Source of the DNA: Gordonibacter urolithinfaciens
GTDB taxonomy: Bacteria; Actinomycetota; Coriobacteriia; Coriobacteriales; Eggerthellaceae
Reading direction: 5' to 3'
Length of the DNA: 64,000 nucleotides
NCBI RefSeq assembly: GCF_900199375.1
Contig: NZ_LT900217.1
Location: 1,302,001 to 1,366,000 of the forward strand
A model generated the notes under the pieces. It was not told where the DNA came from and did not search any database. It saw only the letters and a list, made by a program, of their open reading frames with translations. Shown piece after piece: positions 1 to 64,000 of the stretch. The position numbers and the translations under genes were made by a program. The first letter of the stretch is position 1, and each line of letters starts with the position of its first letter.

Positions 1-1
1 G

Positions 2-1786
2 GAGCTGGAGCTGCGCTCTTCGCAAACCGCGCTGAACGACGTGCTGGGCCTGCCGTCCGCCGAAAGGGCGCTCGACGACATGTCGTCCGAAAATCGCCAG
101 GTGGCAGCCCAGATATTCCTGGAAAACGTGCCGGGCGGCCTCATAGGGGGCTACTGCGAGGAGGGCTTCCCCATCCTGTTCGCCAACGAGGAGATAGCCC
201 GCATGGCGGGCTACGACACGTCGGCGGAGCTCATCGAGGCGCTCGACGGCAAGGTGGGCAACTCCATCCATCCCGACGACCTGCCGCACGTCATGGAGGA
301 CATCGGGCCGGACTACTACGAGGGCCTCGACTACACCACCCAGTACCGCATGCCCCGCAAGGACGGGTCCTGGTTCTGGGTGGCCGACCACGGAAGGGTC
401 GTCCGAACGAAGAACGGTCGCCTGGCCATCGCCAGCGTCTGCCTCGACATCGACGACTCCGTGCGCATGCAGCAGGAACTGGCCCTGGACGACGAGATGC
501 TGCACCGTATCATCCTCCAGGCCAGCCTGAACGTGTGGATATGCGACGTGGAGCACGACCGCCTGACGTTCCAGAACCTCTCGTCCGACGGGTTGGCGGC
601 GCTGCTGGCCTCCGCGGACCGCTTTGCCCCCGAGCAGGGCGCTGCGACCGCCGACCGGGCGGGACGCATGCTCAGGCGCCTGGCGCGCGAGGCCCTGCAC
701 GACGGCGTGCCCGTCCGCGAGATAGAGGCGCCGGCCGAGGACGGCGACCCAACCCGGCTGCGCGTAACCTGCGAGGCCGTGCCCGACGGCACCGGCAGGC
801 CCGTGCGCGTGATCGGCTATATCGAGAACGTCGCCCAGAGCGGCCCCGACACGGAAAGCGATTTGTTCGAGATGCTGAAGGGCCGGGCCGTGGACCACTG
901 GTGCGTCAACCTGCGCACGCACAGCTTCCTGGACGCGTCGGACCGCCGGGCGTGGAGGCGGGCAGTGGGCGCCGTGCTGGAGGACTGGACGGACACCACG
1001 CCGGCCGAGCGCATCGGGCGCACGGTGCGCACCGTGAAGGACGCGGAGGCGGTCAAGTCGTTCCTCGACTTCGATGCCATGCTCGCACGCTTCGAAGACG
1101 GGGTGCTGTTCGACTCGCTGGAGTACCGCCAGGAGGACGAGCGGGGCGAGCGCTGGATGGAGCTGGGCTACCGCCTTATCCGCATCGAGGCGGGCGGCGA
1201 CGTGTACGCCTACCTTTCCGTGACCGACATCGACCGGCGCAAGCGCCGTGAGCTCGATCTGGAGGACAAGGCTCGCCACGATGCGCTCACGGGGCTGCTG
1301 AACCGCCAGACCGGCGCGGCGCTGCTGCCGGAAGCCCTGGCGAAGACGCTGCGCAAGGGCACCGCGGGCGCGTTCGTCATCATCGACTTGGACGACTTCA
1401 AGCTGGTCAACGACCGCCACGGCCACCTGTCCGGCGACACGGCGCTGGCCGACGTGGGTCGGCACCTGCGCAGCGCGTTCCGAAAGAACGACCTGGTGTG
1501 CCGCTGGGGCGGCGACGAGTTCATCGTGTACTGCGACGACATCACGCGGGCCAGCCTGGCGCGGCGCGTGGGCGCGCTGTGCGGCAAGCCGTGGACGACC
1601 AAGGTGAGGGGCGGCACCACCATCGAGGTGTCCGCCTCGGCCGGCGTCGTGCTCGTGCCCAAGCAGGGCACGGAGTTCAAAACGGTGTACGACCGCGCCG
1701 ACGCGGCGCTGTACCGGGCGAAGTCGATGGGCAAGGCGCACTTCTGCTTCTACGAGCCCGGCATCCCGTCGCCCCTCGCCGATTAA
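2..1786 (+). CDS. PAS-domain diguanylate cyclase (GGDEF), 5' truncated by window
   Basis: Predicted cyclic-di-GMP synthase. The reading frame is open from base 2, so the gene probably starts upstream of the window; the first in-window start-like codon is a GTG at base 41. A PAS fold with its PAC segment (IHPDDLPHV, then RMPRKDGSWFWV) spans roughly bases 110-460. A second, weaker sensory region follows. The GGDEF domain begins near base 1265 (HDALTGLLNR), with the metal and substrate motif IDLDDFKLVND. The catalytic GGDEF is encoded at 1508-1522. An RKND sequence five residues ahead of it fits the RxxD inhibitory site, so the enzyme is probably active and product-inhibited. No transmembrane segment is visible in the part seen. 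It converges on the dms cluster with an 8-base gap. Confidence 0.93.
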   Translation, partial: ELELRSSQTALNDVLGLPSAERALDDMSSENRQVAAQIFLENVPGGLIGGYCEEGFPILFANEEIARMAGYDTSAELIEALDGKVGNSIHPDDLPHVMEDIGPDYYEGLDYTTQYRMPRKDGSWFWVADHGRVVRTKNGRLAIASVCLDIDDSVRMQQELALDDEMLHRIILQASLNVWICDVEHDRLTFQNLSSDGLAALLASADRFAPEQGAATADRAGRMLRRLAREALHDGVPVREIEAPAEDGDPTRLRVTCEAVPDGTGRPVRVIGYIENVAQSGPDTESDLFEMLKGRAVDHWCVNLRTHSFLDASDRRAWRRAVGAVLEDWTDTTPAERIGRTVRTVKDAEAVKSFLDFDAMLARFEDGVLFDSLEYRQEDERGERWMELGYRLIRIEAGGDVYAYLSVTDIDRRKRRELDLEDKARHDALTGLLNRQTGAALLPEALAKTLRKGTAGAFVIIDLDDFKLVNDRHGHLSGDTALADVGRHLRSAFRKNDLVCRWGGDEFIVYCDDITRASLARRVGALCGKPWTTKVRGGTTIEVSASAGVVLVPKQGTEFKTVYDRADAALYRAKSMGKAHFCFYEPGIPSPLAD

Positions 1787-1794
1787 GCCCGGGC

Positions 1795-2685
1795 CTACAC
1801 GCCCAGCCCCACCGTCAGGTGCATCATGTAGAACGCGAAGCGCATGACGAAGATGCCGGCCAGCACGAGCACGCACGCCGCGCTGGCGCGGCCGACGCCC
1901 AGGGAGCGCCGGCCCTCGAGCGCGCGGTTTAGCAAGACCTGCGCGTCAAGGCCGATGCCCGCGAGCACCAGCACGCCGAACGCGGCGATCATGAGACCGT
2001 AGTACGGCACGAGGTCCGAGGCGGCGAGGAACGCGTTCGCAATGCGCGGCAAGTCGGCGCTCTGCAGCCCGAACGACACGAGGTTCGCGGCAAGGGCCGC
2101 CGCCGACAGCGCCAGCAGCGTGCGCCCGAAACGGCCGCACGCCGGCTCCCAACGCGCGGCGCGCAGGCCCACGAGCGCAAGAACCGGACCGCCCACCAGC
2201 GCGTTCAGCCACAGGTTCAACGGCACGTACACCGTGTACCACGACACGATGGTCTCGGCGCTGTAGGCGAAGGCCACGGACGTGACGAACACGATGCCCG
2301 CCGCCATGGCCAGCGCCATCCAGGGGCGCTGCAGCCCGACGCGCGGCTGCTCGGCGAACGAGTAGAGCCAGTAAACCCCTGCCAGAGCCAAGAACACCAC
2401 GGCGCAGAACACCTCGGTGGAAAGCGGGCTGCGGCCCACTCCCAGGAACACGTAGAGAGCGTTCGCCGGATTGCCCAAGTGGGTGGCCGAGGCCACGAGC
2501 CCCACCATGGTGGTGACCAGCGGTATGCTTAGGAACTGGTTGATGCGCTGCCGCGCGTCGGCCGGCATGCCCGTCCGAAGAAGCGGCAGGCCCATGAGGA
2601 TGAACGCGACGACGCCCGACGGTGCGAGCGTCGTGAACAGGACGAGCGTTATCTCGCCCAGCGCCGTGCCCATCCCCGACAGCAT
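1795..2685 (-). CDS. dmsC: Second DmsC-type membrane anchor of the dms operon
   Basis: Integral-membrane quinol dehydrogenase subunit of the DMSO-reductase family, 296 residues with about eight hydrophobic helices. The N-terminus (ITLVLFTTLAPSGVVAFIL) is the typical DmsC start. The ATG at 2685 was chosen because AGGAGGGG lies just upstream; the longer open frame upstream is non-coding. It begins 8 bases after the TorD-type chaperone stop, so the two are cotranscribed. It is a second anchor in an operon that already has one at 3447-4310. It may serve another catalytic subunit, for example the lone DmsB-like protein at 7606-8190; that is inference. Confidence 0.9.
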   Translation of the reverse strand: MLSGMGTALGEITLVLFTTLAPSGVVAFILMGLPLLRTGMPADARQRINQFLSIPLVTTMVGLVASATHLGNPANALYVFLGVGRSPLSTEVFCAVVFLALAGVYWLYSFAEQPRVGLQRPWMALAMAAGIVFVTSVAFAYSAETIVSWYTVYVPLNLWLNALVGGPVLALVGLRAARWEPACGRFGRTLLALSAAALAANLVSFGLQSADLPRIANAFLAASDLVPYYGLMIAAFGVLVLAGIGLDAQVLLNRALEGRRSLGVGRASAACVLVLAGIFVMRFAFYMMHLTVGLGV

Positions 2686-2693
2686 GGCCCCTC

Positions 2694-3347
2694 CTAGCGG
2701 TAGAACCGCGGGTAGGCCACGTCGAGGGCGCGCTCGGACTGGATGCCCTCGAGGCTCGCCTTCGCCAGGCGCGCTAGTCCCTCGTAGAACGGCTGCTCCG
2801 CGGCCTCGGCCAGCTCGTCCAGGAAGTGCGACGACCACGGCAGCAGGTGCAGGCGCAGGAAGTCGTCCAACGCCTCGGGGCGGTTGCGGGCTATCCACGC
2901 CATGAGCACGAGCATGAGGCCGATGTGGTCCTCGGGGGTCTTGTCGTCCACGAGCCGCTCGATACCCTGCGCGCGCATCCAGGCGCGCAGCGCGAGCGTG
3001 CTCTCGCCGAACACGACGCACTCGCGGTCGGTGTACACCGAACCCCACGGCGGTGCCGGCTTCGGCGCCGGGCCCACGAACAGGCGGCGGTACTCCCACA
3101 CCAGGTCGTCGTCCTCGACACCGCGCGCAAGCCCCTCTTTCATGAGCGCCAGGTCGCCATGCGCCTCGGTCTCTTCCGCGAACGGCCACTCCGCGGCGGC
3201 TGCATCCACGTCGAGCGCTGCCAGCGCCTGGAACGCTGCGCCGGCCTCGCCCGTCTTCGGGTCCTGCAGGAAGAACGGCCCCAGCGTCTCGCCCACGAAG
3301 GCGATGCCCTCGAGCATGTCCCGGCCGTCCTGCATGTTCTCGTCCAT
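2694..3347 (-). CDS. TorD/DmsD-family chaperone for molybdoenzyme maturation
   Basis: Cytoplasmic redox-enzyme maturation protein, 217 residues and all-helical in character. This family binds the twin-arginine leader of the catalytic subunit and delays export until the molybdenum cofactor is loaded. The family signature is visible as EYRRLFVGPAPKPAPPWGSV, followed by a Y-x-D-x-E element and DDKTPEDHIGLML, and a C-terminal LLPWSSHFLDEL segment. The ATG at 3347 is preceded by GGAGGGG. It lies between two DmsC-type anchors and downstream of dmsABC, so its likely client is DmsA at 4958-7372. Confidence 0.92.
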   Translation of the reverse strand: MDENMQDGRDMLEGIAFVGETLGPFFLQDPKTGEAGAAFQALAALDVDAAAAEWPFAEETEAHGDLALMKEGLARGVEDDDLVWEYRRLFVGPAPKPAPPWGSVYTDRECVVFGESTLALRAWMRAQGIERLVDDKTPEDHIGLMLVLMAWIARNRPEALDDFLRLHLLPWSSHFLDELAEAAEQPFYEGLARLAKASLEGIQSERALDVAYPRFYR

Positions 3348-3371
3348 AGTTCGTCCCCTCCGTCGAAACCA

Positions 3372-3402
3372 GCAAGGTACGCCACATTGTAGCGTACCTT
3401 GC
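3372..3402 (-). terminator. Strong hairpin between dmsC and the torD gene
   Basis: A perfect 11-bp inverted repeat (GCAAGGTACGC at 3372-3382, complement at 3392-3402) encloses a 9-base loop. It lies between the first dmsC stop (3447) and the torD start (3347). No run of U follows, so it may be a processing or attenuation hairpin that sets the ratio of dmsABC to torD-dmsC rather than a full terminator. Confidence 0.6.
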
Positions 3403-3446
3403 CTCCGTCAAAGTATTCGTTTCGGAACCGTGCCGGCGCGCCTTCC

Positions 3447-4310
3447 CTAGAAGCTCAGGCCCACGGAAAGCTGCACGGCATAGAACACGAGGCGGGCGAC
3501 GAAGATGCCGATCACGGCCATGACCGCTCCGAAACCGGCCATCGCCACCGGGCTCTTGCCCAGAAGCGCTGCCACGGTGCCCGCCGCCGCCAGCACGAGG
3601 CTGGCCACGGCCACCGCAAGGTAGATGGTGACGTCTGCCACGAGGTCGGCACCGGACACGAGGGCGTTCTCCATGCCGCCCACGCCCATGACCTGGACGC
3701 AGAACCCACCGATGGCGAGCACCGCGCCGGCTGCGGCCACCACGATGCCGGCCGTCTTGAACGAGCCCTTAAGCGCATCGGGGAGCGCGCCGGCAAGGCC
3801 CAGCACCAGCGTGCCCAGCGGCATACCGCCCAGCAGGGCGAAGCCCAGCAGCTGCACCACCACGAGCGGCGAGTTCCACGAGGCGATGGTCTCCATCACA
3901 TAGGCCATGCCGGTGAAGCAGGCGAACACGGCGGCGGCCACGGCCACCACGGCCACGAAGCCCTTGCGCGCGCCGCCGGAGAGCTTGCCAGCCAGTGCCA
4001 GGATCACGTACACCAGGGCCAGCACCACGAACAGCGAGCCCACGAGGATCTCGTTCGACAGCGGCGAGGAGCCGATGCCGGCGAACACGCCCGCCGCGTG
4101 CAGCGGCGAGGCCAGGTGGAAGAACGAGGCGGCAAAGCCCACGAGCACCACGACGAACGGGATGAGCGTCATGCGGTCGATCTTCTTCACCTGGTCGTCG
4201 GTGAACGTCGTGGTGAAGAAGGCCAGCGCGAGCGCGATGAAGGCGCCGGCGCCCATCGGGGCCAGGGTCGTGAACAGCGCCAGAGGCAGTTCGGCGAATG
4301 CGGCCTCCAT
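3447..4310 (-). CDS. dmsC: DMSO reductase membrane anchor subunit DmsC
   Basis: Polytopic quinol-oxidising anchor, 287 residues with eight predicted helices. It starts with LPLALFTTLAPMGAGAF and carries the amphipathic DDQVKKIDRMTLIPF segment typical of DmsC. In the family it passes menaquinol electrons to DmsB and tethers DmsAB to the outer face of the membrane. It starts 1 base after the dmsB stop, so translation is tightly coupled. Placement directly after dmsA and dmsB makes it the cognate anchor. Confidence 0.93.
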   Translation of the reverse strand: MEAAFAELPLALFTTLAPMGAGAFIALALAFFTTTFTDDQVKKIDRMTLIPFVVVLVGFAASFFHLASPLHAAGVFAGIGSSPLSNEILVGSLFVVLALVYVILALAGKLSGGARKGFVAVVAVAAAVFACFTGMAYVMETIASWNSPLVVVQLLGFALLGGMPLGTLVLGLAGALPDALKGSFKTAGIVVAAAGAVLAIGGFCVQVMGVGGMENALVSGADLVADVTIYLAVAVASLVLAAAGTVAALLGKSPVAMAGFGAVMAVIGIFVARLVFYAVQLSVGLSF

Positions 4311-4311
4311 G

Positions 4312-4932
4312 CTACATCACCTCCAGGGGGTTGACGACCTTGCCGTCGGCGCTGCCGGCAGGCTTGGCGTCCGCGGAAGGCTTGATGTACAGGTTCGGGT
4401 TCGTGTAGTGCGGCTCGGGCAGCGGCGCGATGTTACCGCGCTCGCCCACCTTGGACATCTCCTCCACCGTGCCGAAGTCGAGCGCGCGGGCCGGGCAGGC
4501 CTCCACGCACACCGGCTTCTCGCCGGCCGCCACGCGCTCGGCGCAGCCGTCGCACTTCACGGAGTGGCCCTTGGAGCGGTCCACCTTCGGCGCGTTGTAC
4601 GGGCAGGCCATGTGGCAGTAGCCGCAGCCCACGCACTTGTCGGCGTCCACGGACACGAGGCCCGTCTCCGCATCCTTGTGCATGGCGCCCGTGGGGCACA
4701 CCTTCGTGCACGCCGGGTCGTCGCAGTGGTTGCACGACAGCGACAGCGGGTAGCTCGTGCACGTGGAGGTGAAGCAGCCGTTGGCGTCCCTCACCGTCTC
4801 GCCGCTCGTCACCTCGTACACTTTGCGGTACGCGACGCCCAGGTCAAGATCCTTGTAATCCTTGCAGGCCATCTCGCAGGTCTTGCAACCGGTGCAGCGA
4901 GTGCCGTCGAAAGAAAATGCGTAATGCGTCAT
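4312..4932 (-). CDS. dmsB: DMSO reductase iron-sulfur subunit DmsB
   Basis: Four-cluster ferredoxin subunit, 206 residues, that wires DmsC to DmsA. Four Cys groups are visible in order: CTGCKTCEMAC, CNHCDDPACTKVC, CVGCGYCHMAC and CDGCAERVAAGEKPVC with the following CPARAL. Length and Cys spacing match E. coli DmsB. A leader AAGGAGAGG lies before the ATG at 4932. It follows dmsA by 25 bases. No signal peptide is present; it should be co-exported with the Tat-bearing A subunit. Confidence 0.95.
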   Translation of the reverse strand: MTHYAFSFDGTRCTGCKTCEMACKDYKDLDLGVAYRKVYEVTSGETVRDANGCFTSTCTSYPLSLSCNHCDDPACTKVCPTGAMHKDAETGLVSVDADKCVGCGYCHMACPYNAPKVDRSKGHSVKCDGCAERVAAGEKPVCVEACPARALDFGTVEEMSKVGERGNIAPLPEPHYTNPNLYIKPSADAKPAGSADGKVVNPLEVM

Positions 4933-4957
4933 GATCTATCCTCTCCTTTCCTCGCCG

Positions 4958-7372
4958 CTATGCCTTCACGACTTCGCAGATGTTCGTGTGCTGCGGGTTG
5001 CCCTTCGACAGGGGCGAGGGACGCTGGGTCGTGAGCGTGTTGATGCTGCCGCCCTTGTCCACGCGGTCGCCCGCCATGTCGGCGTCGTGCCACGCACCCT
5101 GGGAAACCGCCACCGTGCCGGGAACCACGCGGGGCGTGACCTTGGCCAACAGCTCGATCTCGCCGAACTCGTTCTTCACGCGCACCGTGTCGCCCTGCTC
5201 GATGCCGCGGGGCTCCGCATCCACCGGGTTGATCCAGGCTTCCTGCGGGTTGACCTCCTTGAGCTCGGGCATGAAGCCCCACGAGCTGTGGATGCGGCCG
5301 CGGTAGTGGAAGCCGGACAGCGCGAGCGGGTACTCGTCGGTCGTGTTCTCCACGCCGTACCACTCGGGCAGGTACACGGGGATCGGCGGCATGGTGTCCA
5401 GACCGGGCAGCGTGTCGTCGGCCTCGAGCTCCCAGCCCTCGGTGAACTTGAGCAGCTTCTCGGAGAAGATCTCGATCTTGCCGGACGGCGTGTCCAGCTT
5501 GTTCGCCACCGGGTCGTCGCGGAACTTCTTCATGGACACCACCGGCGCGTGCTCCTCGATATACACGCCCATCTCCACAGCCTCATCCCAGGTGGGGAGC
5601 TTCGGGCTCTTCTCGCGCGCCTTCTCGTACTGCTCCTTGATGCGCTCTTCCTCGGTCTTGCCCTCGGTGAACTCGTCGGCCACGCCGAACTTCTCGGCCA
5701 TGAGCGTGGCCATCTCGTAGGCGGTCTTGCGCTCGAACTTGGGCGACGTGCAGGCCGTGCCCGTGATCATGTAGCCCGTGTCGGAGCCGGTGGAGATCTG
5801 CGAGGTCTGCTCGAAGCGGAACAGGTCGGGCAGGATGACGTCGGAGTACTTCAGCGAGTCGCACATGACCGTGTCGATGCCCAGGATGAACTCGCATTTG
5901 CTCTCGTCGGCCAGGACGTCGTGCGCCTTGTTGATGTCGGAGTGCTGGTTGGTCAGGCAGTTGCCGGCGTAGTTGATCATGTACTTGATGTTCACCTTGA
6001 GCGCGTCGGCGTTCTTCACGCCGGCGTTCTTCAACGTCATCTCGGTACCATGGTCGATGGCATCGGTGAACAGGAAGCACGGGATGGACGTCTTCACCGG
6101 GTTCTTGCCGGCATCCATGGACACGCTCGCCGGGCTCGTGCGGTCCTCGCGGGTGCCGTTGTTCGTGCCGGGCAGGCCGATCTGGCCCACCAGGCAGGGC
6201 AGCGCCATGATGGCCCAGGCCGTCCACTCGCCGTTGCTGCGGCGCTGCGGGCCCCAGCCCTGGTTCACGTAGAGGGGCTTCGTCGTGCCGATCTCCTCGG
6301 CCAGCTCCTCGATGCGCTCGGCCGGGATGCCGGTGATCTTGGCGGCCCACTCGGGCGTCTTCTCCACCATGTCGTAGCCCTCGCCCATGATGTAGGCGTA
6401 GTAGGACATGTTCTTGCCCTGATAAGCCTCGGGCATGGTCTCCTCGTCGTAGCCCTGGCAGTACGTGTGCAGGAAGTCCAGGTCCACCAGGTCGTTCTTG
6501 ATAAGGTAGTGGGCGATGCCGGCCACGAGCGCCGCATCGGTGCCCGGGTTGATGGGCAGCCACTGCTCGGAATGGCCCGAGATGGAGTCGTTCATGCGGT
6601 AGTCGATCATGTATATCTTCGCGCCCGTGCGCTCGCGCAGGTGCACCCAGTCGTAGTGCGTGGTCAGGCCGCCCTGGCGCGTCTCGGTGGGGCTGGAGCC
6701 GAAGATAAGCACGAGCTTGGCGTCCTCGGCCGTCTTGAACGAGCTGCCGCCGTTGCCCTTGGAGCCGTACATATACGGCGTGATGCAGGAGATCTGCGCC
6801 GTGGAGTAGCTGTTATAAAAGTTCAGATAGCCGCCCACGAGATTCAGGAAGCGGTTGAACGGACGCGACGTGGTGGCCGACACGCCGGTGGCGTAGGGCA
6901 CGTACACAGCCTCGTTGCCGTACTTCTCGATGACTTCCTTGAGCTTCGTGGCCGCAAGGTCGATGGCCTCGTCCCAGCTGATCTGCTCGTATTTGCCCTC
7001 GCCGCGCTTCCCCACGCGCTTCATGGGGTAGTTGATGCGGTCGGGGCTGGCGAGCCAGCGGCGGTAGCTGCGACCGCGGAGGCAGGCGCGCGGCTGCGGG
7101 TCGTCGAAACCCGCATCCTTGCTCGTGTAGGTGTCCACCCACACCACTTCGTCATCCTGCACGTGGAACTTCAGGCTGCAACGGCCCGGGCAGTTGATGG
7201 CGCAATGGCCCCACGTGACGGTCTCCTCGGCGGCGGCATGCGCTTGCGGCACGCCCGCCCCGAAGAGCGTGTTCGTGGCGGCGACGCTGCCGCCCACGGC
7301 TGCCAGCGCGCCGAGCGCACCGGTCGTCTTCATGAACGTACGGCGGCTCAGACTCGGCATGTTGTCTGACAT
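4958..7372 (-). CDS. dmsA: DMSO reductase catalytic subunit DmsA (Tat-exported Mo-bis-MGD)
   Basis: Molybdopterin oxidoreductase of 804 residues that reduces S- or N-oxides. The N-terminus has a twin-arginine leader (SRRTFMK, Arg10-Arg11) and an AHA cleavage region. The [4Fe-4S] site is CAINCPGRC followed by a fourth Cys in ACLRGR. The Mo-ligand region reads YNSYSTAQ, matching the serine-ligand DmsA branch. Very strong resemblance to E. coli DmsA runs to the C-terminus (NPGTDAALV, QGWGPQR, INVLTTQRPSPL-like end). Its start has GGGGAG upstream. It heads the operon dmsA-dmsB-dmsC-torD-dmsC. Substrate range cannot be read from sequence; close paralogues in this family differ. Confidence 0.95.
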   Translation of the reverse strand: MSDNMPSLSRRTFMKTTGALGALAAVGGSVAATNTLFGAGVPQAHAAAEETVTWGHCAINCPGRCSLKFHVQDDEVVWVDTYTSKDAGFDDPQPRACLRGRSYRRWLASPDRINYPMKRVGKRGEGKYEQISWDEAIDLAATKLKEVIEKYGNEAVYVPYATGVSATTSRPFNRFLNLVGGYLNFYNSYSTAQISCITPYMYGSKGNGGSSFKTAEDAKLVLIFGSSPTETRQGGLTTHYDWVHLRERTGAKIYMIDYRMNDSISGHSEQWLPINPGTDAALVAGIAHYLIKNDLVDLDFLHTYCQGYDEETMPEAYQGKNMSYYAYIMGEGYDMVEKTPEWAAKITGIPAERIEELAEEIGTTKPLYVNQGWGPQRRSNGEWTAWAIMALPCLVGQIGLPGTNNGTREDRTSPASVSMDAGKNPVKTSIPCFLFTDAIDHGTEMTLKNAGVKNADALKVNIKYMINYAGNCLTNQHSDINKAHDVLADESKCEFILGIDTVMCDSLKYSDVILPDLFRFEQTSQISTGSDTGYMITGTACTSPKFERKTAYEMATLMAEKFGVADEFTEGKTEEERIKEQYEKAREKSPKLPTWDEAVEMGVYIEEHAPVVSMKKFRDDPVANKLDTPSGKIEIFSEKLLKFTEGWELEADDTLPGLDTMPPIPVYLPEWYGVENTTDEYPLALSGFHYRGRIHSSWGFMPELKEVNPQEAWINPVDAEPRGIEQGDTVRVKNEFGEIELLAKVTPRVVPGTVAVSQGAWHDADMAGDRVDKGGSINTLTTQRPSPLSKGNPQHTNICEVVKA

Positions 7373-7512
7373 GACACTCCCCCTTCGATAGTCCTCGATG
7401 CGCCCTGCGCCTCCCGCGCCGGACGCCCTGCCGGTTCCGCCTTCCGGGTTCCCCCCAAGACGGCAACGGCTCCATAACGGGGCCTACCATACCCTTATCG
7501 GAGAAAACGCGT

Positions 7513-7580
7513 GTCACATAAAATGTGGGAACTTTGAGTATTCGCAGGTCAAATGCCTGCATGTGAGGGGTGTATGTGAC
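7513..7580. promoter_or_regulatory. Palindromic operator region upstream of dmsA
   Basis: The 233-base gap ahead of dmsA holds a perfect palindrome CACATAAAATGTG (7515-7527). It also has an inverted pair GTCACATA (7513-7520) and TATGTGAC (7573-7580), with a GCAGG/CCTGC hairpin between them. This is a plausible binding region for the membrane-LuxR regulator at 8414-10000. The GTCACAT half-site recurs at 29614-29620, upstream of the selenoenzyme operon. Function is inferred from position and symmetry only. Confidence 0.5.
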
Positions 7581-7605
7581 AAGTTCGCACCGCCGCCCCT
7601 AAGCC

Positions 7606-8190
7606 TCAACGCAGTGCGCTCAGCAGCGCCGGCGGCGCCGTGAGCACGAGGCTGGGATACGTGGCGTCGGCGGGTGGCAGCGGGGGGATGCTCGCAAGCT
7701 CGCCATAGGCGGCTTGGAGGTCGCCTATCTCGCCGAAATGGAGCGCGTCTTCGGGACAGGCTTCCACGCAGGCGGGCTGCCTGCCCGCCTCTATGACGGC
7801 GGCGCAGGCATCGCAGATGACGGCCACACCGTGGCGCGGGTCGATCTTCACCACGCCGTAGGGGCACGCCTGGGCGCAGTCGCCGCATCCGGTGCAGAGC
7901 GCGGACACCACGCGCATGAGGCCGGTCCCCGGCTGCTTGCGCAACGCCTCCTCCGTGCATACGGCCATGCAGGCCGGGCGGGCGCAGTGCAGGCAGCTTA
8001 CCGAGATGAAGTACGCGAACAAGGTGAGCGAGCAGGTGCCGTCGGGCGCCTCCTCCCAAACGCCGCCTTCGTACGAGGTCACGGTGCGGCAGGATAGCTC
8101 GTCCGGCACGCGGCACTGCGCGCAGCAGGCATCCACGCAGGCGCGGCATCCGATGCAGCGCACGGCGTCGACGTGAAATCCATAGGACAC
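7606..8190 (-). CDS. DmsB-like four-cluster ferredoxin subunit without partner A or C next to it
   Basis: Electron-transfer protein of 194 residues with four Cys groups: CIGCRACVDAC, CLHCARPACMAVC, CTGCGDCAQACPYG and CDACAAVIEAGRQPACVEAC. The GTG at 8190 (start SYGFHVDAVRC) was chosen because GAAAGGAAC sits just upstream and the predicted longer N-terminus is not conserved-looking. It lies upstream of the dmsA operon on the same strand and is divergent from a LuxR regulator. It could be a spare or exchange electron-transfer partner, or the remnant of a degraded reductase operon. Confidence 0.88.
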   Translation of the reverse strand: MSYGFHVDAVRCIGCRACVDACCAQCRVPDELSCRTVTSYEGGVWEEAPDGTCSLTLFAYFISVSCLHCARPACMAVCTEEALRKQPGTGLMRVVSALCTGCGDCAQACPYGVVKIDPRHGVAVICDACAAVIEAGRQPACVEACPEDALHFGEIGDLQAAYGELASIPPLPPADATYPSLVLTAPPALLSALR

Positions 8191-8300
8191 GTTGTTCCTT
8201 TCATCATCCCCCTCCGCTCCACAACCCATCACGTCATGGTATCGGCCGCCGCTTCCGCAACAATGCCGGCCGCCAGAGCATTCAACGAACCGTGGGCGCA

Positions 8301-8329
8301 CCGTTGCCCCGGTGTAACACGTGCAACGG
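8301..8329. promoter_or_regulatory. 29-bp near-palindrome upstream of a LuxR gene, candidate operator
   Basis: CCGTTGC and GCAACGG arms flank a central GTGTAACAC. The site lies about 33 bases upstream of the -10 element (TATACT, 8362-8367) of the membrane-LuxR gene and between two divergent genes. Placement fits an activator or autoregulatory site; assignment to this regulator is inference. Confidence 0.5.
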
Positions 8330-8361
8330 CCCTTCGGCAGGCACGGGCGAGCCCAATCGGC

Positions 8362-8367
8362 TATACT
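8362..8367 (+). promoter_or_regulatory. -10 promoter element of the LuxR gene at 8414
   Basis: TATACT lies 46 bases upstream of the TTG start, with no clear -35 hexamer at 17 bases. That suits an activator-dependent promoter using the palindrome just upstream. Confidence 0.45.
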
Positions 8368-8413
8368 GCACTCCTGTCTCTCGTCGCATGGCCAATGAAA
8401 CCGGGGGAGCCCT

Positions 8414-10000
8414 TTGCAGCCAGCAGCCATCATCCGCATATTGAAACCGAACGTCACGTCGCTCGGCTATGCGCTGTTTCTGGCCATCAACGCCGCCGGC
8501 GTATGGGGAGGCGTGTTCCCTTTCCTGCCCTTGGAGTTCCAGACGCCCGAGATCGTGTTCTGGTTCTTCCTGGCGCAGTCGCTCGTGTTCTCGGCGAGCT
8601 ACTTCGCCAGCGCCTTCGGCGTGTACTTCCTGCCCAAACCCACACGGCGCTTCATGGTCATGCTGGCCGCCGCGCCATACTTCTTGGGTTGGTGCTGCCT
8701 CATTGCCGCCATCTACCTGGACGCATGGGCTTTGCCGCTCGTGGTGATAGGAGGTGGCCTGCTCGGGCTCGGCTCGGCGGGGTTCTTCATGCTATGGCAG
8801 CGCCTGTTCGCCAGCTTCGACGCCGACCACGGCAACCGCGACCTCATCGTGGGCACGGCCTATGCGGCCATCATGTACTTCGCGCTGTACCTCATACCGC
8901 AGGCGGTCACAGCCTACCTCATCCCGCTCGTGTTCCTGCCGCTGTTCGGCCTGGCCATCGTTTTGAAAAGCCGCGAGATCGACCGCGACCAGCCCATGTT
9001 CGAGGACGTGCCGCGCGACCATCCGCACGTGTACCGCACCGTGGTGCGCGACTACTGGCGCAGCGCGTTCTGCGTGGGGGCACTCGGATTCTGCACGGGC
9101 ATCATGCGCTCCTTGGCCATCGGGGAGCCGCAGGTGGGAGCGCTGGTGAACGTGCTGTCCATGGCCGGCTCGCTCGTGGCGGCGGCGACGGTGCTGGTGC
9201 TGTGGCAGTTCAAGAACCTGCGCATGAACGTGGTGGGCGCCTACCGCGTGGTGTTCCCGTTCGTCATCACGTCGTTTCTGCTGCTGCCGTTCCTCATGGT
9301 GGCGTATGCGCAGTGGCTCGCGGCCATCCTGTACGCTGTGTACAGCGTGGCAATCGTGCTCATGATGATACAGTGCGCGCAGGCATCGCGCGACCGCGGC
9401 ATCAACCCCGTGTTCGTGTACGGGTTCTTCGGCGGCGTGGTGTACGCATTGCACGACGTGGGGTTCATCGGCGGGTCGTTCGCCGAGCAGATCATGGTGA
9501 CGGGGATCGAGCCGGTGGCCGTGGTGGCATTGGTGGCCGTGTACCTGCTGGGGCTCATGTACTTCGTGGGGCAAGGCGGGTTCCGCCGGATATTCAGCCG
9601 CAGCAGCGACGCGGAGAGCATCGAGCTGGTGGCGCTGCGGCCCGCCGGAGAGGCGGCGCGGCCCGCCGCGAAGGCCGCCCCCTCTGCAAAGGCAGACCCC
9701 GCTGCGAAGGGCAAGCGCGCCCAGCGCGCCCCTGTCGCAAGCGAGCCCTTCTACCAGGACCGCATCTCGAAGCAGGCCGAGCTGCTGCGCCAGCACTACC
9801 GCTTGAGCGCGCGCGAGACCGAGGTCATGGAGCTCATCGCCCGCGGCAACACCGTCGCCCGCATCGCCGAGGACCTCGTGGTGTCCGAGAACACCATCCG
9901 CACGCATTCCAAGCGCATCTATACCAAGCTGGACATCCATAAGAAACAGGAGCTTTTGGACCTCATCGACTCGTTCGACCCAAGCGAGCTGGAAGGCTAG
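8414..10000 (+). CDS. Membrane-integrated LuxR-family transcription regulator
   Basis: 528 residues: about 12 hydrophobic helices (roughly residues 15-390), an Ala/Lys-rich linker, then a C-terminal LuxR DNA-binding domain (LSARETEVMELIARGN, then ENTIRTHSKRIYTKL). This architecture, an MFS-like membrane sensor fused directly to a LuxR HTH, is abundant in Eggerthellaceae and usually lies next to reductase operons. A TTG start at 8414 is preceded by GGGGAG. It is divergent from the lone DmsB-like gene and the dms operon, which it probably controls. The signal sensed by the membrane part is unknown. Confidence 0.9.
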   Translation: MQPAAIIRILKPNVTSLGYALFLAINAAGVWGGVFPFLPLEFQTPEIVFWFFLAQSLVFSASYFASAFGVYFLPKPTRRFMVMLAAAPYFLGWCCLIAAIYLDAWALPLVVIGGGLLGLGSAGFFMLWQRLFASFDADHGNRDLIVGTAYAAIMYFALYLIPQAVTAYLIPLVFLPLFGLAIVLKSREIDRDQPMFEDVPRDHPHVYRTVVRDYWRSAFCVGALGFCTGIMRSLAIGEPQVGALVNVLSMAGSLVAAATVLVLWQFKNLRMNVVGAYRVVFPFVITSFLLLPFLMVAYAQWLAAILYAVYSVAIVLMMIQCAQASRDRGINPVFVYGFFGGVVYALHDVGFIGGSFAEQIMVTGIEPVAVVALVAVYLLGLMYFVGQGGFRRIFSRSSDAESIELVALRPAGEAARPAAKAAPSAKADPAAKGKRAQRAPVASEPFYQDRISKQAELLRQHYRLSARETEVMELIARGNTVARIAEDLVVSENTIRTHSKRIYTKLDIHKKQELLDLIDSFDPSELEG

Positions 10001-10149
10001 GGCTGTTCGCAGGGCGCATGCGCCGACCGTACAGCCTGCTACGCAGAAGCTTCTTCCCTCGCCTACTTTCGGCTCGCGGCCGCGTCGCTCCAGCCAGATG
10101 CGCCCGGGGACAGTCTTCGCTCTTCCCTTCTACGGAATTTCGACCCCTC

Positions 10150-10306
10150 CGAGTCACCGTTTTGGCCGCTTTGAAGCTCGCTCGGATTCGATGAGGGCAA
10201 TCCGTTTACGCCGAACTGGGCAAACACAATCTAAAGCCTTGGAACGCCACGGGAGCAGGTCCCCAACCCAATAAAAACGCTTCAGAGCGATCGAAACGGT
10301 GACTCG
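10150..10306. repeat. 157-base paired inverted-repeat element, copy A
   Basis: A 28-base left arm (10150-10177, starting CGAGTCACCGTTT) is matched by an inverted right arm (10279-10306) with four mismatches. The arms are separated by exactly 101 bases. A second copy with the same spacing is at 15767-15918, and the interiors align without gaps (shared GAnCTGnGCAAAC at the same offset). It could be a small non-autonomous mobile element, a structured RNA or an invertible segment. Confidence 0.75.
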
Positions 10307-10364
10307 GGAGAGCGCTTTTCTCGTGTATTGGGGCAGCGTGCTTTGACACTGCCCTCCATAAGGA

Positions 10365-10389
10365 ACCGCCCCGCGAGCAGCGGGGCGGT
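10365..10389. terminator. Bidirectional hairpin between LuxR gene and dmsC-like gene
   Basis: A perfect 10-bp stem (ACCGCCCCGC/GCGGGGCGGT) closes on a 5-base loop. It lies between the 3' ends of two convergent genes, as expected for a shared terminator. Confidence 0.65.
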
Positions 10390-10501
10390 CTCATTCGTCT
10401 TTCACGGATTGAACGAAGGCAGAGCCTGTGCGGAACCCTAGCGAGCCCAAGCGAGCCTCGATCTCGCGACTTTCGGCACGGTCCCGACGAACGCTGCGCC
10501 T

Positions 10502-11506
10502 TTAGAACTGCATGGCGTAGAACAGCACGCGGGCGGCAACGAGCGCAGCCAGCACCGCCACGTTGCCCAGGACCAGGTAGGGAACGGCCTTGGTCGCATC
10601 GGTCGCAGCCTGCCTGCGATAGCGCGCCTCGAGGTCCGGGACCACGTTGCCCTCGGCCGCCGGGCTGGCAGCTACCGAATCGACGCTGTTCCACGGCATG
10701 GCCGCAGCGCCCGCAGTGCTGCCGAGGGGCGCCGCGGAGCGGCCAGAGAGCGGCCCGCTCAACGCTCCGCGCATGCAGGCGAGCGCCACTACGAAACCGG
10801 CGATGGACACGATAAGGTACACCCATGCGCCTGGCAAGGCATCGGCGCCGGGGAAGATCGCAGCCACCGTGGCTTGGGCGTTCATGAGCTGTACCGTGAC
10901 GGAGAAGATGGACACCACCGCGCCCACGAGCGCCGTGACGAGCGCTGCCGTGCCGAAGCGCGTCTCGCGCGCCTCGGGAAGGGCCCTCGAAGCAGCGAGC
11001 ACGAGCATTCCCAGCGGCACACCGCTTGCCAGGCTGAAGCCGGCGAACCCGAGGGGCACGATGACCGAGGCCCACAGCGGGACGTCCGACATCATGTAGG
11101 CCACGCCGATGGCCACCGAGTACACCACCGCCAGCACGGCCACCACCGTGGCGAACGCCTTGCGCGCGCCGTCGGACAGCCGGCCGACCATGGCCACGAC
11201 CCAGTACACCAACGCCACGACGGCGAACGCCACGGCCATGAACACCGCGAACCCGAACGCCCCGGGATCTATCCCTTGGATAACCAGAAGCGCGCTTTGC
11301 GGCGTGTTCATGAACGCGACGGCCGCGATCACACCCACTGCCAGGATGACCAGGGGAAAAAGCGTCCAGCGGTCGATGCGCCGCAAGGTCTCCGCCGAGA
11401 AGCGCGTCGTGAGGAATGCAATGGCCAAGCCGATGAACGCGCCCGAGGCCATGGGCGCGGCCGCCGTGAAGAACACGAGCGGCAGTTGCAGATACACCAG
11501 ATCCAT
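10502..11506 (-). CDS. Orphan DmsC-type membrane anchor with long soluble insert
   Basis: Membrane anchor of the DMSO-reductase C family, 334 residues, clearly recognisable from the N-terminus (LPLVFFTAAAPMASGAFIG) and the RRIDRWTLFPL segment. A perfect AAGGAGG precedes the ATG at 11506. It is about 40-50 residues longer than the two DmsC proteins in this window, because a hydrophilic Ala/Ser/Gly-rich stretch lies before the last helix (roughly residues 250-305). No A or B subunit is adjacent. It is either a shared quinol-oxidising module used by unlinked AB pairs or a remnant; the intact frame and ribosome site argue that it is expressed. Confidence 0.88.
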   Translation of the reverse strand: MDLVYLQLPLVFFTAAAPMASGAFIGLAIAFLTTRFSAETLRRIDRWTLFPLVILAVGVIAAVAFMNTPQSALLVIQGIDPGAFGFAVFMAVAFAVVALVYWVVAMVGRLSDGARKAFATVVAVLAVVYSVAIGVAYMMSDVPLWASVIVPLGFAGFSLASGVPLGMLVLAASRALPEARETRFGTAALVTALVGAVVSIFSVTVQLMNAQATVAAIFPGADALPGAWVYLIVSIAGFVVALACMRGALSGPLSGRSAAPLGSTAGAAAMPWNSVDSVAASPAAEGNVVPDLEARYRRQAATDATKAVPYLVLGNVAVLAALVAARVLFYAMQF

Positions 11507-11690
11507 AGAACCAACCTCCTTGAAGCGCTAGGCTCCTTCGAATGCCGTCATTATCCGCGGCTATCGTAGGCGCCCCGGCGGAGGTGGCTCCGAGGTCCCC
11601 GCCGATTCCTCTAAGGCGTTGCCGGGCCGAAGCGCTCCCGCGATGCGAGCCTTCGCGGCTCCCATTTGAAGAAGCGGTTCAGCGCATGCG

Positions 11691-11711
11691 GGCGCCCCGG
11701 AGAGGGGCGCC
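11691..11711 (-). terminator. Terminator hairpin downstream of dapB
   Basis: GGCGCCCC/GGGGCGCC stem with a 5-base loop, about 30 bases past the dapB stop codon. Confidence 0.6.
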
Positions 11712-11739
11712 AAAGGATCTTCCGGTTTTCAAGAGGCAT

Positions 11740-12540
11740 TTAGCGCAGCCCGAAGACGTCCTGGATAGAGTAGACGCCGGCGGGCTTGCCGTCGAGGAAC
11801 TGGGCGCAATCGACGGCGCCGCGGGCGAAGCAGTCGTCGCTGTAGGAGTAGTGCGTGATCTCCAGGCGCTCGCCCAGGCCGCCGAAGTACACCTTGTGGT
11901 CGCTCGTGATGTCGCCGGCGCGCAGCGAGTGGAAGCCCACGCCGCCGGGCTTGCGCGCGCCGTGGCCGCCGCGGCCGTATTCGGCCAGATCGTCCAGCGT
12001 GGTGCCCTTGAGCTCGGCGATCATGGTGCCGATGATGACGGCGGTGCCGCTGGGCGCGTCCAGCTTGTCGCGGTCGTGCTGGTCGATGATCTCGATGTCG
12101 CACTCGTCCGCAAGAGCGCGCGCGGCCGTCTCCACGAGCGCGAGCATGACGTTCACCATCTTGGAGGTGTTGCATTTGAAGATGACGGGGATACGCGCGC
12201 CCGCCGCCTCGAAGCGCTCGAACTGCTCGGGCGTGAAGCCGGTGCTGGCGGTGACGAGAGCCTTCCCGTGCTCGACGGCCAGGTCGAGCGTTTCAAGACA
12301 TTGCTCCACGCTGGACACGTCGATGAGCGCGTCGCACTCGCCGATGATCGACGCGAGGTCGTCCACCACGGGGATACCCAAGTCGCGCCCGAGGCCTGCC
12401 ACCTGGCCGAGGTCGCGGCCGATGTAGTCGCGCCCTGCGGGCCCCACGCCGCCAACGAGCTCCATGCCCTCGCGCTCGTCCACGAACCGGCAGATGGGCT
12501 GGCCCATCTGCCCATGGCATCCGACGACGATCACCTTCAT
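11740..12540 (-). CDS. dapB: 4-hydroxy-tetrahydrodipicolinate reductase (DapB)
   Basis: NAD(P)H-dependent reductase of the diaminopimelate/lysine pathway, 266 residues, soluble. A Rossmann start (MKVIVVGCHGQMGQ) gives the nucleotide-binding GxxGxxG. The signature loop DKLDAPSGTA is intact. Compared with the usual HHxxK catalytic pattern, the first His and the Lys are kept (QHDRDK), but the second His is Asp. The C-terminal half has GARKPGGVGFHSLRAGD, a close match to the family. The ATG at 12540 has GAAGGAG upstream. It stands alone with its own terminator. Confidence 0.95.
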   Translation of the reverse strand: MKVIVVGCHGQMGQPICRFVDEREGMELVGGVGPAGRDYIGRDLGQVAGLGRDLGIPVVDDLASIIGECDALIDVSSVEQCLETLDLAVEHGKALVTASTGFTPEQFERFEAAGARIPVIFKCNTSKMVNVMLALVETAARALADECDIEIIDQHDRDKLDAPSGTAVIIGTMIAELKGTTLDDLAEYGRGGHGARKPGGVGFHSLRAGDITSDHKVYFGGLGERLEITHYSYSDDCFARGAVDCAQFLDGKPAGVYSIQDVFGLR

Positions 12541-12660
12541 ACCGCGCTCCTTCCAACCGCGTGGCCGCATCGCCAATTGGCACGCTGCCCATTTTCGCAA
12601 GTATAAGCGGTGCGAGCGGCAAATGACCTATGGCGAGTCAACAAAGGTTGGGTCCGGTCG

Positions 12661-12826
12661 CCTTCCGGTGCACACTAATCACCGATTATTGCAAAATTTG
12701 GGCGCTACCCGCTTTCCGCAGTTTCGCCATCAGGTACTTTCCCGACCCATTCCTTAAAGCTCGCCCTATCTCCTGCCTTGAGACCGGAAAACGGTATAAA
12801 ACTGGTGAATAGTGTGCACCGGAAGG
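12661..12826. repeat. 23-base inverted-repeat pair enclosing 120 bases
   Basis: The left arm 12661-12683 (CCTTCCGGTGCACACTAATC, then ACC) and inverted right arm 12804-12826 differ at one position only. The enclosed segment is A/T-rich relative to its surroundings and contains a TATAAA box near the right arm. The layout fits a MITE-like element or an invertible segment. A related half-motif (TACACTACTC) occurs at 15470-15480. Confidence 0.75.
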
Positions 12827-12904
12827 ACTTTTAGCGACCAACGAGCACAGCCATCGGGAATTGGCCCCGCGCGATTGCCACGGTGCCGCCCCGAACAGCG
12901 ACTG

Positions 12905-12967
12905 CCCTATCGCCCCGAGCTGCGGCCCTATCGCCCCAGGCTTCGGCCCTATCGCCGCCGGGTCAAG
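12905..12967. repeat. Three 21-base tandem repeats plus degenerate fourth
   Basis: CCCTATCGCC starts at 12905, 12926 and 12947, exactly 21 bases apart, each followed by a variable G/C-rich half. A degenerate CCCTATTCCC at 12981 overlaps the CBS gene stop codon. Length is a multiple of three, but no coding use is supported. Confidence 0.7.
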
Positions 12968-12982
12968 CCCGTCCCTGCGGCC

Positions 12983-13468
12983 CTATTCCCCGGCGCTTTC
13001 CTCGCCGAACAGCACGTCGAACAGGCAGCGCGTGATGGTGGCGCGGCGCACCACGCCGATGAGCTTGCCGTCCTCGTCGATAACCGGCACCTTCTTGAAC
13101 TTCTTTTTCGCCAGCACGTCGGCGATCTCGCCTACGGCCTGGTCGGCCGTGGCGCACAGCACCTTCTGCACGGCCAGCTCCATGACGTTGCGATGCTTGA
13201 GCGCGCGGGCCTTCTCCTCGAAGGACTCGTTGTCGTACAGCACCATGTTGGCGTAGCCGCCGCCGAAGATGGAGCGCGTCTTCTGCGCGGCCACCGCCTT
13301 CATGATGTCGCCGTCGCTGATGAACCCCACCACGTGCCGGTCCTCGTCGATGACGGCGAGGCCGCTCGTGCCCAGGTCGTTGAACAGGGCCACGATCTCG
13401 CCGAGGTTCTGGTCGTAGCGGCACGTGTACACGTCCCGCTCCATGATGTCGCCTATCGTGCGGTTCAT
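12983..13468 (-). CDS. Tandem CBS-domain protein coupled to an exporter
   Basis: 161-residue protein made almost entirely of a CBS pair: residues about 8-60 (DIMERDVYTCRYDQNLGEIV to VVGFISDGDIMKAV) and about 95-155 (MELAVQKVLCATADQAVGEI to LIGVVRRATIT). CBS pairs bind adenosine nucleotides and usually regulate a partner. Its ATG overlaps the TGA of the upstream DHA2 exporter in an ATGA, so the two are translationally coupled. That suggests nucleotide-dependent control of, or shared use with, the exporter. No enzymatic domain is fused. Confidence 0.88.
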   Translation of the reverse strand: MNRTIGDIMERDVYTCRYDQNLGEIVALFNDLGTSGLAVIDEDRHVVGFISDGDIMKAVAAQKTRSIFGGGYANMVLYDNESFEEKARALKHRNVMELAVQKVLCATADQAVGEIADVLAKKKFKKVPVIDEDGKLIGVVRRATITRCLFDVLFGEESAGE

Positions 13469-15042
13469 CGTCCCGCCCCTTCCGTCGCTTCCTCCATGCA
13501 CGCGGCCGCAACGGCGACCGTCGCCTTCACAGGCGCCTCGACCTCCGTCTTCCCGGACGCCCCAACTTGCGGCGCCGGCGCGGTAGCGGTGCGCTTCTTC
13601 ACGTTGCGCACCTTCAAGATGGCGATGATCAGCGCGACCGCCGCCACCGCCGCGGAGATGCCGTATGCCACGTCGATGCCCGCCGCCGTGGACGCCACGG
13701 GGCCGGCCTCGGCGTTTGCCGCGGTCACCATGGTCATCACCGTCACGATGAGCGCCGTGCTCACCGCGCCGCCCACCTGGCGACCCGTGTTGCTGATGGC
13801 GTTGCCGTGCGCGATCATGTCGTTCGGCAGCGCGTTGATGCCCCAGGTGGTCACCGGCATGTTCGCCAGCGTCAGCCCCGAAGATTGGATGACGTAGAAC
13901 ACCACGAGGTACGCAACCGTCGTCTTGTCGTCGACGAAGGACAGCGCCGCCAGCGAGCCGGCGAGCCCCGTCAGGCCCACGATGGCGATGACGCGCGGGC
14001 CGAACCTGTCGAACAGCATGCCGCTGATAGGGCTGAGGAAAATGGTGGCCACGGCGCCGGGCGTCATGAGGATGCCGGTTTCGAACGCCGTCAGCCCCAA
14101 AACGTTCTGCAGGTAGATGGGCAGGATGACGCTGCCCACGGCCAGCGCCGAGTTGACCACCGTCACGATGACGGCCGAGTACGCGAACGTGGGCGTCTTG
14201 AGGGCGCGCAGTTGCAGCAGCGGCTCGTCGATGTGCAGCTGGCGATGGATGAACCACGCGAGCGCGACCACGCCCACCGCGATGCTGCCGATGACCACGG
14301 CGTTGCTCCAACCCAGCGTACTGGCGCTGGAGAAGCCGTACAGCAGGCCGCCGAACGCGAACGTGGACAGGATGATGGACGGCACGTCGAGGTGCGGGCG
14401 CTTGAGCTCGCCTACGTTCGTGAGCAGGAAGAAGCTCACCACCAGCACGAGGATGGCCAGTGGGATCATCGCCCAGAACATCATGCGCCAACCCCACGCG
14501 TCGATGATGCCGCCGGCCAGCACGGGGCCGGCCGCCGGCGCGCAGCTCATCACGATACCGGCCATGCCCATGGCCGTGCCGCGCTTCTCGGGCGGGAAGA
14601 TGAGCATGGGCACCACGCCCACGAGCGGAAGCTGCACGCCTGCGCCGGCCGCCTGCAGCACGCGGCCCACGATGAGGAGCTCGAATGAGGGGGTCGCTGC
14701 GCACAGCGCCGTGCCCACGATGAACGAGACGAGCGAGACGAAGAACAGCTTGCGCGTGGAGAAACGGTCGATGAGGAACCCGGTGATAGGCACCATGATG
14801 CCGTTGACCAGCATGTAGATGGACGTCACCCACTGCGCAGTGCCGGCCGAGATGGAAAACGCGTCCATCAGCTTCGGCAACGCGGGCGACAGGACGGTCT
14901 GGTTCAGGATGGCAAGGAACGCACCGGCCAGCACGATGCCGATGACGGTGATCTCCTTGCGGGTCACCTTATGCTGCTGGGCTATCAATTGTTGCTCGTT
15001 CAAGAGCGCATCAACTTCCTTTGCGAACGCGTCGAAGACCAA
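13465..15042 (-). CDS. MFS multidrug exporter, DHA2 (14-helix, EmrB-like) family
   Basis: 525-residue proton-driven exporter with about 14 hydrophobic helices. The DHA2 signature is clear: LNQTVLSPALPKLMDAF in helix 1, RFSTRKLFFVSL after helix 2, and GRVLQAAGAGVQLPL in motif C region. The start is uncertain: TTG at 15042 has no Shine-Dalgarno, whereas a TTG at 15003 has AAGGAAG about 11 bases upstream. The C-terminus carries an Ala/Val-rich soluble tail. It overlaps the CBS gene by four bases. Substrate is unknown. Confidence 0.92.
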   Translation of the reverse strand: MVFDAFAKEVDALLNEQQLIAQQHKVTRKEITVIGIVLAGAFLAILNQTVLSPALPKLMDAFSISAGTAQWVTSIYMLVNGIMVPITGFLIDRFSTRKLFFVSLVSFIVGTALCAATPSFELLIVGRVLQAAGAGVQLPLVGVVPMLIFPPEKRGTAMGMAGIVMSCAPAAGPVLAGGIIDAWGWRMMFWAMIPLAILVLVVSFFLLTNVGELKRPHLDVPSIILSTFAFGGLLYGFSSASTLGWSNAVVIGSIAVGVVALAWFIHRQLHIDEPLLQLRALKTPTFAYSAVIVTVVNSALAVGSVILPIYLQNVLGLTAFETGILMTPGAVATIFLSPISGMLFDRFGPRVIAIVGLTGLAGSLAALSFVDDKTTVAYLVVFYVIQSSGLTLANMPVTTWGINALPNDMIAHGNAISNTGRQVGGAVSTALIVTVMTMVTAANAEAGPVASTAAGIDVAYGISAAVAAVALIIAILKVRNVKKRTATAPAPQVGASGKTEVEAPVKATVAVAAACMEEATEGAGR

Positions 15043-15143
15043 GCCGCGCCGAAGCGGCGGTCGATCGTCGAGTATGGGATTTCGAGGGGAATGAAAGCTG
15101 CCGGGGACGCGTCAGCGGACGCGCATCACCCGAGGGGGCTCGT

Positions 15144-15272
15144 TCAGCGCCAACCCTGCCACACGCCGTAGTCCACTTCGCCATGCGCGCGGAACGCGGC
15201 CGTGCGCGAGCGGCGCCGCGAAAGCTGGGCGAGGCTGGCGTAGCGTTCGTATAGGTTCAGAAGCGATTTCAT
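15144..15272 (-). CDS. Possible leaderless 42-codon leader ORF ahead of the exporter
   Basis: Encodes a basic peptide beginning MKSLLNLYERYASLAQLSRR and ending in YGVWQGWR. There is no Shine-Dalgarno, but TATACT (15281-15286) sits 8 bases upstream of the ATG, so a transcript would begin almost at the start codon. It ends 101 bases before the DHA2 exporter start, where a leader peptide could couple translation to exporter expression. No family is recognised and it may not be a gene. Confidence 0.25.
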   Translation of the reverse strand: MKSLLNLYERYASLAQLSRRRSRTAAFRAHGEVDYGVWQGWR

Positions 15273-15488
15273 AGCGGGCAAGTATACCGGAAGCCGAAAC
15301 CCCCGTATCTTCGAGAAAGCGGCCCGCTTCAAGCGATTTCCACAAGATCGGACAAGTGGTGTCCGAGGCATCTGATCGGAAAACGCATCAAAGAACTTCG
15401 AACATCTGGCGAGATCGACGCGGATAGCATTAAGACGCACCGAGGAATGCCGCCATGTACCCCGGACAGTACACTACTCCACTGTCGA

Positions 15489-15573
15489 GGATTTTGCAGA
15501 CCGGAGAATGGATGGTTTCAGGGATTTTGCAAACCGGAAATTGGGCAGTTTTTTATATTTCGCAAACCATGTG
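15489..15573. repeat. Three direct repeats at 33-base spacing
   Basis: GGATTTTGCAGACCGG (15489), GGATTTTGCAAACCGG (15522) and a weaker ATTTCGCAAACC (aligned at 15557) recur every 33 bases, about three helical turns. The first two match at roughly 25 of 33 positions. It looks like an iteron-type protein-binding array, not a coding repeat. Confidence 0.65.
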
Positions 15574-15766
15574 CATAACTATCATGTACCTATTAACGCC
15601 GGTCGTTGTCGAGCGGTTCCGGGAGACATCGCGGCAAGCGAAGCGGTCGGTACATAAGCTAGCGCGTTCGGGCGACCTGCCTCCGGGGCGGCAGGGTTCA
15701 AGGGATGCCGCCGCATTTCCCTTGCATTCTGTTCCGAATCGACGTTCTTCGGGTTTTGGGCACCTT

Positions 15767-15918
15767 CGAGTCACCGTTTTGCCCGCTGTGAAGCTCATCG
15801 AGCCGTCACGAGGCAAGCTGACGTCTCGCGACCTGCGCAAACGTGCGCGCATCTCGCGGAAAGCCGCCGGAAAGCGTCGTCGTCGGCATCAAATCGCTTC
15901 ACAGCGGGCAAAACGGTG
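15767..15918. repeat. Paired inverted-repeat element, copy B
   Basis: The left arm (15767-15794, CGAGTCACCGTTTTGCCCGC and on) and right arm (15896-15918) give a perfect 23-bp inverted repeat around exactly 101 bases. Arm sequence and spacing match copy A at 10150-10306. Confidence 0.75.
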
Positions 15919-15967
15919 CATTTCAACCGCTCAAAAGGCGAAGGACCGGCGATCGCCATCGTCGGCA

Positions 15968-16008
15968 GCGTGCGGGCGCGAGGGGGGTTCGCTCCCGCGC
16001 CCGCACGC
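15968..16008 (-). terminator. Terminator of the ttr-like operon
   Basis: A perfect 13-bp stem (GCGTGCGGGCGCG and complement) lies immediately after the stop codon of the minus-strand catalytic subunit gene ending at 16012. Confidence 0.7.
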
Positions 16009-16011
16009 CTT

Positions 16012-19000
16012 CTACGCTTTCCGCACTTCCACCCAGAGGTCGAATTGGGCCGCGCCGCCGCCGATGGGGTCGCAGAGGCCGCCGCCTCCGGCGAGCGTGG
16101 GATCGTCGGGCAGAAGCTCGTTCATGCGGAAGCCCCGGCCGCGGCCTCCGGCGAAGCCCGTCTTCTGCTTGCCGGGCTCATCGCCGTCGAGGACGCCCTC
16201 CTCTTCCAGGTAATCGGGCGCGGGACCCACCTGCTGGCCGTCGACGGTCACCGCTCGCGCGCCGTAGCCCTTGTGCCCGAACGAGTAGTTCGAGCCCACC
16301 ACGCCAGGACGGATGCCCTCGGTCACGCGCACATGGCCGGCCATCGCCCCGACCGATCCTTCGATCTCCACGGCGTCGCCATTGGCCAGGCTGCGCGCCT
16401 CGGCGTCGGAAGGGTGCATCCACACGAAGTTCTCGGTGGTCGTCTCGCGCAGCCAGGGCGCGGCGATGGTGCGATGCGAGCCGTTCGTGCGGGCCTTCCA
16501 GTTGATGAAGGCGAGCGGGCGCTCGGGCGGGTGCTCCATCGGCGTGCCGTCGGCGAACGCCACCGGGGCGGGGTGCGCTAGCCCGTCGAAGTTCTCTCCG
16601 GTCAGAGCGTTCTTGAGCGAGGCGGTCTTCGGATCGTAGAATTGGCACAGCCCGCCGTAGCGCGCCTTGATGAGCTCGCCCTCGTAGCCGTCGCCCTTCG
16701 CCGGATCGGCCGAGGCGAACCTCCCGCCGCGGTTGAGCACGTACACCACCTTCGGCCATTCCTCATTGGTGACGGCCGCCTTCCACGCCGCCAGGTCGAA
16801 CGCCTCGCCCAGCGCGCGCGTCCGGGCGCGCTCGAACAGCGCGAGCTCCTCGGAGTCGGCGTCGGGCACGGGCTCCTTGCCCGTGTAGGCGATGTTCGCG
16901 GCCATCTTCAGCCAGTAGTCGTACTCGTTCGACAGCGCCGCCGTGCCACCCGCGCCGTCCTTGCCCACCGGCACCGCGCCCTCGCCCACGCCCGGCAGGT
17001 TGAGGCGCGCCATGAGGTCCAGGTACACGTCCTCCACCGAGCGCGGGCCCTCGTACGCCCGCACGGCCGGCTGCCCCAGCTGGATGAGCTGGTAGGGCTG
17101 GTTGGGATAGATGCTCTCCTGGCTGAACCGCTCGAGGTACACCTTGTCGGGCAGCACGAAGTCGGCGTAGCGCGACGTGTCGCCTATCTCCACGTCGAAC
17201 GACACGAGCAGGTTGATCTTGGCCTGGTCGCCCAGCACGTCGACCAGGCGGTCGCCGCCCGGCGTGGAGTCCACGAGCGAATGGCGGTGGATGAACAGCG
17301 CGCCCAGGTGGTCGTACACGTAGCCGGCGCGCAGCGCGGGCACGATCTCGTGCGAGAGGTTGCCCGGCAGCGGGTACCACGGCCGCGGCGCGGGATAGCC
17401 GGCCTGCTTGAAGTAGCTGGTCTTCTCGTACTCCACCTTCTGGCGCGTGATGGGGATGCCCCAGCCCGCGTGCGCGTCGGGCACCTTCTTCAAATCGTAG
17501 CGGCCCTCAAACGGGGCGAACTTCGCGCCCGCCGCCAGGTGCCCGCCCTTCCAGTCGTGGTTGCCGATGAGGAAGTTGAGGTAGCCCGCCGCCCGCACGG
17601 CGTCGAAGCCGTTGGCGTGCATGGCCGGGCCGCGGTAGCTCATGACGCAGGCGCGCTTGCCGTGCGAGGTGAACTCGCGGGCCACGTCGGCCACCACGGC
17701 GGGGTCGATGCCGGCCTCGGCGGCGTACTCCTCCATCGTGCGCTCGCCCACGCGCTCCTTGAGCAGCGAGAACACGCTTCGCACGCGCGCGGGCTTGCCC
17801 TTGATCTCGATCTCGGCGTCCACCTCGAGGTCAGCCAGACCCGCCACGGCGTCGGCGGCCACCAGCTCGCCGTCCGCGAACACGAAGCGCGCGTCGTCCT
17901 TGAGCGCCTCGCCGTCCGACCCGGCCTCGCCGGCGCGCCCGAGCAACTTCGCCGTGACCACCGGTGCGTTCGGCAAATCGACTGCCACGAGGTGCGTCGC
18001 GTCACTCCAGGTGGGCTCGCCGATGACCGCTGCGGCGGCCTTGCCCGGCGCGCGCAGGTACGCCTCGTCGTAGCGCCCGTTGTCGATGATCCACGCCATC
18101 ATGGCGAACGCGAGCTCGGCATCCTTGCCGGGCACCACGGGCAGCCACACGTCGGCCTTCGACGCGCTGCGGCCCTGGCGCGGGTCCACCACGTACAGCT
18201 TCATGCCGCGCTCGCGCGCGACGGACAGGCGCGGTGCCAGCCACGACGGCCCCTTGTTGGCCGTCATGGGCTCGGTGCCCCAGATGATGAGGCATTCGCA
18301 GTGGTCGATGTCGGCGTACATGCGCTTGTGGTTCGTCGTGGGGTGCGTGCGCACGTTGGCCATGACGCCGGTCATGCCGCATACGCCGCCGTGGTTGAAG
18401 TTGTTGACCGAGCCGAACCCCTGCTGCGTGAGGCGGTCGCCGATGAGGAACATGCGATCGCCGCCGGCCGAGCAGAACAGGTTGGACTTCGGGCCCAGGT
18501 CGGGGTGCGACGTGTCGATGAGGATGTCGGCCCACTTCACGTCGAACGCGTCCTGGGTCATCTCGCCGGACTCCACAAGCGCGACTTCGGCCTCCACCTG
18601 CTTCTTCGGCGCCCAGGCGTACCATTCCGCAATACCGGGCGTGCCGAGGGTCGGCGAGCCGTGCACGATCTCGTCGAGCGCCGTGTCCCAGTCCACTGTT
18701 TCCCACTCGTCGCTTCCGCGCGCGCCCACACGGCGCAACGGACGGGTGATGCGGAACCGATCGTGCACGAGCTGGACGCCCGACTGGCCTTTGAGGCAGA
18801 TCATGCCGCCATTGGTCGCGCGGCCCTCGCGCGCCATGCCGTCGCCGGGAGCGAGCGCCTCCTCGGGCCGCGTGCCATAAGGCACGGGCGCGTAGGGCTG
18901 CGAGTTGAGCGGCGAGTACGGGTTGCCCGCGATCTTGCGCACGAGCGCCGTGGCCCCCTCGTTGGCCTGCGGGCCGTCGGCCGCATCGCACACGCGCACC

Positions 19001-19344
19001 TTGATGGTGCAGTACGTGTTGCAGTTGTTGCACATCGACAGGATCACGTCGTCGGCCGCGTACGCGCCGGTGGCGGTGCCTCGTCCATGTGGTGTGTCGG
19101 TCATAGGATCGTCGCTTGCCATATAAGCCCCCAATCCGGTTCCTGCCGCCAAAGCGCCTAACGCCACCGCGCAGCCCGCACCCACAACCGCGCGCCGCGA
19201 CGGCGTGCCGAACACGCTTGCGGAATTCGGCTCGATCATACCGCTCGCACAAGAGCACGCAGACGGCGTTGCTACCGTTGGCGCGTATTCCGCGCCGACA
19301 CCGCATGTTTCCTTCGACCGGCCGTCGTTACGCTGCGCTTCCAT
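16012..19344 (-). CDS. TtrA-like molybdopterin oxidoreductase catalytic subunit
   Basis: Exported Mo-bis-MGD reductase of 1110 residues in the tetrathionate/arsenate/selenate (TtrA/ArrA/SrdA) branch. The ATG at 19344 has a perfect AAGGAGGTG and overlaps the end of the NrfD-type gene by 17 bases. A Tat motif PSRRAVVG lies unusually far in (Arg50-Arg51). The [4Fe-4S] motif is CNNCNTYC plus MICLKG. The Mo-ligand region reads FNHGGVCGMTG, giving Cys. The gene order B-C-A and the large size match ttrBCA of Salmonella and srdBCA, so tetrathionate is one candidate substrate, but arsenate or selenate cannot be excluded. This is the last gene of the run, with a terminator at its 3' end. Confidence 0.9.
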   Translation of the reverse strand: MEAQRNDGRSKETCGVGAEYAPTVATPSACSCASGMIEPNSASVFGTPSRRAVVGAGCAVALGALAAGTGLGAYMASDDPMTDTPHGRGTATGAYAADDVILSMCNNCNTYCTIKVRVCDAADGPQANEGATALVRKIAGNPYSPLNSQPYAPVPYGTRPEEALAPGDGMAREGRATNGGMICLKGQSGVQLVHDRFRITRPLRRVGARGSDEWETVDWDTALDEIVHGSPTLGTPGIAEWYAWAPKKQVEAEVALVESGEMTQDAFDVKWADILIDTSHPDLGPKSNLFCSAGGDRMFLIGDRLTQQGFGSVNNFNHGGVCGMTGVMANVRTHPTTNHKRMYADIDHCECLIIWGTEPMTANKGPSWLAPRLSVARERGMKLYVVDPRQGRSASKADVWLPVVPGKDAELAFAMMAWIIDNGRYDEAYLRAPGKAAAAVIGEPTWSDATHLVAVDLPNAPVVTAKLLGRAGEAGSDGEALKDDARFVFADGELVAADAVAGLADLEVDAEIEIKGKPARVRSVFSLLKERVGERTMEEYAAEAGIDPAVVADVAREFTSHGKRACVMSYRGPAMHANGFDAVRAAGYLNFLIGNHDWKGGHLAAGAKFAPFEGRYDLKKVPDAHAGWGIPITRQKVEYEKTSYFKQAGYPAPRPWYPLPGNLSHEIVPALRAGYVYDHLGALFIHRHSLVDSTPGGDRLVDVLGDQAKINLLVSFDVEIGDTSRYADFVLPDKVYLERFSQESIYPNQPYQLIQLGQPAVRAYEGPRSVEDVYLDLMARLNLPGVGEGAVPVGKDGAGGTAALSNEYDYWLKMAANIAYTGKEPVPDADSEELALFERARTRALGEAFDLAAWKAAVTNEEWPKVVYVLNRGGRFASADPAKGDGYEGELIKARYGGLCQFYDPKTASLKNALTGENFDGLAHPAPVAFADGTPMEHPPERPLAFINWKARTNGSHRTIAAPWLRETTTENFVWMHPSDAEARSLANGDAVEIEGSVGAMAGHVRVTEGIRPGVVGSNYSFGHKGYGARAVTVDGQQVGPAPDYLEEEGVLDGDEPGKQKTGFAGGRGRGFRMNELLPDDPTLAGGGGLCDPIGGGAAQFDLWVEVRKA

Positions 19345-20830
19345 CGCGCACCTCCTTAGCCCTCGAGCCTTCGCCGCACGATGACGCATCCGCATCGGGC
19401 ACCGCCTTTGTATACGCGCTCTCCAGCCAAACTTCTCCCTCACTCGCACCCATGCGCTCGAGCGGCAGCAACCTTACTGCCAAGCCGTAGCAACCCACAG
19501 CCAGCCCCAGCACAAACAGCGCCACCATCACCTCGCCGAGGCTCGGCACATAGACCGGCGTGGGCATACCAGCCAAGAGCGGCACCGAAAACCCGGCCAC
19601 CACCAGCACATAGCGCAACGCCAGCACGCCCGCCAGAGCCGCCAGCGCGGCAGCCACGGCCCACGCGCCGCCAGCACTGCCGCGATCGGCCCCAACGGCG
19701 CCGCCATCACGAGCGCCGCGCGAGCGCGCCGCGCCCACCGCCAGCAGCACCGCTGGCGCCACGAGGCCCAGCCCGATCTCACCCAGCCAGAACAGCGGCG
19801 CCAAAGGACCTGCCACCATTGCCTGTACGGGGGCAGCCACCGCCGGGTCTCCCGACAGCAGCGCCGGCGCCACTTGGAAGAATATGCAGAACGCCAGCGC
19901 AAACAACGACGCGGCCAGCACGCGGTTCAACCCCACGAGCACGCCGCCGTCCGGCTGCGCCCCGCGCAAGCGTGCCAGCAACCGGTACGCAACGACCAGA
20001 AACGCGGCCGCCGTCACGATAGCCATGACGTAGAACAGCACCGACGTGATGCCGCCCTCCCACAGCCCGCGGGTTTTCACCGCGGCAAAGAACATGCCCG
20101 TGCCGCCCGGAGGCCCCACAAACGAGGTGGCCACGCCCACGCCGGCCAACACGCGGATGGCCAAGTTCACGTTGCCCCGCCGCCTGAGCACGTCGGGGCT
20201 CGTCGCGCCCGCCGCCGATGCTTTCACACCCGACAACTCCGCACCTAACGCTCCCGCGCCCGGCGCGTCCGCGACCCCGTCGCCGCCCGCCGCAGCCTCG
20301 GCCGTGCGCTTGTCGTTCAGCAGCACCAACGCGAACTGCACGATGGCGATCACCATGAAGAACACGTACGCCTTGATCTCCCAAGCCAGCGGCGACGACC
20401 AGTGGAAGAACAGCAGCGTGCCCAGCGAGTGCCGGATGGCGCCCAAGTCGATGCCGATGAAGATCATCGACACCACAAGCGACACCATGCTCAAGCCCAG
20501 CGACAGGCGCGCGATGGGCGCGAAGCGCGGCAGCCTCAGCAGGTACACCAAAGCCGACAGCAGGTACAAACCGCCCGCCAGCCCCGAGAACCAGATGTAC
20601 ACCACCACCCACAAACCCCAGGGCACGGCGTTCGTGGCCCCGGCCATGCCCAGGCCGTTCGCCAGCCGGTCGAACATGAAGTACGCGCCCGCTGCCAACA
20701 GCACGCCCACGATAACGGCCCAACCTACCGTCGCGCGGCGCGAGAACGCCGCCGGCAACGCGTAAGCCTGCAACCGCGGCTCGCGTGAACCCCGCGCTTT
20801 TCGCGCCTTTCGCTCAGCGCTCGATGTCAT
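19328..20830 (-). CDS. NrfD/TtrC-type membrane anchor
   Basis: 500-residue polytopic quinol dehydrogenase of the NrfD/PsrC superfamily. About nine to ten hydrophobic helices are visible, from WAVIVGVLLAAGAYFMF to the C-terminal VPSLGEVMVALFVLGLAVG. The segment PWGLWVVVYIWFSGLAGGLY is typical of the long NrfD members. A soluble Ala/Gly-rich loop of about 60 residues lies mid-protein. It sits between the B and A subunits, 15 bases after B and overlapping A by 17 bases. It should deliver quinol electrons to the B subunit. Confidence 0.9.
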   Translation of the reverse strand: MTSSAERKARKARGSREPRLQAYALPAAFSRRATVGWAVIVGVLLAAGAYFMFDRLANGLGMAGATNAVPWGLWVVVYIWFSGLAGGLYLLSALVYLLRLPRFAPIARLSLGLSMVSLVVSMIFIGIDLGAIRHSLGTLLFFHWSSPLAWEIKAYVFFMVIAIVQFALVLLNDKRTAEAAAGGDGVADAPGAGALGAELSGVKASAAGATSPDVLRRRGNVNLAIRVLAGVGVATSFVGPPGGTGMFFAAVKTRGLWEGGITSVLFYVMAIVTAAAFLVVAYRLLARLRGAQPDGGVLVGLNRVLAASLFALAFCIFFQVAPALLSGDPAVAAPVQAMVAGPLAPLFWLGEIGLGLVAPAVLLAVGAARSRGARDGGAVGADRGSAGGAWAVAAALAALAGVLALRYVLVVAGFSVPLLAGMPTPVYVPSLGEVMVALFVLGLAVGCYGLAVRLLPLERMGASEGEVWLESAYTKAVPDADASSCGEGSRAKEVRDGSAA

Positions 20831-20845
20831 AGCTCTTCACCTCGA

Positions 20846-21493
20846 TCATTTCAGGTAGTAGACGGACGGGTTCGTACCCAGCTCTTCGCGCAGGCGGAAC
20901 GCCCGCGGAGAGGCCGCCAGCTGCGCCACCTTCGACGCCGGGTCGTTCAAGTCGCCGAAGTACCGCGCGTCGCCGATGCACGTCTCGCAGCACGCAGGCG
21001 CCTCGCCCTCGGCGATACGGTGCGCACAGAACGTGCATTTGCGCACCGTGCCGTACGTACCGCGATACTTCCCGCGCGCCCCACGATCCACGCCGTACTC
21101 GGGCGCGGTCACCTGGTCGGCCGCCTGCATCTCGACGGCGTACGACGAGCCTTCGTCGGCCGACCGTGCGCCGTAGGGGCAGGCGGCGATACAGTACTTG
21201 CAGCCGATGCAGCGATCGGCGTCGATGACCACGATGCCGTCCTCACCGCGGTACGTGGCCTGCACGGGACACACCGACACGCACGCCGGGTTCTCGCACT
21301 GCATGCACGGGCGCGGCACCGCCTGTATGCGCACGTTGGGGAACGTCCCCGTCTCCTGCTCGAGCACCACGTTGTACGTAACGCCGGGCGGCGTGCGGTT
21401 CTCGGCCTTGCACGCCACGGTGCACGAGTCGCACCCGACGCATTTCGCCAGATCGATGACCATGCCCCAATGCGGGCGGGAGGAATCTTCCAT
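20846..21493 (-). CDS. TtrB-like iron-sulfur subunit
   Basis: Four-cluster ferredoxin subunit, 215 residues. Cys groups are CVGCDSCTVAC, CMQCENPACVSVC, CIGCKYCIAACPYG and CTFCAHRIAEGEAPACCETC. An insertion of about 30 residues between the third and fourth groups is like that of other TtrB/PsrB proteins. It is the first gene of the B-C-A set. The upstream 147-base gap has a modest hairpin, so it may have its own promoter or be read through from the psr-like genes. Confidence 0.91.
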   Translation of the reverse strand: MEDSSRPHWGMVIDLAKCVGCDSCTVACKAENRTPPGVTYNVVLEQETGTFPNVRIQAVPRPCMQCENPACVSVCPVQATYRGEDGIVVIDADRCIGCKYCIAACPYGARSADEGSSYAVEMQAADQVTAPEYGVDRGARGKYRGTYGTVRKCTFCAHRIAEGEAPACCETCIGDARYFGDLNDPASKVAQLAASPRAFRLREELGTNPSVYYLK

Positions 21494-21559
21494 GCGGCAC
21501 CTACTTTCCTAACGGGGAGCACCACGACCCGAGAGGGCCGCGGTGCTCCAAAGGAGAAC

Positions 21560-21588
21560 AGGCGGTCCCAGGGGGAAGGAGACCGCCT
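21560..21588 (-). terminator. Hairpin between the psr-like and ttr-like sets
   Basis: AGGCGGTC/GACCGCCT stem (8 bp) with a 13-base loop, 53 bases past the NrfD-type stop; followed on the minus strand by a pyrimidine-rich GTTCTCCTTT. A weak or partial terminator. Confidence 0.45.
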
Positions 21589-21640
21589 GCGGTAACGGCC
21601 ATCGGCTGCCGAGGGGAATGCGGGCCGAGGCCGAGAAAGG

Positions 21641-22507
21641 TCAGAGGAACAGCACCGGCAACGCCGCCAAGATGACCAGCAGGCGCAGAAGGAAACCGCC
21701 CACGAGCACGCCCGCCTCACCGATGAGGCTCACCACCAGCGACGTGGTAGACGTTTCCACCCGCTTCGCAATGAACACCGGATAGCCCTCGATGCAGAAC
21801 GGCGCCACCAAGCCCAAGACGACGATACCGCCCCAGAACGCCGGAGCATACTGCCCCGCTATCAGGGAGTGCACCGATGCCGCACCCTCGAAGCTGCCGG
21901 CGCTCACGATGACGAGCATGGTGAACAACACCACCATCTCAATAGCCGAGAGGATGACGTGCGACTTCTTGATGAGCCACATGTGCTCGAAGCGCTCGCG
22001 ATCGGTGACGAGGCCCACAAGCGACGTGGCCGCGAGGCCCGCCGACAGCGCCGACACCACGAACAGGATGGGCAGGATGGCGTTGTTCCACAACGGGTAC
22101 GCCTTCACAACGCCCAGCAGGAAGCCGGTGTAGGCCGCCACAGCGAACGCGAACACGATGCCGATCCACGTGAGCCACTTCGGCACCTTCTTCTTCAGTA
22201 TCTCGAGCACGGCCGCCGCCAAGGCTACCGGCATATAGACGCAGATGAAGTACACGCCCAGCGTCATGACGGAGCCGGGGTTCGACACGAGCCAGAAGAA
22301 GCGCAGCGGGTTGTGCAGGCCGGCTTCGGCGTCGATCATGAGCATGAGCAGGCCGAGCCCTAAGAACACGGGCGCGATGATACGACCGGCGATGCGCATC
22401 TTGTTGCTGTCGGGATACTTGGCCTCTACGAACGCGGCCGTCAGAAACGCTCCGGCCGAGGCGCCGGCCAGAAACAGATACCATGCGATCAAAGGTCCCC
22501 AAACCAT
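21641..22507 (-). CDS. NrfD/PsrC-type membrane anchor
   Basis: 288-residue polytopic anchor of the short NrfD family with about eight helices. It starts WGPLIAWYLFLAGASAGAFL, and DAEAGLHNPLRFFWL is characteristic. It is strongly similar to the anchor of the selenoenzyme operon at 33499-34380, including the shared C-terminal LVGGFLLRxLVI. It starts 7 bases after the B-subunit stop. It probably oxidises menaquinol for the adjacent catalytic subunit. Confidence 0.92.
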   Translation of the reverse strand: MVWGPLIAWYLFLAGASAGAFLTAAFVEAKYPDSNKMRIAGRIIAPVFLGLGLLMLMIDAEAGLHNPLRFFWLVSNPGSVMTLGVYFICVYMPVALAAAVLEILKKKVPKWLTWIGIVFAFAVAAYTGFLLGVVKAYPLWNNAILPILFVVSALSAGLAATSLVGLVTDRERFEHMWLIKKSHVILSAIEMVVLFTMLVIVSAGSFEGAASVHSLIAGQYAPAFWGGIVVLGLVAPFCIEGYPVFIAKRVETSTTSLVVSLIGEAGVLVGGFLLRLLVILAALPVLFL

Positions 22508-22514
22508 GGTTTCA

Positions 22515-23051
22515 TCACCTCACGTAGTAGATCTTGGAAGCGGTCAGGTTGCTTGCGAGCGGTTGCGCATGGTACTGCGCGATAGCCTGCGAGATGTCGC
22601 TCTCGGGGTCGTCCAGGTCGCCGAACACGCGCGCCCCGGATATGCACGTCCCCACGCAGGCGGGCGGGTTGCCCGGCTCACCGTTTTCCCAGCAGAAGCG
22701 GCACTTCTCCACCACGCCGGTCGACTCCTGCACGATGCGGGCCTGGTACGGGCACGCGGCCATGCAGTACTTGCAGCCGATGCACTTCTCCGGGTCCACC
22801 AGCACCACGCCGGAGTCCGTGACGTACGTGGCATGCGTGGGGCACACGGCCGCGCAGGGCGCGTCCTCGCAGTGCTGGCACTGGGTGGGCACGATCTCGT
22901 TGTACACGTTCGGGTACGTGCCGGTCTCCAGCTCGTGGAACTTGATGAACGACTCTCCGGGCTCCAGATGGTTCTTGGCCTGGCAGGCCAGGCGGCAGGC
23001 GTAGCAGCCCACGCACTTCTTCGTGTTGATAAGCATTCCGTAGCGTGCCAT
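22515..23051 (-). CDS. PsrB/PhsB-like iron-sulfur subunit
   Basis: 178-residue four-cluster ferredoxin subunit: CVGCYACRLAC, CQHCEDAPCAAVC, CIGCKYCMAACPYQA and CRFCWENGEPGNPPACVGTC. The compact length is that of PsrB/PhsB. It starts 1 base after the stop of the catalytic subunit, so the two are coupled. It links the NrfD-type anchor to the catalytic subunit. Confidence 0.93.
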   Translation of the reverse strand: MARYGMLINTKKCVGCYACRLACQAKNHLEPGESFIKFHELETGTYPNVYNEIVPTQCQHCEDAPCAAVCPTHATYVTDSGVVLVDPEKCIGCKYCMAACPYQARIVQESTGVVEKCRFCWENGEPGNPPACVGTCISGARVFGDLDDPESDISQAIAQYHAQPLASNLTASKIYYVR

Positions 23052-23052
23052 G

Positions 23053-25254
23053 TTATGCCTCCACCTTCTTCACCGTAACCGCAACCTCCTGGCTCATCAT
23101 GGAGCCCACGCCCGGTTCCATGTCGAACGGGATGAAATCCGTGAGCGCGATGCCGTAGCGGTACGCGCGCGTCTGGGCCGGCGAGTCGCCGCCGTAGTGC
23201 GTGGGCAGGAACACCACGCCGGGCTTGAGGCGCTGCGTCACACGGGCCTCCACCTGGCCCACGTGCTCGCTCGATGCCACTTCCACGGTGTCGCCCGTCT
23301 GCACGCCCAAATCCTCGGCGTCCTGGGCGGATATCCACAGGCGCTCCATGTGGTACTCGCGCGAGATGGCGTTCAGGCAGGCGATGTTCTGCGTCATGGT
23401 ATGGGAGTGGATGCCCTGCTTGCCGCCCACGATGGCGAACTCGCCATCCTTCGGCGTAACCTTGCGCGGGATCCACCCGATGACCGGGTTCAGGCCCGCA
23501 GCGCCCACGGCCTCGGAGGAGAACTCGAACTCGCCCGACGGCGTCTTGAACTTCGGCGTGCCGTACTGGAAGTTGGGGTCGGGCAGCTCCACCACGCCCT
23601 CCCGCTTCATGGTGTCGAGGTCCACGCCCACGGTGGCCAGCTGGGCGGCGGCCAGGTCCTCGGCTGTGAACTGGAAGTACTCGCCCACGCCGCAGGCCTC
23701 GGCCAGGCCGTTGAATATCTCGTCGCAGGTCTTGGCGTCTGGCAGCACCTTGTCGATGGCCACGGTGCGCATGCCCACGAAGTGCTTCTTGCCGCCGATC
23801 CACTCGGGCAGCTCCAGGCGCTCCAGGTACGTGACCTCGGGCAGCACGTAGTCGGACTGCAGCGCCGTCTCGGACATCTGCACGTCGATGGTCACGGCGA
23901 GCTCGGCTTTCTGCAGCGCCTCCGTCCACATCTTCGGCTGCGCGTAGCCCTTCGCGGCGTTGGAGTTGTAGAAGAAGAGGCCCTTGATGGTTCCGTCGAG
24001 CGCCGCCTTGAGGGCGGCCAGGTTCGTGCCGGCGCTGTCGAGGGCGAGCGGGTACTCCTTGTTGCCCACGCGCTTGGCCTGGGGCTTCGGCGGGTCGGCG
24101 AAGCGGGCGTCAGCCAGCTTGCCGGCCGCCGGCGACGACGTGAGCAGCGCGCCGCCCTTGGCGCCGTAGGAGCCCAGGAGCGCGTTCACGGCCGAGGCGG
24201 CACGGGCCGTCTCGAAAGAGTTCTGGTACGAGCAGCCGATGACGGCGCGCCAGCCCGCCTCGATGGAGGCGGCGGGGGCGGCCTTCGCCATGGCGCGCGC
24301 CAACTCCCGGATGCGCTCGGCGGGCACGTCGGTGATCTTGGCGGCCCACTCGGGCGTGTAGTTCCTGGCCTGGGCGGCGAACTCGTCGAAGCCCGCGGTG
24401 CTCTGCTCCACGAAGCCGTGGTCGTAGAGGTCCTCCTCGATGAGCACGTTGCAGAGCGCCAGGATGAACGCCAGGTCGGTGCCCGGGTTGATGGGTACCC
24501 AGTCGCTCGAGAAGATGCCGGAGTTGTTGAGGCGCGGGTCAACGCTCACGATGCGCGTACCGGCTTCCTTGGCCGATGCGAGGCTCTGCACGGACGAGGG
24601 GCGGATGCCGTCGCCGTAGCTGCGGCCGATGAACATGACCATCTTCGCGTTGGCGAAGTCGGTGGAGTAGTTCGACGCGCCCATGGTCTGCTGGTAGGCG
24701 CTCTCCTTCGACAGGTTGCACGACGAGGAGTGCGCGTACACGTTCGGACTGCCCAGCGCGTTCATGAAGCGCTTGGAGTAGTACTTGCCCGACGGGCGCG
24801 GATCCTGGATGATGGCGAGGGACTCGGGGCCGTCCTTGGCGATGATGGCCTGCACCTTCTCGCCGATCTCACGGAAGGCCGTGTCCCAGTCGATGGGCTC
24901 GAACTCGCCGCCCTCCTTGCGGCGCAGGGGCTGCGTGACGCGCTCGTCCGAGTACGCCAACTGGGCCAAGCCATGGCCGCGGCCGCAGATGCGGCCCTTC
25001 GAGTAGGGGTGCACCTCGCTGCCCTTGAGCGTGTACAGCCTGCCGCCCACCGTGGTAGCCACGAGGCCGCATTTGCTGGAGCAACCGTTGCAGAGCGACG
25101 GCGCCGTCTTCACCTCGCCGGACGCCGCGCCATCCGCCTCGGCGGCCTGCGCCTCGGCGCGCCAGGCGCCGAGCGAGAGCGACCCCGCGGCGGCGAGGGC
25201 GGCCGTGGCGGCCGTCCCCTTCAGAAACGTTCGCCTTGAAACGTCTTCGAACAT
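23053..25254 (-). CDS. Polysulfide/thiosulfate-reductase-like catalytic subunit
   Basis: 733-residue molybdopterin oxidoreductase with an N-terminal Tat leader (SRRTFLK, Arg7-Arg8). The [4Fe-4S] site is CNGCSSKC with a later GRICGRG. The Mo-ligand segment AHSSSCNLSKES supplies Cys, as in the PsrA/PhsA group. The ATG at 25254 follows AGGGAGGA; the longer open frame upstream is non-coding. The A-B-NrfD order and sizes fit PsrABC or PhsABC; the exact sulfur substrate cannot be decided. A large hairpin lies just upstream (25294-25359), and a TorD-type gene precedes it. Confidence 0.91.
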   Translation of the reverse strand: MFEDVSRRTFLKGTAATAALAAAGSLSLGAWRAEAQAAEADGAASGEVKTAPSLCNGCSSKCGLVATTVGGRLYTLKGSEVHPYSKGRICGRGHGLAQLAYSDERVTQPLRRKEGGEFEPIDWDTAFREIGEKVQAIIAKDGPESLAIIQDPRPSGKYYSKRFMNALGSPNVYAHSSSCNLSKESAYQQTMGASNYSTDFANAKMVMFIGRSYGDGIRPSSVQSLASAKEAGTRIVSVDPRLNNSGIFSSDWVPINPGTDLAFILALCNVLIEEDLYDHGFVEQSTAGFDEFAAQARNYTPEWAAKITDVPAERIRELARAMAKAAPAASIEAGWRAVIGCSYQNSFETARAASAVNALLGSYGAKGGALLTSSPAAGKLADARFADPPKPQAKRVGNKEYPLALDSAGTNLAALKAALDGTIKGLFFYNSNAAKGYAQPKMWTEALQKAELAVTIDVQMSETALQSDYVLPEVTYLERLELPEWIGGKKHFVGMRTVAIDKVLPDAKTCDEIFNGLAEACGVGEYFQFTAEDLAAAQLATVGVDLDTMKREGVVELPDPNFQYGTPKFKTPSGEFEFSSEAVGAAGLNPVIGWIPRKVTPKDGEFAIVGGKQGIHSHTMTQNIACLNAISREYHMERLWISAQDAEDLGVQTGDTVEVASSEHVGQVEARVTQRLKPGVVFLPTHYGGDSPAQTRAYRYGIALTDFIPFDMEPGVGSMMSQEVAVTVKKVEA

Positions 25255-25293
25255 CCCATTCCTCCCTTTCGTCTTTTCATGCTGATCGGTTTT

Positions 25294-25359
25294 GGTGAGG
25301 CAGGGGGCGGGATGACGCCCTATCCACGACGGAGCATCATCCCGTCCCCCTGCCTCACC
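25294..25359 (-). promoter_or_regulatory. Large intercistronic hairpin between torD and the psr-like A gene
   Basis: A 22-base arm (25294-25315) pairs with 25337-25359 with a single bulge around a 21-base loop; the distal arm overlaps the torD stop codon. No U tract follows. It could protect or cleave the mRNA, or attenuate, giving unequal chaperone and enzyme levels. Confidence 0.6.
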
Positions 25360-26089
25360 CTGCACCTGTCTTCGTCGCAGCCCGCCCGGCCAGCGCGACG
25401 AGGGCGCGCAGGTGGGCGATGCCCTCCGCGAGCGCCGCACGGCGGGCGTTGTCGAGCCGCTCGGAGCGGGCGGCCCCATCGGCGCTGCGGCACAGCGCGG
25501 CGTCGTAGTCGTCCAGCCAGTCCAGGTGGTCGCGGGCGACGTCGGACGCCGCCTGGGCATTGCCGTTCTGCAAAAACAGGGCCAGCAGGTCGAGCGTGAG
25601 CGCCAGATGGTCGGGCGTGGCGGCGAAATGCGCGGGAACCTCTATCTGGAGCGTCGCGTACACGCTTTGCAGGTGGCGCGCCGCATCGCCCAGGTACAGG
25701 CCGCGCTGGGCGCCGAAGGCGTTGCCCGGTGCGGACGACCACGGCTTGTAGAGCGATTCCACCGGCAGCGCCGCCAGCGGCATGCCGGGCAGGAGCACCT
25801 CGTTCTGCAGCGTTGAGCGCACCTCCCACGAAGGCAGCGCGAAAGGATGCGGGAAGAGGGCGCCTCCGGCTCCGCCTGGGAACGCCGCGTCGGGAAACGG
25901 GCTCGATGCATCGTCCTCGGCCGCGCACACTGCTTTCCGGCCCGCCCCATCGAGGAGCATCGTTGCCGCATCGTGCGCCTCCGGCTGCATGGCGATTTTG
26001 GATACGTCGCCGTATTCCGCTTCGGTGAGAACGGAAAACAAAGGCGCAATGAGCGATAATACGGTGACTACGTTCGAAGTCGCGTCCAC
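25355..26089 (-). CDS. TorD-family chaperone for the psr-like enzyme
   Basis: Putative redox-enzyme maturation protein of 244 residues. Helical, with a TorD-like mid-section (LPSWEVRSTLQNEVLLPG, then SLYKPW and YLGDAARHL) and the C-terminal helices typical of the fold (LALTLDLLALFLQNGN, DHLDWLDDY). The GTG at 26089 is preceded by AGGAAAGG; the longer open frame would run through the operator at 26145-26161. It is the first gene of the psr-like run, divergent from a LuxR regulator. Similarity to TorD is by pattern only and somewhat weaker than for the 2694-3347 gene. Confidence 0.8.
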   Translation of the reverse strand: MDATSNVVTVLSLIAPLFSVLTEAEYGDVSKIAMQPEAHDAATMLLDGAGRKAVCAAEDDASSPFPDAAFPGGAGGALFPHPFALPSWEVRSTLQNEVLLPGMPLAALPVESLYKPWSSAPGNAFGAQRGLYLGDAARHLQSVYATLQIEVPAHFAATPDHLALTLDLLALFLQNGNAQAASDVARDHLDWLDDYDAALCRSADGAARSERLDNARRAALAEGIAHLRALVALAGRAATKTGAG

Positions 26090-26144
26090 GGCGGGTATCC
26101 TTTCCTCGATGCCCCCATCGTAGGCGCGAGGCGGGAAACGGTTG

Positions 26145-26161
26145 TCATCAATAATTGATGA
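26145..26161. promoter_or_regulatory. 17-bp perfect palindrome in a divergent promoter region
   Basis: TCATCAATAATTGATGA lies midway between the torD-psr run and the divergent LuxR gene. Its central TCAAT/ATTGA resembles CRP/FNR half-sites in part, but spacing is too short for that family. A candidate operator for the adjacent LuxR protein. Confidence 0.6.
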
Positions 26162-26273
26162 TTTGCCCCTTTCCCCTGCTAAACGCTTTGTTGAAAGCAA
26201 CGTGCCGAAACGGGCGAAGCGAAGGCGTTACGCGCTCGTCACCTCTACGGCACCATACGAGATAGGGGAACCG

Positions 26274-27929
26274 GTGTCCGTCGCACGCGATCGGCGCAGC
26301 ATGCGCATGGTGTGGAAGACGATGCGCCTGCGCCATGTGGGCATGGGTTTCTTCTGGGCCTGCAGCATGCTCACGTTCCGCAGCTCCATCCTGTTGTCGG
26401 GCTCCGCCAACACGCCGGAATACGAGTCGCTGGTGGTCATCGTGTCGTTCGTTGCTAACATGACCACCATGCTGGCGGTGGCCGCCTGGGTCGAGAACGA
26501 CCCCGTGCGCATCGACCGCCTGCCCATCTGGCCCCTGCCCGTGCTCGTGGTCGCCGGCCTGCTGCTGGTGTTCGCCGCCGGGCGCGCAGGAGGCGGCGCG
26601 CTGCTGCCGCTGCTGTTGGGAGGGGCCGTGGTGGCGGGTGTTGGCTACGGCCTGTTCTGGGGAAGCTGGGCCGACTGCTACGGGCGCATGCATCCGGCGC
26701 GCACGTCGTTCTACCTGCCGGTGACGTTCCTGCTCACCGCTGCGCTGTTCCTGGCCGTGTCGCTCTTGAGCGAGAACCTGGGCGTGCCCGCCATCGTGCT
26801 CATGCTGCCGCTGCCCTTGGCTTCGTACGCATGCCTGCTGCGATGCCGAGCGGAGCAGCCGGACGGTCGCGCCGCGCCCTCGGGCGGGACGCGCCGCTCG
26901 CTTGCCGCGCTGGGCTCGCTGCTGGGGTTGATAGTGGCCAGCCTGGTACTCTCGTGCCTGTTCGGCTTCGTATGGGAGCTCACCGTGTTCTCGGTGGGGT
27001 CGGTGAACGAGGCGCACCTCAGCCCTCTCGTGGCCAACCTTGCGGTGGCTGCGGCGCTCGTGGGCCTCGTGCTGTACGCGCGCACGCGCATCAACCTGGA
27101 CCTGGCTTACCGCATCATCGTGCCGGTGATCGTGGTGCTGTTCGCCGTGCTGCCGTTCTTCTGGGAGACGAACCCCGTGGCGCTCAACATCATCATGAGC
27201 GCCAGCTACGGCTTGTTCGACGTCATCATCTGGTCGCTCGTGGCGGCCTGTTCCTACGACTTCGCCGTGTCGGGCTACATCGTGGGCGGCATCGTGCGCT
27301 CGCTGTCCGTGCTGCTGCGCCTGGTGGGCATGGGCATCGGGTTCCTCATCACGCTCGTGCCGGGCAAGCCGTCGGCGCTCATCGTGGGCGTGTCCATCGG
27401 CGCGCTGTACGTGCTGGTCATGTTGGGGCTGTTCAACGCGCTGCGCCGCAAGCGCCGCCTGGCGGCAGGCGACGGCAAGAACCGGGACGATGCGTACTTG
27501 GACGGAGTGGCAGTCCCGCCGCAGGTCGGAGGGGCGCCCGCGCCCGTCGCCACTCCCGCAGATGCTGCGGCCGTCTTCGCACCTGCGGTGCCCGCCACCG
27601 CGGCCGCGCACGCGCCCGCCATGCCAGCCGCGACCGCTTCCGCAGCACCGGAACCGGCACCGTCACCTGCCGCACCCGAAGCCCCTACCCCGACGGCCGC
27701 CGACGATGCCGAGCAGGTCCTCTACACCGCCATCGCAGAAGACTACGGCCTCACCCGCCGCGAGGCCGAGGTGCTGCCCTTCCTGGCTCGCGGCCGCTCC
27801 GCCAAGGTGATCGCCGAGGCCCTCTTCGTGTCCGAGAGCACCGTGCGCACCCACATCCGCCGCATATTGGAAAAGACCGACCTTCATTCGAAGCAGCAGG
27901 TCATCGACCTGATCGAGCGGTACGGGTAG
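26274..27929 (+). CDS. Membrane-integrated LuxR-family regulator
   Basis: 551 residues: about 12 hydrophobic helices, a Pro/Ala-rich linker of about 70 residues, then a LuxR HTH (LTRREAEVLPFLARGRSAKV, then ESTVRTHIRRIL). Start choice: in-frame GTG at 26274 with AGGGGA just upstream. An earlier TTG at 26142 would place the operator palindrome inside the gene and gives an atypical N-terminus. Divergent from the torD-psr-ttr run, which it probably regulates; convergent with the next LuxR gene. The alanine/proline linker differs in composition from its neighbours. Confidence 0.88.
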   Translation: MSVARDRRSMRMVWKTMRLRHVGMGFFWACSMLTFRSSILLSGSANTPEYESLVVIVSFVANMTTMLAVAAWVENDPVRIDRLPIWPLPVLVVAGLLLVFAAGRAGGGALLPLLLGGAVVAGVGYGLFWGSWADCYGRMHPARTSFYLPVTFLLTAALFLAVSLLSENLGVPAIVLMLPLPLASYACLLRCRAEQPDGRAAPSGGTRRSLAALGSLLGLIVASLVLSCLFGFVWELTVFSVGSVNEAHLSPLVANLAVAAALVGLVLYARTRINLDLAYRIIVPVIVVLFAVLPFFWETNPVALNIIMSASYGLFDVIIWSLVAACSYDFAVSGYIVGGIVRSLSVLLRLVGMGIGFLITLVPGKPSALIVGVSIGALYVLVMLGLFNALRRKRRLAAGDGKNRDDAYLDGVAVPPQVGGAPAPVATPADAAAVFAPAVPATAAAHAPAMPAATASAAPEPAPSPAAPEAPTPTAADDAEQVLYTAIAEDYGLTRREAEVLPFLARGRSAKVIAEALFVSESTVRTHIRRILEKTDLHSKQQVIDLIERYG

Positions 27930-27977
27930 CAAGGCGCCAGCACGGGCGCGCATCGCGCCCGCTGCATGCCCGCCCCG

Positions 27978-29486
27978 TCACCCTTCGGTTCCCTCCCGCT
28001 TCCCGGCCGGCCGCAGTAGATCCATGAACTCCTGCTGAGAATGTACTCCGCATTTGGCGTAGATATTGCGCGCATGCGCATGCAAGGTGTTCAAGGAAAT
28101 GATGAGCTCATCGCGAATGTAAGGCCGACTCCTTCCGGCCAGCAGCAGCTCTGCCACCTCCGTCTCCCTGTTCGACAGGCCATAGGTCGCCCGCAGCTCC
28201 TCCGCCTGCTGCGCGAACAAGGCGCTGATGTCGTCGGCAGTGGACGTACTGTCAGCAGCCCCGCCCTCCGCCTTATCATCGCGGCCCGACCAGCGCGGAC
28301 TCATGCGGAAGAACGACCAGCGCGGATTGAAGCCCACCACCATGGCAACCAGCAGCACAGCCACGAAGAACAGCAGCGACTCGTTCATCACGTTCGCAGC
28401 GGTAACGCCGTCGATAACGGCCAGTCCGTACCATGTGCCGACGAATATCCCCACCCCTTCGGCAGCGAACAACGCGCCGAACAGCAGGTAAGCAGGAACA
28501 TTGGAACGCCGAACGAACTTCGGGGCGGCAATCCAGAAACTGAACTGCACGCCGAACATGCCGATGAAGTTCACCGTATACGCCACGATCCGCTGCACCG
28601 GGTCGTCGTAGTCGTAGTACAGCAGCGCATAGCTGAGCAGCAGGAGCGGCAGCCCCCAGCGAAACATGAGCGTGAAGTTAAGCTGGCGCGACAGCTTGAT
28701 GCACGACAGCAGGGCGATGATGGAGAGCACGGACGAGCACGAGAACGGCACGAGGTAGTGCAGGAACCGATCGCCTACCACATCAGGCGTCGAGAGCAGC
28801 CGAAAATACGCGAACTGGAACCAGAGCATCGCGAACAGCAGGCTCAACGTTGCGACTCCCGCCAGAGCGGAAGCAAGCTCGCGTCCATCTATCAGCCGAT
28901 CTACTTTGACGCCCACATCCGCCCCACCCGTGGACAAATCGGCAGCACGAAAGGCGAAGTACATGGAAAGCAGGGGGAGCAAGGCGTTCACTGCCATCGA
29001 TGCGGGCCCTTTAAGGGCAAGGAGGATGAAGTAAAGGAAAAACGACAGGATAAACGAAGCCGGCGCAGAGAATTCTATGGCAGCCTCGTTGTAGCGGCTC
29101 ATCCGGTCTCCCCAGACCAACGCCATCATAGCGAAGCCGACGCCGGCAACCATGCCGCCAACGGCAGATACCGTCTGGTACGTCGACTCGTAGAAGAAGC
29201 TCGTCCAGATAACCACGGTCCCCACCGAGGCGAAAAGGGCCGCCACTACCCCGAACGATTTCTTGCCCGCAAGCCGCGTTCGCGAGGAGGCAACCATGAG
29301 CACAAGGGACGCCACGGCAATGAGCAGGCCCGCCCAAACCCAAACACGCTCGCTGCTGCGCACCACGCGGATAACGGGAACCAGCCCGCACGAGAAGAAG
29401 GAAAAGTAGTTCCACGCCAAGAAGAAAGCGAACCCTATCGCCTGCTTCCGGTACCCCTTCATGTGCCCTGCAAGATACTGAACCAT
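27978..29486 (-). CDS. Membrane-integrated LuxR-family regulator of the selenoenzyme operon
   Basis: 502 residues with about 12 hydrophobic helices (first: AIGFAFFLAWNYFSFFSCG) and a C-terminal LuxR HTH (LSNRETEVAELLLAGRSRPY, then LNTLHAHARNIYAK). ATG at 29486 preceded by GAGGGGGG; the longer frame has an Arg-rich, non-coding-looking head. Base composition is less G/C-extreme than the other two LuxR genes. Divergent from the selenocysteine-encoding oxidoreductase operon, with a 269-base shared upstream region. Confidence 0.9.
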   Translation of the reverse strand: MVQYLAGHMKGYRKQAIGFAFFLAWNYFSFFSCGLVPVIRVVRSSERVWVWAGLLIAVASLVLMVASSRTRLAGKKSFGVVAALFASVGTVVIWTSFFYESTYQTVSAVGGMVAGVGFAMMALVWGDRMSRYNEAAIEFSAPASFILSFFLYFILLALKGPASMAVNALLPLLSMYFAFRAADLSTGGADVGVKVDRLIDGRELASALAGVATLSLLFAMLWFQFAYFRLLSTPDVVGDRFLHYLVPFSCSSVLSIIALLSCIKLSRQLNFTLMFRWGLPLLLLSYALLYYDYDDPVQRIVAYTVNFIGMFGVQFSFWIAAPKFVRRSNVPAYLLFGALFAAEGVGIFVGTWYGLAVIDGVTAANVMNESLLFFVAVLLVAMVVGFNPRWSFFRMSPRWSGRDDKAEGGAADSTSTADDISALFAQQAEELRATYGLSNRETEVAELLLAGRSRPYIRDELIISLNTLHAHARNIYAKCGVHSQQEFMDLLRPAGKREGTEG

Positions 29487-29613
29487 GCCGTTGTCCCCCC
29501 TCAAGGCAGATCTCCGAGGTTCGGCGCACGACCTCTTCCCCATCCAATAGTAGCGCAAACTGGCAAGAATGTCGGTGGCGTGGCAACTGCCCACCTGGGA
29601 CGATGCGAAAATA

Positions 29614-29667
29614 GTCACATCATGATTAGGCCTGCGAGGCCTTCTGCGCCAAGCATTACGGCAATGC
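29614..29667. promoter_or_regulatory. Candidate operator sites of the selenoenzyme operon
   Basis: Within the divergent region lie GTCACAT (29614-29620), the half-site also seen upstream of dmsA; a palindromic AGGCCTGCGAGGCCT; and an interrupted palindrome GCATTACGGCAATGC (29653-29667). Role as LuxR-binding sites is inferred from position. Confidence 0.4.
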
Positions 29668-29755
29668 GGTGATGCGCGCGGGCTCCCTGCCGTGGATGAT
29701 GACAGGGTCGGATGCAAGCGCAACCGACGCACTCAACAGAGGAGAAGGAGGGAGT

Positions 29756-32700
29756 ATGGCAAGGACCAACCTAGATCGCAGGAGCTTTCTGAAAGCTGCT
29801 GGCGGCCTCGGCGCCCTGTCGATCGCTGGCGTGGGGATCGCCGGCCAGGTGCCTAAGGCACAAGCAGAGGAAACCGCGTTTCCCGAACAGCAGAACGGTC
29901 AGCCCCTCGAGGCAACCGTCGATACCGTGACGGGCAAGCTTGAGGTCAACGAGGACGTGATCGTGCGCTACAGCGCATGCCTCGGCTGCTATAGCTCGTG
30001 CGGCAACCGTCTCAAGCTGGACCGGCAAACGGGTCGCCTCATCTCGGTGGGCGGAAACCCTTATCACCCGAGCTGCGCATACCCGTTCTTGAACTTCGAC
30101 GAGCCGCTCAGCGAGGCCTACCAGGCCATGGGGTTCGCACCCGGCAAGGGAAACCTCACCCGCGGCACCGTGTGCGGCCGGGGGCAGGCAACCCAGGACG
30201 TATACGCGCAACCCGACCGCATTACCGCGCCGCTCAAGCGCGCCGGCAAGCGCGGCGAAGGCAAATGGAAGGCAATCACCTGGGACGACCTTATCAAGGA
30301 GGTCACCGAGGGCGGCAAGCTGTTCGCCGACGCGGGCGAGGATCGCGAGGTCGAGGGCTTCAAAGCTCTCCATGATACCGTGACGCCTTTGAACCCCGAC
30401 TGCCCCGACCTGGGACCGGTGTCGAACCAGTTCGTCATGCTGGGCGGACGAGGCGACGGCCGCACCACCATCGGAACCCGTTTCACCAACTGCTTCGGCT
30501 CGCTAAACCAGTATGGCCACGGCTCCACTTGAGGCGGCTCCCAAACAGCGCGTGCGCTGGCAGAGACCGCTTCGAACAACACCCAACCCGACCTGGAGGA
30601 GGGCGAGTACGTCTTATTCATAGGAGCATTCCCCGGAGCAAACGGCAAGAGCTTCCAGGGAATCGCCAAGCGAACCCTCGATCGCCTGAAAACCGGCAAA
30701 TGCACCATCGACGTGGTGGACCCGGTGCTGGGCAACGGCTGCGTGACCCCCACCGTCGAGGGTATCACCTGGATACCCATCAAAACGGCAACGAACGCAG
30801 CATTCGCACTCGGCATCATCCAGAAGATACTCGATGACAAGACCTACAACGCCACGTTCCTATCCTACCCGAACTACCAGAGCGCGTTCGCAGGCGGTTT
30901 CGCCTCGTACACGAACGCGAGCCACCTCGTCATCGTAGACGAGGACCACCCGAACTACCGCAAGCTCATGCGCGCCGCCGACGCGGGGCTCGAGGAGCCG
31001 GCACCCGACCCGAAAGCCACCGCTCCCGTCCAACATTATGTCGTCATCGACCAGGCCACGGGGCAACCCGCCCTGCACACCCAATGCGACGCCGCAACCA
31101 TCGAGTACGAGGGCGAGGTAAACGGCGTGAAGGTGCGCAGCAGCTTCCTCTTCTTGAAAGACAACGCCTACGAGCACACGATGGATGAGTACGCCCAGAT
31201 CACAGGCACGTCAGTCGCCACCATGGAACGTATAGCGAAAGAGTTCACCGCACATGGGACCAGGGCGTCGGCGCGCCTCGGGTTCGGCGGGACAGCCACT
31301 GCCAACGGCACCCAGGGCGTGCTGGCCTATCCGGCGCTCAACGGGCTCATCGGCTCCGACCAGATGACCGGCGGATGCAACTGCTACCGCATAGGCGTGA
31401 AGACCACGGCCGACGGGGCCCGTTACAAGCTGGCCACCGTCAAGGGCAAGCCAGCCGTTTCCACCAAGAACGCCACGTACCTTTGCCGCACCCAGAAGCT
31501 GTTCTCGCAGACCGACGAGTACAAGGCGCGCGTAGCGGCGGGCGAGAAGGACCCGAAGCCCAAGCTTCCTTGGCTCAACGTTCCCTCCACCTCGGATAAC
31601 CAGGCGCTCGTCTCCATCGTGAACGAGTACCCCTACCGCGCGAAGATACTCGTCTCCTGGATGACGAACACGCTGCAGGCCACCTCGGGCGCCCTGCGCG
31701 ACAGCGTCATCGAGAAGCTCAAGGACCCCGATGTGGTGCCGCTCCACATTGCCTGCGACGCATTCATCGGCGAGCATGCGCAATTGGCAGACTATATCGT
31801 GCCCGACACCACGCCGTTCGAGAGCTTCGGCGTAGTCACGCAAGAGGGCTACTGGCGCGGCCAGGGCAACACGGTGCGGTGGCAAGCGAAACCGCCAAGC
31901 ACCGTCGAGCTTGCCGACGGCCGCTTCGCAAGCTTCGAGGCCTTCTGCGTCGACGTTGCACGTGCCTGCAACCTTCCCGGCTTCGGCGAGAACGCTATCG
32001 AGAGCGCAGACGGCACCTTCTATCCATTGAACGATGCAGCCGACTTCTTCTTGAAGGCCGTGGCCAACCTGGCCTACGCCATCGAGCCGGTGGCCGATGT
32101 GAGCGACGAGGACGTGCGGTTGCAGGCGCTCGATGAACTCCCCGCCTCATGGCAAGACGCGGTCACGGCCGAGGAGTGGCCGAAGGTCCTGAACGTGCTA
32201 TCCCGCGGCGGGCGCTTCTGGCCCATCGAGACCAGCCAAAAGGACGGCCGCAGCGCGTACGCCAAGGAGTACCTGGTGCAGTACTACAGCGAGAAGAAGG
32301 CCTTGAACAAGAACCCCTATTCAGGTGCCTATCCTGACGCGGCCCTGCGCTACGTGCCCGAGGATTTCTGCGACCGAACCCCCATCGCCGACGTGTACGA
32401 CGAAAAGGAATGGCCGTTCCGATCCACGAATTACAAACCCCGATTCCGCTCGATATCCATGCAGGCGAACAGCCCGCTCATGCGCGACCTGTGCGAGAAG
32501 AACTACCTGGAACTCAACCTGGAGGACGCGGCGGCGCTGGGCATCGGGGACGGCGACATCGTGCGTATCGCGAACCCCACGGGCGACATAATGGAAGGCG
32601 AGGCCATGGTACGCGCCGGCATTGCGCGCGGCACGTTCGGCGTGGCTTTCGGCTACGGGCATCGCGCTTATGGAACCCAGGATCGCGAGGTCGACGGCAC

Positions 32701-32854
32701 GCTGGCGAAGGGCGACCCCGCCATCGGCGCCGGCATCCATCTGCAGACGATGCTCGACCCGACGCTCGAGGAGGGGGTCATCTACCCCCACGTCGACAGC
32801 GATGCCGGCTCGCCCGGCCGCAGCGGCGGAATGTACCGGATCGAGAAGGCATAG
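29756..32854 (+). CDS. Selenocysteine-containing molybdopterin oxidoreductase (TtrA/ArrA/SrdA-like)
   Basis: One gene of 1033 codons read through an in-frame TGA at 30530-30532 (codon 259); standard translation would split it in two. Tat leader RRSFLK (Arg8-Arg9), [4Fe-4S] motif CLGCYSSC with later TVCGRG. The TGA sits in GSLNQYGHGST-(TGA)-GGSQ. This aligns with FGSVNNFNHGGVCGMTG of the TtrA-like protein in this window, so TGA takes the place of the Mo-ligand Cys. No stop interrupts the frame after it, and homology continues to the end (EEWPKVLNVLSRGGRF). A hairpin with GU in its loop follows at 30546-30559. ATG at 29756 has AAGGAGGGAG. It heads an A-B-NrfD operon. Substrate unknown. Confidence 0.9.
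30530..30559 (+). promoter_or_regulatory. Selenocysteine UGA codon and bacterial SECIS-like hairpin
   Basis: UGA at 30530-30532. From 14 to 27 bases downstream, CAGCGCGUGCGCUG folds as a 5-6 bp stem with GU at the tip. Bacterial SelB-binding hairpins lie about this far 3' of the codon and need G and U in the apical loop. The in-frame coding sequence on both sides supports recoding rather than a mutation. Confidence 0.82.
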
Positions 32855-32866
32855 GAGGGAGTGATC

Positions 32867-33493
32867 ATGAGCACCTCAACGAAGCGTTTCGGCATGCTGA
32901 TCGACCTATCCCTCTGCATCGGCTGCAACGCGTGCGCCGTCGCCTGCAAGCAGGAGAACGGCGTGCCGCTCACGAAGTTCAACACCTGGGTGGAAAGCTG
33001 GGACGTGGGAACCGGCGAGCAGGCTCGCCGCGCCAACCAACCGAAGCTGTGCAACCATTGCGCCGATGCCCCTTGCGTGAAGGTGTGCCCGACAGGCGCC
33101 AGCTACCGCACGGAGGACGGCGTGGTGCTGGTTGACGCCGAGAAGTGCATCGGCTGCAAGTACTGCATGGCCGCCTGTCCTTACCAGGCGCGATGGGTCG
33201 ATGACGACACGGGCGAGGTGGGCAAGTGCACATTCTGCCACCACCGTACCGCACACGGCCTGCTGCCTGCCTGCGTGTCCACCTGCGTAACCCGCGCACG
33301 TTACTTCGGCGACCTGGACGACCCGTCGAGCGATATAGCGAAAAAGGTCGCGGACGTCGGGGGCGAAGCGCTCTTCGCCGACCTCGGATTGAACCCGTCG
33401 GTTCTCTACGTGGGACTTTCGCAGGTTGAGGGCCTGCCCGCAACATCCGCCATCCACCGTGGCGGCAACGTCGTCAAGCCGTACGAGGGGTGA
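32867..33493 (+). CDS. Iron-sulfur subunit of the selenoenzyme complex
   Basis: 208-residue four-cluster ferredoxin subunit: CIGCNACAVAC, CNHCADAPCVKVC, CIGCKYCMAACPYQA and CTFCHHRTAHGLLPACVSTC. The ATG at 32867 is 8 bases after AGGAGG; a GTG six bases earlier is too close to it. It begins 12 bases after the catalytic gene stop. A C-terminal tail of about 30 residues beyond the usual end (GLSQVEGLPATSAIHRGG) is distinctive. It carries electrons from the NrfD-type anchor to the selenoenzyme. Confidence 0.93.
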   Translation: MSTSTKRFGMLIDLSLCIGCNACAVACKQENGVPLTKFNTWVESWDVGTGEQARRANQPKLCNHCADAPCVKVCPTGASYRTEDGVVLVDAEKCIGCKYCMAACPYQARWVDDDTGEVGKCTFCHHRTAHGLLPACVSTCVTRARYFGDLDDPSSDIAKKVADVGGEALFADLGLNPSVLYVGLSQVEGLPATSAIHRGGNVVKPYEG

Positions 33494-33498
33494 TCAGC

Positions 33499-34380
33499 AT
33501 GGTATGGGATGGAATCATCGCAACGTACCTGTTTCTGGCAGGATTGGGCGCCGGCGCGTTCGCGCTCGCCGCGCTCGCGGGCTTCGTGAGACCCGATGCC
33601 GTGAAGCTGCGCACCATCGGCTACGTCATCGCGCCCATCGCGGTGGGCGTGGGCACGGTGCTGCTCATGGTGGATGCCAAGGCGGGGCTCATGAACCCGC
33701 TGCGCTTCTTCGGGCTGCTGGGCAACTTCTCGTCCATCATGGCGTGGGGCGTGGTCATCCTCGTCGCGTTCATGGCGGTGAGCGCGATCGCGTTGGTGGT
33801 CATGCTCGTGAAGAAGGCCACGCCCAAGGCGCTGGACGTCGTGGGCCTCGTGTGCGCCGTAGCCGTGGCCGTGTACACCGGCATGCTGCTGGGCGACGCC
33901 CCCGGCTTCCCGCTGTGGAACCCCATCGTGCTGCCGCTGCTGTTCCTGGTCTCGGCGACGTCGACCGGCTTCGCGGCCGTACTCCTGGTCGCGCACCTCA
34001 TGAAGGCGGAGGGCTTGGAATCCCTCGGTTTTTTGAGGAAGGCGGGGCTCGTGCTTCCCGTTGTCGAGGCCGTGCTGATCGCCGCGCTTCTGGGCGTCGT
34101 GTCCGGCACGGGCGGCAGCGCGGCGCTTGCCGCAGCGGCCTCGGTTGCCAGCTTGGCGTTCGGCGCGTACGCCGTGCCGTTCTGGCTGGGATTGGTTCTG
34201 GTGGGGCTGGCGCTGCCCTTCTGCCTGGAGCTGCTCCAAGCGTCCAAGGCCAAGAAGGCTGCGAATGACGGCTCGGGTTCGACCGGCCTTGCCGTCACCG
34301 GCGAGGTTGGCGTGCTGGTGGGCGGCTTCCTGCTGCGCTACCTGGTTATCATGGCCGCCGTGCCGGTGGTGCTGTTCTAG
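33499..34380 (+). CDS. NrfD-type membrane anchor of the selenoenzyme complex
   Basis: 293-residue polytopic anchor with about eight helices, starting WDGIIATYLFLAGLGAGAFA and containing VDAKAGLMNPLRFFGLLG. It is a close paralogue of the anchor at 21641-22507. ATG at 33499 has GAGGGG upstream, 5 bases after the iron-sulfur subunit stop. It completes a three-subunit quinol-dependent complex. A strong hairpin follows. Confidence 0.92.
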   Translation: MVWDGIIATYLFLAGLGAGAFALAALAGFVRPDAVKLRTIGYVIAPIAVGVGTVLLMVDAKAGLMNPLRFFGLLGNFSSIMAWGVVILVAFMAVSAIALVVMLVKKATPKALDVVGLVCAVAVAVYTGMLLGDAPGFPLWNPIVLPLLFLVSATSTGFAAVLLVAHLMKAEGLESLGFLRKAGLVLPVVEAVLIAALLGVVSGTGGSAALAAAASVASLAFGAYAVPFWLGLVLVGLALPFCLELLQASKAKKAANDGSGSTGLAVTGEVGVLVGGFLLRYLVIMAAVPVVLF

Positions 34381-34413
34381 CACCCCGATCTGGCGAGCTT
34401 TTCGCTCGACACG

Positions 34414-34453
34414 TCCGCAGCCGCCGGCTTCTCCCTCCCGCGGCGGCTGCGGA
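34414..34453. terminator. Bidirectional terminator between convergent genes
   Basis: A 13-bp stem (TCCGCAGCCGCCG/CGGCGGCTGCGGA) with a 14-base loop, located 33 bases past the NrfD-type stop and before the stop of the convergent SanA-like gene. Confidence 0.7.
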
Positions 34454-34478
34454 TGCTGTCTTTGGGGCACCTGGCGCG

Positions 34479-35159
34479 CTAGTTCGTCACGTCGCCCGAC
34501 TGGTTCAGGCTGATGGGATCGCCCACGAACGTCGAGGGGGCCTTGAACAACGTCTTGAAGAAGTCCTTCGTGCGCGCGGGGATCTCGCGCAGGTCGTACT
34601 GGGCCTGCTTGCTGTAGGCGTGGTAGTCGCTCGGCACGCCCAGGGCCTCGACGCCCAGACCCTGGGCGGAGTAGAGGGCCCGGTACAGATGGTAGGTCTG
34701 CGTGGCCACCACGATGCGCTCGGCACCGAACACGTGCTTGGCGCGGTACATGCTCTCGTAAGTGGAGAAGCCCGCATGGTCGCAGAAGATATCCTCGCTG
34801 GGGACGCCTTGGGCGATGGCGTAGTCCTTCATGGCCTTCACCTCGTTGTACGACACCGTGGAGTTGTCGCCGCTCATGATCATCTTGGGCGCGGCGCCCG
34901 CACGGTACAGCGCGATGCCGTCGTCCAGGCGGTCCTGGAGGATGCCCGACGGCGTGCCGTCGGCGAACACGGAGGCGCCCAGCACCACGATGGCATCGGC
35001 ACCGAAAGCCGCGGCCGTCTCGGTGTCGACGATGGCGTCCTTCGTCGTGGTAACCGTGGCGAGGTTCGTTCCCGCCACGACCAACGCCGCAACGACCGCG
35101 CACCCGACCACGAACCCGACCATACGCCTCAACCATCCATGTTTCTTGTTACGTGTCAT
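34479..35159 (-). CDS. SanA/YdcF-like DUF218 membrane protein
   Basis: 226 residues with one N-terminal membrane anchor (MVGFVVGCAVVAALVVAGTN) and an outside-facing DUF218 domain. Family motifs seen: ADAIVVLGASVFADGTPSGI, KMIMSGDN, TYESMYRAK and ATQTYHLYRALY. SanA-type proteins affect envelope integrity and vancomycin sensitivity; the catalytic role is unknown. Start at 35159 (ATG) lacks a clear Shine-Dalgarno, and a TTG six codons upstream is an alternative. Confidence 0.85.
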   Translation of the reverse strand: MTRNKKHGWLRRMVGFVVGCAVVAALVVAGTNLATVTTTKDAIVDTETAAAFGADAIVVLGASVFADGTPSGILQDRLDDGIALYRAGAAPKMIMSGDNSTVSYNEVKAMKDYAIAQGVPSEDIFCDHAGFSTYESMYRAKHVFGAERIVVATQTYHLYRALYSAQGLGVEALGVPSDYHAYSKQAQYDLREIPARTKDFFKTLFKAPSTFVGDPISLNQSGDVTN

Positions 35160-35312
35160 AAGGTTTGATGATAGCAAACGCACGCAAGCGGCAGGCTGCC
35201 GCAACACGGCCGCCATCGAATCTCACGGACTTGTCCACAAACAACGGTTGAACCGATGCCTCGATGCCGGCAAGAACGCTCTGCGGCGCCCGGCCGCTCC
35301 TCGCGCAGCCAG

Positions 35313-36365
35313 CTAGCGCAGCACGCACCGGTGGCCCGGCGTGGCGCTGCAGCCGTTGCATGAGACACAGCGCGAAACCGCCTGCGGGTCGGCCGCCCAG
35401 CGGTTCGGCAGGTCGGGCTCGCAGATGAGGGGACGGCACAGGCCGAACCCGGCAATACCCTCGTCGGCCAAGCGCTCCATCGCGTCGACGCGGCGGTTGC
35501 CGCCCGTGAGGATCACCGGCACCGGCACGGCCCGCGCCAGCCGCCGCGCGTAGGCGGCGAAGAACGGCTCGCCGGCGAAATCGCGCGCGCGGCAGGCACG
35601 CCACGGACCGCTCACCTCGATGGCCGAAACGCCGGCTTCCACCAGCAGCTGCGCCGCCTCCAGGCTGTCGTCCTCGGTCAGGCCGCCCTCCACGCCGTCC
35701 GAGCTGTTCAGCTTCACGAGCACGGGATATTCCGCGCCTGCCTCCCGCCGAATGGCCGCGAGCGCCTCCACGACGATGCGCGCGCGGTTCTCAACAGGGC
35801 CGCCGTACTCGTCCGTCCTACGGTTGAGCAGCGGGTTCAGGAACTGGCTCAGCAGGTAGCCGTGGGCGGCATGCAGCTCCACCCCGTCGAACCCCGCGTC
35901 GCGCGCACGACGGGCTGCCGCGGCGAACGACTCCACGAGCAGGCGGATGTCGCCCCTCGAGGCCTCGACGGGGACGATGCCCGTCTTGGGGTTGGGCACC
36001 GCCGACGGACCCAGGATGCGCGCGCTCGGGGGATCGAGCTTCGTTGCGGAGCCTCCGTACACGATCTGCGAGACAACGCGCGCGCCGTAGGAATGGAGGC
36101 GTTCTACCAGCTCGCGGTACTCCGGCACGAACGAGTCGTCGTAGATTCCCAGCATGCGCGGGTTCGGCTGCTCGTCGGGCGTCACGTACGCGTACCCCAA
36201 GATGACGGTGCCCGCCCCGCCGGCCGCCAGATCCTCGCAAACCGCCGCCAGCTCCGGCGTGAGGTGCCCGTCGTCGGTGGCCAACCCCTCGTAGGTCGCC
36301 GCCCGCACCAACCGGTTCCTCGCCCGCAGGCTCCCGATGCACATCTCCTCGAACAGCGTGCCCAT
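35313..36365 (-). CDS. Old-yellow-enzyme family NADH:flavin oxidoreductase
   Basis: 350-residue FMN-binding TIM barrel. Visible family motifs are the N-terminal SLRARNRLVRAATYEGLA, the active-site region GFDGVELHAAHGYLLSQFLN, the NRRTDEYGGPVENRARI signature and C-terminal GFGLCRPLICEPDL. A short Cys-rich tail (CVSCNGCSATPGHRC) resembles the cluster-binding segment of 2,4-dienoyl-CoA reductase-type enzymes, but the extra FAD/NAD domains are absent. It may reduce enones or host- or plant-derived compounds; substrate unknown. It stands alone. Confidence 0.9.
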   Translation of the reverse strand: MGTLFEEMCIGSLRARNRLVRAATYEGLATDDGHLTPELAAVCEDLAAGGAGTVILGYAYVTPDEQPNPRMLGIYDDSFVPEYRELVERLHSYGARVVSQIVYGGSATKLDPPSARILGPSAVPNPKTGIVPVEASRGDIRLLVESFAAAARRARDAGFDGVELHAAHGYLLSQFLNPLLNRRTDEYGGPVENRARIVVEALAAIRREAGAEYPVLVKLNSSDGVEGGLTEDDSLEAAQLLVEAGVSAIEVSGPWRACRARDFAGEPFFAAYARRLARAVPVPVILTGGNRRVDAMERLADEGIAGFGLCRPLICEPDLPNRWAADPQAVSRCVSCNGCSATPGHRCVLR

Positions 36366-36548
36366 GATGCCCTCGCTCTCCTCGTGCCCGTTTTCAGCGG
36401 ATTAATGCAATGATTCTAGCAGTTCGCCGCGCAAGGCGGCATGTAATCGGGAGCCACGTACGTCAAGACACCGCCTATGCCGGGCTTCAAGAACTGCCAC
36501 TTGCTCCCGAGGGCGGTTCATGGTGCAAGCTCCCCTGCCTGAAGAGGA

Positions 36549-36582
36549 AGAGGGCATCCCGAACACGCCCGGGATGCCCTCT
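36549..36582 (-). terminator. Terminator of leuS
   Basis: A perfect 12-bp stem (AGAGGGCATCCC/GGGATGCCCTCT) 29 bases after the leuS stop; followed on the minus strand by a pyrimidine-rich TTCCTCTTC. Confidence 0.75.
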
Positions 36583-36610
36583 GCAGCCAGAATACGAAAC
36601 AGGATGCCCG

Positions 36611-39184
36611 CTACTTCGCCACGATGTTCACCAGGCGGCCGGGGACGAGGACGACCTTCTTCACGTCCTTGCCTGCGAGCGCCGCCTCCACGGCGGCGAG
36701 GCCGGCGGCCTTCACGTCGTCCTCCGCAGCATCGGCGGCCACCGTGATCTTGGCCTTCACCTTGCCGTTCACCTGCACGGCCAGCTCCACCTCGTCGGCC
36801 TTGGCCTGCTCGGGGTCAAACTCGGGCCACGGCTGCGTGTGCACGGAGCCCTCGCGGCCCAGCACCGCGCTCCACAGCTCCTCGGCCCAGTGCGGGGCGA
36901 TGGGGGCCATGAGCTTCACGATGACCTCGGCCACCTCCGGGTCGATGGCGCGGGAGCCCTCGCAGGCCGCACGCTCCTCGGGCGAGCACTTGCGCAGGTA
37001 GTCGGCCGCCGCGTTGCACAGCTCCATGATGGCGGCGATGGCGGTGTTGAAGTTGTTGCGGTCGAAGTCGTCGACCACCTTGCCCGCCACGCGGTGCCGC
37101 TCGCGCACGAGGGTCTTGAGCGCCTCGACGCCCTCGGCCTCGCTCGCGCCCGGCTGGTAGAGCGTCTCGTCGCCCGCTTGGCCCACCAGGTCGCACACGA
37201 TGCGCCACGCGCGGTTCATGAACTTGTAGATGCCGGCCAAGCCGCCCTCGTCCCACAGCAGATCCTTGTCGGGCGGGGCCATGAACAGGATGTAGGCGCG
37301 CACGGCGTCCGCGCCGTACTCGGCGATCATGTCCTCGGGAGCGATGACGTTGCCCTTCGACTTGCTCATGGTCTCGCCGTGCTCGTCCTTCACCATGCCC
37401 TGGCACAGAAGGTTCGCGAACGGCTCGTCGAAGTCGACCATTCCCAGGTCGCGCAGCACCTTCGTAAAGAAGCGGCTGTACAGCAAGTGCAGGATGGCGT
37501 GCTCGATGCCGCCTATGTACTGGTCCACCGGCAGCCAGCGGTTCGCCTTCTCGGGCGCGAACGGCAGCTCGTCGTTGTGCGGGTCGGTGTAGCGCAGGTA
37601 GTACCAGCTGGAGCACGTGAACGTGTCCATGGTGTCCGTCTCGCGCTTGGCCGGGCCGCCGCACACGGGGCACGTGGTGTTCACGAACGCCTCGTGCGTG
37701 GCCAGCGTCTCGCCGGCGGCGAGGTCGATATCCTCGGGCAGGCGCACCGGCAGGTCGCTTTCCGGCACGGGTACCAGGCCGCACTCCGGGCAGTGGACGG
37801 CCGGAATGGGATTGCCCCAGTAGCGCTGGCGGCTGATGAGCCAGTCGCGCAGGCGGAACTCCACCTTCGTGCGGCCGAGGCCCTGCGCCTCGAGGTCGGC
37901 GATGATGGCGTCCACGGCCGGGCTGTGCTTGCCGCCTGTCATGCCGGTGTACTTGCCGGACTGCACGAGGACGCCCTCGGCGTCGTAGGCGTGATCCCAG
38001 TCAACGCTCGTCACGCGACGCTCCTGCACGCCGTCGAGCTCGGGAAACAGCGGATCGTCCTCGCCCAAGATGATGGGGATGATGGGCAGGTCGTACTTGC
38101 GCGCGAATTCGAAGTCGCGCTGGTCGCCGCAGGGCACGGCCATGACCGCGCCGGTGCCGTAGTCGCTCACGATGTAGTCGGCCACCCACACGGGCACTTT
38201 CTCGCCGTTGACGGGGTTCACCATGTAGCGCCCGGTGAACGCGCCGTGCTTCTCGCGGTCGCCCTGGGCGCGCTCCACGGCGCTCACCTTGGCGGCCTGC
38301 TCCACCACCTCGCGCACGCCGGCCTCATACTCGGTGCCGGCCACGAGGTCCATGAGGCCCTTGTACTCGGGGGCCAGCAGGAAGAACGAGCAGCCGAACA
38401 GCGTGTCAGGGCGCGTGGTGAACACGGTGATGAGGTCGTCCTCAGTCGGCTCGGCGGGCGCTTCGCCGTCGGGCCCGCACAGCGTGAACGTGACCTCGGC
38501 GCCCTCGGAGCGGCCGATCCAGTTCGCCTGCATCTGCTTGACGCGCTCGGGCCAGCCGTCCAGCTGGTCGAGGTCGTCCAGCAGCTCCTGGGCGTAGTCG
38601 GTGATCTTGAGGTACCACTGCGTGAGGTCGCGCTTCTCCACCGCGCCGTGGCAGCGCCAGCACTCGCCTTCGGTGACCTGCTCGTTCGCGAGCACCGTCT
38701 CGCAGTTGGGGCACCAGTTCACCGGGCTGTTGCGGCGCTCCACCAGGCCCTTCTCCCACATCTTGAGGAAGATCCACTGGCCCCAGCGGTAGTACTCGGG
38801 GTCGCACGCCACCACGGTGCGGTCCCAGTCGTAGCTGAAGCCCATGCGCTTGAACGACGCCTTCTGCGTATCGATGTTCTCGTAGGTCCACTTCGCCGGA
38901 TGGTTGTGGTGCTTGATAGCCGCGTTCTCCGCCGGCAGGCCGAACGCGTCCCAGCCCATGGGGTGCAGCACGTCGAAGCCGCGCATCTTGGAGTAGCGCG
39001 CGATGACGTCGCCGATGGTGTAGTTGCGCACGTGCCCCATGTGGATGTCGCCCGAGGGGTACGGGAACATCTCGAGCACGTAGCGCTTCGGCTTGGAGGC
39101 GTCCTCGGTCACTTTGTACAGGTCGGCGTCGGCCCACGCCTTCTGCCAGCGGGGCTCGATCTCATGCGGGTTGTAAGGTTTCAT
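36611..39184 (-). CDS. leuS: Leucyl-tRNA synthetase
   Basis: 857-residue class I aminoacyl-tRNA synthetase that charges tRNA-Leu. Catalytic motifs are intact: HMGH (in [18 protein letters not shown]) and KMSKS as TMSKSKGN. A zinc-ribbon-like CPNC...CWRC, the editing domain (TTRPDTLFG) and the C-terminal anticodon and tail domains are present. Length is normal for bacterial LeuRS. ATG at 39184 has GAGGAAAG upstream; the longer frame is not coding. A single-gene unit with its own promoter and terminator; no T-box leader is seen. Confidence 0.98.
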
Positions 39185-39291
39185 GGCGGTGTCTTTCCTC
39201 GTCAGGTCTCGCCCTGTCGGACGGGAGCGCCACGGCAAGGCGATGCCGCCCGCGCGCGTCCGCGCAGGGGGCTCGATTCGCGAATGCTCCC

Positions 39292-39297
39292 ATTATA
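39292..39297 (-). promoter_or_regulatory. -10 element of leuS
   Basis: A perfect TATAAT on the minus strand, about 108 bases upstream of the leuS ATG; no good -35 hexamer is visible. Confidence 0.5.
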
Positions 39298-39399
39298 GTG
39301 ATTTTCCCCTGCACCGGGGGTTCTCCACGCAAATTCGAGCCGATCAGGCGGGGCAAAGTCCCCGGGTTCCGAGTAGATTGGGGATCGCAGGAACCTTGA

Positions 39400-40422
39400 T
39401 CAGCGCCGCGCGTGGCGATCATCGGCGAGCAGGGCTCCGAACCAGTACGAAGATGCACCGGCCAGCACAAGGTGGTCGCCGAACTCGAGCTCGAACGGCT
39501 CGGCACCGTCGCGGGCGCTGTCGTACACAACGCGGCCCTCGCGCAGAACGCGGCTCCCATGGACCGAGCCTTGGTCCTCCAGAAGCCATCTTCCACCCTC
39601 CCCTACGATACGACAATGCCGACGCGAAACGCAGGGATCCGTCTCAATGATGTCGCAATCGGTGTAACGGCCGATGGAGAACGGGCGGTCGGATGCGACT
39701 GTCCACCAGTTGCCCAAGGCATCAGGCTCGTCGCTCGCGTACTTGACGAGGCAGGCACAGCCTTCGCGCCGAACGGCTCGATCCGGATCGTTGCCCTTGC
39801 CATCTGGGATGGTGAGAGGCGTCTCATCGGCCAGCTCGCACACGAAGCGCTCGTCCAAATGGCCGAACGTCATGAGGTGGAAGTACGAGGATGCGAGCAC
39901 AACCAGCATATCTTCGCTACGCACAGCAGGCTGCTGCTCGCACCAAACGAACAGCGAGTTCATCTCGTTCGCGATGCGATCGAGACGCAGCTCCACACGC
40001 CCGTCCTCGCGCTCATGCTCCAACCCGCGCTGCACGTCGGTCCACAAGGGACCGCAGAAGTAAATGACAAGGTCCCCGACAGTGCAATCGGGGCCATTGC
40101 AGAGATCGGCGCTCAGCAGCCGCGCCGCATCGTCGAACACCTGCGGGTTTCTCTCGTAGCTGGCACGGAAGTCCTCCACATAGCGTCGCGAGTGGACGAG
40201 TCGCGACAGCACCGCCGCAGTGCGCTTCCTGATGGTGGGATTGTCATGGTTGATGTAGTGGCCGTTCGTCCCAAGGTAGGAATAGAGGACCTTGTGGTTC
40301 ACCCGGCCGCGCGAGAGCGATCGGATATGCTCGGCAAAATAGTACAACGCCGTGTGCCATCCCCGATCCTCGCCCGACACGTCGAATGACCGTGCCTGTT
40401 CGGTGTTCGTCGTCAGCCGCAC
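39400..40422 (-). CDS. FHA-domain protein paired with a Ser/Thr kinase
   Basis: 340 residues. The C-terminal 100 residues form an FHA phosphothreonine-binding domain: SIGRYTDCDIIETDPCVSRR, HCRIV, then QGSVHGSRV, with the GR, SRRH and N/H-G signatures. The N-terminal 230 residues are helical and unrecognised (Trp- and Tyr-rich near the start). GTG at 40422 preceded by AAGGGGA. It lies 86 bases downstream of a protein kinase gene on the same strand, so it is probably that kinase's substrate or reader. No membrane segment. Confidence 0.85.
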   Translation of the reverse strand: MRLTTNTEQARSFDVSGEDRGWHTALYYFAEHIRSLSRGRVNHKVLYSYLGTNGHYINHDNPTIRKRTAAVLSRLVHSRRYVEDFRASYERNPQVFDDAARLLSADLCNGPDCTVGDLVIYFCGPLWTDVQRGLEHEREDGRVELRLDRIANEMNSLFVWCEQQPAVRSEDMLVVLASSYFHLMTFGHLDERFVCELADETPLTIPDGKGNDPDRAVRREGCACLVKYASDEPDALGNWWTVASDRPFSIGRYTDCDIIETDPCVSRRHCRIVGEGGRWLLEDQGSVHGSRVLREGRVVYDSARDGAEPFELEFGDHLVLAGASSYWFGALLADDRHARR

Positions 40423-40508
40423 CTTGTCCCCTTTATCTCAACTGCTTTGTCAAGCATACGTTTGCACCGGTAAATCGTTATTAGGTTATTCGTCTTGGCG
40501 AGGTCGGC

Positions 40509-41627
40509 CTATTGCGCAACACTATTGCTTGGCTCATCGGGCGGTAAATCAAGCAGGGGAAAGGCAGTCGACGCTGGCGTAGGAAGCGGTGCGGCGGCAG
40601 CGGCAAGGGGGCAAGACGCGCCGGAACCAGCATAAAGAGCCGCCAACCGACCCACCTGCTCGATCAGTTCGGACGAGCTCGGACGCAGGCCCGGATCGAG
40701 CGCAACGCACGACCGAACCAGTTGGCGCACATCATCGGGCAGGCAGGGATCGACGCGCGGAACGCCTCCCCCGCGGAAGTACGCCGACCAGAAAGAGAAG
40801 TCGTCACGCAGGCGCGGCGGAAAGGGATACGGCCAGCGACCCGTGAGCACTTCGTGCGCCACAATGCCGAAAGAGAACACGTCCAGGTTCTCGTTTTCCC
40901 ATCCGGGCGTGCGCATGATACCCTCCGGAGCCGTGTAGCCATATGAGCCGCAGGGCACGGCGTCCGTCGGCTCGCCCAGAAAGAAGGCCGTATCGAGATC
41001 GATGACGGTAGCTCGCTCGACGGGAGAAGGCGATACGATGATGTTCGAGGGCTTGAGATCTTGATGGATGAGGGCGGCGCCGGAGCCCCCGCAGCGTCCC
41101 AGATCGTGCAGGTCGGTCGCCACTGCGAGCAGCAGCGACAACGAGTCCGCCAGAAGAAGCGGCCGACGCTCGCGAGCACGCTGCGTAATAATACGAGAAA
41201 GAGGAGCGCCTTCAGCCCAGGCAGAAACCAAGTAGAGCCACTTCCCGTGCGAAGGGCGCAAGCGCGAGTCGCGAAGCACCCCGGTCGCAGCGAAGCGTGC
41301 ACCGAATGCCGTCACTCCTCTTTCTTCGGTGTCGCCGCTAGCAGTTTCTCCGTTCGCCGCGCGCCTGCTCGCTACCGCGCCAGCTCCTCTCTCCTCTGAC
41401 GCGGCTTTACGCGACCCCGCAACCAACCGCGCGAGAAGGCTTCTCTGATGCTCCAAGTAGCGGCCGTCCGCTCGCAGTGTTTTCAGGCAGTAGGCGCGGC
41501 TCTGAAGCATGTCCGAGAAGCGGCATACATGCACGCTTGAACGGCTGCTTCTCGACACGAGCTCGATCGACAGGAAAGGCTGGGGCACGGCGGGGGTATC
41601 GAGATGATGCGCAGAATGGACATGCAT
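40509..41627 (-). CDS. Hanks-type Ser/Thr protein kinase
   Basis: 372 residues. Kinase landmarks in order: ATP-lysine in YCLKTLRAD, catalytic loop LIHQDLKPSNIIV (HRD reads HQD), metal-binding VIDLDTAFF (DFG reads DLD), activation segment GSYGYTAPEG and the C-lobe DVFSFGIVAHEVLTGRWPYP. Both altered motifs keep the essential Asp residues, so activity is likely. The glycine-rich loop is poor (SRSSRSSVHV). ATG at 41627 follows GGAGGGTGGG. No transmembrane or PASTA domain; a cytoplasmic kinase upstream of an FHA partner. No phosphatase gene is adjacent. Confidence 0.9.
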   Translation of the reverse strand: MHVHSAHHLDTPAVPQPFLSIELVSRSSRSSVHVCRFSDMLQSRAYCLKTLRADGRYLEHQRSLLARLVAGSRKAASEERGAGAVASRRAANGETASGDTEERGVTAFGARFAATGVLRDSRLRPSHGKWLYLVSAWAEGAPLSRIITQRARERRPLLLADSLSLLLAVATDLHDLGRCGGSGAALIHQDLKPSNIIVSPSPVERATVIDLDTAFFLGEPTDAVPCGSYGYTAPEGIMRTPGWENENLDVFSFGIVAHEVLTGRWPYPFPPRLRDDFSFWSAYFRGGGVPRVDPCLPDDVRQLVRSCVALDPGLRPSSSELIEQVGRLAALYAGSGASCPLAAAAAPLPTPASTAFPLLDLPPDEPSNSVAQ

Positions 41628-41973
41628 ACCCACCCTCCATTTCGCCGACGCGCCATCAGCCGTCAAGACGCGTGCTCCGTACAGGGCCCTTACGCAGGCT
41701 CGTCTCTAGCAAGGGGCGCTAACGCAGGCGGTCGCACGTGAACCGCTTTAGGTTGCTCTGGAGTTATGGTCGACCATGCGGGCCGTTTGGTTTTCGGGAG
41801 CCTTCCTTTATCGCACTATAGCCTGTTGAGGCGCCTGTACGGGTTGCGCAACTTTACGGAGCGTCGGTGCTAACGCCGACGAAGGATTCAAATGGAATCG
41901 CGCGGAGACACTTTCCGGCGAAATGAAGTTCGCTGGGAACAGCCTAGCGAAGCCAAGGAAGAGCCCCGCAAGC
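41628..41973. other. Intergenic region without a supported gene
   Basis: 346 bases. It holds a 12-bp perfect palindrome ATGGTCGACCAT (41766-41777), two ACGCAGGC repeats 30 bases apart (41692 and 41722) that may belong to the kinase promoter, and a CGTCGG/CCGACG hairpin (41862-41881) that may terminate yaaA. No tRNA or ORF is convincing. Confidence 0.5.
41862..41881 (-). terminator. Hairpin downstream of yaaA
   Basis: CGTCGG/CCGACG stem with an 8-base loop, 93 bases after the yaaA stop. Weak terminator candidate. Confidence 0.35.
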
Positions 41974-42738
41974 TCAACCTTGCACGAACACGAAACAGTC
42001 GTCGGTGGAGCGGGCCCCGTCGTAGACGTGGCCGAGCTGATCGAAGGCGCGCAGGTCCTCGGGGCATTGGACGTTGCGCTCGGCGCACCAGCGCACCATC
42101 GAGCCGCGAGCGGCCTTGGCGGCGGTGGCACGCTGCTTGAGGCGGCCTTGCGTGTCGACGGTGCCGAACAGGCAGGTCACGATGCGCGGCGCCCGCGCGC
42201 CCGCGATTTTGGCGTGCGGGAGGACGGCCTTGGCGTATTCGACGGATGCGAGGTTCACGATGATGTCGGCCTCGTCGGCAAGCGCGCGATAGAGACGGTC
42301 GCCCCAGAAGGCGTAGAGGTCAGGCGCGCCGCCTGCAGCTAGCTTCGCCTGCATTTCCAGGCGGTACGGCACCACGCCGTCAAGGGGGTGCAGCATCCCG
42401 TAGAAGCCCGAGAGGATGCGCAGGTGCTCCTGCACGTAGGCCAGCTGCGCCTCGTTCATGACGCGCGGCGCTAGGTGCTGGTACTGGATGCCCTCGTAGG
42501 CGACCACCGCCGGTGTCAGCGCGCCCTCGGCCCGCAGGTCCATGGTGCGCACCCGCTCGAAGTTGAGCTCCGCCAGCATATCGCTGCATCCCCAGAGCGC
42601 CTTCGCCTCGCCGTACGACAGCGAGCGCAACGCTTCGAGCAACTGCTCCGCATCGTCGATAAACCGAGGCAGACCGTGCCACGCAAAGGCGTCGTCTACC
42701 ACGTTCATCTTCTTGGCCGGCGAAACGATGAAGCGCAT
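41974..42738 (-). CDS. yaaA: YaaA/DUF328 peroxide-stress protein
   Basis: 254-residue cytoplasmic protein of the YaaA family, which limits free iron and DNA damage under peroxide stress. Signatures: MRFIVSPAKKM at the start, QHLAPRV, GFYGMLHPLDGVVPYRLEM in mid-protein and IVNLASVEYAKAV near the C-terminal third. ATG at 42738 has GGGAGGAG. It lies 40 bases downstream of porB on the same strand and is probably cotranscribed, a sensible link between an oxygen-sensitive Fe-S enzyme and iron protection. Confidence 0.93.
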   Translation of the reverse strand: MRFIVSPAKKMNVVDDAFAWHGLPRFIDDAEQLLEALRSLSYGEAKALWGCSDMLAELNFERVRTMDLRAEGALTPAVVAYEGIQYQHLAPRVMNEAQLAYVQEHLRILSGFYGMLHPLDGVVPYRLEMQAKLAAGGAPDLYAFWGDRLYRALADEADIIVNLASVEYAKAVLPHAKIAGARAPRIVTCLFGTVDTQGRLKQRATAAKAARGSMVRWCAERNVQCPEDLRAFDQLGHVYDGARSTDDCFVFVQG

Positions 42739-42778
42739 GGCTCCTCCCTTTCGTTGTTTCCGCTGCACGATTCGGGCG

Positions 42779-43699
42779 TCAGTCGCGCCACTCCCTCCGC
42801 ATGACCTCCCACTTCGCGTCGCGGGCGGCTTCGACGGCGGCCATCTCGTCGTCCGAAAGCGCGCGGAAACGGCCTTGGCGGCGCAGGTAGGCCTCGACGC
42901 TGGCGAACTGCTTGGGGTCGCGGTTCAGGCGGAAGCGGCCTCCGGGCTGGCCGGACACCTGCTCTCCCTCGTATTCGGCGAGGTACCAGAGCCCCGTGTC
43001 CACGATATCCTTCGCGATGTCCGCCATCTCGTCCACGCCGCAGCCCCAGCCGGTGGGGCACGGGGCAATCACGTGGATGTAGCGGGTGCCGCGGATGTCG
43101 CGCGCCCGCTCCACCTTGCGGATGAAGTCGTTCAGGTAGCCGACGCTTGCCGTGGCAGCGTAGGGGATGCCGTGCGCCGCCACGATCTCGAACAGGTTCT
43201 TCTTCTGCGTGAGGCATCCGTGCACGTTCGAGCCGGCCGGCGTGGTGGTGGTCTTGGCGCCGAACGGGGTGAGCGAGCTCTTCTGGATGCCCGTGTTCAT
43301 GTACGCCTCGTTGTCGTAGCAGATATAGAGCACGTCGTCGTTGCGGTCGATGGCGCCCGAGAGCGCCTGCAGGCCGATGTCGGCCGTGCCGCCGTCGCCG
43401 GCGAAGCCCACCACCGTGCAGTCGTCGGGCTTCTTGCCCTGCGCGCGCAGGCCGGCCTCGATGCCGGTGAGCACGCTGGCCGTGGCAGCGAACGGCGTGA
43501 TCATCGCGTTGTTGGCGAAGGCGAGCTGCGGGAAGTTGAACCCGACGGCGCTCATGCAGCCCGCGGGCAGCGCGGCCACGGCGTTCGGCCCCAGCACTTT
43601 GAGCGCCGCGCGCAGGGCGAGCGACCCGCCGCAGCCCGCGCACGCCTTGTGCCCGAAGAACAGCTCGTCGTCGGTCATGTTCTTAGCGGTGACGGCCAT
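42779..43699 (-). CDS. porB: Pyruvate:ferredoxin oxidoreductase beta subunit
   Basis: 306-residue thiamine-diphosphate subunit. The N-terminal CAGCGGSLALR supplies cluster-ligand Cys residues. The TPP/Mg site is FAGDGGTADIGLQALSGAID with YDNEAYMNTG. The later VIAPCPTGWGCG is typical of PorB. It follows porA by 2 bases. The enzyme interconverts pyruvate and acetyl-CoA with reduced ferredoxin; specificity for pyruvate over other 2-oxoacids is inferred from the four-domain layout. Confidence 0.94.
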   Translation of the reverse strand: MAVTAKNMTDDELFFGHKACAGCGGSLALRAALKVLGPNAVAALPAGCMSAVGFNFPQLAFANNAMITPFAATASVLTGIEAGLRAQGKKPDDCTVVGFAGDGGTADIGLQALSGAIDRNDDVLYICYDNEAYMNTGIQKSSLTPFGAKTTTTPAGSNVHGCLTQKKNLFEIVAAHGIPYAATASVGYLNDFIRKVERARDIRGTRYIHVIAPCPTGWGCGVDEMADIAKDIVDTGLWYLAEYEGEQVSGQPGGRFRLNRDPKQFASVEAYLRRQGRFRALSDDEMAAVEAARDAKWEVMRREWRD

Positions 43700-43701
43700 G
43701 G

Positions 43702-44910
43702 CTATCGGCCTCCTTCCGAGACGGCATCCGCCGGCGAGTCGATCCCCAAAAACGACACATGCGGCAGGTCGGCCGTGCCCTCGGCCGCCTGCGCGAGGAC
43801 GCGGAACATTCCTTCAACCTGGGCTTCCGAGATGTCGTCGCCGCCCAGGCCGCCGATGAAGTTGTACGAGGGAACGCGCACTCCCGCCTGCTGCAGCGCC
43901 GAGTTCACGTTGGTGTACACCGTGCCCTCAGCGCCGAACGAGACGTCCTTCTCCAGCACGCCCACGGCCTTCGCGCCGGCGAGCGCGGTGGCAATGAGCA
44001 CGCTCGGCATGGGGCGCAGATAGCGGATGCGCAGCATGCCGGCGCGCACGCCCTGCGCGCGCAGCTTGGCAACCACGCCGCGTACGAGGCCCGCCACCGA
44101 CCCGAGCGTCACCAACACCACGTCGGCGTCGTCGCAGTCCACGCACTCGATCATGCCGGTGTAGCGCCGCCCGAACACCTCGGCGAAGCGCGCCTCCGCT
44201 TCCTTGATGGCGCGCGGCGCGGCCTCCCGCATGTCGTGGTGCTCCCAGTACTTGAAGTAACGGTCGTAGTCCGGCCCCGCCGAGAAGCCGATGCTCACCG
44301 GGTTCTCGAAGTCGAAGCTGTTGCCCGCGCCGTCGTAGGGCGGCAGGAACGCGTCGGCCTGCTCGGAGGTGGGCACGTCCACCGTCTCGTAGGTGTGCGT
44401 GAGCGCGAAGCCGTCGAGGTTCACCATCACCGGCGTGCGCACGGCAGGGTCCTCGGCCACGGCGTAGGCCATGAGGGCCAGGTCGAGCGCCTCCTGGTTG
44501 TTCTCGGCATACACTTGGATCCAGCCGTGGTCCAGAAGCGAGAGCGAGTCGCGCTGGTCGCCGTAGATGTTCCACGGCAGGGCGGTCGCGCGGTTCGCGT
44601 TCATCATGACGATGGGGAACCGGCCGCCCGACGCGTAGGTCAGGCACTCGGCCATGTACAGCAGGCCCTGGCTCGACGTGGCCGTGAACGTGCGCGCGCC
44701 CGTGGCCGACGCGCCGATGGCGCACGAGAGCGCCGAATGCTCGCTTTCCACGTGCACGTACTCGGCGGCGAGCGAGCCGTCCTCCACCATCTCGCTCAAG
44801 CGCTCCACCACCACCGTCTGCGGCGTGATGGGATACGCGCTGATCACCTGCGGGCGCGCCAGCCGCACGCCCTCGGCAAGGGCCTCGTCGCCGGAAAGGA
44901 ACCGCTTCAT
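43702..44910 (-). CDS. porA: Pyruvate:ferredoxin oxidoreductase alpha subunit
   Basis: 402-residue alpha subunit. It starts MKRFLSGDEALAEGVRLARP and contains ISAYPITPQTVVVE, the family's substrate-binding signature, then HVESEHSALSCAIGAS. ATG at 44910 overlaps the TGA of the gamma-delta gene by 4 bases (ATGA). Length is normal for PorA. It binds the gamma-delta and beta subunits. Confidence 0.95.
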   Translation of the reverse strand: MKRFLSGDEALAEGVRLARPQVISAYPITPQTVVVERLSEMVEDGSLAAEYVHVESEHSALSCAIGASATGARTFTATSSQGLLYMAECLTYASGGRFPIVMMNANRATALPWNIYGDQRDSLSLLDHGWIQVYAENNQEALDLALMAYAVAEDPAVRTPVMVNLDGFALTHTYETVDVPTSEQADAFLPPYDGAGNSFDFENPVSIGFSAGPDYDRYFKYWEHHDMREAAPRAIKEAEARFAEVFGRRYTGMIECVDCDDADVVLVTLGSVAGLVRGVVAKLRAQGVRAGMLRIRYLRPMPSVLIATALAGAKAVGVLEKDVSFGAEGTVYTNVNSALQQAGVRVPSYNFIGGLGGDDISEAQVEGMFRVLAQAAEGTADLPHVSFLGIDSPADAVSEGGR

Positions 44911-45848
44911 CGGGCATCCGCCTCGCTTTCGGGGATCATCGTGATGGCACCGAACCGGCACGCCTTCGCGCACACGCCGCAGCCCTTGCAGAAGTCGTAG
45001 TCGATGGCGACGGGGGCGCCGCCGGGAGCGGGGTCGGGCACTTTGAAGACCGTGCCGTCAGGACAGTAGAGGTAGCACTGGAGGCAGCCCGTGCAGGCGG
45101 CCGGGTCGATCACAGGTCGGATGTTGCGCCAGCCCGCGTTCTTCACCGTGAGATAGCCGCCTTCGAAGCACGTGGAATGCGCGAACTCGGCGGGATCGAG
45201 CGCGTCGGAGCGCAGCGTGGGGATGGCGGATACGGGGCGCAGGGGCCGGTCGCCTTCCACTGGCACCGTAGCGGATTCTTCGGCTCGCTCCGCCCGCTCA
45301 GGTTGACAAGCCGGCCCGCCTTCTTCGCGGCGGGACACCGCCTCGCTCGCAGCCCGCACGATCTCGATGTTCTTCGCATGCAGCTTCGCGGGCATGTACT
45401 GGCGGATGGCCCCCTCGACGTCGGCCAGCTCAACCCTCTCGCACAGCGCCGCCAACGCGCCCAAGAACACCGTGTTGGGAATGGGCCTGCCCAGAACCGC
45501 GCTCGAGATGCCGTCGGCGTCGAGAGCCACGATGCGCGGGTCGTCGAACGTGCGCGTGCTGTTCGCCAACACCAGCCCGCCGGGCTTGAGCTCGCGCTCC
45601 CACCCGTCGCCGAGCAGCGTGTCGTCCAGGTACACCACGTAGTCGGCCTGCGCGATGGCGCTGCGGTCGCCGATGGGCGCGTCGGCCATCTTGGTGAACG
45701 CCCGCATGGGCGCGCCGCGCCGCTCGGGGCCGAACGAGGGGAACGCGAGCGCGTGCCTTCCGTCCGCCATCGACGCCGCCGCGCCCAGAAGCCGCGCCGC
45801 CGTGAACGCGCCCTGCCCGCCGCGGCCGTGCCACAATACCTCGATCAT
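44907..45848 (-). CDS. Fused gamma-delta subunit of pyruvate:ferredoxin oxidoreductase
   Basis: 313 residues. The N-terminal gamma domain (about 1-170) begins LWHGRGGQGAFTAARLLGAA and contains PSFGPERRGAPMRAF. A charged, probably disordered linker of about 50 residues (rich in Glu, Arg and Pro) leads to a C-terminal delta domain with two [4Fe-4S] motifs, CTGCLQCYLYC and CKGCGVCAKAC. ATG at 45848 has GGGAG. It is first in the operon porGD-porA-porB-yaaA. Separate porG and porD genes are also common; the fusion is established in some anaerobes. Confidence 0.93.
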   Translation of the reverse strand: MIEVLWHGRGGQGAFTAARLLGAAASMADGRHALAFPSFGPERRGAPMRAFTKMADAPIGDRSAIAQADYVVYLDDTLLGDGWERELKPGGLVLANSTRTFDDPRIVALDADGISSAVLGRPIPNTVFLGALAALCERVELADVEGAIRQYMPAKLHAKNIEIVRAASEAVSRREEGGPACQPERAERAEESATVPVEGDRPLRPVSAIPTLRSDALDPAEFAHSTCFEGGYLTVKNAGWRNIRPVIDPAACTGCLQCYLYCPDGTVFKVPDPAPGGAPVAIDYDFCKGCGVCAKACRFGAITMIPESEADAR

Positions 45849-45881
45849 GCAGTCTCCCGTTCTCTTGCATTTGATCGTGCC

Positions 45882-45887
45882 AGTATA
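45882..45887 (-). promoter_or_regulatory. -10 element of the por operon
   Basis: TATACT on the minus strand, 33 bases upstream of the porGD ATG; no clear -35. Confidence 0.4.
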
Positions 45888-46048
45888 GCGCTGCGGCCGT
45901 GCCGAGACGGCGGCGCGGCGGCCGGCCTGCCCGCATTCTTCAGCAAATGGGCAGCGATCCGCCCATCATGCCAGCCCGCCTCGTCGCGCTGTCCTTTGCC
46001 GGAAGGGATGCATTTCTCGCCCGGATGACGCTTTCCCGGCCGATACTG

Positions 46049-46196
46049 CCGAGAAAAGGCCGGTTTGGCAATCCGAGCGCTGGAAGCTCCCCGACAGGCC
46101 GAGGCGCGATCAGGCGATATGTCGCCATCGGCGTCGCACGCCGCACAACAGCCCAAAAAACAGGCGCCCACGATTGCCAAACCAGCCCTTTCTTGG
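46049..46196. repeat. 25-base inverted-repeat pair enclosing 98 bases
   Basis: The left arm (46049-46073) and inverted right arm (46172-46196) share a perfect 12-base core GGTTTGGCAATC and match at about 21 of 25 positions. Size and layout resemble the elements at 10150-10306 and 15767-15918, but sequence similarity to them is weak. Confidence 0.55.
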
Positions 46197-46337
46197 CACT
46201 TCCCGGCGAAAAGCGCTTCAGCCCATATCCGCCCCCCTTCCACCCCCTCCTCGACCGCCTTTCAACGCCGCAAGCCCGCCCTCAACTCGCTGTTTGCTGC
46301 TGCTATGAATCTTCGGGGCGCGGCCGTGCACGAACTA

Positions 46338-46343
46338 TATAAT
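46338..46343 (+). promoter_or_regulatory. -10 element of the flippase gene
   Basis: TATAAT 55 bases before the chosen ATG. It implies transcription starts near 46350 and excludes the earlier in-frame start codons. Confidence 0.5.
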
Positions 46344-46397
46344 GCTCGGAGAGAGAACCGACGAGAAGGCACCGCGAAGGAGTTGGCGAGCACCGTG

Positions 46398-48260
46398 ATG
46401 GACCGCCCCACGTTTGGCAAGAAGCGCCCGGCGACGCATCGGGAACCTGCAGGTTCCGGCGAGGTCGAAACGCGCGTCCTGCCGACCGCCAACAACGCCG
46501 AGCAGGCGCCCTCGGGCGAGGGCGCGCAGAGCCCTCGCGGCAAGCATGGCCGACGCACTCCCGGGCCCAGCGCGCAGGAAGGGCACGTCGAAACACCCGG
46601 CGACGTGCTGCGCGGCGAAAGCGACCGCGACCAAGCAGGACGGGGAGCCCGCGACGCCAAGGCACGCAAGCCCCGCAAGCCCAACTTCGTCACGCGCACG
46701 GTGAACCACTGGTGCAACCGGCTGCTCGGCGCCGTGTCGGAGCGCTCGCTGGCCGCCCAGGAAGAGCAGTACGCCGCGCATCGCACCACGCGCGACTACG
46801 TATGGAACTCCCTGGGCATCGGCGCGTGGGGCATGGTGTTCCCCGTGCTCACCGTGGTGGTCACGCAGCTCGTGGGCGTGGAGCAGGCCGGCATGTTCTC
46901 CATGGCGTTCGTCACGGGCATGCTGCTCATGTTCCTGGCCAACTACGGCGTGCGCACCTACCAGGTGTCGGACCTGGACGAGGCGCACTCCTTCTCGGAC
47001 TACCAGCTGAACCGCTGGATAACCTGCGCCCTCATGGTGGCAGTGGGCGTGGCGTACTGCTCGATACGCGGGTACGCGCAGGACATGTTCACCATCAGCC
47101 TAGGTGTGTACGTGTACAAGATGGTGGACGGCCTGGCCGACGTATACGAGGGGCGGCTGCAGCAGGTGGACAAGCTGTACCTGGCCGGCGCCTCACAGGC
47201 GTTCCGCTCGGTAGTGGTGCTCGTGGCGTTCTCGTTGTGCCTGCTCATCACTCGCAACCTGCCGGTGGCCTGCATCGTCATGGCCGTGGCCGCAGCCCTG
47301 TCGTTCGTGGTGCTCACGTTCCCGCTGGCCCTGTTCGAAACGCCGAAGTCGCGCCGCGTAAGTCCTTCCAGCGTCGCGCGGCTGTTCAAGCAGTGCTTCC
47401 CGCTGTTCCTGGCGCTGTTCCTGTACGCGCTCATCGACAACATGCCGAAGTTCGTCATGGAGGGCGTGCTCTCCTACGACAACCAGCTGTATTTCAATGC
47501 GCTGTACTTCCCGGCGCAGGGCATCCTGCTGACCATCGGGCTCATCTACAAGCCACTGCTCGTGCGCATGGCGGAGGCGTGGAGCGACCCCGAGAAGCGG
47601 CGAAAGTTCGACCTGATCATCGTCCTTATCATGGTGATCATTGTGGCGTACACGGGAGCGACGGCCCTTGTCATGGGATGGATCGGCATCCCCGTCATGA
47701 GCTTCCTGTACGGGCTGGACTTCGAGCAGTTCCGCGGCCTCCTGTTCATCATGATCGCCGCGGGCGGCGTGACGGCGGCCATCGATTTTCTGTACCAGGT
47801 GATCACCGTGCTGAGGCGGCAGCGCGCCGTGACGAAGCTCTACGTCATCACGTTCGGATTCTCGCTGTTCGTGCCGCTTCTGCTGGTGAACTTCACGGGG
47901 CTGCCGGGCGCGGTCATCGGCTACCTCATTGTGATGTGCATCCTGCTGGTGCTGCTGGTGAGCGAGTACGTGAGCATCCGCCTGGGCTTCTCCAAGGAGA
48001 CGGAAACCGAGGCCAGCGCCATAGCCCCCAGCCCGAGCGCGCACGGACGCTCCACGACCGCACGCGCCGCCGCCCACGAGAAGGCCCGCGTGCGCGCGAT
48101 CGAGGCCGAGCTGGAAGCCGAGGGCGAGACCGCACGCGGCATGTCCCCCGCCCGCGCAGCCGCCCACGCGAAGGCGCGGGCGCGCGCCGAGGAGGGAGCT
48201 GCGGCGGATGTCCTCGGAGCGGCCGGCACCCCCGACGACGAGAGCCCACTGCCGCAGTAG
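46398..48260 (+). CDS. Polysaccharide flippase-like (Wzx/MOP superfamily) membrane protein
   Basis: 620 residues. A charged, disordered N-terminal region of about 120 residues is followed by roughly 12-14 hydrophobic helices (WNSLGIGAWGMVFPVLTVVV onwards) and a charged Ala/Arg/Glu C-terminal tail with repeated ARAAAHxKARxRA units. The arrangement with paired helices and conserved QVDKLYLAGASQAF resembles O-antigen/teichoic acid flippases. ATG at 46398 is chosen because a TATAAT lies at 46338. No glycosyltransferases are adjacent, so the lipid-linked substrate is unknown. Confidence 0.8.
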   Translation: MDRPTFGKKRPATHREPAGSGEVETRVLPTANNAEQAPSGEGAQSPRGKHGRRTPGPSAQEGHVETPGDVLRGESDRDQAGRGARDAKARKPRKPNFVTRTVNHWCNRLLGAVSERSLAAQEEQYAAHRTTRDYVWNSLGIGAWGMVFPVLTVVVTQLVGVEQAGMFSMAFVTGMLLMFLANYGVRTYQVSDLDEAHSFSDYQLNRWITCALMVAVGVAYCSIRGYAQDMFTISLGVYVYKMVDGLADVYEGRLQQVDKLYLAGASQAFRSVVVLVAFSLCLLITRNLPVACIVMAVAAALSFVVLTFPLALFETPKSRRVSPSSVARLFKQCFPLFLALFLYALIDNMPKFVMEGVLSYDNQLYFNALYFPAQGILLTIGLIYKPLLVRMAEAWSDPEKRRKFDLIIVLIMVIIVAYTGATALVMGWIGIPVMSFLYGLDFEQFRGLLFIMIAAGGVTAAIDFLYQVITVLRRQRAVTKLYVITFGFSLFVPLLLVNFTGLPGAVIGYLIVMCILLVLLVSEYVSIRLGFSKETETEASAIAPSPSAHGRSTTARAAAHEKARVRAIEAELEAEGETARGMSPARAAAHAKARARAEEGAAADVLGAAGTPDDESPLPQ

Positions 48261-48335
48261 GCGAGGATCGATTTTCAGTCGGCGTGCAGCAAACCCCTTC
48301 CGCGCGAACCTCGGCGGTGATGACTTGGCGGAACC

Positions 48336-48998
48336 CTAGAACCGTGCGTACCTCTCCAGGTTCTTCTTCAGGGTGTCCACGAAGCGCTGGCCCACTTCGC
48401 CCAGCTGCCCACCCTTGCGCACGACGTAGCCCAAATGCAGCCGCACGTCGGTTTCAAGGGGCACGGTGTTCAAGCCGGCGCCATCGGAGATGCCCACGAG
48501 GATGCCGCTCGTCACCGTGTAGCCGTTCAGGGCCACGATCAGCTCGGAGAGCGAGGCGCGGTCGGTGCAGGCGATGGACTTGGCGCGCGGCACGCCGGCC
48601 AGCGCCTCCTCGGCGAAGGCGACCGGGGAGTCCTCGTCCTGCTCGAAGTAGAGGTACGGGTAGTCCTCCATGTCCTCGAGCGTGAGGCTCGCGGCGTTCA
48701 CCATGGGGTGGCTCGCCGGCAGCGCGACGCGCGGCGCCGACTGGATGAGCTCCACGAACTCGAGGCCCGCCGCGTCGAGCGCGGCGTTCACCTCGTCGGC
48801 CGTGGCCGAGGTCTCGAACAGCACGCCCAGCTCGCTCTTCCCGCTGGCGACGTCGTCGATGACGCCCTGGGTCGTGCGGTCGCGCAGCGCATAGGCGAAG
48901 GAGTCGCCGCCCAACGCCAACACGGTGTGGGCGAACGTCTGCACGTTGAACAGGTAGTGCTGGCCGGAGACGGCGAACGTGGTTTCGGTGGTGGTCAT
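48336..48998 (-). CDS. LysR-type effector-binding domain lacking the DNA-binding domain
   Basis: 220 residues equal to only the ligand-binding half of a LysR regulator. FAVSGQHYLFNVQTFAHTVL parallels LAVSTQHYAFSVQAFVNVVE of the full LysR protein at 52792-53718, and IDDVASGKSELGVLF parallels IDDVRTFRSEVGVLY. The N-terminal winged helix is missing: ATG at 48998 has its own AAAGGA ribosome site, and the upstream DNA has no HTH. It may heterodimerise with, or titrate ligand from, LysR proteins. It lies downstream of paaK. Confidence 0.85.
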   Translation of the reverse strand: MTTTETTFAVSGQHYLFNVQTFAHTVLALGGDSFAYALRDRTTQGVIDDVASGKSELGVLFETSATADEVNAALDAAGLEFVELIQSAPRVALPASHPMVNAASLTLEDMEDYPYLYFEQDEDSPVAFAEEALAGVPRAKSIACTDRASLSELIVALNGYTVTSGILVGISDGAGLNTVPLETDVRLHLGYVVRKGGQLGEVGQRFVDTLKKNLERYARF

Positions 48999-49056
48999 AG
49001 GTGGAATCCTTTCAACAAGATTTCCTTCTCGCGGGTCCAAAATCAGTCAGCGAGGG

Positions 49057-49151
49057 TGCCCGTGGTGCCGGAGATTCGTGGGTTGGCGAAGGTGAAACGT
49101 ACTTCGGTACGTGAGGCTTCGCCAACGCGCGAAGATTCGGTGCCACGGGCA
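49057..49151. ncRNA. Highly structured 95-base element between paaK and the LysR-domain gene
   Basis: Nested pairing: outer arms beginning TGCCCGTGG and ending CCACGGGCA; middle stem GTTGGCGAAG/CTTCGCCAAC (perfect 10 bp); and a terminal ACGTAC-TTCG-GTACGT hairpin with a stable UUCG tetraloop. It may be a processed 3' RNA, an attenuator or a mobile palindromic element; no known RNA family is recognised. Confidence 0.5.
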
Positions 49152-49167
49152 GCCGCAGCGTCGGCCC

Positions 49168-49195
49168 GTTCCGACGGCTGACAAGCCGTCGGAAC
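49168..49195 (-). terminator. Terminator of paaK
   Basis: A perfect 12-bp stem GTTCCGACGGCT/AGCCGTCGGAAC with a GACA loop, directly adjoining the paaK stop codon. Confidence 0.65.
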
Positions 49196-50533
49196 CTACT
49201 GGCAGCCGCGTTCGTCGATGAAGCGCGACGCCTTGTGCTCGGACGACGTGCCCAGCTTGCCCGCATCATACACGATAACCTTCTGCGGGCGCACCCCCAC
49301 GTGGGCCTTGATGGCGGCCATGGTGCGCTTCGCCACCTCGTCGTAGGGCTCGTCGCTGCCCAGCGCGCGCTCCACGGACACCTCGTACTTGCAGGTGAAG
49401 TCCTTCTCGTACACGCGGATGGAATACTCGCCGGTCAGGCCCTCCAGCCCGCGCACCACAAACTCGATGTCGGTGGGGAACACGTTCACGGCGCTCACGA
49501 TGAACATCTCGTCCTTGCGCCCGGTCACGTGGATGCGCGCCAGCGTGCGCCCGCACTCGCACGTGTCGGTGGACACGTAGCCGATGTCGCCCGTGCGGAA
49601 GCGGATCATGGGACGCGCCTTCTTCATGAGCGTGGTGTACACCAGCTCGCCCGTCTCGCCCGGATCCAGCACCTCGCCGGTCGTCGGGTCCACCGTCTCC
49701 ACGAGTATCTGGTCCTCCACGATATGCAGGCCGTCGTGCGCTTCGCACGCGGCGGCGCAGGCGCCGTAGATGTCGGACAGGCCGTAGAAGTCCACGACCT
49801 TCGCGCCCCAGAGGTTCTCGATGCTCTCGCGCGTAGACGGGATGGAGCCGCCCGCCTCGCCGGCCACGATGATGGTGTGGATGTTGAAATCGGTGCGCGG
49901 GTCGTAGCCCTTCTCCTTCGCCACCTCGCCCAGGTGCCACGCGTAGGACGGCGACGTCCAGATGACGGTGGGCTGGTACTGCTTCAGCACGAACAGCAGG
50001 CGGTCCGAGGGCACGGCGCCCACCCAGATGGCCAGCGCGCCCAGGCGCTGCGCGCCGATGACGTCGGGGCCGCCCACGTACAGCGCGAAGTTGAGCGCAT
50101 GCACGTAGCGGTCGTTCGGGCGCATGCCGGCCTGCCAGAACAGGCGCGCCTCGGTATCCTGCCACAGGTCGAAGTCCTCCTGCGTGAAGGGGCTCACCGT
50201 GGGGACGCCCGTGGAGCCGGACGAGGTGGCCATGAAGATGACCTCCTCCTCGGGTACGGAGCACATCTCGCCGAAGAAGCTGCCCACGTGCTGCGTCTCG
50301 CGCTCCGTCTTCTTGTCGATGAACGGGAACTTGGCGATATCGTCGAGCGTTTCGATATCGCCCGGCGCCACGCCGGCCTCGTCGAACGCGCGGCGGTAGT
50401 ACGCCGTGTTCTCGTATGCGTAGGCCACCATGTCCTTCAGGCGCTGCAGCTGCAGCGCCTCGAGCTCGGGCCGCGGCATGCATTCGATCTCCGGATCGTA
50501 GTATTTCTGGGATACGGGGATGTCCTTCGCCAT
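49196..50533 (-). CDS. paaK: Phenylacetate-CoA ligase family protein (PaaK-like)
   Basis: 445-residue AMP-forming acyl/aryl-CoA ligase. The phosphate loop is MATSSGSTGVPTVSPFT, the adenine region DFYGLSDIYG, and the hinge and C-terminal segment RFRTGDIGYV with TGRKDEMFIV. ATG at 50533 follows AAGGAGC. In anaerobes such ligases activate phenylacetate or indole-acetate, or precede aryl-acid metabolism; no other paa genes are adjacent, so the substrate remains open. It is flanked by an MFS transporter and two LysR-type effector-domain genes. Confidence 0.93.
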   Translation of the reverse strand: MAKDIPVSQKYYDPEIECMPRPELEALQLQRLKDMVAYAYENTAYYRRAFDEAGVAPGDIETLDDIAKFPFIDKKTERETQHVGSFFGEMCSVPEEEVIFMATSSGSTGVPTVSPFTQEDFDLWQDTEARLFWQAGMRPNDRYVHALNFALYVGGPDVIGAQRLGALAIWVGAVPSDRLLFVLKQYQPTVIWTSPSYAWHLGEVAKEKGYDPRTDFNIHTIIVAGEAGGSIPSTRESIENLWGAKVVDFYGLSDIYGACAAACEAHDGLHIVEDQILVETVDPTTGEVLDPGETGELVYTTLMKKARPMIRFRTGDIGYVSTDTCECGRTLARIHVTGRKDEMFIVSAVNVFPTDIEFVVRGLEGLTGEYSIRVYEKDFTCKYEVSVERALGSDEPYDEVAKRTMAAIKAHVGVRPQKVIVYDAGKLGTSSEHKASRFIDERGCQ

Positions 50534-50848
50534 GGTTGCTCCTTGATCGGTTCTCGTTTCCTCCGCTGCTTGCACGCCCGCGGCGGACAACGCCTGCACG
50601 ACCGAACGCCGAGCGCCCGCTTGGGGTTTCCGCGCCTGCCTGCCCGCGCCGAACGTTTCACATGTAACATTCGTTCGCTATCTGGGCTCTCGCAGGTAAA
50701 AGCAGCACATTGCATGAAACCACTAACGGGCGGCGAATACAACCTTCTAAGCCATTCGATGTTCTGATGCTTTGCTATCGCTAAAACAGATAGCTTAGCA
50801 AGATGCGGAAGTGAACGTATCTAATCGCCCGCGCTCGCTTCGCACAAG

Positions 50849-52165
50849 CTACTTCGCGCCCAGCGCCTCCTCCGCTGCCGCAGCGTCTGCGCCGACCTGC
50901 GGGCGCGATCCACCTGCCCACCGCGCCCGCAGGTCGGCGTCCCATTTCTTCGAGAACGGCAGCACGTCCACCAGCGCTACCACCGAGAGCACGCCCAGGA
51001 TGGTGAACACGGCCAGCGGGCTGTCCACGCCGCCGGCCAGCGCCTGCGCGGCCATGCTGAGCAACGAGCCGTAGATGATGGACGTGTTGATAACGGACAG
51101 GTTGAGCGGGTACTTCGCCGACCCGTAGCGCTGGCGGGCGAAGGCCGACGCCACCACCGGCTCGCCGCCGTAGGCGAAGCCGCAGCACAGCGCGCCGGCG
51201 ATGTAGAGCGCCGGGGTGCCCGTGGCGAACGCGCCGATGATGCAGGCGCAGGCCAGAGCTGCCACCGCGCCGTCCACGAACATGGTGACCTTCACGTTCG
51301 TGCGGTCGTAGATCATGCCCACCACCACGCGCGCCAGGCCGTTGCAGGTGGACACCAGGCCCACGAGCAGCGTGGCGAAGGCGGCGTCGATGCCCACGAG
51401 CTGCGCGTTGGCCGCACAGTTGCCGATAGTGGCCAAGCCGATGGCCACCACGATAACGGCCCAGATCCAGAACAGGTACAGGATGGGCGTCTTGAGCAGG
51501 AACGGCTCGTCGGCGCCATCCCCGCCCGCCGCACCGCCGGCTGCCGCCTGCTCGGGCGCCATGAGCGCCACGATGTTCTCGGGCGGACGGCGCAGCATAA
51601 GCGCCGCAGCTGCCGCCACCACGCCGCCGGCCGCGCCCACGCCCACGAACACAGGGCCCAGGCCGAACAGCGGCACGAGGTTCACCGAGAGCGTCCCCAG
51701 GATGAGCGACCCCAGGCCGAACCCCATCATGAGCACACCCGACGAGAACCCCACCTTGTCAGGGAACCACAGATTCGTCGTGGACACGATGGTGTTGTAC
51801 CCCATGCCCACGCCCAAACCGCCCAGCGTGCCGTAACATAGGTATACCACCGCAATGCTCCCCTTCGCGAACAGCCCGGTGCCCGCGAATCCGACGAAGA
51901 ACAGCACGGCCGCGATGACGATGGTCCCCTTCACGCCGATCCGCCGCTCCACTTGGGAGCCTATCACGGCGCCGATGCAGAACGCTATCATCATGATGTT
52001 GAACGTGAGGCCGACAGCCCCCTTCTCCAGTTCGAACGCGGCGCCCATGGGCGCTGCGAACATGGAGAACGCGTAGATGAGCCCTAAGAACAGCAAGGCG
52101 AACGTCGAGCACGCCAGCGTGCGCATGCGCTCGGACTTGACCCGGGCAACCGTCGTTTCGGACAT
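50849..52165 (-). CDS. MFS transporter, oxalate/formate antiporter-like
   Basis: 438 residues with 12 hydrophobic helices in two sixes. Start ATG at 52165 (SETTVARVKSERMRTLACST) follows GGAGGGGGAG. Features of the OFA group include LGLIYAFSMFAAPMGAAFEL in helix 1, LGGLGVGMGYNTIVSTTNLW in helix 4-5 and NLSVINTSIIYGSLLSM in the C half. It probably moves a small organic acid. It lies upstream of paaK and downstream of a 52-residue membrane protein on the same strand. Confidence 0.88.
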   Translation of the reverse strand: MSETTVARVKSERMRTLACSTFALLFLGLIYAFSMFAAPMGAAFELEKGAVGLTFNIMMIAFCIGAVIGSQVERRIGVKGTIVIAAVLFFVGFAGTGLFAKGSIAVVYLCYGTLGGLGVGMGYNTIVSTTNLWFPDKVGFSSGVLMMGFGLGSLILGTLSVNLVPLFGLGPVFVGVGAAGGVVAAAAALMLRRPPENIVALMAPEQAAAGGAAGGDGADEPFLLKTPILYLFWIWAVIVVAIGLATIGNCAANAQLVGIDAAFATLLVGLVSTCNGLARVVVGMIYDRTNVKVTMFVDGAVAALACACIIGAFATGTPALYIAGALCCGFAYGGEPVVASAFARQRYGSAKYPLNLSVINTSIIYGSLLSMAAQALAGGVDSPLAVFTILGVLSVVALVDVLPFSKKWDADLRARWAGGSRPQVGADAAAAEEALGAK

Positions 52166-52340
52166 AGTGCTCCCCCTCCGTGCGAGTTGACGCCGCCCCT
52201 TGCAGGCCCCCTTTGCCCCGACCGCGACGAAAAACGTCGAACGGCCGCGGAGCGGCAATCCTTCCCTCGCATTGTCACCGAATTCTCCGCCGAGCCATAT
52301 GGCGTTCAGAGTGAGAAACCGCGCTTTCATACAGGGGTAG

Positions 52341-52499
52341 CTAGAGAGCACACAGAATAAAAAAGCGAGCCAAAGCCGTGGCCTGATGGAGCGCCCACGC
52401 CACGGCGATCGCCGCCGCCAGGCCGATCGCCAAGCCGCGCGCCTCGTATCTCGCGCACTCACAGCCAGTGAAACCGTACGGCATAAGCGCCCACTTCAC
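52341..52499 (-). CDS. Small 52-residue membrane protein upstream of the OFA-type transporter
   Basis: GTG at 52499 with GGGGGAG six bases upstream; stop TAG at 52341. The peptide starts MKWALMPYGFTGCECARYEA and has one hydrophobic helix (GLAIGLAAAIAVAWALHQAT) ending in ARFFILCAL. OFA-type MFS genes in actinobacteria often have a tiny partner called the MFS transporter small subunit; the helix with a W-x-x-x-Q and trailing ALARFF fits loosely. It is 175 bases upstream of the transporter. Assignment is inference. Confidence 0.5.
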   Translation of the reverse strand: MKWALMPYGFTGCECARYEARGLAIGLAAAIAVAWALHQATALARFFILCAL

Positions 52500-52651
52500 G
52501 TGAGCTCCCCCTAAGTTACCGTAAAAACCCTCAATCCCGCTACCGCTTCATCAGATAACAAGCTAGAATAAAAAGACTCTCGCAGGTTGACCCCCTCACC
52601 TCCAGCGCAAGCAGCTGAACCCCCGTTTCTGCAGCATTCCTTCAGGTTGAA

Positions 52652-52764
52652 GGCGACTCGGGGGAAGGCGTCCACCAAGCGAGTTCCGCACGAGCCGGAC
52701 AGCCCAGTGGGCTGTCCGAGCGAGCAGGACTGCCGAGCGACTGGACGCCTTCCCCCGAGTCGCC
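52652..52764. ncRNA. Long nested hairpin element upstream of lysR
   Basis: A perfect 22-bp inverted repeat (52652-52673 with 52743-52764; starts GGCGACTCGGGGGAAGGCG) encloses a second hairpin CGGACAGCCCA-GT-GGGCTGTCCG. It ends 27 bases before the lysR ATG, so it is probably in the lysR leader. It could be an attenuator or a palindromic mobile element. Confidence 0.6.
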
Positions 52765-52791
52765 AACCGCCACAAGAAAAGGAAGCCCACC

Positions 52792-53718
52792 ATGACCCTT
52801 CAGCAGCTTCGCTACCTCATCGCCATTGCCGAGTACGGCTCCATCAACGCGGCGGCACAGAACCTGTACGCCTCGCAATCGAACCTGTCCACGGCCATCA
52901 AGGAGCTGGAGCAGGAGCTGGGCATCACCGTGTTCACGCGCAGCAACCGCGGCGTCACGCTCACGAACGACGGCACGGAGCTTCTGGGCTACGCGCATCA
53001 GGTCATCGAGCAGGCCGACATGCTGGAGCGGCGCTACGCCACCGGCACGGACAAGCACCTGCGGCTGGCCGTGTCCACGCAGCACTACGCGTTCAGCGTG
53101 CAGGCGTTCGTGAACGTCGTGGAGCAGTGCGAGGGAGACGACTACGAGTTCATCCTGCGCGAGAGCAGCACCGGCGAGATCATCGACGACGTGCGCACGT
53201 TCCGCAGCGAGGTGGGCGTGCTCTACACCGACGGCTTCAACCGGCGCGTGCTGCAGAAGGCCTTCGCCGACGCCGACGTGGCGTACGCCCCGCTGTTCGA
53301 CGCGCACGTGCACGTATTCGTAGGCGAGCACCACCCGCTGGCGGGCGCGCAGCTGCTGGCGCCCGAGGACTTGGAGCCCTTCCCGCGCTACTCGTTCGAG
53401 CAGGGCACGGCGAACTCGTTCTACTACTCGGAGGAGCCGCTTTCGTACCTGCCCCATGCGCGCAACATCCGCATCTCGGATCGCGGCACGCTCACTAACT
53501 TACTGACCAGCCATAACGGCTATACGCTGTCCACGGGCGTGCTGTCGGCCGAAATGCAGTCGGGCATCGCCAGCATCCCCCTCGACGTGGACGAGCGCAT
53601 GCAGGTGGGCTATATCATGCACAACGAGCGCCGCCCGAGCCCCCTGCTGCTGCGCTACATCGACGAACTGCACGCCATCATCAAGGCGAACCCGAGCGTG
53701 GAGGCGCGCCCTGCGTAG
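52792..53718 (+). CDS. LysR-family transcriptional regulator
   Basis: 308 residues. The N-terminal winged helix (MTLQQLRYLIAIAEYGSINA, then SNLSTAIKELEQELG) is complete, followed by a periplasmic-binding-type effector domain. ATG at 52792 has AAGGAAG. It is divergent from the MFS transporter and its small partner, the usual layout for a LysR that controls its neighbour. Its effector domain is paralogous to the HTH-less protein at 48336-48998. Confidence 0.94.
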   Translation: MTLQQLRYLIAIAEYGSINAAAQNLYASQSNLSTAIKELEQELGITVFTRSNRGVTLTNDGTELLGYAHQVIEQADMLERRYATGTDKHLRLAVSTQHYAFSVQAFVNVVEQCEGDDYEFILRESSTGEIIDDVRTFRSEVGVLYTDGFNRRVLQKAFADADVAYAPLFDAHVHVFVGEHHPLAGAQLLAPEDLEPFPRYSFEQGTANSFYYSEEPLSYLPHARNIRISDRGTLTNLLTSHNGYTLSTGVLSAEMQSGIASIPLDVDERMQVGYIMHNERRPSPLLLRYIDELHAIIKANPSVEARPA

Positions 53719-53764
53719 AGGAGCACGGCGCCTCTCCGGTCTGCAGCTGCAAAGCCCATGAAGC

Positions 53765-53815
53765 GCGTGTGGCCCGCCGTGTTCGGTCGGGAACCGAGGC
53801 CGGCGGGCCACACGC
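53765..53815. terminator. Bidirectional terminator between lysR and guaB
   Basis: A perfect 15-bp stem (GCGTGTGGCCCGCCG and complement) whose 21-base loop itself can form a TCGGT/ACCGA helix. Confidence 0.75.
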
Positions 53816-53852
53816 TGTTGTGCAGAACTTCCCGGAGGGGGGAAGGTCTCGC

Positions 53853-55373
53853 CTAGTGGATAGAGCTGCTCACATAGGGCGTCTTGTCCTTGAGCACCAC
53901 GTCGTGGGCGCCGCCCTCGACGATGGACGTGGACGACACCACGGTGAGCTTCGCCTTCTGCTGCAGCTCGGGAATGGTCAGCGCGCCGCAGTTGCACATG
54001 GTGGACTTCACCTTCGACAGCGTGAGGTCCACGTTGTCCTTGAGCGTGCCGGCGTAGGGCACGTAGCTGTCCACGCCCTCCTCGAACGACATGCCCTTCT
54101 TGTCGCCGCCCAGGTCGTAGCGCTGCCAGTTGCGGGCACGCGCGGAGCCTTCGCCCCAGTACTCCTTCATGTAGGAGCCGTTGATGTTCACCTTGTTCGT
54201 GGGGCTCTCGTCGAAACGGGCGAAGTAGCGGCCCAGCATGACGAAGTCGGCGCCCATGGCCAGGGCCAGGGTCAGGTGATGGTCGTACACGATGCCGCCG
54301 TCAGAGCAGATGGGAATGTAGACGCCCGTCTCCTCGAAGTACTCGTCGCGGGCCTTCGCCACCTCGATGGTGGCCGTGGCCTGGCCGCGGCCGATGCCCT
54401 TCTGCTCGCGCGTGATGCAGATGGAGCCGCCGCCGATGCCGATCTTGATGAAGTCGGCACCCGCGTCGGCCAGGAAGCGGAAGCCCTCGGCGTCCACCAC
54501 GTTGCCCGCGCCCACCTTCACGGAGTCGCCGTAATGCTCGCGAATCCATTCCAGCGTGAACTTCTGCCAATCCGAGTAGCCCTCCGACGAGTCGATGCAC
54601 AGCACGTCGGCACCGGCCTCCACCAGCGCCGGCACGCGCTCGGCGTAGTCGCGCGTGTTGATGCCCGCGCCCACCTGGTAGCGCTTGTGCGCGTCCAGCA
54701 TCTCGTTGGGATTGGACTTGTGCGAGTCGTAGTCCTTGCGGAACACCAGGTACATCAAGTGGTCCTCGTCATCCACCACGGGCAGCGAGTTCAGCTTGTT
54801 GTCCCAGATGATGTCGTTGGCAACCTTCAGGCTGGTATCCATGGGCGCCACGATCATGTTCTCGCGCGGCGTCATGAAGCTGGCCACCTTCTCGTCCATG
54901 GACATACGCGACAGACGGTAGTCGCGGTCCGTCACCACGCCCACCAGCTTGCCGTGCGCCGTACCGTCCTCGGTCACGGGCATGGTGGAGTGGCCGTGCT
55001 TGTCCTTGAGGGCCACCACGTCGGCAAGCGTCATCTCGGGCGAGAGGTTCGCGTCGCTCGTCACGAAGCCGGCCTTGTAGTCCTTCACGCGGGCGACCAT
55101 GGCCGCCTGGTCCTCGATGCTCTGCGAGCCGTAGATGAACGACAGGCCGCCCTCGGTGGCCAGCGCGATGGCCATGCCGTCGTCGGACACGGCCTGCATG
55201 ATGGCGGACACCATGGGGATGTTCAGCGAGATGGCCGGCTCCTCGCCACGGCGGTACTTCACGAGCGGCGTCTTCAGGCTCACATCCTGCGGGATGCATT
55301 TTGCCGACGAGTAACCGGGTACCAGCAGGTACTCGTTGAACGTGCGGGACGGCTCATCGAAATAGTAGGCCAT
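53853..55373 (-). CDS. guaB: IMP dehydrogenase
   Basis: 506-residue NAD-dependent IMP dehydrogenase, the committed step to GMP. The TIM barrel is interrupted by a CBS pair (about residues 110-240; [31 protein letters not shown]). The catalytic Cys loop is [12 protein letters not shown]. The C-terminal part has [20 protein letters not shown] and the flap region [21 protein letters not shown] at 55373 has GGAGGAG; an upstream ATG four codons earlier lacks one. The C-terminal CNCGAL segment belongs to the variant IMPDH subgroup. Single gene with a long structured leader. Confidence 0.95.
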
Positions 55374-55502
55374 GAACTCCTCCATCTGCGGTCGGCGCGG
55401 TCTGCGCGGGCGGGTTGCGGCGCGGATGCGATCGGCGCCGCGCGGCACATACCGCCGACACCCCGTCAAGCATCCGTTGCTTAGGTGTTACCCGCTATTA
55501 TA
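55374..55502 (-). promoter_or_regulatory. guaB promoter and structured leader
   Basis: TATAAT on the minus strand at 55497-55502 implies a leader of about 117 bases. Its first 35 bases can fold as nested ACACC/GGTGT and AAGCA/TGCTT stems. No known riboswitch class is recognised. Confidence 0.45.
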
Positions 55503-55606
55503 GCCACGGTCGAACGGCAACCGAGGGCAAGAGCGCCGAATATGAAGAAATATTCGCGCAGGACGAGCCGCAGCGAGAGGACAAGGGCCCACAGGGCGAC
55601 GCTCAT
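55481..55606 (-). CDS. Doubtful 41-codon hydrophobic ORF after the NSS transporter
   Basis: ATG at 55606 begins [20 protein letters not shown]; a GGGGAG lies 12 bases upstream. It is 82 bases after the NSS transporter stop, the position where MetS-like small subunits occur. However, its end overlaps the guaB promoter and the pattern does not clearly match MetS. May be spurious. Confidence 0.22.
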
Positions 55607-55688
55607 GGCGTTGCGAGCTCCCCGCTGTTTGCGTAGGCCCTCACGCGATCGGCCAGCTCTTGGCGCGCAAGCAGGTGAGGCAAAGCTC

Positions 55689-57080
55689 CTACACCATCCC
55701 CAGCCACACCTGCACGATGGGCACGTATCCCGCCACGAACACGGCCAGGATGAGCGCCGGCAGCGCGAAGCGCACGTAGCCGCGGGCCCAGCGGGGGAAG
55801 CGCGCGCCTTCGCCCGTGTCGGCCTCGCGCACAAACGCGTCCCAGCCCCAGCCGCGGCGCGTGGTGCAGAACAGCAGGAACACGAGCGCGCCCAGCGGCA
55901 GCACGTTGTTCGACATGAGGAAGTCCTCGATGGCCTGGATGTTGCCGATGCCCGGCACCTCCACGCCCGCCCACACGTTGAAGCCCAGCACGCACGGCAG
56001 CGACAGCAGCGCCAGCGCCACGCCGTTCACCAGGCACGCCTTGTTGCGCGACCAGCCCCACTCGTCCATGCTGAAGCTCATGATGTTCTCGAACACCGCG
56101 ATGACCGTGGAGAGCGCCGCGAAGCTCATGAACAGGAAGAACAGCGTGCCCCACAGCTGCCCGAACGGCATCTGCGAGAACACGCTCGGCAGCGTGATGA
56201 ACACGAGGCCCGGGCCGCTTCCCGGCTCCACGCCGAACGCGAAGCACGCGGGGAAGATGATGAGGCCGGCCATGAACGCCACGAGCGTGTCGAGCCCCGC
56301 GATGCGCAGCGCCTCGCCCGTGAGGCGGTAGCGCTTGTCGATATAGCTGCCGAAGATGGACATGGAGCCCACGCCCACCGACACGGTGAAGAACGCCTGC
56401 CCCATGGCCGCGAACACGGCGTCGGCGAACGTTCCCCAGCCTCCCGCGAACAGCTTGCCGAAATCGGGCATGAGGTAGAATGCGAGGCCCTCCTGCGCGC
56501 CCGGCAGCGTGACCGCCCGCACCACGAGCACCGAGAGCACGGCGAACAGCGCGATCATCATCACCTTCGTGATGCGCTCCACGCCGTTGCGCAGGCCGGC
56601 GCGCGTCACCAGCACGCCGATCAGCACCACGGCCAGCATGAACGCGACCATCTGCACCGGGTCGGCCAGCATGCCGTCGAACACGCCCGCCACGCCGCCC
56701 GCATCCAGGCCCTCGAACGTCCCCGCGCCGCTGAACAGCATGAACGCGATCATCCAGCCAGCCACCGTGGTGTAGAACATCATGAGCAGGTAGTTGCCCG
56801 CGAGCGCCGGCCACTTGAAACGGCGCCACTTCGTGCCCGCCGACTCCAACTCGTCGAAGCTGCGCGCGATGCCCTTCTGGCTGGCGCGCCCCACCGCGAA
56901 CTCCATCACCAGGATGGGCAGCGCGAACACCACCAAGAACAGCAGGTACATGAGCACGAACGCCGCCCCGCCGTACTCGCCGGTGATGTAGGGGAAGCGC
57001 CACACGTTGCCCAACCCGATCGCACAACCCGCGCTGATCAGGATGAACCCCAGGCGCGAGCCGAATTTTTCTCGAACCAT
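55689..57080 (-). CDS. Sodium:neurotransmitter symporter (NSS/SNF) family transporter
   Basis: 463-residue LeuT-fold transporter with about 11-12 helices. The sodium and substrate motif of helix 1 is GCAIGLGNVWRFPYI, with GGAAFVLMYLL in helix 2. Helix 6 reads FFTVSVGVGSMSIFGSYI. It imports amino acids with sodium; tryptophan, methionine or alanine are possibilities for bacterial members. ATG at 57080 follows GAGGA. Confidence 0.94.
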   Translation of the reverse strand: MVREKFGSRLGFILISAGCAIGLGNVWRFPYITGEYGGAAFVLMYLLFLVVFALPILVMEFAVGRASQKGIARSFDELESAGTKWRRFKWPALAGNYLLMMFYTTVAGWMIAFMLFSGAGTFEGLDAGGVAGVFDGMLADPVQMVAFMLAVVLIGVLVTRAGLRNGVERITKVMMIALFAVLSVLVVRAVTLPGAQEGLAFYLMPDFGKLFAGGWGTFADAVFAAMGQAFFTVSVGVGSMSIFGSYIDKRYRLTGEALRIAGLDTLVAFMAGLIIFPACFAFGVEPGSGPGLVFITLPSVFSQMPFGQLWGTLFFLFMSFAALSTVIAVFENIMSFSMDEWGWSRNKACLVNGVALALLSLPCVLGFNVWAGVEVPGIGNIQAIEDFLMSNNVLPLGALVFLLFCTTRRGWGWDAFVREADTGEGARFPRWARGYVRFALPALILAVFVAGYVPIVQVWLGMV

Positions 57081-57204
57081 GAATCCTCGCTTATCGAAAA
57101 GCGCCCGGCGGTTCCACCTCGCCGAGCGCACGAATGCAACCGGGAAAGTGTAGCGGAAAACGCCTGCCGGGCCAACGCGCGAGCCGAGGACACAGCAAAC
57201 GGCT

Positions 57205-57232
57205 TGGCATGCGGGCGGAAGCCCGCATGCCA
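57205..57232 (-). terminator. Terminator of the M18 aminopeptidase gene
   Basis: A perfect 12-bp stem TGGCATGCGGGC/GCCCGCATGCCA with a GGAA loop, 16 bases after the stop codon. Confidence 0.75.
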
Positions 57233-57247
57233 GGCCGCCAAACGAAC

Positions 57248-58726
57248 CTACGCGTTCTTCAGGAACGCCTCGTAGCCCTTGAAGGCCTCGTAGATGTCGG
57301 CCTTGCTCGTGACCTCCCACGGGGCGTGCATCGAGAGGACCGGCACGCCCGAGTCGATGACGTCCATGCCGTACTTGGCAGGGATGTAGGCGATGGTTCC
57401 GCCGCCGCCCACGTCGACCTTGCCCAGCTCGGCGGTCTGGAACGACACGCCCGCATCGCCCATGACGCGGCGGATGCGCGCAACGTACTCGGCGCTCGCG
57501 TCGTTGGAGCCGCTCTTGCCGCGCGAGCCCGTGTACTTGTTGAACACGAGGCCACGGCCCAGATACGCGCTGTTCTTCGCCTCGAACGCGGCGGCGTAAG
57601 CGGGGTCGAAGCCCGCGGACACGTCGGACGACAGCATGCTCGACGCCACCAGCGCGCGGCGCAGCGGCAGCGGGCCGCCCTCGTCGGCCAGCTCCATGAT
57701 CTCGGCGACGGTGTTCTCGAAGAACTGCGACGCCATGCCCGTGGCGCCCACGCTGCCGATCTCCTCCTTGTCCACCAGCACGCACATGCCGGTCTTCTCC
57801 AGCGCGGCGTCGGCTAGCGCAAGCTGCGCTGCGAGCGACGTGTAAGCGCACACGCGGTCGTCCTGCCCGTAGCCGATGACCATGCTGCGGTCGAACCCGA
57901 GATCGCGGGCGCGCCCGGCCGGCACGGCCTCGATCTCGGCCGACAGGAAGTCCTCTTCCGCAATGCCGTACTTCTCGGCCAGCAGCTTGAGCGCGAACGC
58001 CTTCACCGGTTCCTTCTCGGCCAGCTTCTCGTACACCGGCCTGTCGGCAGCGTCGGCCTCAGTGGCAGCGGGGTCGGCGCCCGCGGCGGCATCTCCGTCA
58101 GCCTCGTCCTTCTCGATGACCAGCGGGCGGTTCCCTATCAGGATGTCCAGGTCCTCGCCTTCCACGACCTCGCTCGCCTTCTTGCCCATCTGCTTGCCCG
58201 CCAGGTGGATGAGCAGGTCGGTCACGCAGAACACGGGGTCGCCCGCGTCCTCGCCCACGTTCACCTCGACCACGGTGCCGTCCGTCTTGGCAATCACGCC
58301 GTGCAGCGCAAGCGGCAGCGTGACCCACTGGTAGTTCTTGATGCCACCGTAATAGTGCGTGTCGAGGTGCGCCAGGCCGTTGCTCTCCGAGAACGGGTTT
58401 TGCTTGAGGTCGAGGCGCGGGGAGTCGATGTGCGCGCCCAGGATGTTGAAGCCCTCCGCAAGCGGCGCCGAGCCCAGGTGCGCCAAGATGAGCGCCTTGC
58501 CGTGCGCCTGCGCCCACACCTTGTCGCCGGCTCGCAGCGCGCGGCCCTCGCGTACCGCCTCGTCGAGCGGGCGGTAGCCACGCTCCTCGGCCAGCGCGAT
58601 TGCGGCGGCGGCGCATTCGCGCTCCGTCTTGTTGTCCGAGATGAAGTCGATGTACTCGGACGCCAGCTGCTCGAGCGCCTCGAGGTCGGCCTCGTCGTAC
58701 TTCTTCCATGCCACGTCGTGTTCCAT
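57248..58726 (-). CDS. M18-family aminopeptidase (aspartyl aminopeptidase-like)
   Basis: 492-residue cytoplasmic zinc aminopeptidase. Metal and catalytic motifs: GAHIDSPRLDLK, LVDKEEIGSVGATGM and SMHAPWEVTSKAD near the C-terminus. A Glu/Asp/Ala-rich insert of about 25 residues lies near residues 205-235. ATG at 58726 has AAGGAAG. It functions in turnover of peptides with acidic N-termini in the family; specificity not readable. The IS256-family element lies just upstream of its promoter. Confidence 0.95.
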   Translation of the reverse strand: MEHDVAWKKYDEADLEALEQLASEYIDFISDNKTERECAAAAIALAEERGYRPLDEAVREGRALRAGDKVWAQAHGKALILAHLGSAPLAEGFNILGAHIDSPRLDLKQNPFSESNGLAHLDTHYYGGIKNYQWVTLPLALHGVIAKTDGTVVEVNVGEDAGDPVFCVTDLLIHLAGKQMGKKASEVVEGEDLDILIGNRPLVIEKDEADGDAAAGADPAATEADAADRPVYEKLAEKEPVKAFALKLLAEKYGIAEEDFLSAEIEAVPAGRARDLGFDRSMVIGYGQDDRVCAYTSLAAQLALADAALEKTGMCVLVDKEEIGSVGATGMASQFFENTVAEIMELADEGGPLPLRRALVASSMLSSDVSAGFDPAYAAAFEAKNSAYLGRGLVFNKYTGSRGKSGSNDASAEYVARIRRVMGDAGVSFQTAELGKVDVGGGGTIAYIPAKYGMDVIDSGVPVLSMHAPWEVTSKADIYEAFKGYEAFLKNA

Positions 58727-58773
58727 GCTGCTTCCTTTCGCATCGGGTGCGCCGGTTTTCTTCGATCGCGCCT

Positions 58774-58779
58774 ATTATC
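58774..58779 (-). promoter_or_regulatory. -10 element of the M18 gene
   Basis: GATAAT on the minus strand, 47 bases before the ATG, with a weak -35. The insertion sequence begins only about 75 bases further upstream, so it may alter regulation. Confidence 0.4.
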
Positions 58780-58852
58780 CGCCAAATGCACCGCCGAAAT
58801 GCTGATTGCCATCGTTTCTTTGCAGAGGAAAGGCGCCGTCTGTTTCGCGACG

Positions 58853-60360
58853 ATCGCGTCCCGATTTGTGGTGTATCAAGGGCCATCGCCGGAACCGCCG
58901 GCACCCTTGCCCTCCGAATCCTACCCCTGGCCCTCCTCCGGGTCAATCGCCGTCGAGATTATCCTGTCCGCGACCTGCCTCGCCTCGAGCACCGAGGCCT
59001 CGTCGGGGGCCGGCCGCTCCTCGCGCCTCCAGGCGTGCGCGAGCGAGGGCTTCGAGATGACGCAGCGCGCCGACCACTCCTCGTCCGCCTCGATGAGCGC
59101 CGCCCCCACCAGGCGTATCAGCGATTCGCGCGAGGGGAAGCCCTGCACGACGCCCGTGCGCCGCTTGATCTCGCGGTTGGCCCGCTCCTGGACGTTGTTG
59201 GTGCGGATCTTGGTCCTGTGCGACGCCGGGAAGGCGAGGTAGGCGAGCGCCTCCTCCTCCGCCTCCAGGAGCACCTCGCCCGCCGTCCGGGAGACCTTCA
59301 TGACCTCCTCGGCCGCCCTCTGGTAGCACGCCCGCGCCACGATCGGGCTCTTCTGGGCGAAAGCGGCCCTCATCGCCTCGCGCGCGAGCCCCTGTCCCTC
59401 CTTGTTGTGGATGTGGCCGACGACGTCGCGCATCAGGTGCGTGACGCACCTCTGCCAGGCCGCGCCCTGGAACGTCTCCGCGATCGCCTTGCGCAGCCCC
59501 TCGTGGGCGTCGGAGACGACGAGCTGCACGCCGTCCTTCCCGGCGGCCACTCCGCGGGCGCGCAGGTCGGCGAGGAACGCCCTCCAATCGGCATGGGACT
59601 CCGTGTCGACGCAGTCCACGCCCAAGAAGCGCTTGTGGCCGGTGTCGTCCAGCCCGATGGCGGTCACGACCGCCTGGGAGACCGAGCGGCCCTCCACCCG
59701 GCACTTCACGTAGGTCGCGTCGAGCCACAGGTAGGCGAACCTCACTCCGTCGAAGCGCTGCCGGCGGAACGCCCCCACCTCCGCGTCCAGGCACTCGCAC
59801 AGGCGCGACACCTGCGACTTCGACATCGAGGAGACGCCGAGGGCGCCGGCCACCTCCTCGACCTTGCGGGTGGATATCCCCATGACGTACATCTCGGCCA
59901 CGGCGGCCACGAGCGCGCGGTCCACCCGGCAGTAGCGCTCGATGAGGTCATCGGGGAAGAAGGCGCCGGTCCTCAGCTTCGGGATCCTCACCTTGAGGTC
60001 GCCGACCGAGGTGAGCAGGCTTCGCTCGCGGTAGCCGTTTCGGCTGTTCGAGCGCTCGGGGCTGCGCTCGCCGTAGGCCGCCCCGCAGGCCTCGTCGGCC
60101 TTCGCCGAGATGAGCGCGTTCAAGAGGATCTCCAGGCACCTGCGGCCGAACGCCTGCAGGTCCGTGCACTCCTCGAGGGCCTCGAGGGCGAGCCCCTTCA
60201 CTTCCGGGTCGTTGAATAGTACAGTGTCCATGACGGTCATCGCCTTTCCCTGAATTCGTTACTTGTGGTGAGAACGATTCTAGACGATGGCCGTTTTTCT
60301 CGGGCAGGCTTCGCCTGCCCTCCAAATCCGGATTGATACACCAACATTCGGGACGCTACC
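58853..60360. mobile_element. IS256-family insertion sequence with 9-bp target duplication
   Basis: 1508-bp element bounded by imperfect terminal inverted repeats (GCGTCCCGA followed by a TGGTGTATCAA block at both ends) and flanked by direct repeats TTCGCGACG at 58844-58852 and 60361-60369. It carries one transposase gene. The intact frame, matching ends and perfect duplication indicate a recent, possibly still active, insertion. Confidence 0.9.
58921..60240 (-). CDS. IS256/Mutator-family transposase
   Basis: 439-residue DDE transposase. The catalytic acids are visible as LWLDATYVK (first Asp), LVVSDAHEGLR (second Asp) and NNVQERANREIKRRTGV (Glu). RCVTHLMRDVVGHI supplies the conserved C/D-x2-H region of the family. 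Full length for IS256-type elements and undisrupted. Its C-rich codon use is similar to the host. Confidence 0.96.
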   Translation of the reverse strand: MTVMDTVLFNDPEVKGLALEALEECTDLQAFGRRCLEILLNALISAKADEACGAAYGERSPERSNSRNGYRERSLLTSVGDLKVRIPKLRTGAFFPDDLIERYCRVDRALVAAVAEMYVMGISTRKVEEVAGALGVSSMSKSQVSRLCECLDAEVGAFRRQRFDGVRFAYLWLDATYVKCRVEGRSVSQAVVTAIGLDDTGHKRFLGVDCVDTESHADWRAFLADLRARGVAAGKDGVQLVVSDAHEGLRKAIAETFQGAAWQRCVTHLMRDVVGHIHNKEGQGLAREAMRAAFAQKSPIVARACYQRAAEEVMKVSRTAGEVLLEAEEEALAYLAFPASHRTKIRTNNVQERANREIKRRTGVVQGFPSRESLIRLVGAALIEADEEWSARCVISKPSLAHAWRREERPAPDEASVLEARQVADRIISTAIDPEEGQG

Positions 60361-60882
60361 TTCGCGACGTACCAAGCCGCGCCATATGGCGTTTCAAACA
60401 CAGTTTTCACCGGTTTTTGACATGCCAATCGCCTGACCATCAAACCTGTTCTCTACGAACAGGGAAAACACCTAACGTTTATATCCCATCGCATGCCACA
60501 GAACCGTTTCCAACGGGCTACCGGTATAAAAGCTGTCATTATTGTGCCGAAAGAAGGCAAGGAGCCGCAGGGCGCCTCCTCGGAGCAACCTAAGCCCGCG
60601 CCCGTTTCTCCTCGCGCTCCCTCCTCGCGCCACCCTTCCGCACCTGCTTCCTTTCGCCCGCTCTCACCACGCCCGTCCTCTCGCGCTCACCTTTCCGCAC
60701 CTCCTCTTGCCACCCTGCCCGCGCTCTTCCTCAGGGTCAAACTGTGAATGTTCCAAGGAGGCGCGAGCGAATTCGATTATCCTCTTGCATCGGATTCTCG
60801 TCCGCGGTATGATGCTTATTGAGATTGATTCTCATTAAGAGAAACAATGAGAGCACGAACAGACGAGAAGGAGAATGCACCT
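60241..60882. other. Right end of the insertion sequence and rubrerythrin upstream region
   Basis: 642 bases. Bases 60241-60360 are the IS right end, with a GGGCAGG/CCTGCCC hairpin (60302-60320). Further on are a CCTGTTC/GAACAGG hairpin (60447-60465), a C-rich stretch (60580-60730) whose open frame is proline-rich and unlikely to be a gene, and the promoter-operator at 60785-60839. Confidence 0.55.
60785..60839 (+). promoter_or_regulatory. Rubrerythrin promoter with Fur/PerR-like operator
   Basis: TTGCAT (60785-60790), 17 bases, TATGAT (60808-60813). Directly downstream is a 25-base palindrome CTTATTGAGA-TTGAT-TCTCATTAAG (60815-60839, one mismatch), which fits a Fur-superfamily box and overlaps the expected transcription start. 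Peroxide or metal-dependent repression is likely. Confidence 0.7.
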
Positions 60883-61491
60883 ATGAAGGTACGCGCCCAG
60901 ATTCCCACCGCTGACAACTGCAATAACTTCAGCATCGCCACCGGCAGCGAAACCGCCGTCGGCACCACGCTCGACAACCTGAAGGCCGCCATCGGTGGCG
61001 AGACCGGCGCCTCCGCCAAGTACGCCGCCTTCGCCAAGGCCGCCAAGGAGCAGGGCTACGACCAGATCGCTCGCCTGTTCGAGGCCACGTCGGCCGCCGA
61101 GCAGATCCACATCGGCCTCGAGTACGCCCTCGTGAGCGAGGTCGAGCCCGACTTTGAGAAGCCCGCCGCCCCCGACTGCTCTGGCGAGGCCACGGACCTG
61201 AACCTCATCTCCGGCGCCTGCGGCGAGATCTACGAGACGTCCGACATGTACCCGGCGTTCATCAAGAAGGCCCAGGAAGAGGGCAATGCGAAGGCCGTCC
61301 AGGTGTTCACCCGCGCCAAGCTGGCCGAGTCCGTGCATGCCGAGCGCTACCTGGCCGCGTACAACGACCTCGACGCCGCTGACGACGACGCGTTCTACCT
61401 CTGCCCCATCTGCGGCTACATCCACAAGGGCGAGGATTTCGAAAAGTGCCCCATCTGCTTCTGCCCGAAGGCCACGTTCACCGCGTTCTAA
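60883..61491 (+). CDS. rbr: Rubrerythrin
   Basis: 202-residue non-haem di-iron peroxidase of anaerobes. The ferritin-like di-iron domain shows GGETGASAKYAAFA, EQIHIGLE and ESVHAERY. The C-terminal rubredoxin-type site is CPICGYIHKG with CPICFCP. ATG at 60883 follows AAGGAG; an upstream in-frame ATG at 60847 lacks one. It removes hydrogen peroxide using reduced rubredoxin or ferredoxin. A Fur/PerR-like operator lies on its promoter and a strong terminator follows. Confidence 0.95.
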   Translation: MKVRAQIPTADNCNNFSIATGSETAVGTTLDNLKAAIGGETGASAKYAAFAKAAKEQGYDQIARLFEATSAAEQIHIGLEYALVSEVEPDFEKPAAPDCSGEATDLNLISGACGEIYETSDMYPAFIKKAQEEGNAKAVQVFTRAKLAESVHAERYLAAYNDLDAADDDAFYLCPICGYIHKGEDFEKCPICFCPKATFTAF

Positions 61492-61539
61492 GCCGCGCGA
61501 GCAACCGCGCTCGCCTTCCCGCCGAGCGCACATTTCCCC

Positions 61540-61569
61540 GAGAGCGACCGCCTGCCGGCGGTCGCTCTC
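61540..61569 (+). terminator. Terminator of rubrerythrin
   Basis: A perfect 12-bp stem GAGAGCGACCGC/GCGGTCGCTCTC with a 6-base loop, 48 bases after the stop codon. Confidence 0.75.
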
Positions 61570-61720
61570 GTATGCGCGGAGTTGCAAGCGCTGCTAAGCC
61601 TCGTATCTACTGGGAGCAACTTGCCCGCACAATGGCCCCTCCGCACCATCGTCCCGATCGCGAGGTCGCATCCCCGAAGTCGCAAGCACCTTTTCGGGCC
61701 GTGTTCCGCCGCCATCTTTC

Positions 61721-61744
61721 CAGATGTTTCACGTGAAACATCTG
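61721..61744. promoter_or_regulatory. parS-like chromosome partition site
   Basis: A perfect 24-bp palindrome whose 16-bp core TGTTTCACGTGAAACA (61725-61740) equals the bacterial parS consensus bound by ParB. It lies in the 322-base gap between rubrerythrin and carbonic anhydrase, which otherwise holds only the rbr terminator. No parA or parB is in the window. parS sites cluster near the replication origin, so this locus is probably in the origin-proximal domain. Confidence 0.85.
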
Positions 61745-61813
61745 TTCTTCTTTTGCCGCACGGCAAATGGGCTACCATGGAGGCGACCGAAAAAACGGAG
61801 GGAAGGCGGCATC

Positions 61814-62386
61814 ATGGGCCAGGAGGACGGAACCGGGAGCGGGACCATCGACAGCGTGCTCGCGCACAACCGGGCGTTCGTGGAAGGCGGCGAGTTCGCG
61901 CGCTATGCGACCGACAAGTACCCCGACAAGAAGTTGGCCGTGGTCTCGTGCATGGACACGCGGCTCACCGAGCTTCTGGCGGCGGCGCTCGGGCTGAAGA
62001 ACGGCGATGCGAAGATCATCAAGGTGGCCGGCGCCGAGGTGGCCCACCCCTTCGGCAGCGTCATGCGCTCGCTGCTGATCGCCGTGTGCGAGCTGGGCGT
62101 GGAGGATATCATGGTCGTGGCGCACACGAATTGCGGGGCACAGCATATGAGCGGGGCGGCCATGATCGACAGCATGCGCCGCTTGGGCGTGTCGGAGCAG
62201 CGCATCGAGTTCGCGCGCCACTGCGGCATCGACTTCGACCGCTGGCTCGCCGGCTTCGGCGACACCGAGGAGTCCGTGCGCAAGAGCGTCGACCTCATCC
62301 GCAAACACCCCGTCATGCCGCCCCACGTGCGCGTAGCCGGCTTCGTGATGGACTCCGTCACCGGCGAGCTGGTGGCAGTGGCGTAG
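61814..62386 (+). CDS. Beta-class carbonic anhydrase
   Basis: 190-residue zinc enzyme interconverting CO2 and bicarbonate. Zinc ligands and the Asp-Arg dyad are visible as SCMDTRL (Cys and Asp/Arg) and AHTNCGAQHM (His and Cys). ATG at 61814 has GGAGGGAAGG. An earlier in-frame ATG at 61724 would begin inside the parS palindrome and is rejected. The length is that of the short bacterial beta-CA clade. It may supply bicarbonate for carboxylation in an anaerobe. Confidence 0.92.
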   Translation: MGQEDGTGSGTIDSVLAHNRAFVEGGEFARYATDKYPDKKLAVVSCMDTRLTELLAAALGLKNGDAKIIKVAGAEVAHPFGSVMRSLLIAVCELGVEDIMVVAHTNCGAQHMSGAAMIDSMRRLGVSEQRIEFARHCGIDFDRWLAGFGDTEESVRKSVDLIRKHPVMPPHVRVAGFVMDSVTGELVAVA

Positions 62387-62532
62387 CAGACACAAGCGAG
62401 GAGCCTGGGCAAACGGCTTGTGCGCCTTCCGTATCCATCTCACCGCGCTCTCCCTCGGCGTCGCACGCCCGCTCGCATCCCGCCCGCCGGTTCGCATCCC
62501 GCGTGTTCGTTCGCGTTTCCCTACCCTTCGGC

Positions 62533-63843
62533 CTACGGCTCGACAAGCGCCTGCTCCAACACCAGGTCACGCGTGCATTCCTCGGGCGTGAACGGCACGT
62601 GCACGTCAGGCGCGAGACCCCGGCCCCGCAGGCCGCGACCCTCGTGGGCGTCCTCCGTCTTGGCTATGGGATACACGAGCGAGAATATCTCGTCGAGCGG
62701 CGCGACCACGAGGTTCGCGTAGTCCAGGCTGCCCCGCGTCGCGCGGCCCACGGAGCGCACCTTGCCGCACCCCTGCGCGGCGGCGCGGCGCGCGATGGCC
62801 GCCAGCCGCTCGGCCGGACCGCTCGTGCGCACGTCGGTGAGCAGCAGCGTCCTCTGCCCCGCGGGGGCCGGCGGGAACAGCATGTCCTCCTCGAGCTCCG
62901 CCTCCTTCACGAAGCCTTGGCCCGCGCAGGCGGCCACGTGGTCGATCTCGGCCTGCACCCAGGCCCTCCCCGCCTCGTCGCTCATATCCAGCAGGCGCGC
63001 GAGCTGACGTGCGCGCAGCCGCGCGTTGCGCTCGGTGTAGCGCGTGTAGACGATCTGCTGGCCCATGAGGTCCCTCAGGTTGACCTCTCGGTCGAAGAAA
63101 AGCGCCATCAGGCCGAACGCGTTGCCGATCATGCCCTCCCCCGCATCGCGGATGTCCACGATCACCCGGTCGGCGCGCTGGATGTCGTCGAAGCGGAGCT
63201 GCATCGCCTGCAGCACCGACGCATCCACGAAATGGTGAGCGGCGATGACGACCGCGCGCTCGTCGCCGCGCGGTCCTGCGCCCTCATGCAGCTCGATGGT
63301 CGGAGGCCGCAGGCTCGCCGCGAGACCAGGGCGCGGGAAGCGCTCCACCGGCAGGTCCTCCTCGGCGCCGTCGGCATGGCGCACCAGCACGCGCATGCAC
63401 CGCGCGACTTCCTCGTCCCAGAGCTGGCGCTCGGGATCGTCGCCGTTCACGGGGTTGCCCGGCAGGCTTGCCAAGTGCTCGTCCGGCGTCCGACCGTCCA
63501 GCAGGCCCACGGCGTCGCCGGGCGCGAGGCGGTCGTCTTCGCGCACCTCGGTCACGTAGAGTGCGTCGCCATGGCGACGCACCGAGAAACCGCACGTCGT
63601 CGGTCGAAAATCAGCCTTTGCAGACGCCTCGAATGCCAGGCCTGGATCTTGGAACCCTGCCAAGTAGCGCCTCACGCCTTGCACGAACAGCTCGTCGTCG
63701 AGCGCACCCGCCGCTTCGGCCTCCGCGAGCGCGGCCAGCCACGACCACGCTCCACCGCACGGGGCGCACTCGGGCTGTCCCGCGTAGTCCGCCTCCATAA
63801 TATGAGCAACCGTGCGCGCAATCGCGCTGTACCCTTCCGCCAT
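62533..63843 (-). CDS. S41-family peptidase-like protein
   Basis: 436 residues. The C-terminal half resembles the ClpP/crotonase-like S41 domain: VIVDIRDAGEGMIGNAFG, LLTDVRTSGPAERLA (position of the nucleophile Ser) and a long end with GRATRGSLDY and RGLAPDVHVPFTPEE. The N-terminal half is helical and includes a PDZ-like VREDDRLAPGDAVGLLDG. No signal peptide, so probably cytoplasmic, unlike most CtpA-type enzymes. ATG at 63843 with GAGGCGG; a TATAAT lies at 63920-63925. Activity is uncertain. Confidence 0.75.
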   Translation of the reverse strand: MAEGYSAIARTVAHIMEADYAGQPECAPCGGAWSWLAALAEAEAAGALDDELFVQGVRRYLAGFQDPGLAFEASAKADFRPTTCGFSVRRHGDALYVTEVREDDRLAPGDAVGLLDGRTPDEHLASLPGNPVNGDDPERQLWDEEVARCMRVLVRHADGAEEDLPVERFPRPGLAASLRPPTIELHEGAGPRGDERAVVIAAHHFVDASVLQAMQLRFDDIQRADRVIVDIRDAGEGMIGNAFGLMALFFDREVNLRDLMGQQIVYTRYTERNARLRARQLARLLDMSDEAGRAWVQAEIDHVAACAGQGFVKEAELEEDMLFPPAPAGQRTLLLTDVRTSGPAERLAAIARRAAAQGCGKVRSVGRATRGSLDYANLVVAPLDEIFSLVYPIAKTEDAHEGRGLRGRGLAPDVHVPFTPEECTRDLVLEQALVEP

Positions 63844-63919
63844 GCCGCCGCCTCTCGTTGTTGCGTTTCGCGCTCCGCCGCCACGGCCCTTCCATCGTGC
63901 GGCATGCCTTTCGGAGCCT

Positions 63920-63925
63920 ATTATA
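63920..63925 (-). promoter_or_regulatory. -10 element of the S41-like gene
   Basis: TATAAT on the minus strand, 77 bases upstream of the ATG at 63843; no clear -35. Confidence 0.45.
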
Positions 63926-63945
63926 GCGGCTCCCCGCCGCCCGCC

Positions 63946-64000
63946 TCACGCCTCCAGCAGCACCTCGCCCGTTAGCGCTTCCACACGCACGCTGTTCACG
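63946..64000 (-). CDS. C-terminal end of a gene running out of the window
   Basis: An open minus-strand frame ends with TGA at 63946-63948 and reads VNSVRVEALTGEVLLEA before the stop. Only 17 codons are visible, so no family can be named. It runs in the same direction as the S41-like gene, 100 bases upstream of it. Confidence 0.55.
   Translation of the reverse strand, partial: VNSVRVEALTGEVLLEA

Follow-up and report, generated by a model that had tools for sequence, protein, structure and literature searches.

An in-frame UGA at the predicted molybdenum-ligand codon of a TtrA-like reductase gene in Gordonibacter urolithinfaciens very probably encodes selenocysteine

The window, a 64,000-nucleotide stretch of the Gordonibacter urolithinfaciens genome, contains a predicted three-gene operon for a molybdopterin reductase. 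The gene for subunit A occupies a single forward-strand frame from 29756 to 32854, with 1032 codons and a terminal TAG, and its lone internal stop is a TGA at codon 259 (30530-30532). The translation agrees with the original prediction of a frame interrupted once, at this codon. A break into two ORFs by automatic annotation had also been foreseen, and the mechanical ORF list does give two pieces, 29669-30532 and 30713-32854. Because the UGA codon is read as a stop, standard gene finding splits and hides the reductase gene. The first in-frame start codon past the UGA is a GTG at codon 320. The features of the locus are as follows.

16012-19449, reverse strand: distant Cys-form TtrA-like paralogue, 31-33% identical, which served for the ligand alignment
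26142-27929, forward strand: second LuxR-type regulator (Pfam GerE C-terminal, 56.2 bits)
27978-29732, reverse strand: LuxR-type regulator, divergent from the reductase (Pfam GerE C-terminal, 37.2 bits)
29756-32854, forward strand: predicted Sec-containing TtrA-like molybdopterin reductase, subunit A, 1032 aa with predicted U259
29777-29782, forward strand: twin arginine of a probable Tat signal peptide, RRSFLKAA (Pfam TAT_signal 19.8 bits, cut-off 22.7)
29978-30175, forward strand: C75, C78, C82 and C140, probable ligands of a proximal [4Fe-4S] cluster, unchanged in all 15 aligned rows
30530-30532, forward strand: UGA, predicted Sec at the Mo-ligand position (from homologue codons and the alignment with ArrA 6cz7)
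30545-30560, forward strand: SECIS-like hairpin, +13 to +28 after the UGA, with five of six pairs formed in the window's gene
30546-30550 with 30555-30559, forward strand: stem of this hairpin, closing the loop CGUG at 30551-30554
32861-33493, forward strand: subunit B, ferredoxin-type Fe-S protein (TtrB/DsrO-like), likely start ATG at 32867
33490-34380, forward strand: subunit C, NrfD-type membrane anchor, likely start ATG at 33499 (Pfam NrfD, 121.3 bits)

The presence of two neighbouring LuxR-type regulators suggests a specific small-molecule inducer. A short way past the operon, on the reverse strand (35313-36365), lies an NADH:flavin oxidoreductase of the old yellow enzyme type.

Subunit A is matched by the Pfam domains Molybdopterin and Molydop_binding. 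Its best NCBIfam model was that of TtrA with 607.6 bits, and the other models scored far lower: PhsA 117.7, DmsA/YnfE 113.8, ArrA 68.5 and the two formate dehydrogenase models 64.5 and 45.9 bits. By model scores the protein thus has more affinity to TtrA than to the other branches, in a comparison that left out SrdA and alternative ArrA sequences. The curated TtrA cut-off (NF011567 equivalog) is 1750 bits, far above the score obtained. Of the original proposal of a Sec version of the TtrA/ArrA/SrdA branch, the affinity to TtrA stood, and TtrA is to be taken as the nearest named relative found. TtrA has a Tat signal and the proximal Fe-S cysteines. In the family studied here every one of the 15 aligned rows has the RR of RRSFLKAA, and C75, C78, C82 and C140 aligned with cysteines of ArrA. 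The likeness to TtrABC (NF011567 and relatives) covers the full length of A, the Fe-S subunit B and the NrfD-like anchor, both of which adjoin A. Plasmid-borne TtrA and TtrA-like proteins were 33-34% identical over 94-97% (15 listed of 72 records). The gene order differs: three reference Ttr loci run B-C-A, whereas the window and most homologous loci have A-B-C. Subunit B scored 203.9 bits with the NCBIfam TtrB model (cut-off 416) and 193.2 bits with DsrO (cut-off 200), under the cut-off in both cases. An AlphaFold2 model built from three rows had a mean pLDDT of 29.9 and was set aside.

A membrane-anchored, quinol-linked A-B-C architecture is well supported as a prediction. The operon would encode a three-subunit respiratory reductase in which A is the catalytic subunit, probably Tat-exported and carrying Mo-bisMGD and one proximal Fe-S cluster, B is the Fe-S subunit and C the NrfD-type anchor. 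Family likeness suggests that menaquinol would hand electrons to C, from which they would reach A by way of B, and the substrate would belong to the class of terminal electron acceptors. Subunit C was not seen at two homologous loci, L054 and L037, the L037 sequence being cut near that place, and matches to C or B were partial or broken at five others (L034, L042, L043, L055 and L118). L055 and L118 represent the same place (G067:C1:3332000-3351000), where an inner stretch of the B gene adjoining one UGA form lies on the opposite strand; in the other copy of this genome B is in two pieces. A small inversion and an assembly fault are alternative explanations of these B-gene anomalies.

The residue at codon 259 was examined in the protein alignment. 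Its column held the predicted U (written as C) or C in 15 of 15 aligned proteins, including the window's own paralogue at 16012-19344, and corresponded to the C of HGGVCGMTG in that paralogue, the alignment which the original prediction had claimed. The best solved match of the profile was ArrA 6cz7, in which both the ligand column and the His at -4 align. Counted along the alignment, U259 falls on the Cys at chain position 153 of 6cz7, which we take to be Cys193, the Mo ligand. The three plasmid TtrA-type references that were read all have Cys at this column, and the ligand of the TtrA/SrdA/alternative ArrA branch is tabulated as Cys in the parts of two superfamily phylogenies available (PMC10100899, PMC7331816). 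The gene in the window differs from that branch in having UGA at the codon, with Sec predicted in place of Cys. The Se of Sec 259 would then be the protein ligand of Mo, replacing the Cys sulfur of TtrA, SrdA and ArrA. A second difference lies at +5 from the ligand, which is Arg in three of three TtrA references and Lys in ArrA. The Arg is absent from the reductase, the Lys is not kept in its family, and the +5 residue is charged in 0 of 37 close members. The lack of a charged residue argues weakly against a TtrA/ArrA-like oxyanion pocket.

Homologues were searched for in 138 genomes of the Eggerthellaceae at E <= 1e-60. Up to five candidates were scored per genome, so the homologue counts are lower bounds. 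Matches were found in at least 26 of the 138 genomes and at least 48 places; identity was 47-100% for 37 of these and 31-33% for the remaining 11, which are distant copies. After removal of the duplicate loci L021 and L051, codon 259 was TGA in 21 of the at least 37 close homologues (from 16 genomes) and TGC in the other 16. U is thus exchanged solely with C, and none of the 37 scored had a stop anywhere except codon 259; stops at unrelated positions, which would have spoken against Sec, were absent. Many of these homologues are akin, and the counts are not counts of independent events. Recurrence of the TGA at the same codon in at least 21 homologous genes of 16 genomes is beyond chance. Among the distant copies, six and the window's own were read at the ligand column and all have Cys; the remaining four were free of stops in the family search output. 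A distant TtrA-like paralogue at G063:C1:2447327 (locus L064, G063:C1:2445327-2452053) has an in-frame TAG elsewhere and is possibly a broken gene. A single-protein search of genome contigs, with only close relatives within its reach, found one locus. The copy of Gordonibacter sp. 28C is 89% identical and has UGA at the same place.

Selection was compared on the two sides of the UGA using the homologous loci L023 and L024. The dN/dS values were 0.093 and 0.095 before the UGA and 0.108 and 0.114 after it. For codons 260-319, a stretch with no start codon inside, they were 0.083 and 0.084. Purifying selection is acting on both sides of the UGA, codons 260-319 included. Directly after the UGA, 13 of 13 third codon positions were identical in the three genomes of the genus compared with 60% gene-wide, and only 0.7% of 13-codon windows equalled that identity.

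The original prediction had described a hairpin with GU at its tip, starting 14 bases downstream of the UGA. A hairpin with this start is present, CAGCGCGUGCGCUG at 30546-30559, with a 5-bp stem CAGCG/CGCUG. A two-base GU tip cannot close and the loop is instead CGUG, with the GU at +20/+21. The hairpin sits inside a 39-base fold. Three approaches were used to assess it: covariation, a comparison with the elements in the Sec formate dehydrogenase genes of this genome, and a covariance model. Across 17 distinct UGA sequences, the stem of +13 to +18 with +23 to +28 was paired in 93.1% of cells, and changes on both sides were found in five of the six pairs. None of 500 shuffles equalled the element in paired share or in covariation, and when the partner was displaced by 1 to 3 columns the paired share fell to 30-55%. 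Two U forms were better paired with larger loops, of five bases in L025 and six in L057. All 21 U forms have G20-U21, as against 3 of the 22 Cys forms, which comprise 16 close and 6 distant ones. U21 falls on a third codon position, where T is the base in 2-15% of codons of these genes. The product of these third-base T shares across the 17 sequences is 1e-22, a value that is overstated because the genes are related.

The genome contains two Sec formate dehydrogenases (L072 and L063), with the motifs VUHAPTVAG and VUHSPTVAG. Both have a stem from +13 and G20-U21 at the same distance from the UGA as in the reductase gene, and a loop, GGUCU, that is one base longer. In E. coli, according to the part of PMC8659212 available, the element is a hairpin of bases 15-31 whose loop has the conserved bases G23 and U24, and SelB requires U17. 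By our own reading, G23-U24 of E. coli is equivalent to G20-U21 here, the UGA being counted as 1-3. The U17 place (+14) is U in the genome's two formate dehydrogenase genes. Among the 17 distinct U-form sequences of the reductase, 15 have C or G there and two have a U that is paired, so that an E. coli-type unpaired U17 is lacking throughout. To our knowledge, an unpaired U17 is not general among bacterial SECIS elements. When the covariance model was run on its own 3.29-Mb genome (E <= 1; 150 of 2766 candidates scored), it matched the reductase gene and a UGA-containing paralogue (124337-124384), both of which belong to the alignment from which it was built. The elements of the formate dehydrogenase genes were not among these matches. 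An Rfam search around the UGA returned no SECIS; its two matches, both weak, were to unrelated families and lay on the opposite strand. The reductase gene has a hairpin with G and U in its loop immediately 3' of the UGA. In the proposed mechanism, SelB with Sec-tRNA-Sec would bind this hairpin 3' of UGA 259, and Sec would be inserted.

The genome is a single contig of 3,294,868 bases, and all four genes of the Sec machinery were found in it: selA (551.5 bits, cut-off 267.9), selB (350 bits, cut-off 242.25), tRNA-Sec or selC (70.6 bits, gathering score 47; called SeC by ARAGORN) and selD (336.9 bits, cut-off 125). They span about 12 kb, and selD has a UGA of its own in KGGUAAKW (Sec SelD). Absence of selC or selB, which would have counted against Sec, is thereby excluded. 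Eight further matches to the tRNA-Sec model were all below the gathering score. In the family, a tRNA-Sec above the gathering score was present in 16 of 16 genomes with the UGA form compared with 3 of 6 with only the Cys form (Fisher p = 0.013, for genomes that are not independent); half of the Cys-only genomes thus also have Sec machinery. A selB match at E <= 1e-60 was found in 14 of the 16 UGA-form genomes, 3 of the 6 Cys-only genomes and 73 of the 138 overall. The two UGA-form genomes with no such match are 82% (G067) and 56% (G061) complete, and both have tRNA-Sec. The 3.3-Mb genome has 69 matches to the molybdopterin oxidoreductase domain, a very large expansion. A TGA lies inside three of them, the reductase gene and the two formate dehydrogenases; a UGA-containing paralogue at 122042 is outside the 69. 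Collectively, the TGA at the same codon, the covarying hairpin, the sel genes and purifying selection across the UGA suggest that the reductase gene very probably encodes a selenoprotein, as had been predicted.

Other explanations of the TGA were weighed against this. If the TGA were a Cys codon altered by a recent nonsense mutation or miscalled in sequencing, a single base change would suffice, since TGC, the codon in 16 close homologues, is one base from TGA. Such an origin is close to impossible given the same TGA in 21 genes of 16 genomes, a dN/dS of about 0.1 on either side and the complete third-position identity after the UGA. The UGA might instead be a true stop separating two proteins, an N-terminal product of 258 residues and a C-terminal one translated from a later start, an arrangement that corresponds to the two automatic ORFs. 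The first possible restart is codon 320, yet codons 260-319 are under purifying selection, and the 16 close Cys homologues are open across the site; we regard two proteins as exceedingly unlikely.

Some read-through of UGA does happen in bacteria, and the codon could then be read as another amino acid, by near-cognate suppression or a reassigned code, with no selenium involved. Against this, UGA in the homologues is confined to the Cys column, TGA occurs in just three of the 69 molybdopterin matches, two of which are the formate dehydrogenases with VUHAPTVAG and VUHSPTVAG, and the UGA is accompanied by a SECIS-like element and by tRNA-Sec in every U-form genome. Such a reading has only a slim chance. 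Finally, the protein could be a Sec formate dehydrogenase that merely resembles a TtrA relative. Its 45.9 bits with TIGR01553 (cut-off 814.2) and 64.5 bits with TIGR01591 (cut-off 666.25) stand against 607.6 bits with the TtrA model. Its likeness to FdhA and FwdB consists of Sec at the Mo-ligand column and of hairpin geometry shared with the genome's own formate dehydrogenase genes, but it belongs to a different branch of the superfamily. In the U forms the two residues after U are GG, GA or AV, and the H of UHxP never takes the first of these places; the genome already has two Sec formate dehydrogenases with VUHxPTVAG. There is very little probability in this alternative, and a selenoprotein related to TtrA remains the preferred reading.

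The history of the codon was examined in a tree of 43 proteins with six distant copies as the outgroup. At least four changes of state are required to explain the 21 U forms, and well-supported branches force three of these. All outgroup rows and the two outer branches of the family have Cys, and a single group of 28, with support of only 86/95, contains every U form as well as 7 Cys forms. This suggests repeated exchange of Sec and Cys in the family. The simplest reading would be one gain of Sec from Cys followed by three to four reversions to Cys, and independent gains of Sec may also account for the pattern. In a quick tree with 12 added rows, the family stayed one group, separate from TtrA and the other copies. 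One Cys form (TGC) within the U-form group, L050, has kept the hairpin (L050:3796-3843), with six of six pairs and the loop AGUU. It was the covariance model's best match among 24 loci (21.7 bits, E 0.026); the scores of the other Cys loci were near chance and were not used. The hairpin of L050 is likely a fossil SECIS of an earlier Sec codon.

Beyond the family, two candidates were scored per genome. A search of 396 genomes of the class, the own family included, matched at least 19 genomes at E <= 1e-100, none of them outside the family. A profile search of 396 genomes of the phylum at E <= 1e-90 matched at least 15, of which 10 were outside the family, and none of these had a stop within the match. 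The ligand column was examined in seven of these 10, and Cys stands there in all seven; in one match, in G770, the ligand column is outside the match. Taken together, we consider it probable that the operon encodes a Sec-ligated Mo terminal reductase acting on something other than formate or CO2, and that Sec was gained in the Eggerthellaceae within the Cys-bearing TtrA-type part of the superfamily, with several returns to Cys and a fossil SECIS.

In the part available of a 2026 inventory of 119 prokaryotic selenoprotein families, the superfamily is represented by FdhA and FwdB only, both with UHxP; the entry named 'tetrathionate reductase family' is an octaheme cytochrome, and a TtrA-type reductase does not appear there (PMC13188914). 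Sec in the DMSO reductase superfamily is described for formate and formylmethanofuran dehydrogenases only in the available parts of three sources (PMC13188914, PMC10100899, PMC7331816), and the Sec check of a superfamily phylogeny covers FwdB, FdhG and FdhH homologues in the part available (PMC7331816). We found no report on Sec in TtrA-type proteins among the matches listed for open-licence papers. Because FdhA is filed under the broad COG0243 in the available part of PMC9312934, older surveys may have tallied such genes as FdhA. Several Sec-to-Cys replacements in one family are rare according to the part of a 2026 review available, and the reductase would be one more such family. If the prediction is true, selenium as a Mo ligand would not be bound to one-carbon chemistry, and acceptor respiration would rely on selenium supply through an enzyme whose gene routine ORF calling breaks up. 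Natural Sec/Cys pairs of one enzyme, even in one genome, would offer a probe of selenium's role at molybdenum.

The catechol dehydroxylases of Eggerthella and Gordonibacter share with the reductase their hosts, an expanded molybdopterin family and, in some cases, three subunits; Sec is unmentioned in the available part of PMC11574389. At one locus of the window's own genome, L052 (G000:C1:112753-127146), two A-B-C operons are in tandem, one of the Cys form and one of the UGA form, about 19-31 kb from the sel genes. At another, in a related genome (L112:10517-11320, in G058:C1:716001-732000), a second, diverged tRNA-Sec lies directly 3' of the Sec reductase operon, the order being A-B-C, a NarJ/TorD-like chaperone and then the tRNA-Sec. 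This second copy is identical to that genome's main copy at 84 of 97 bases, and its acceptor stem is changed on both sides.
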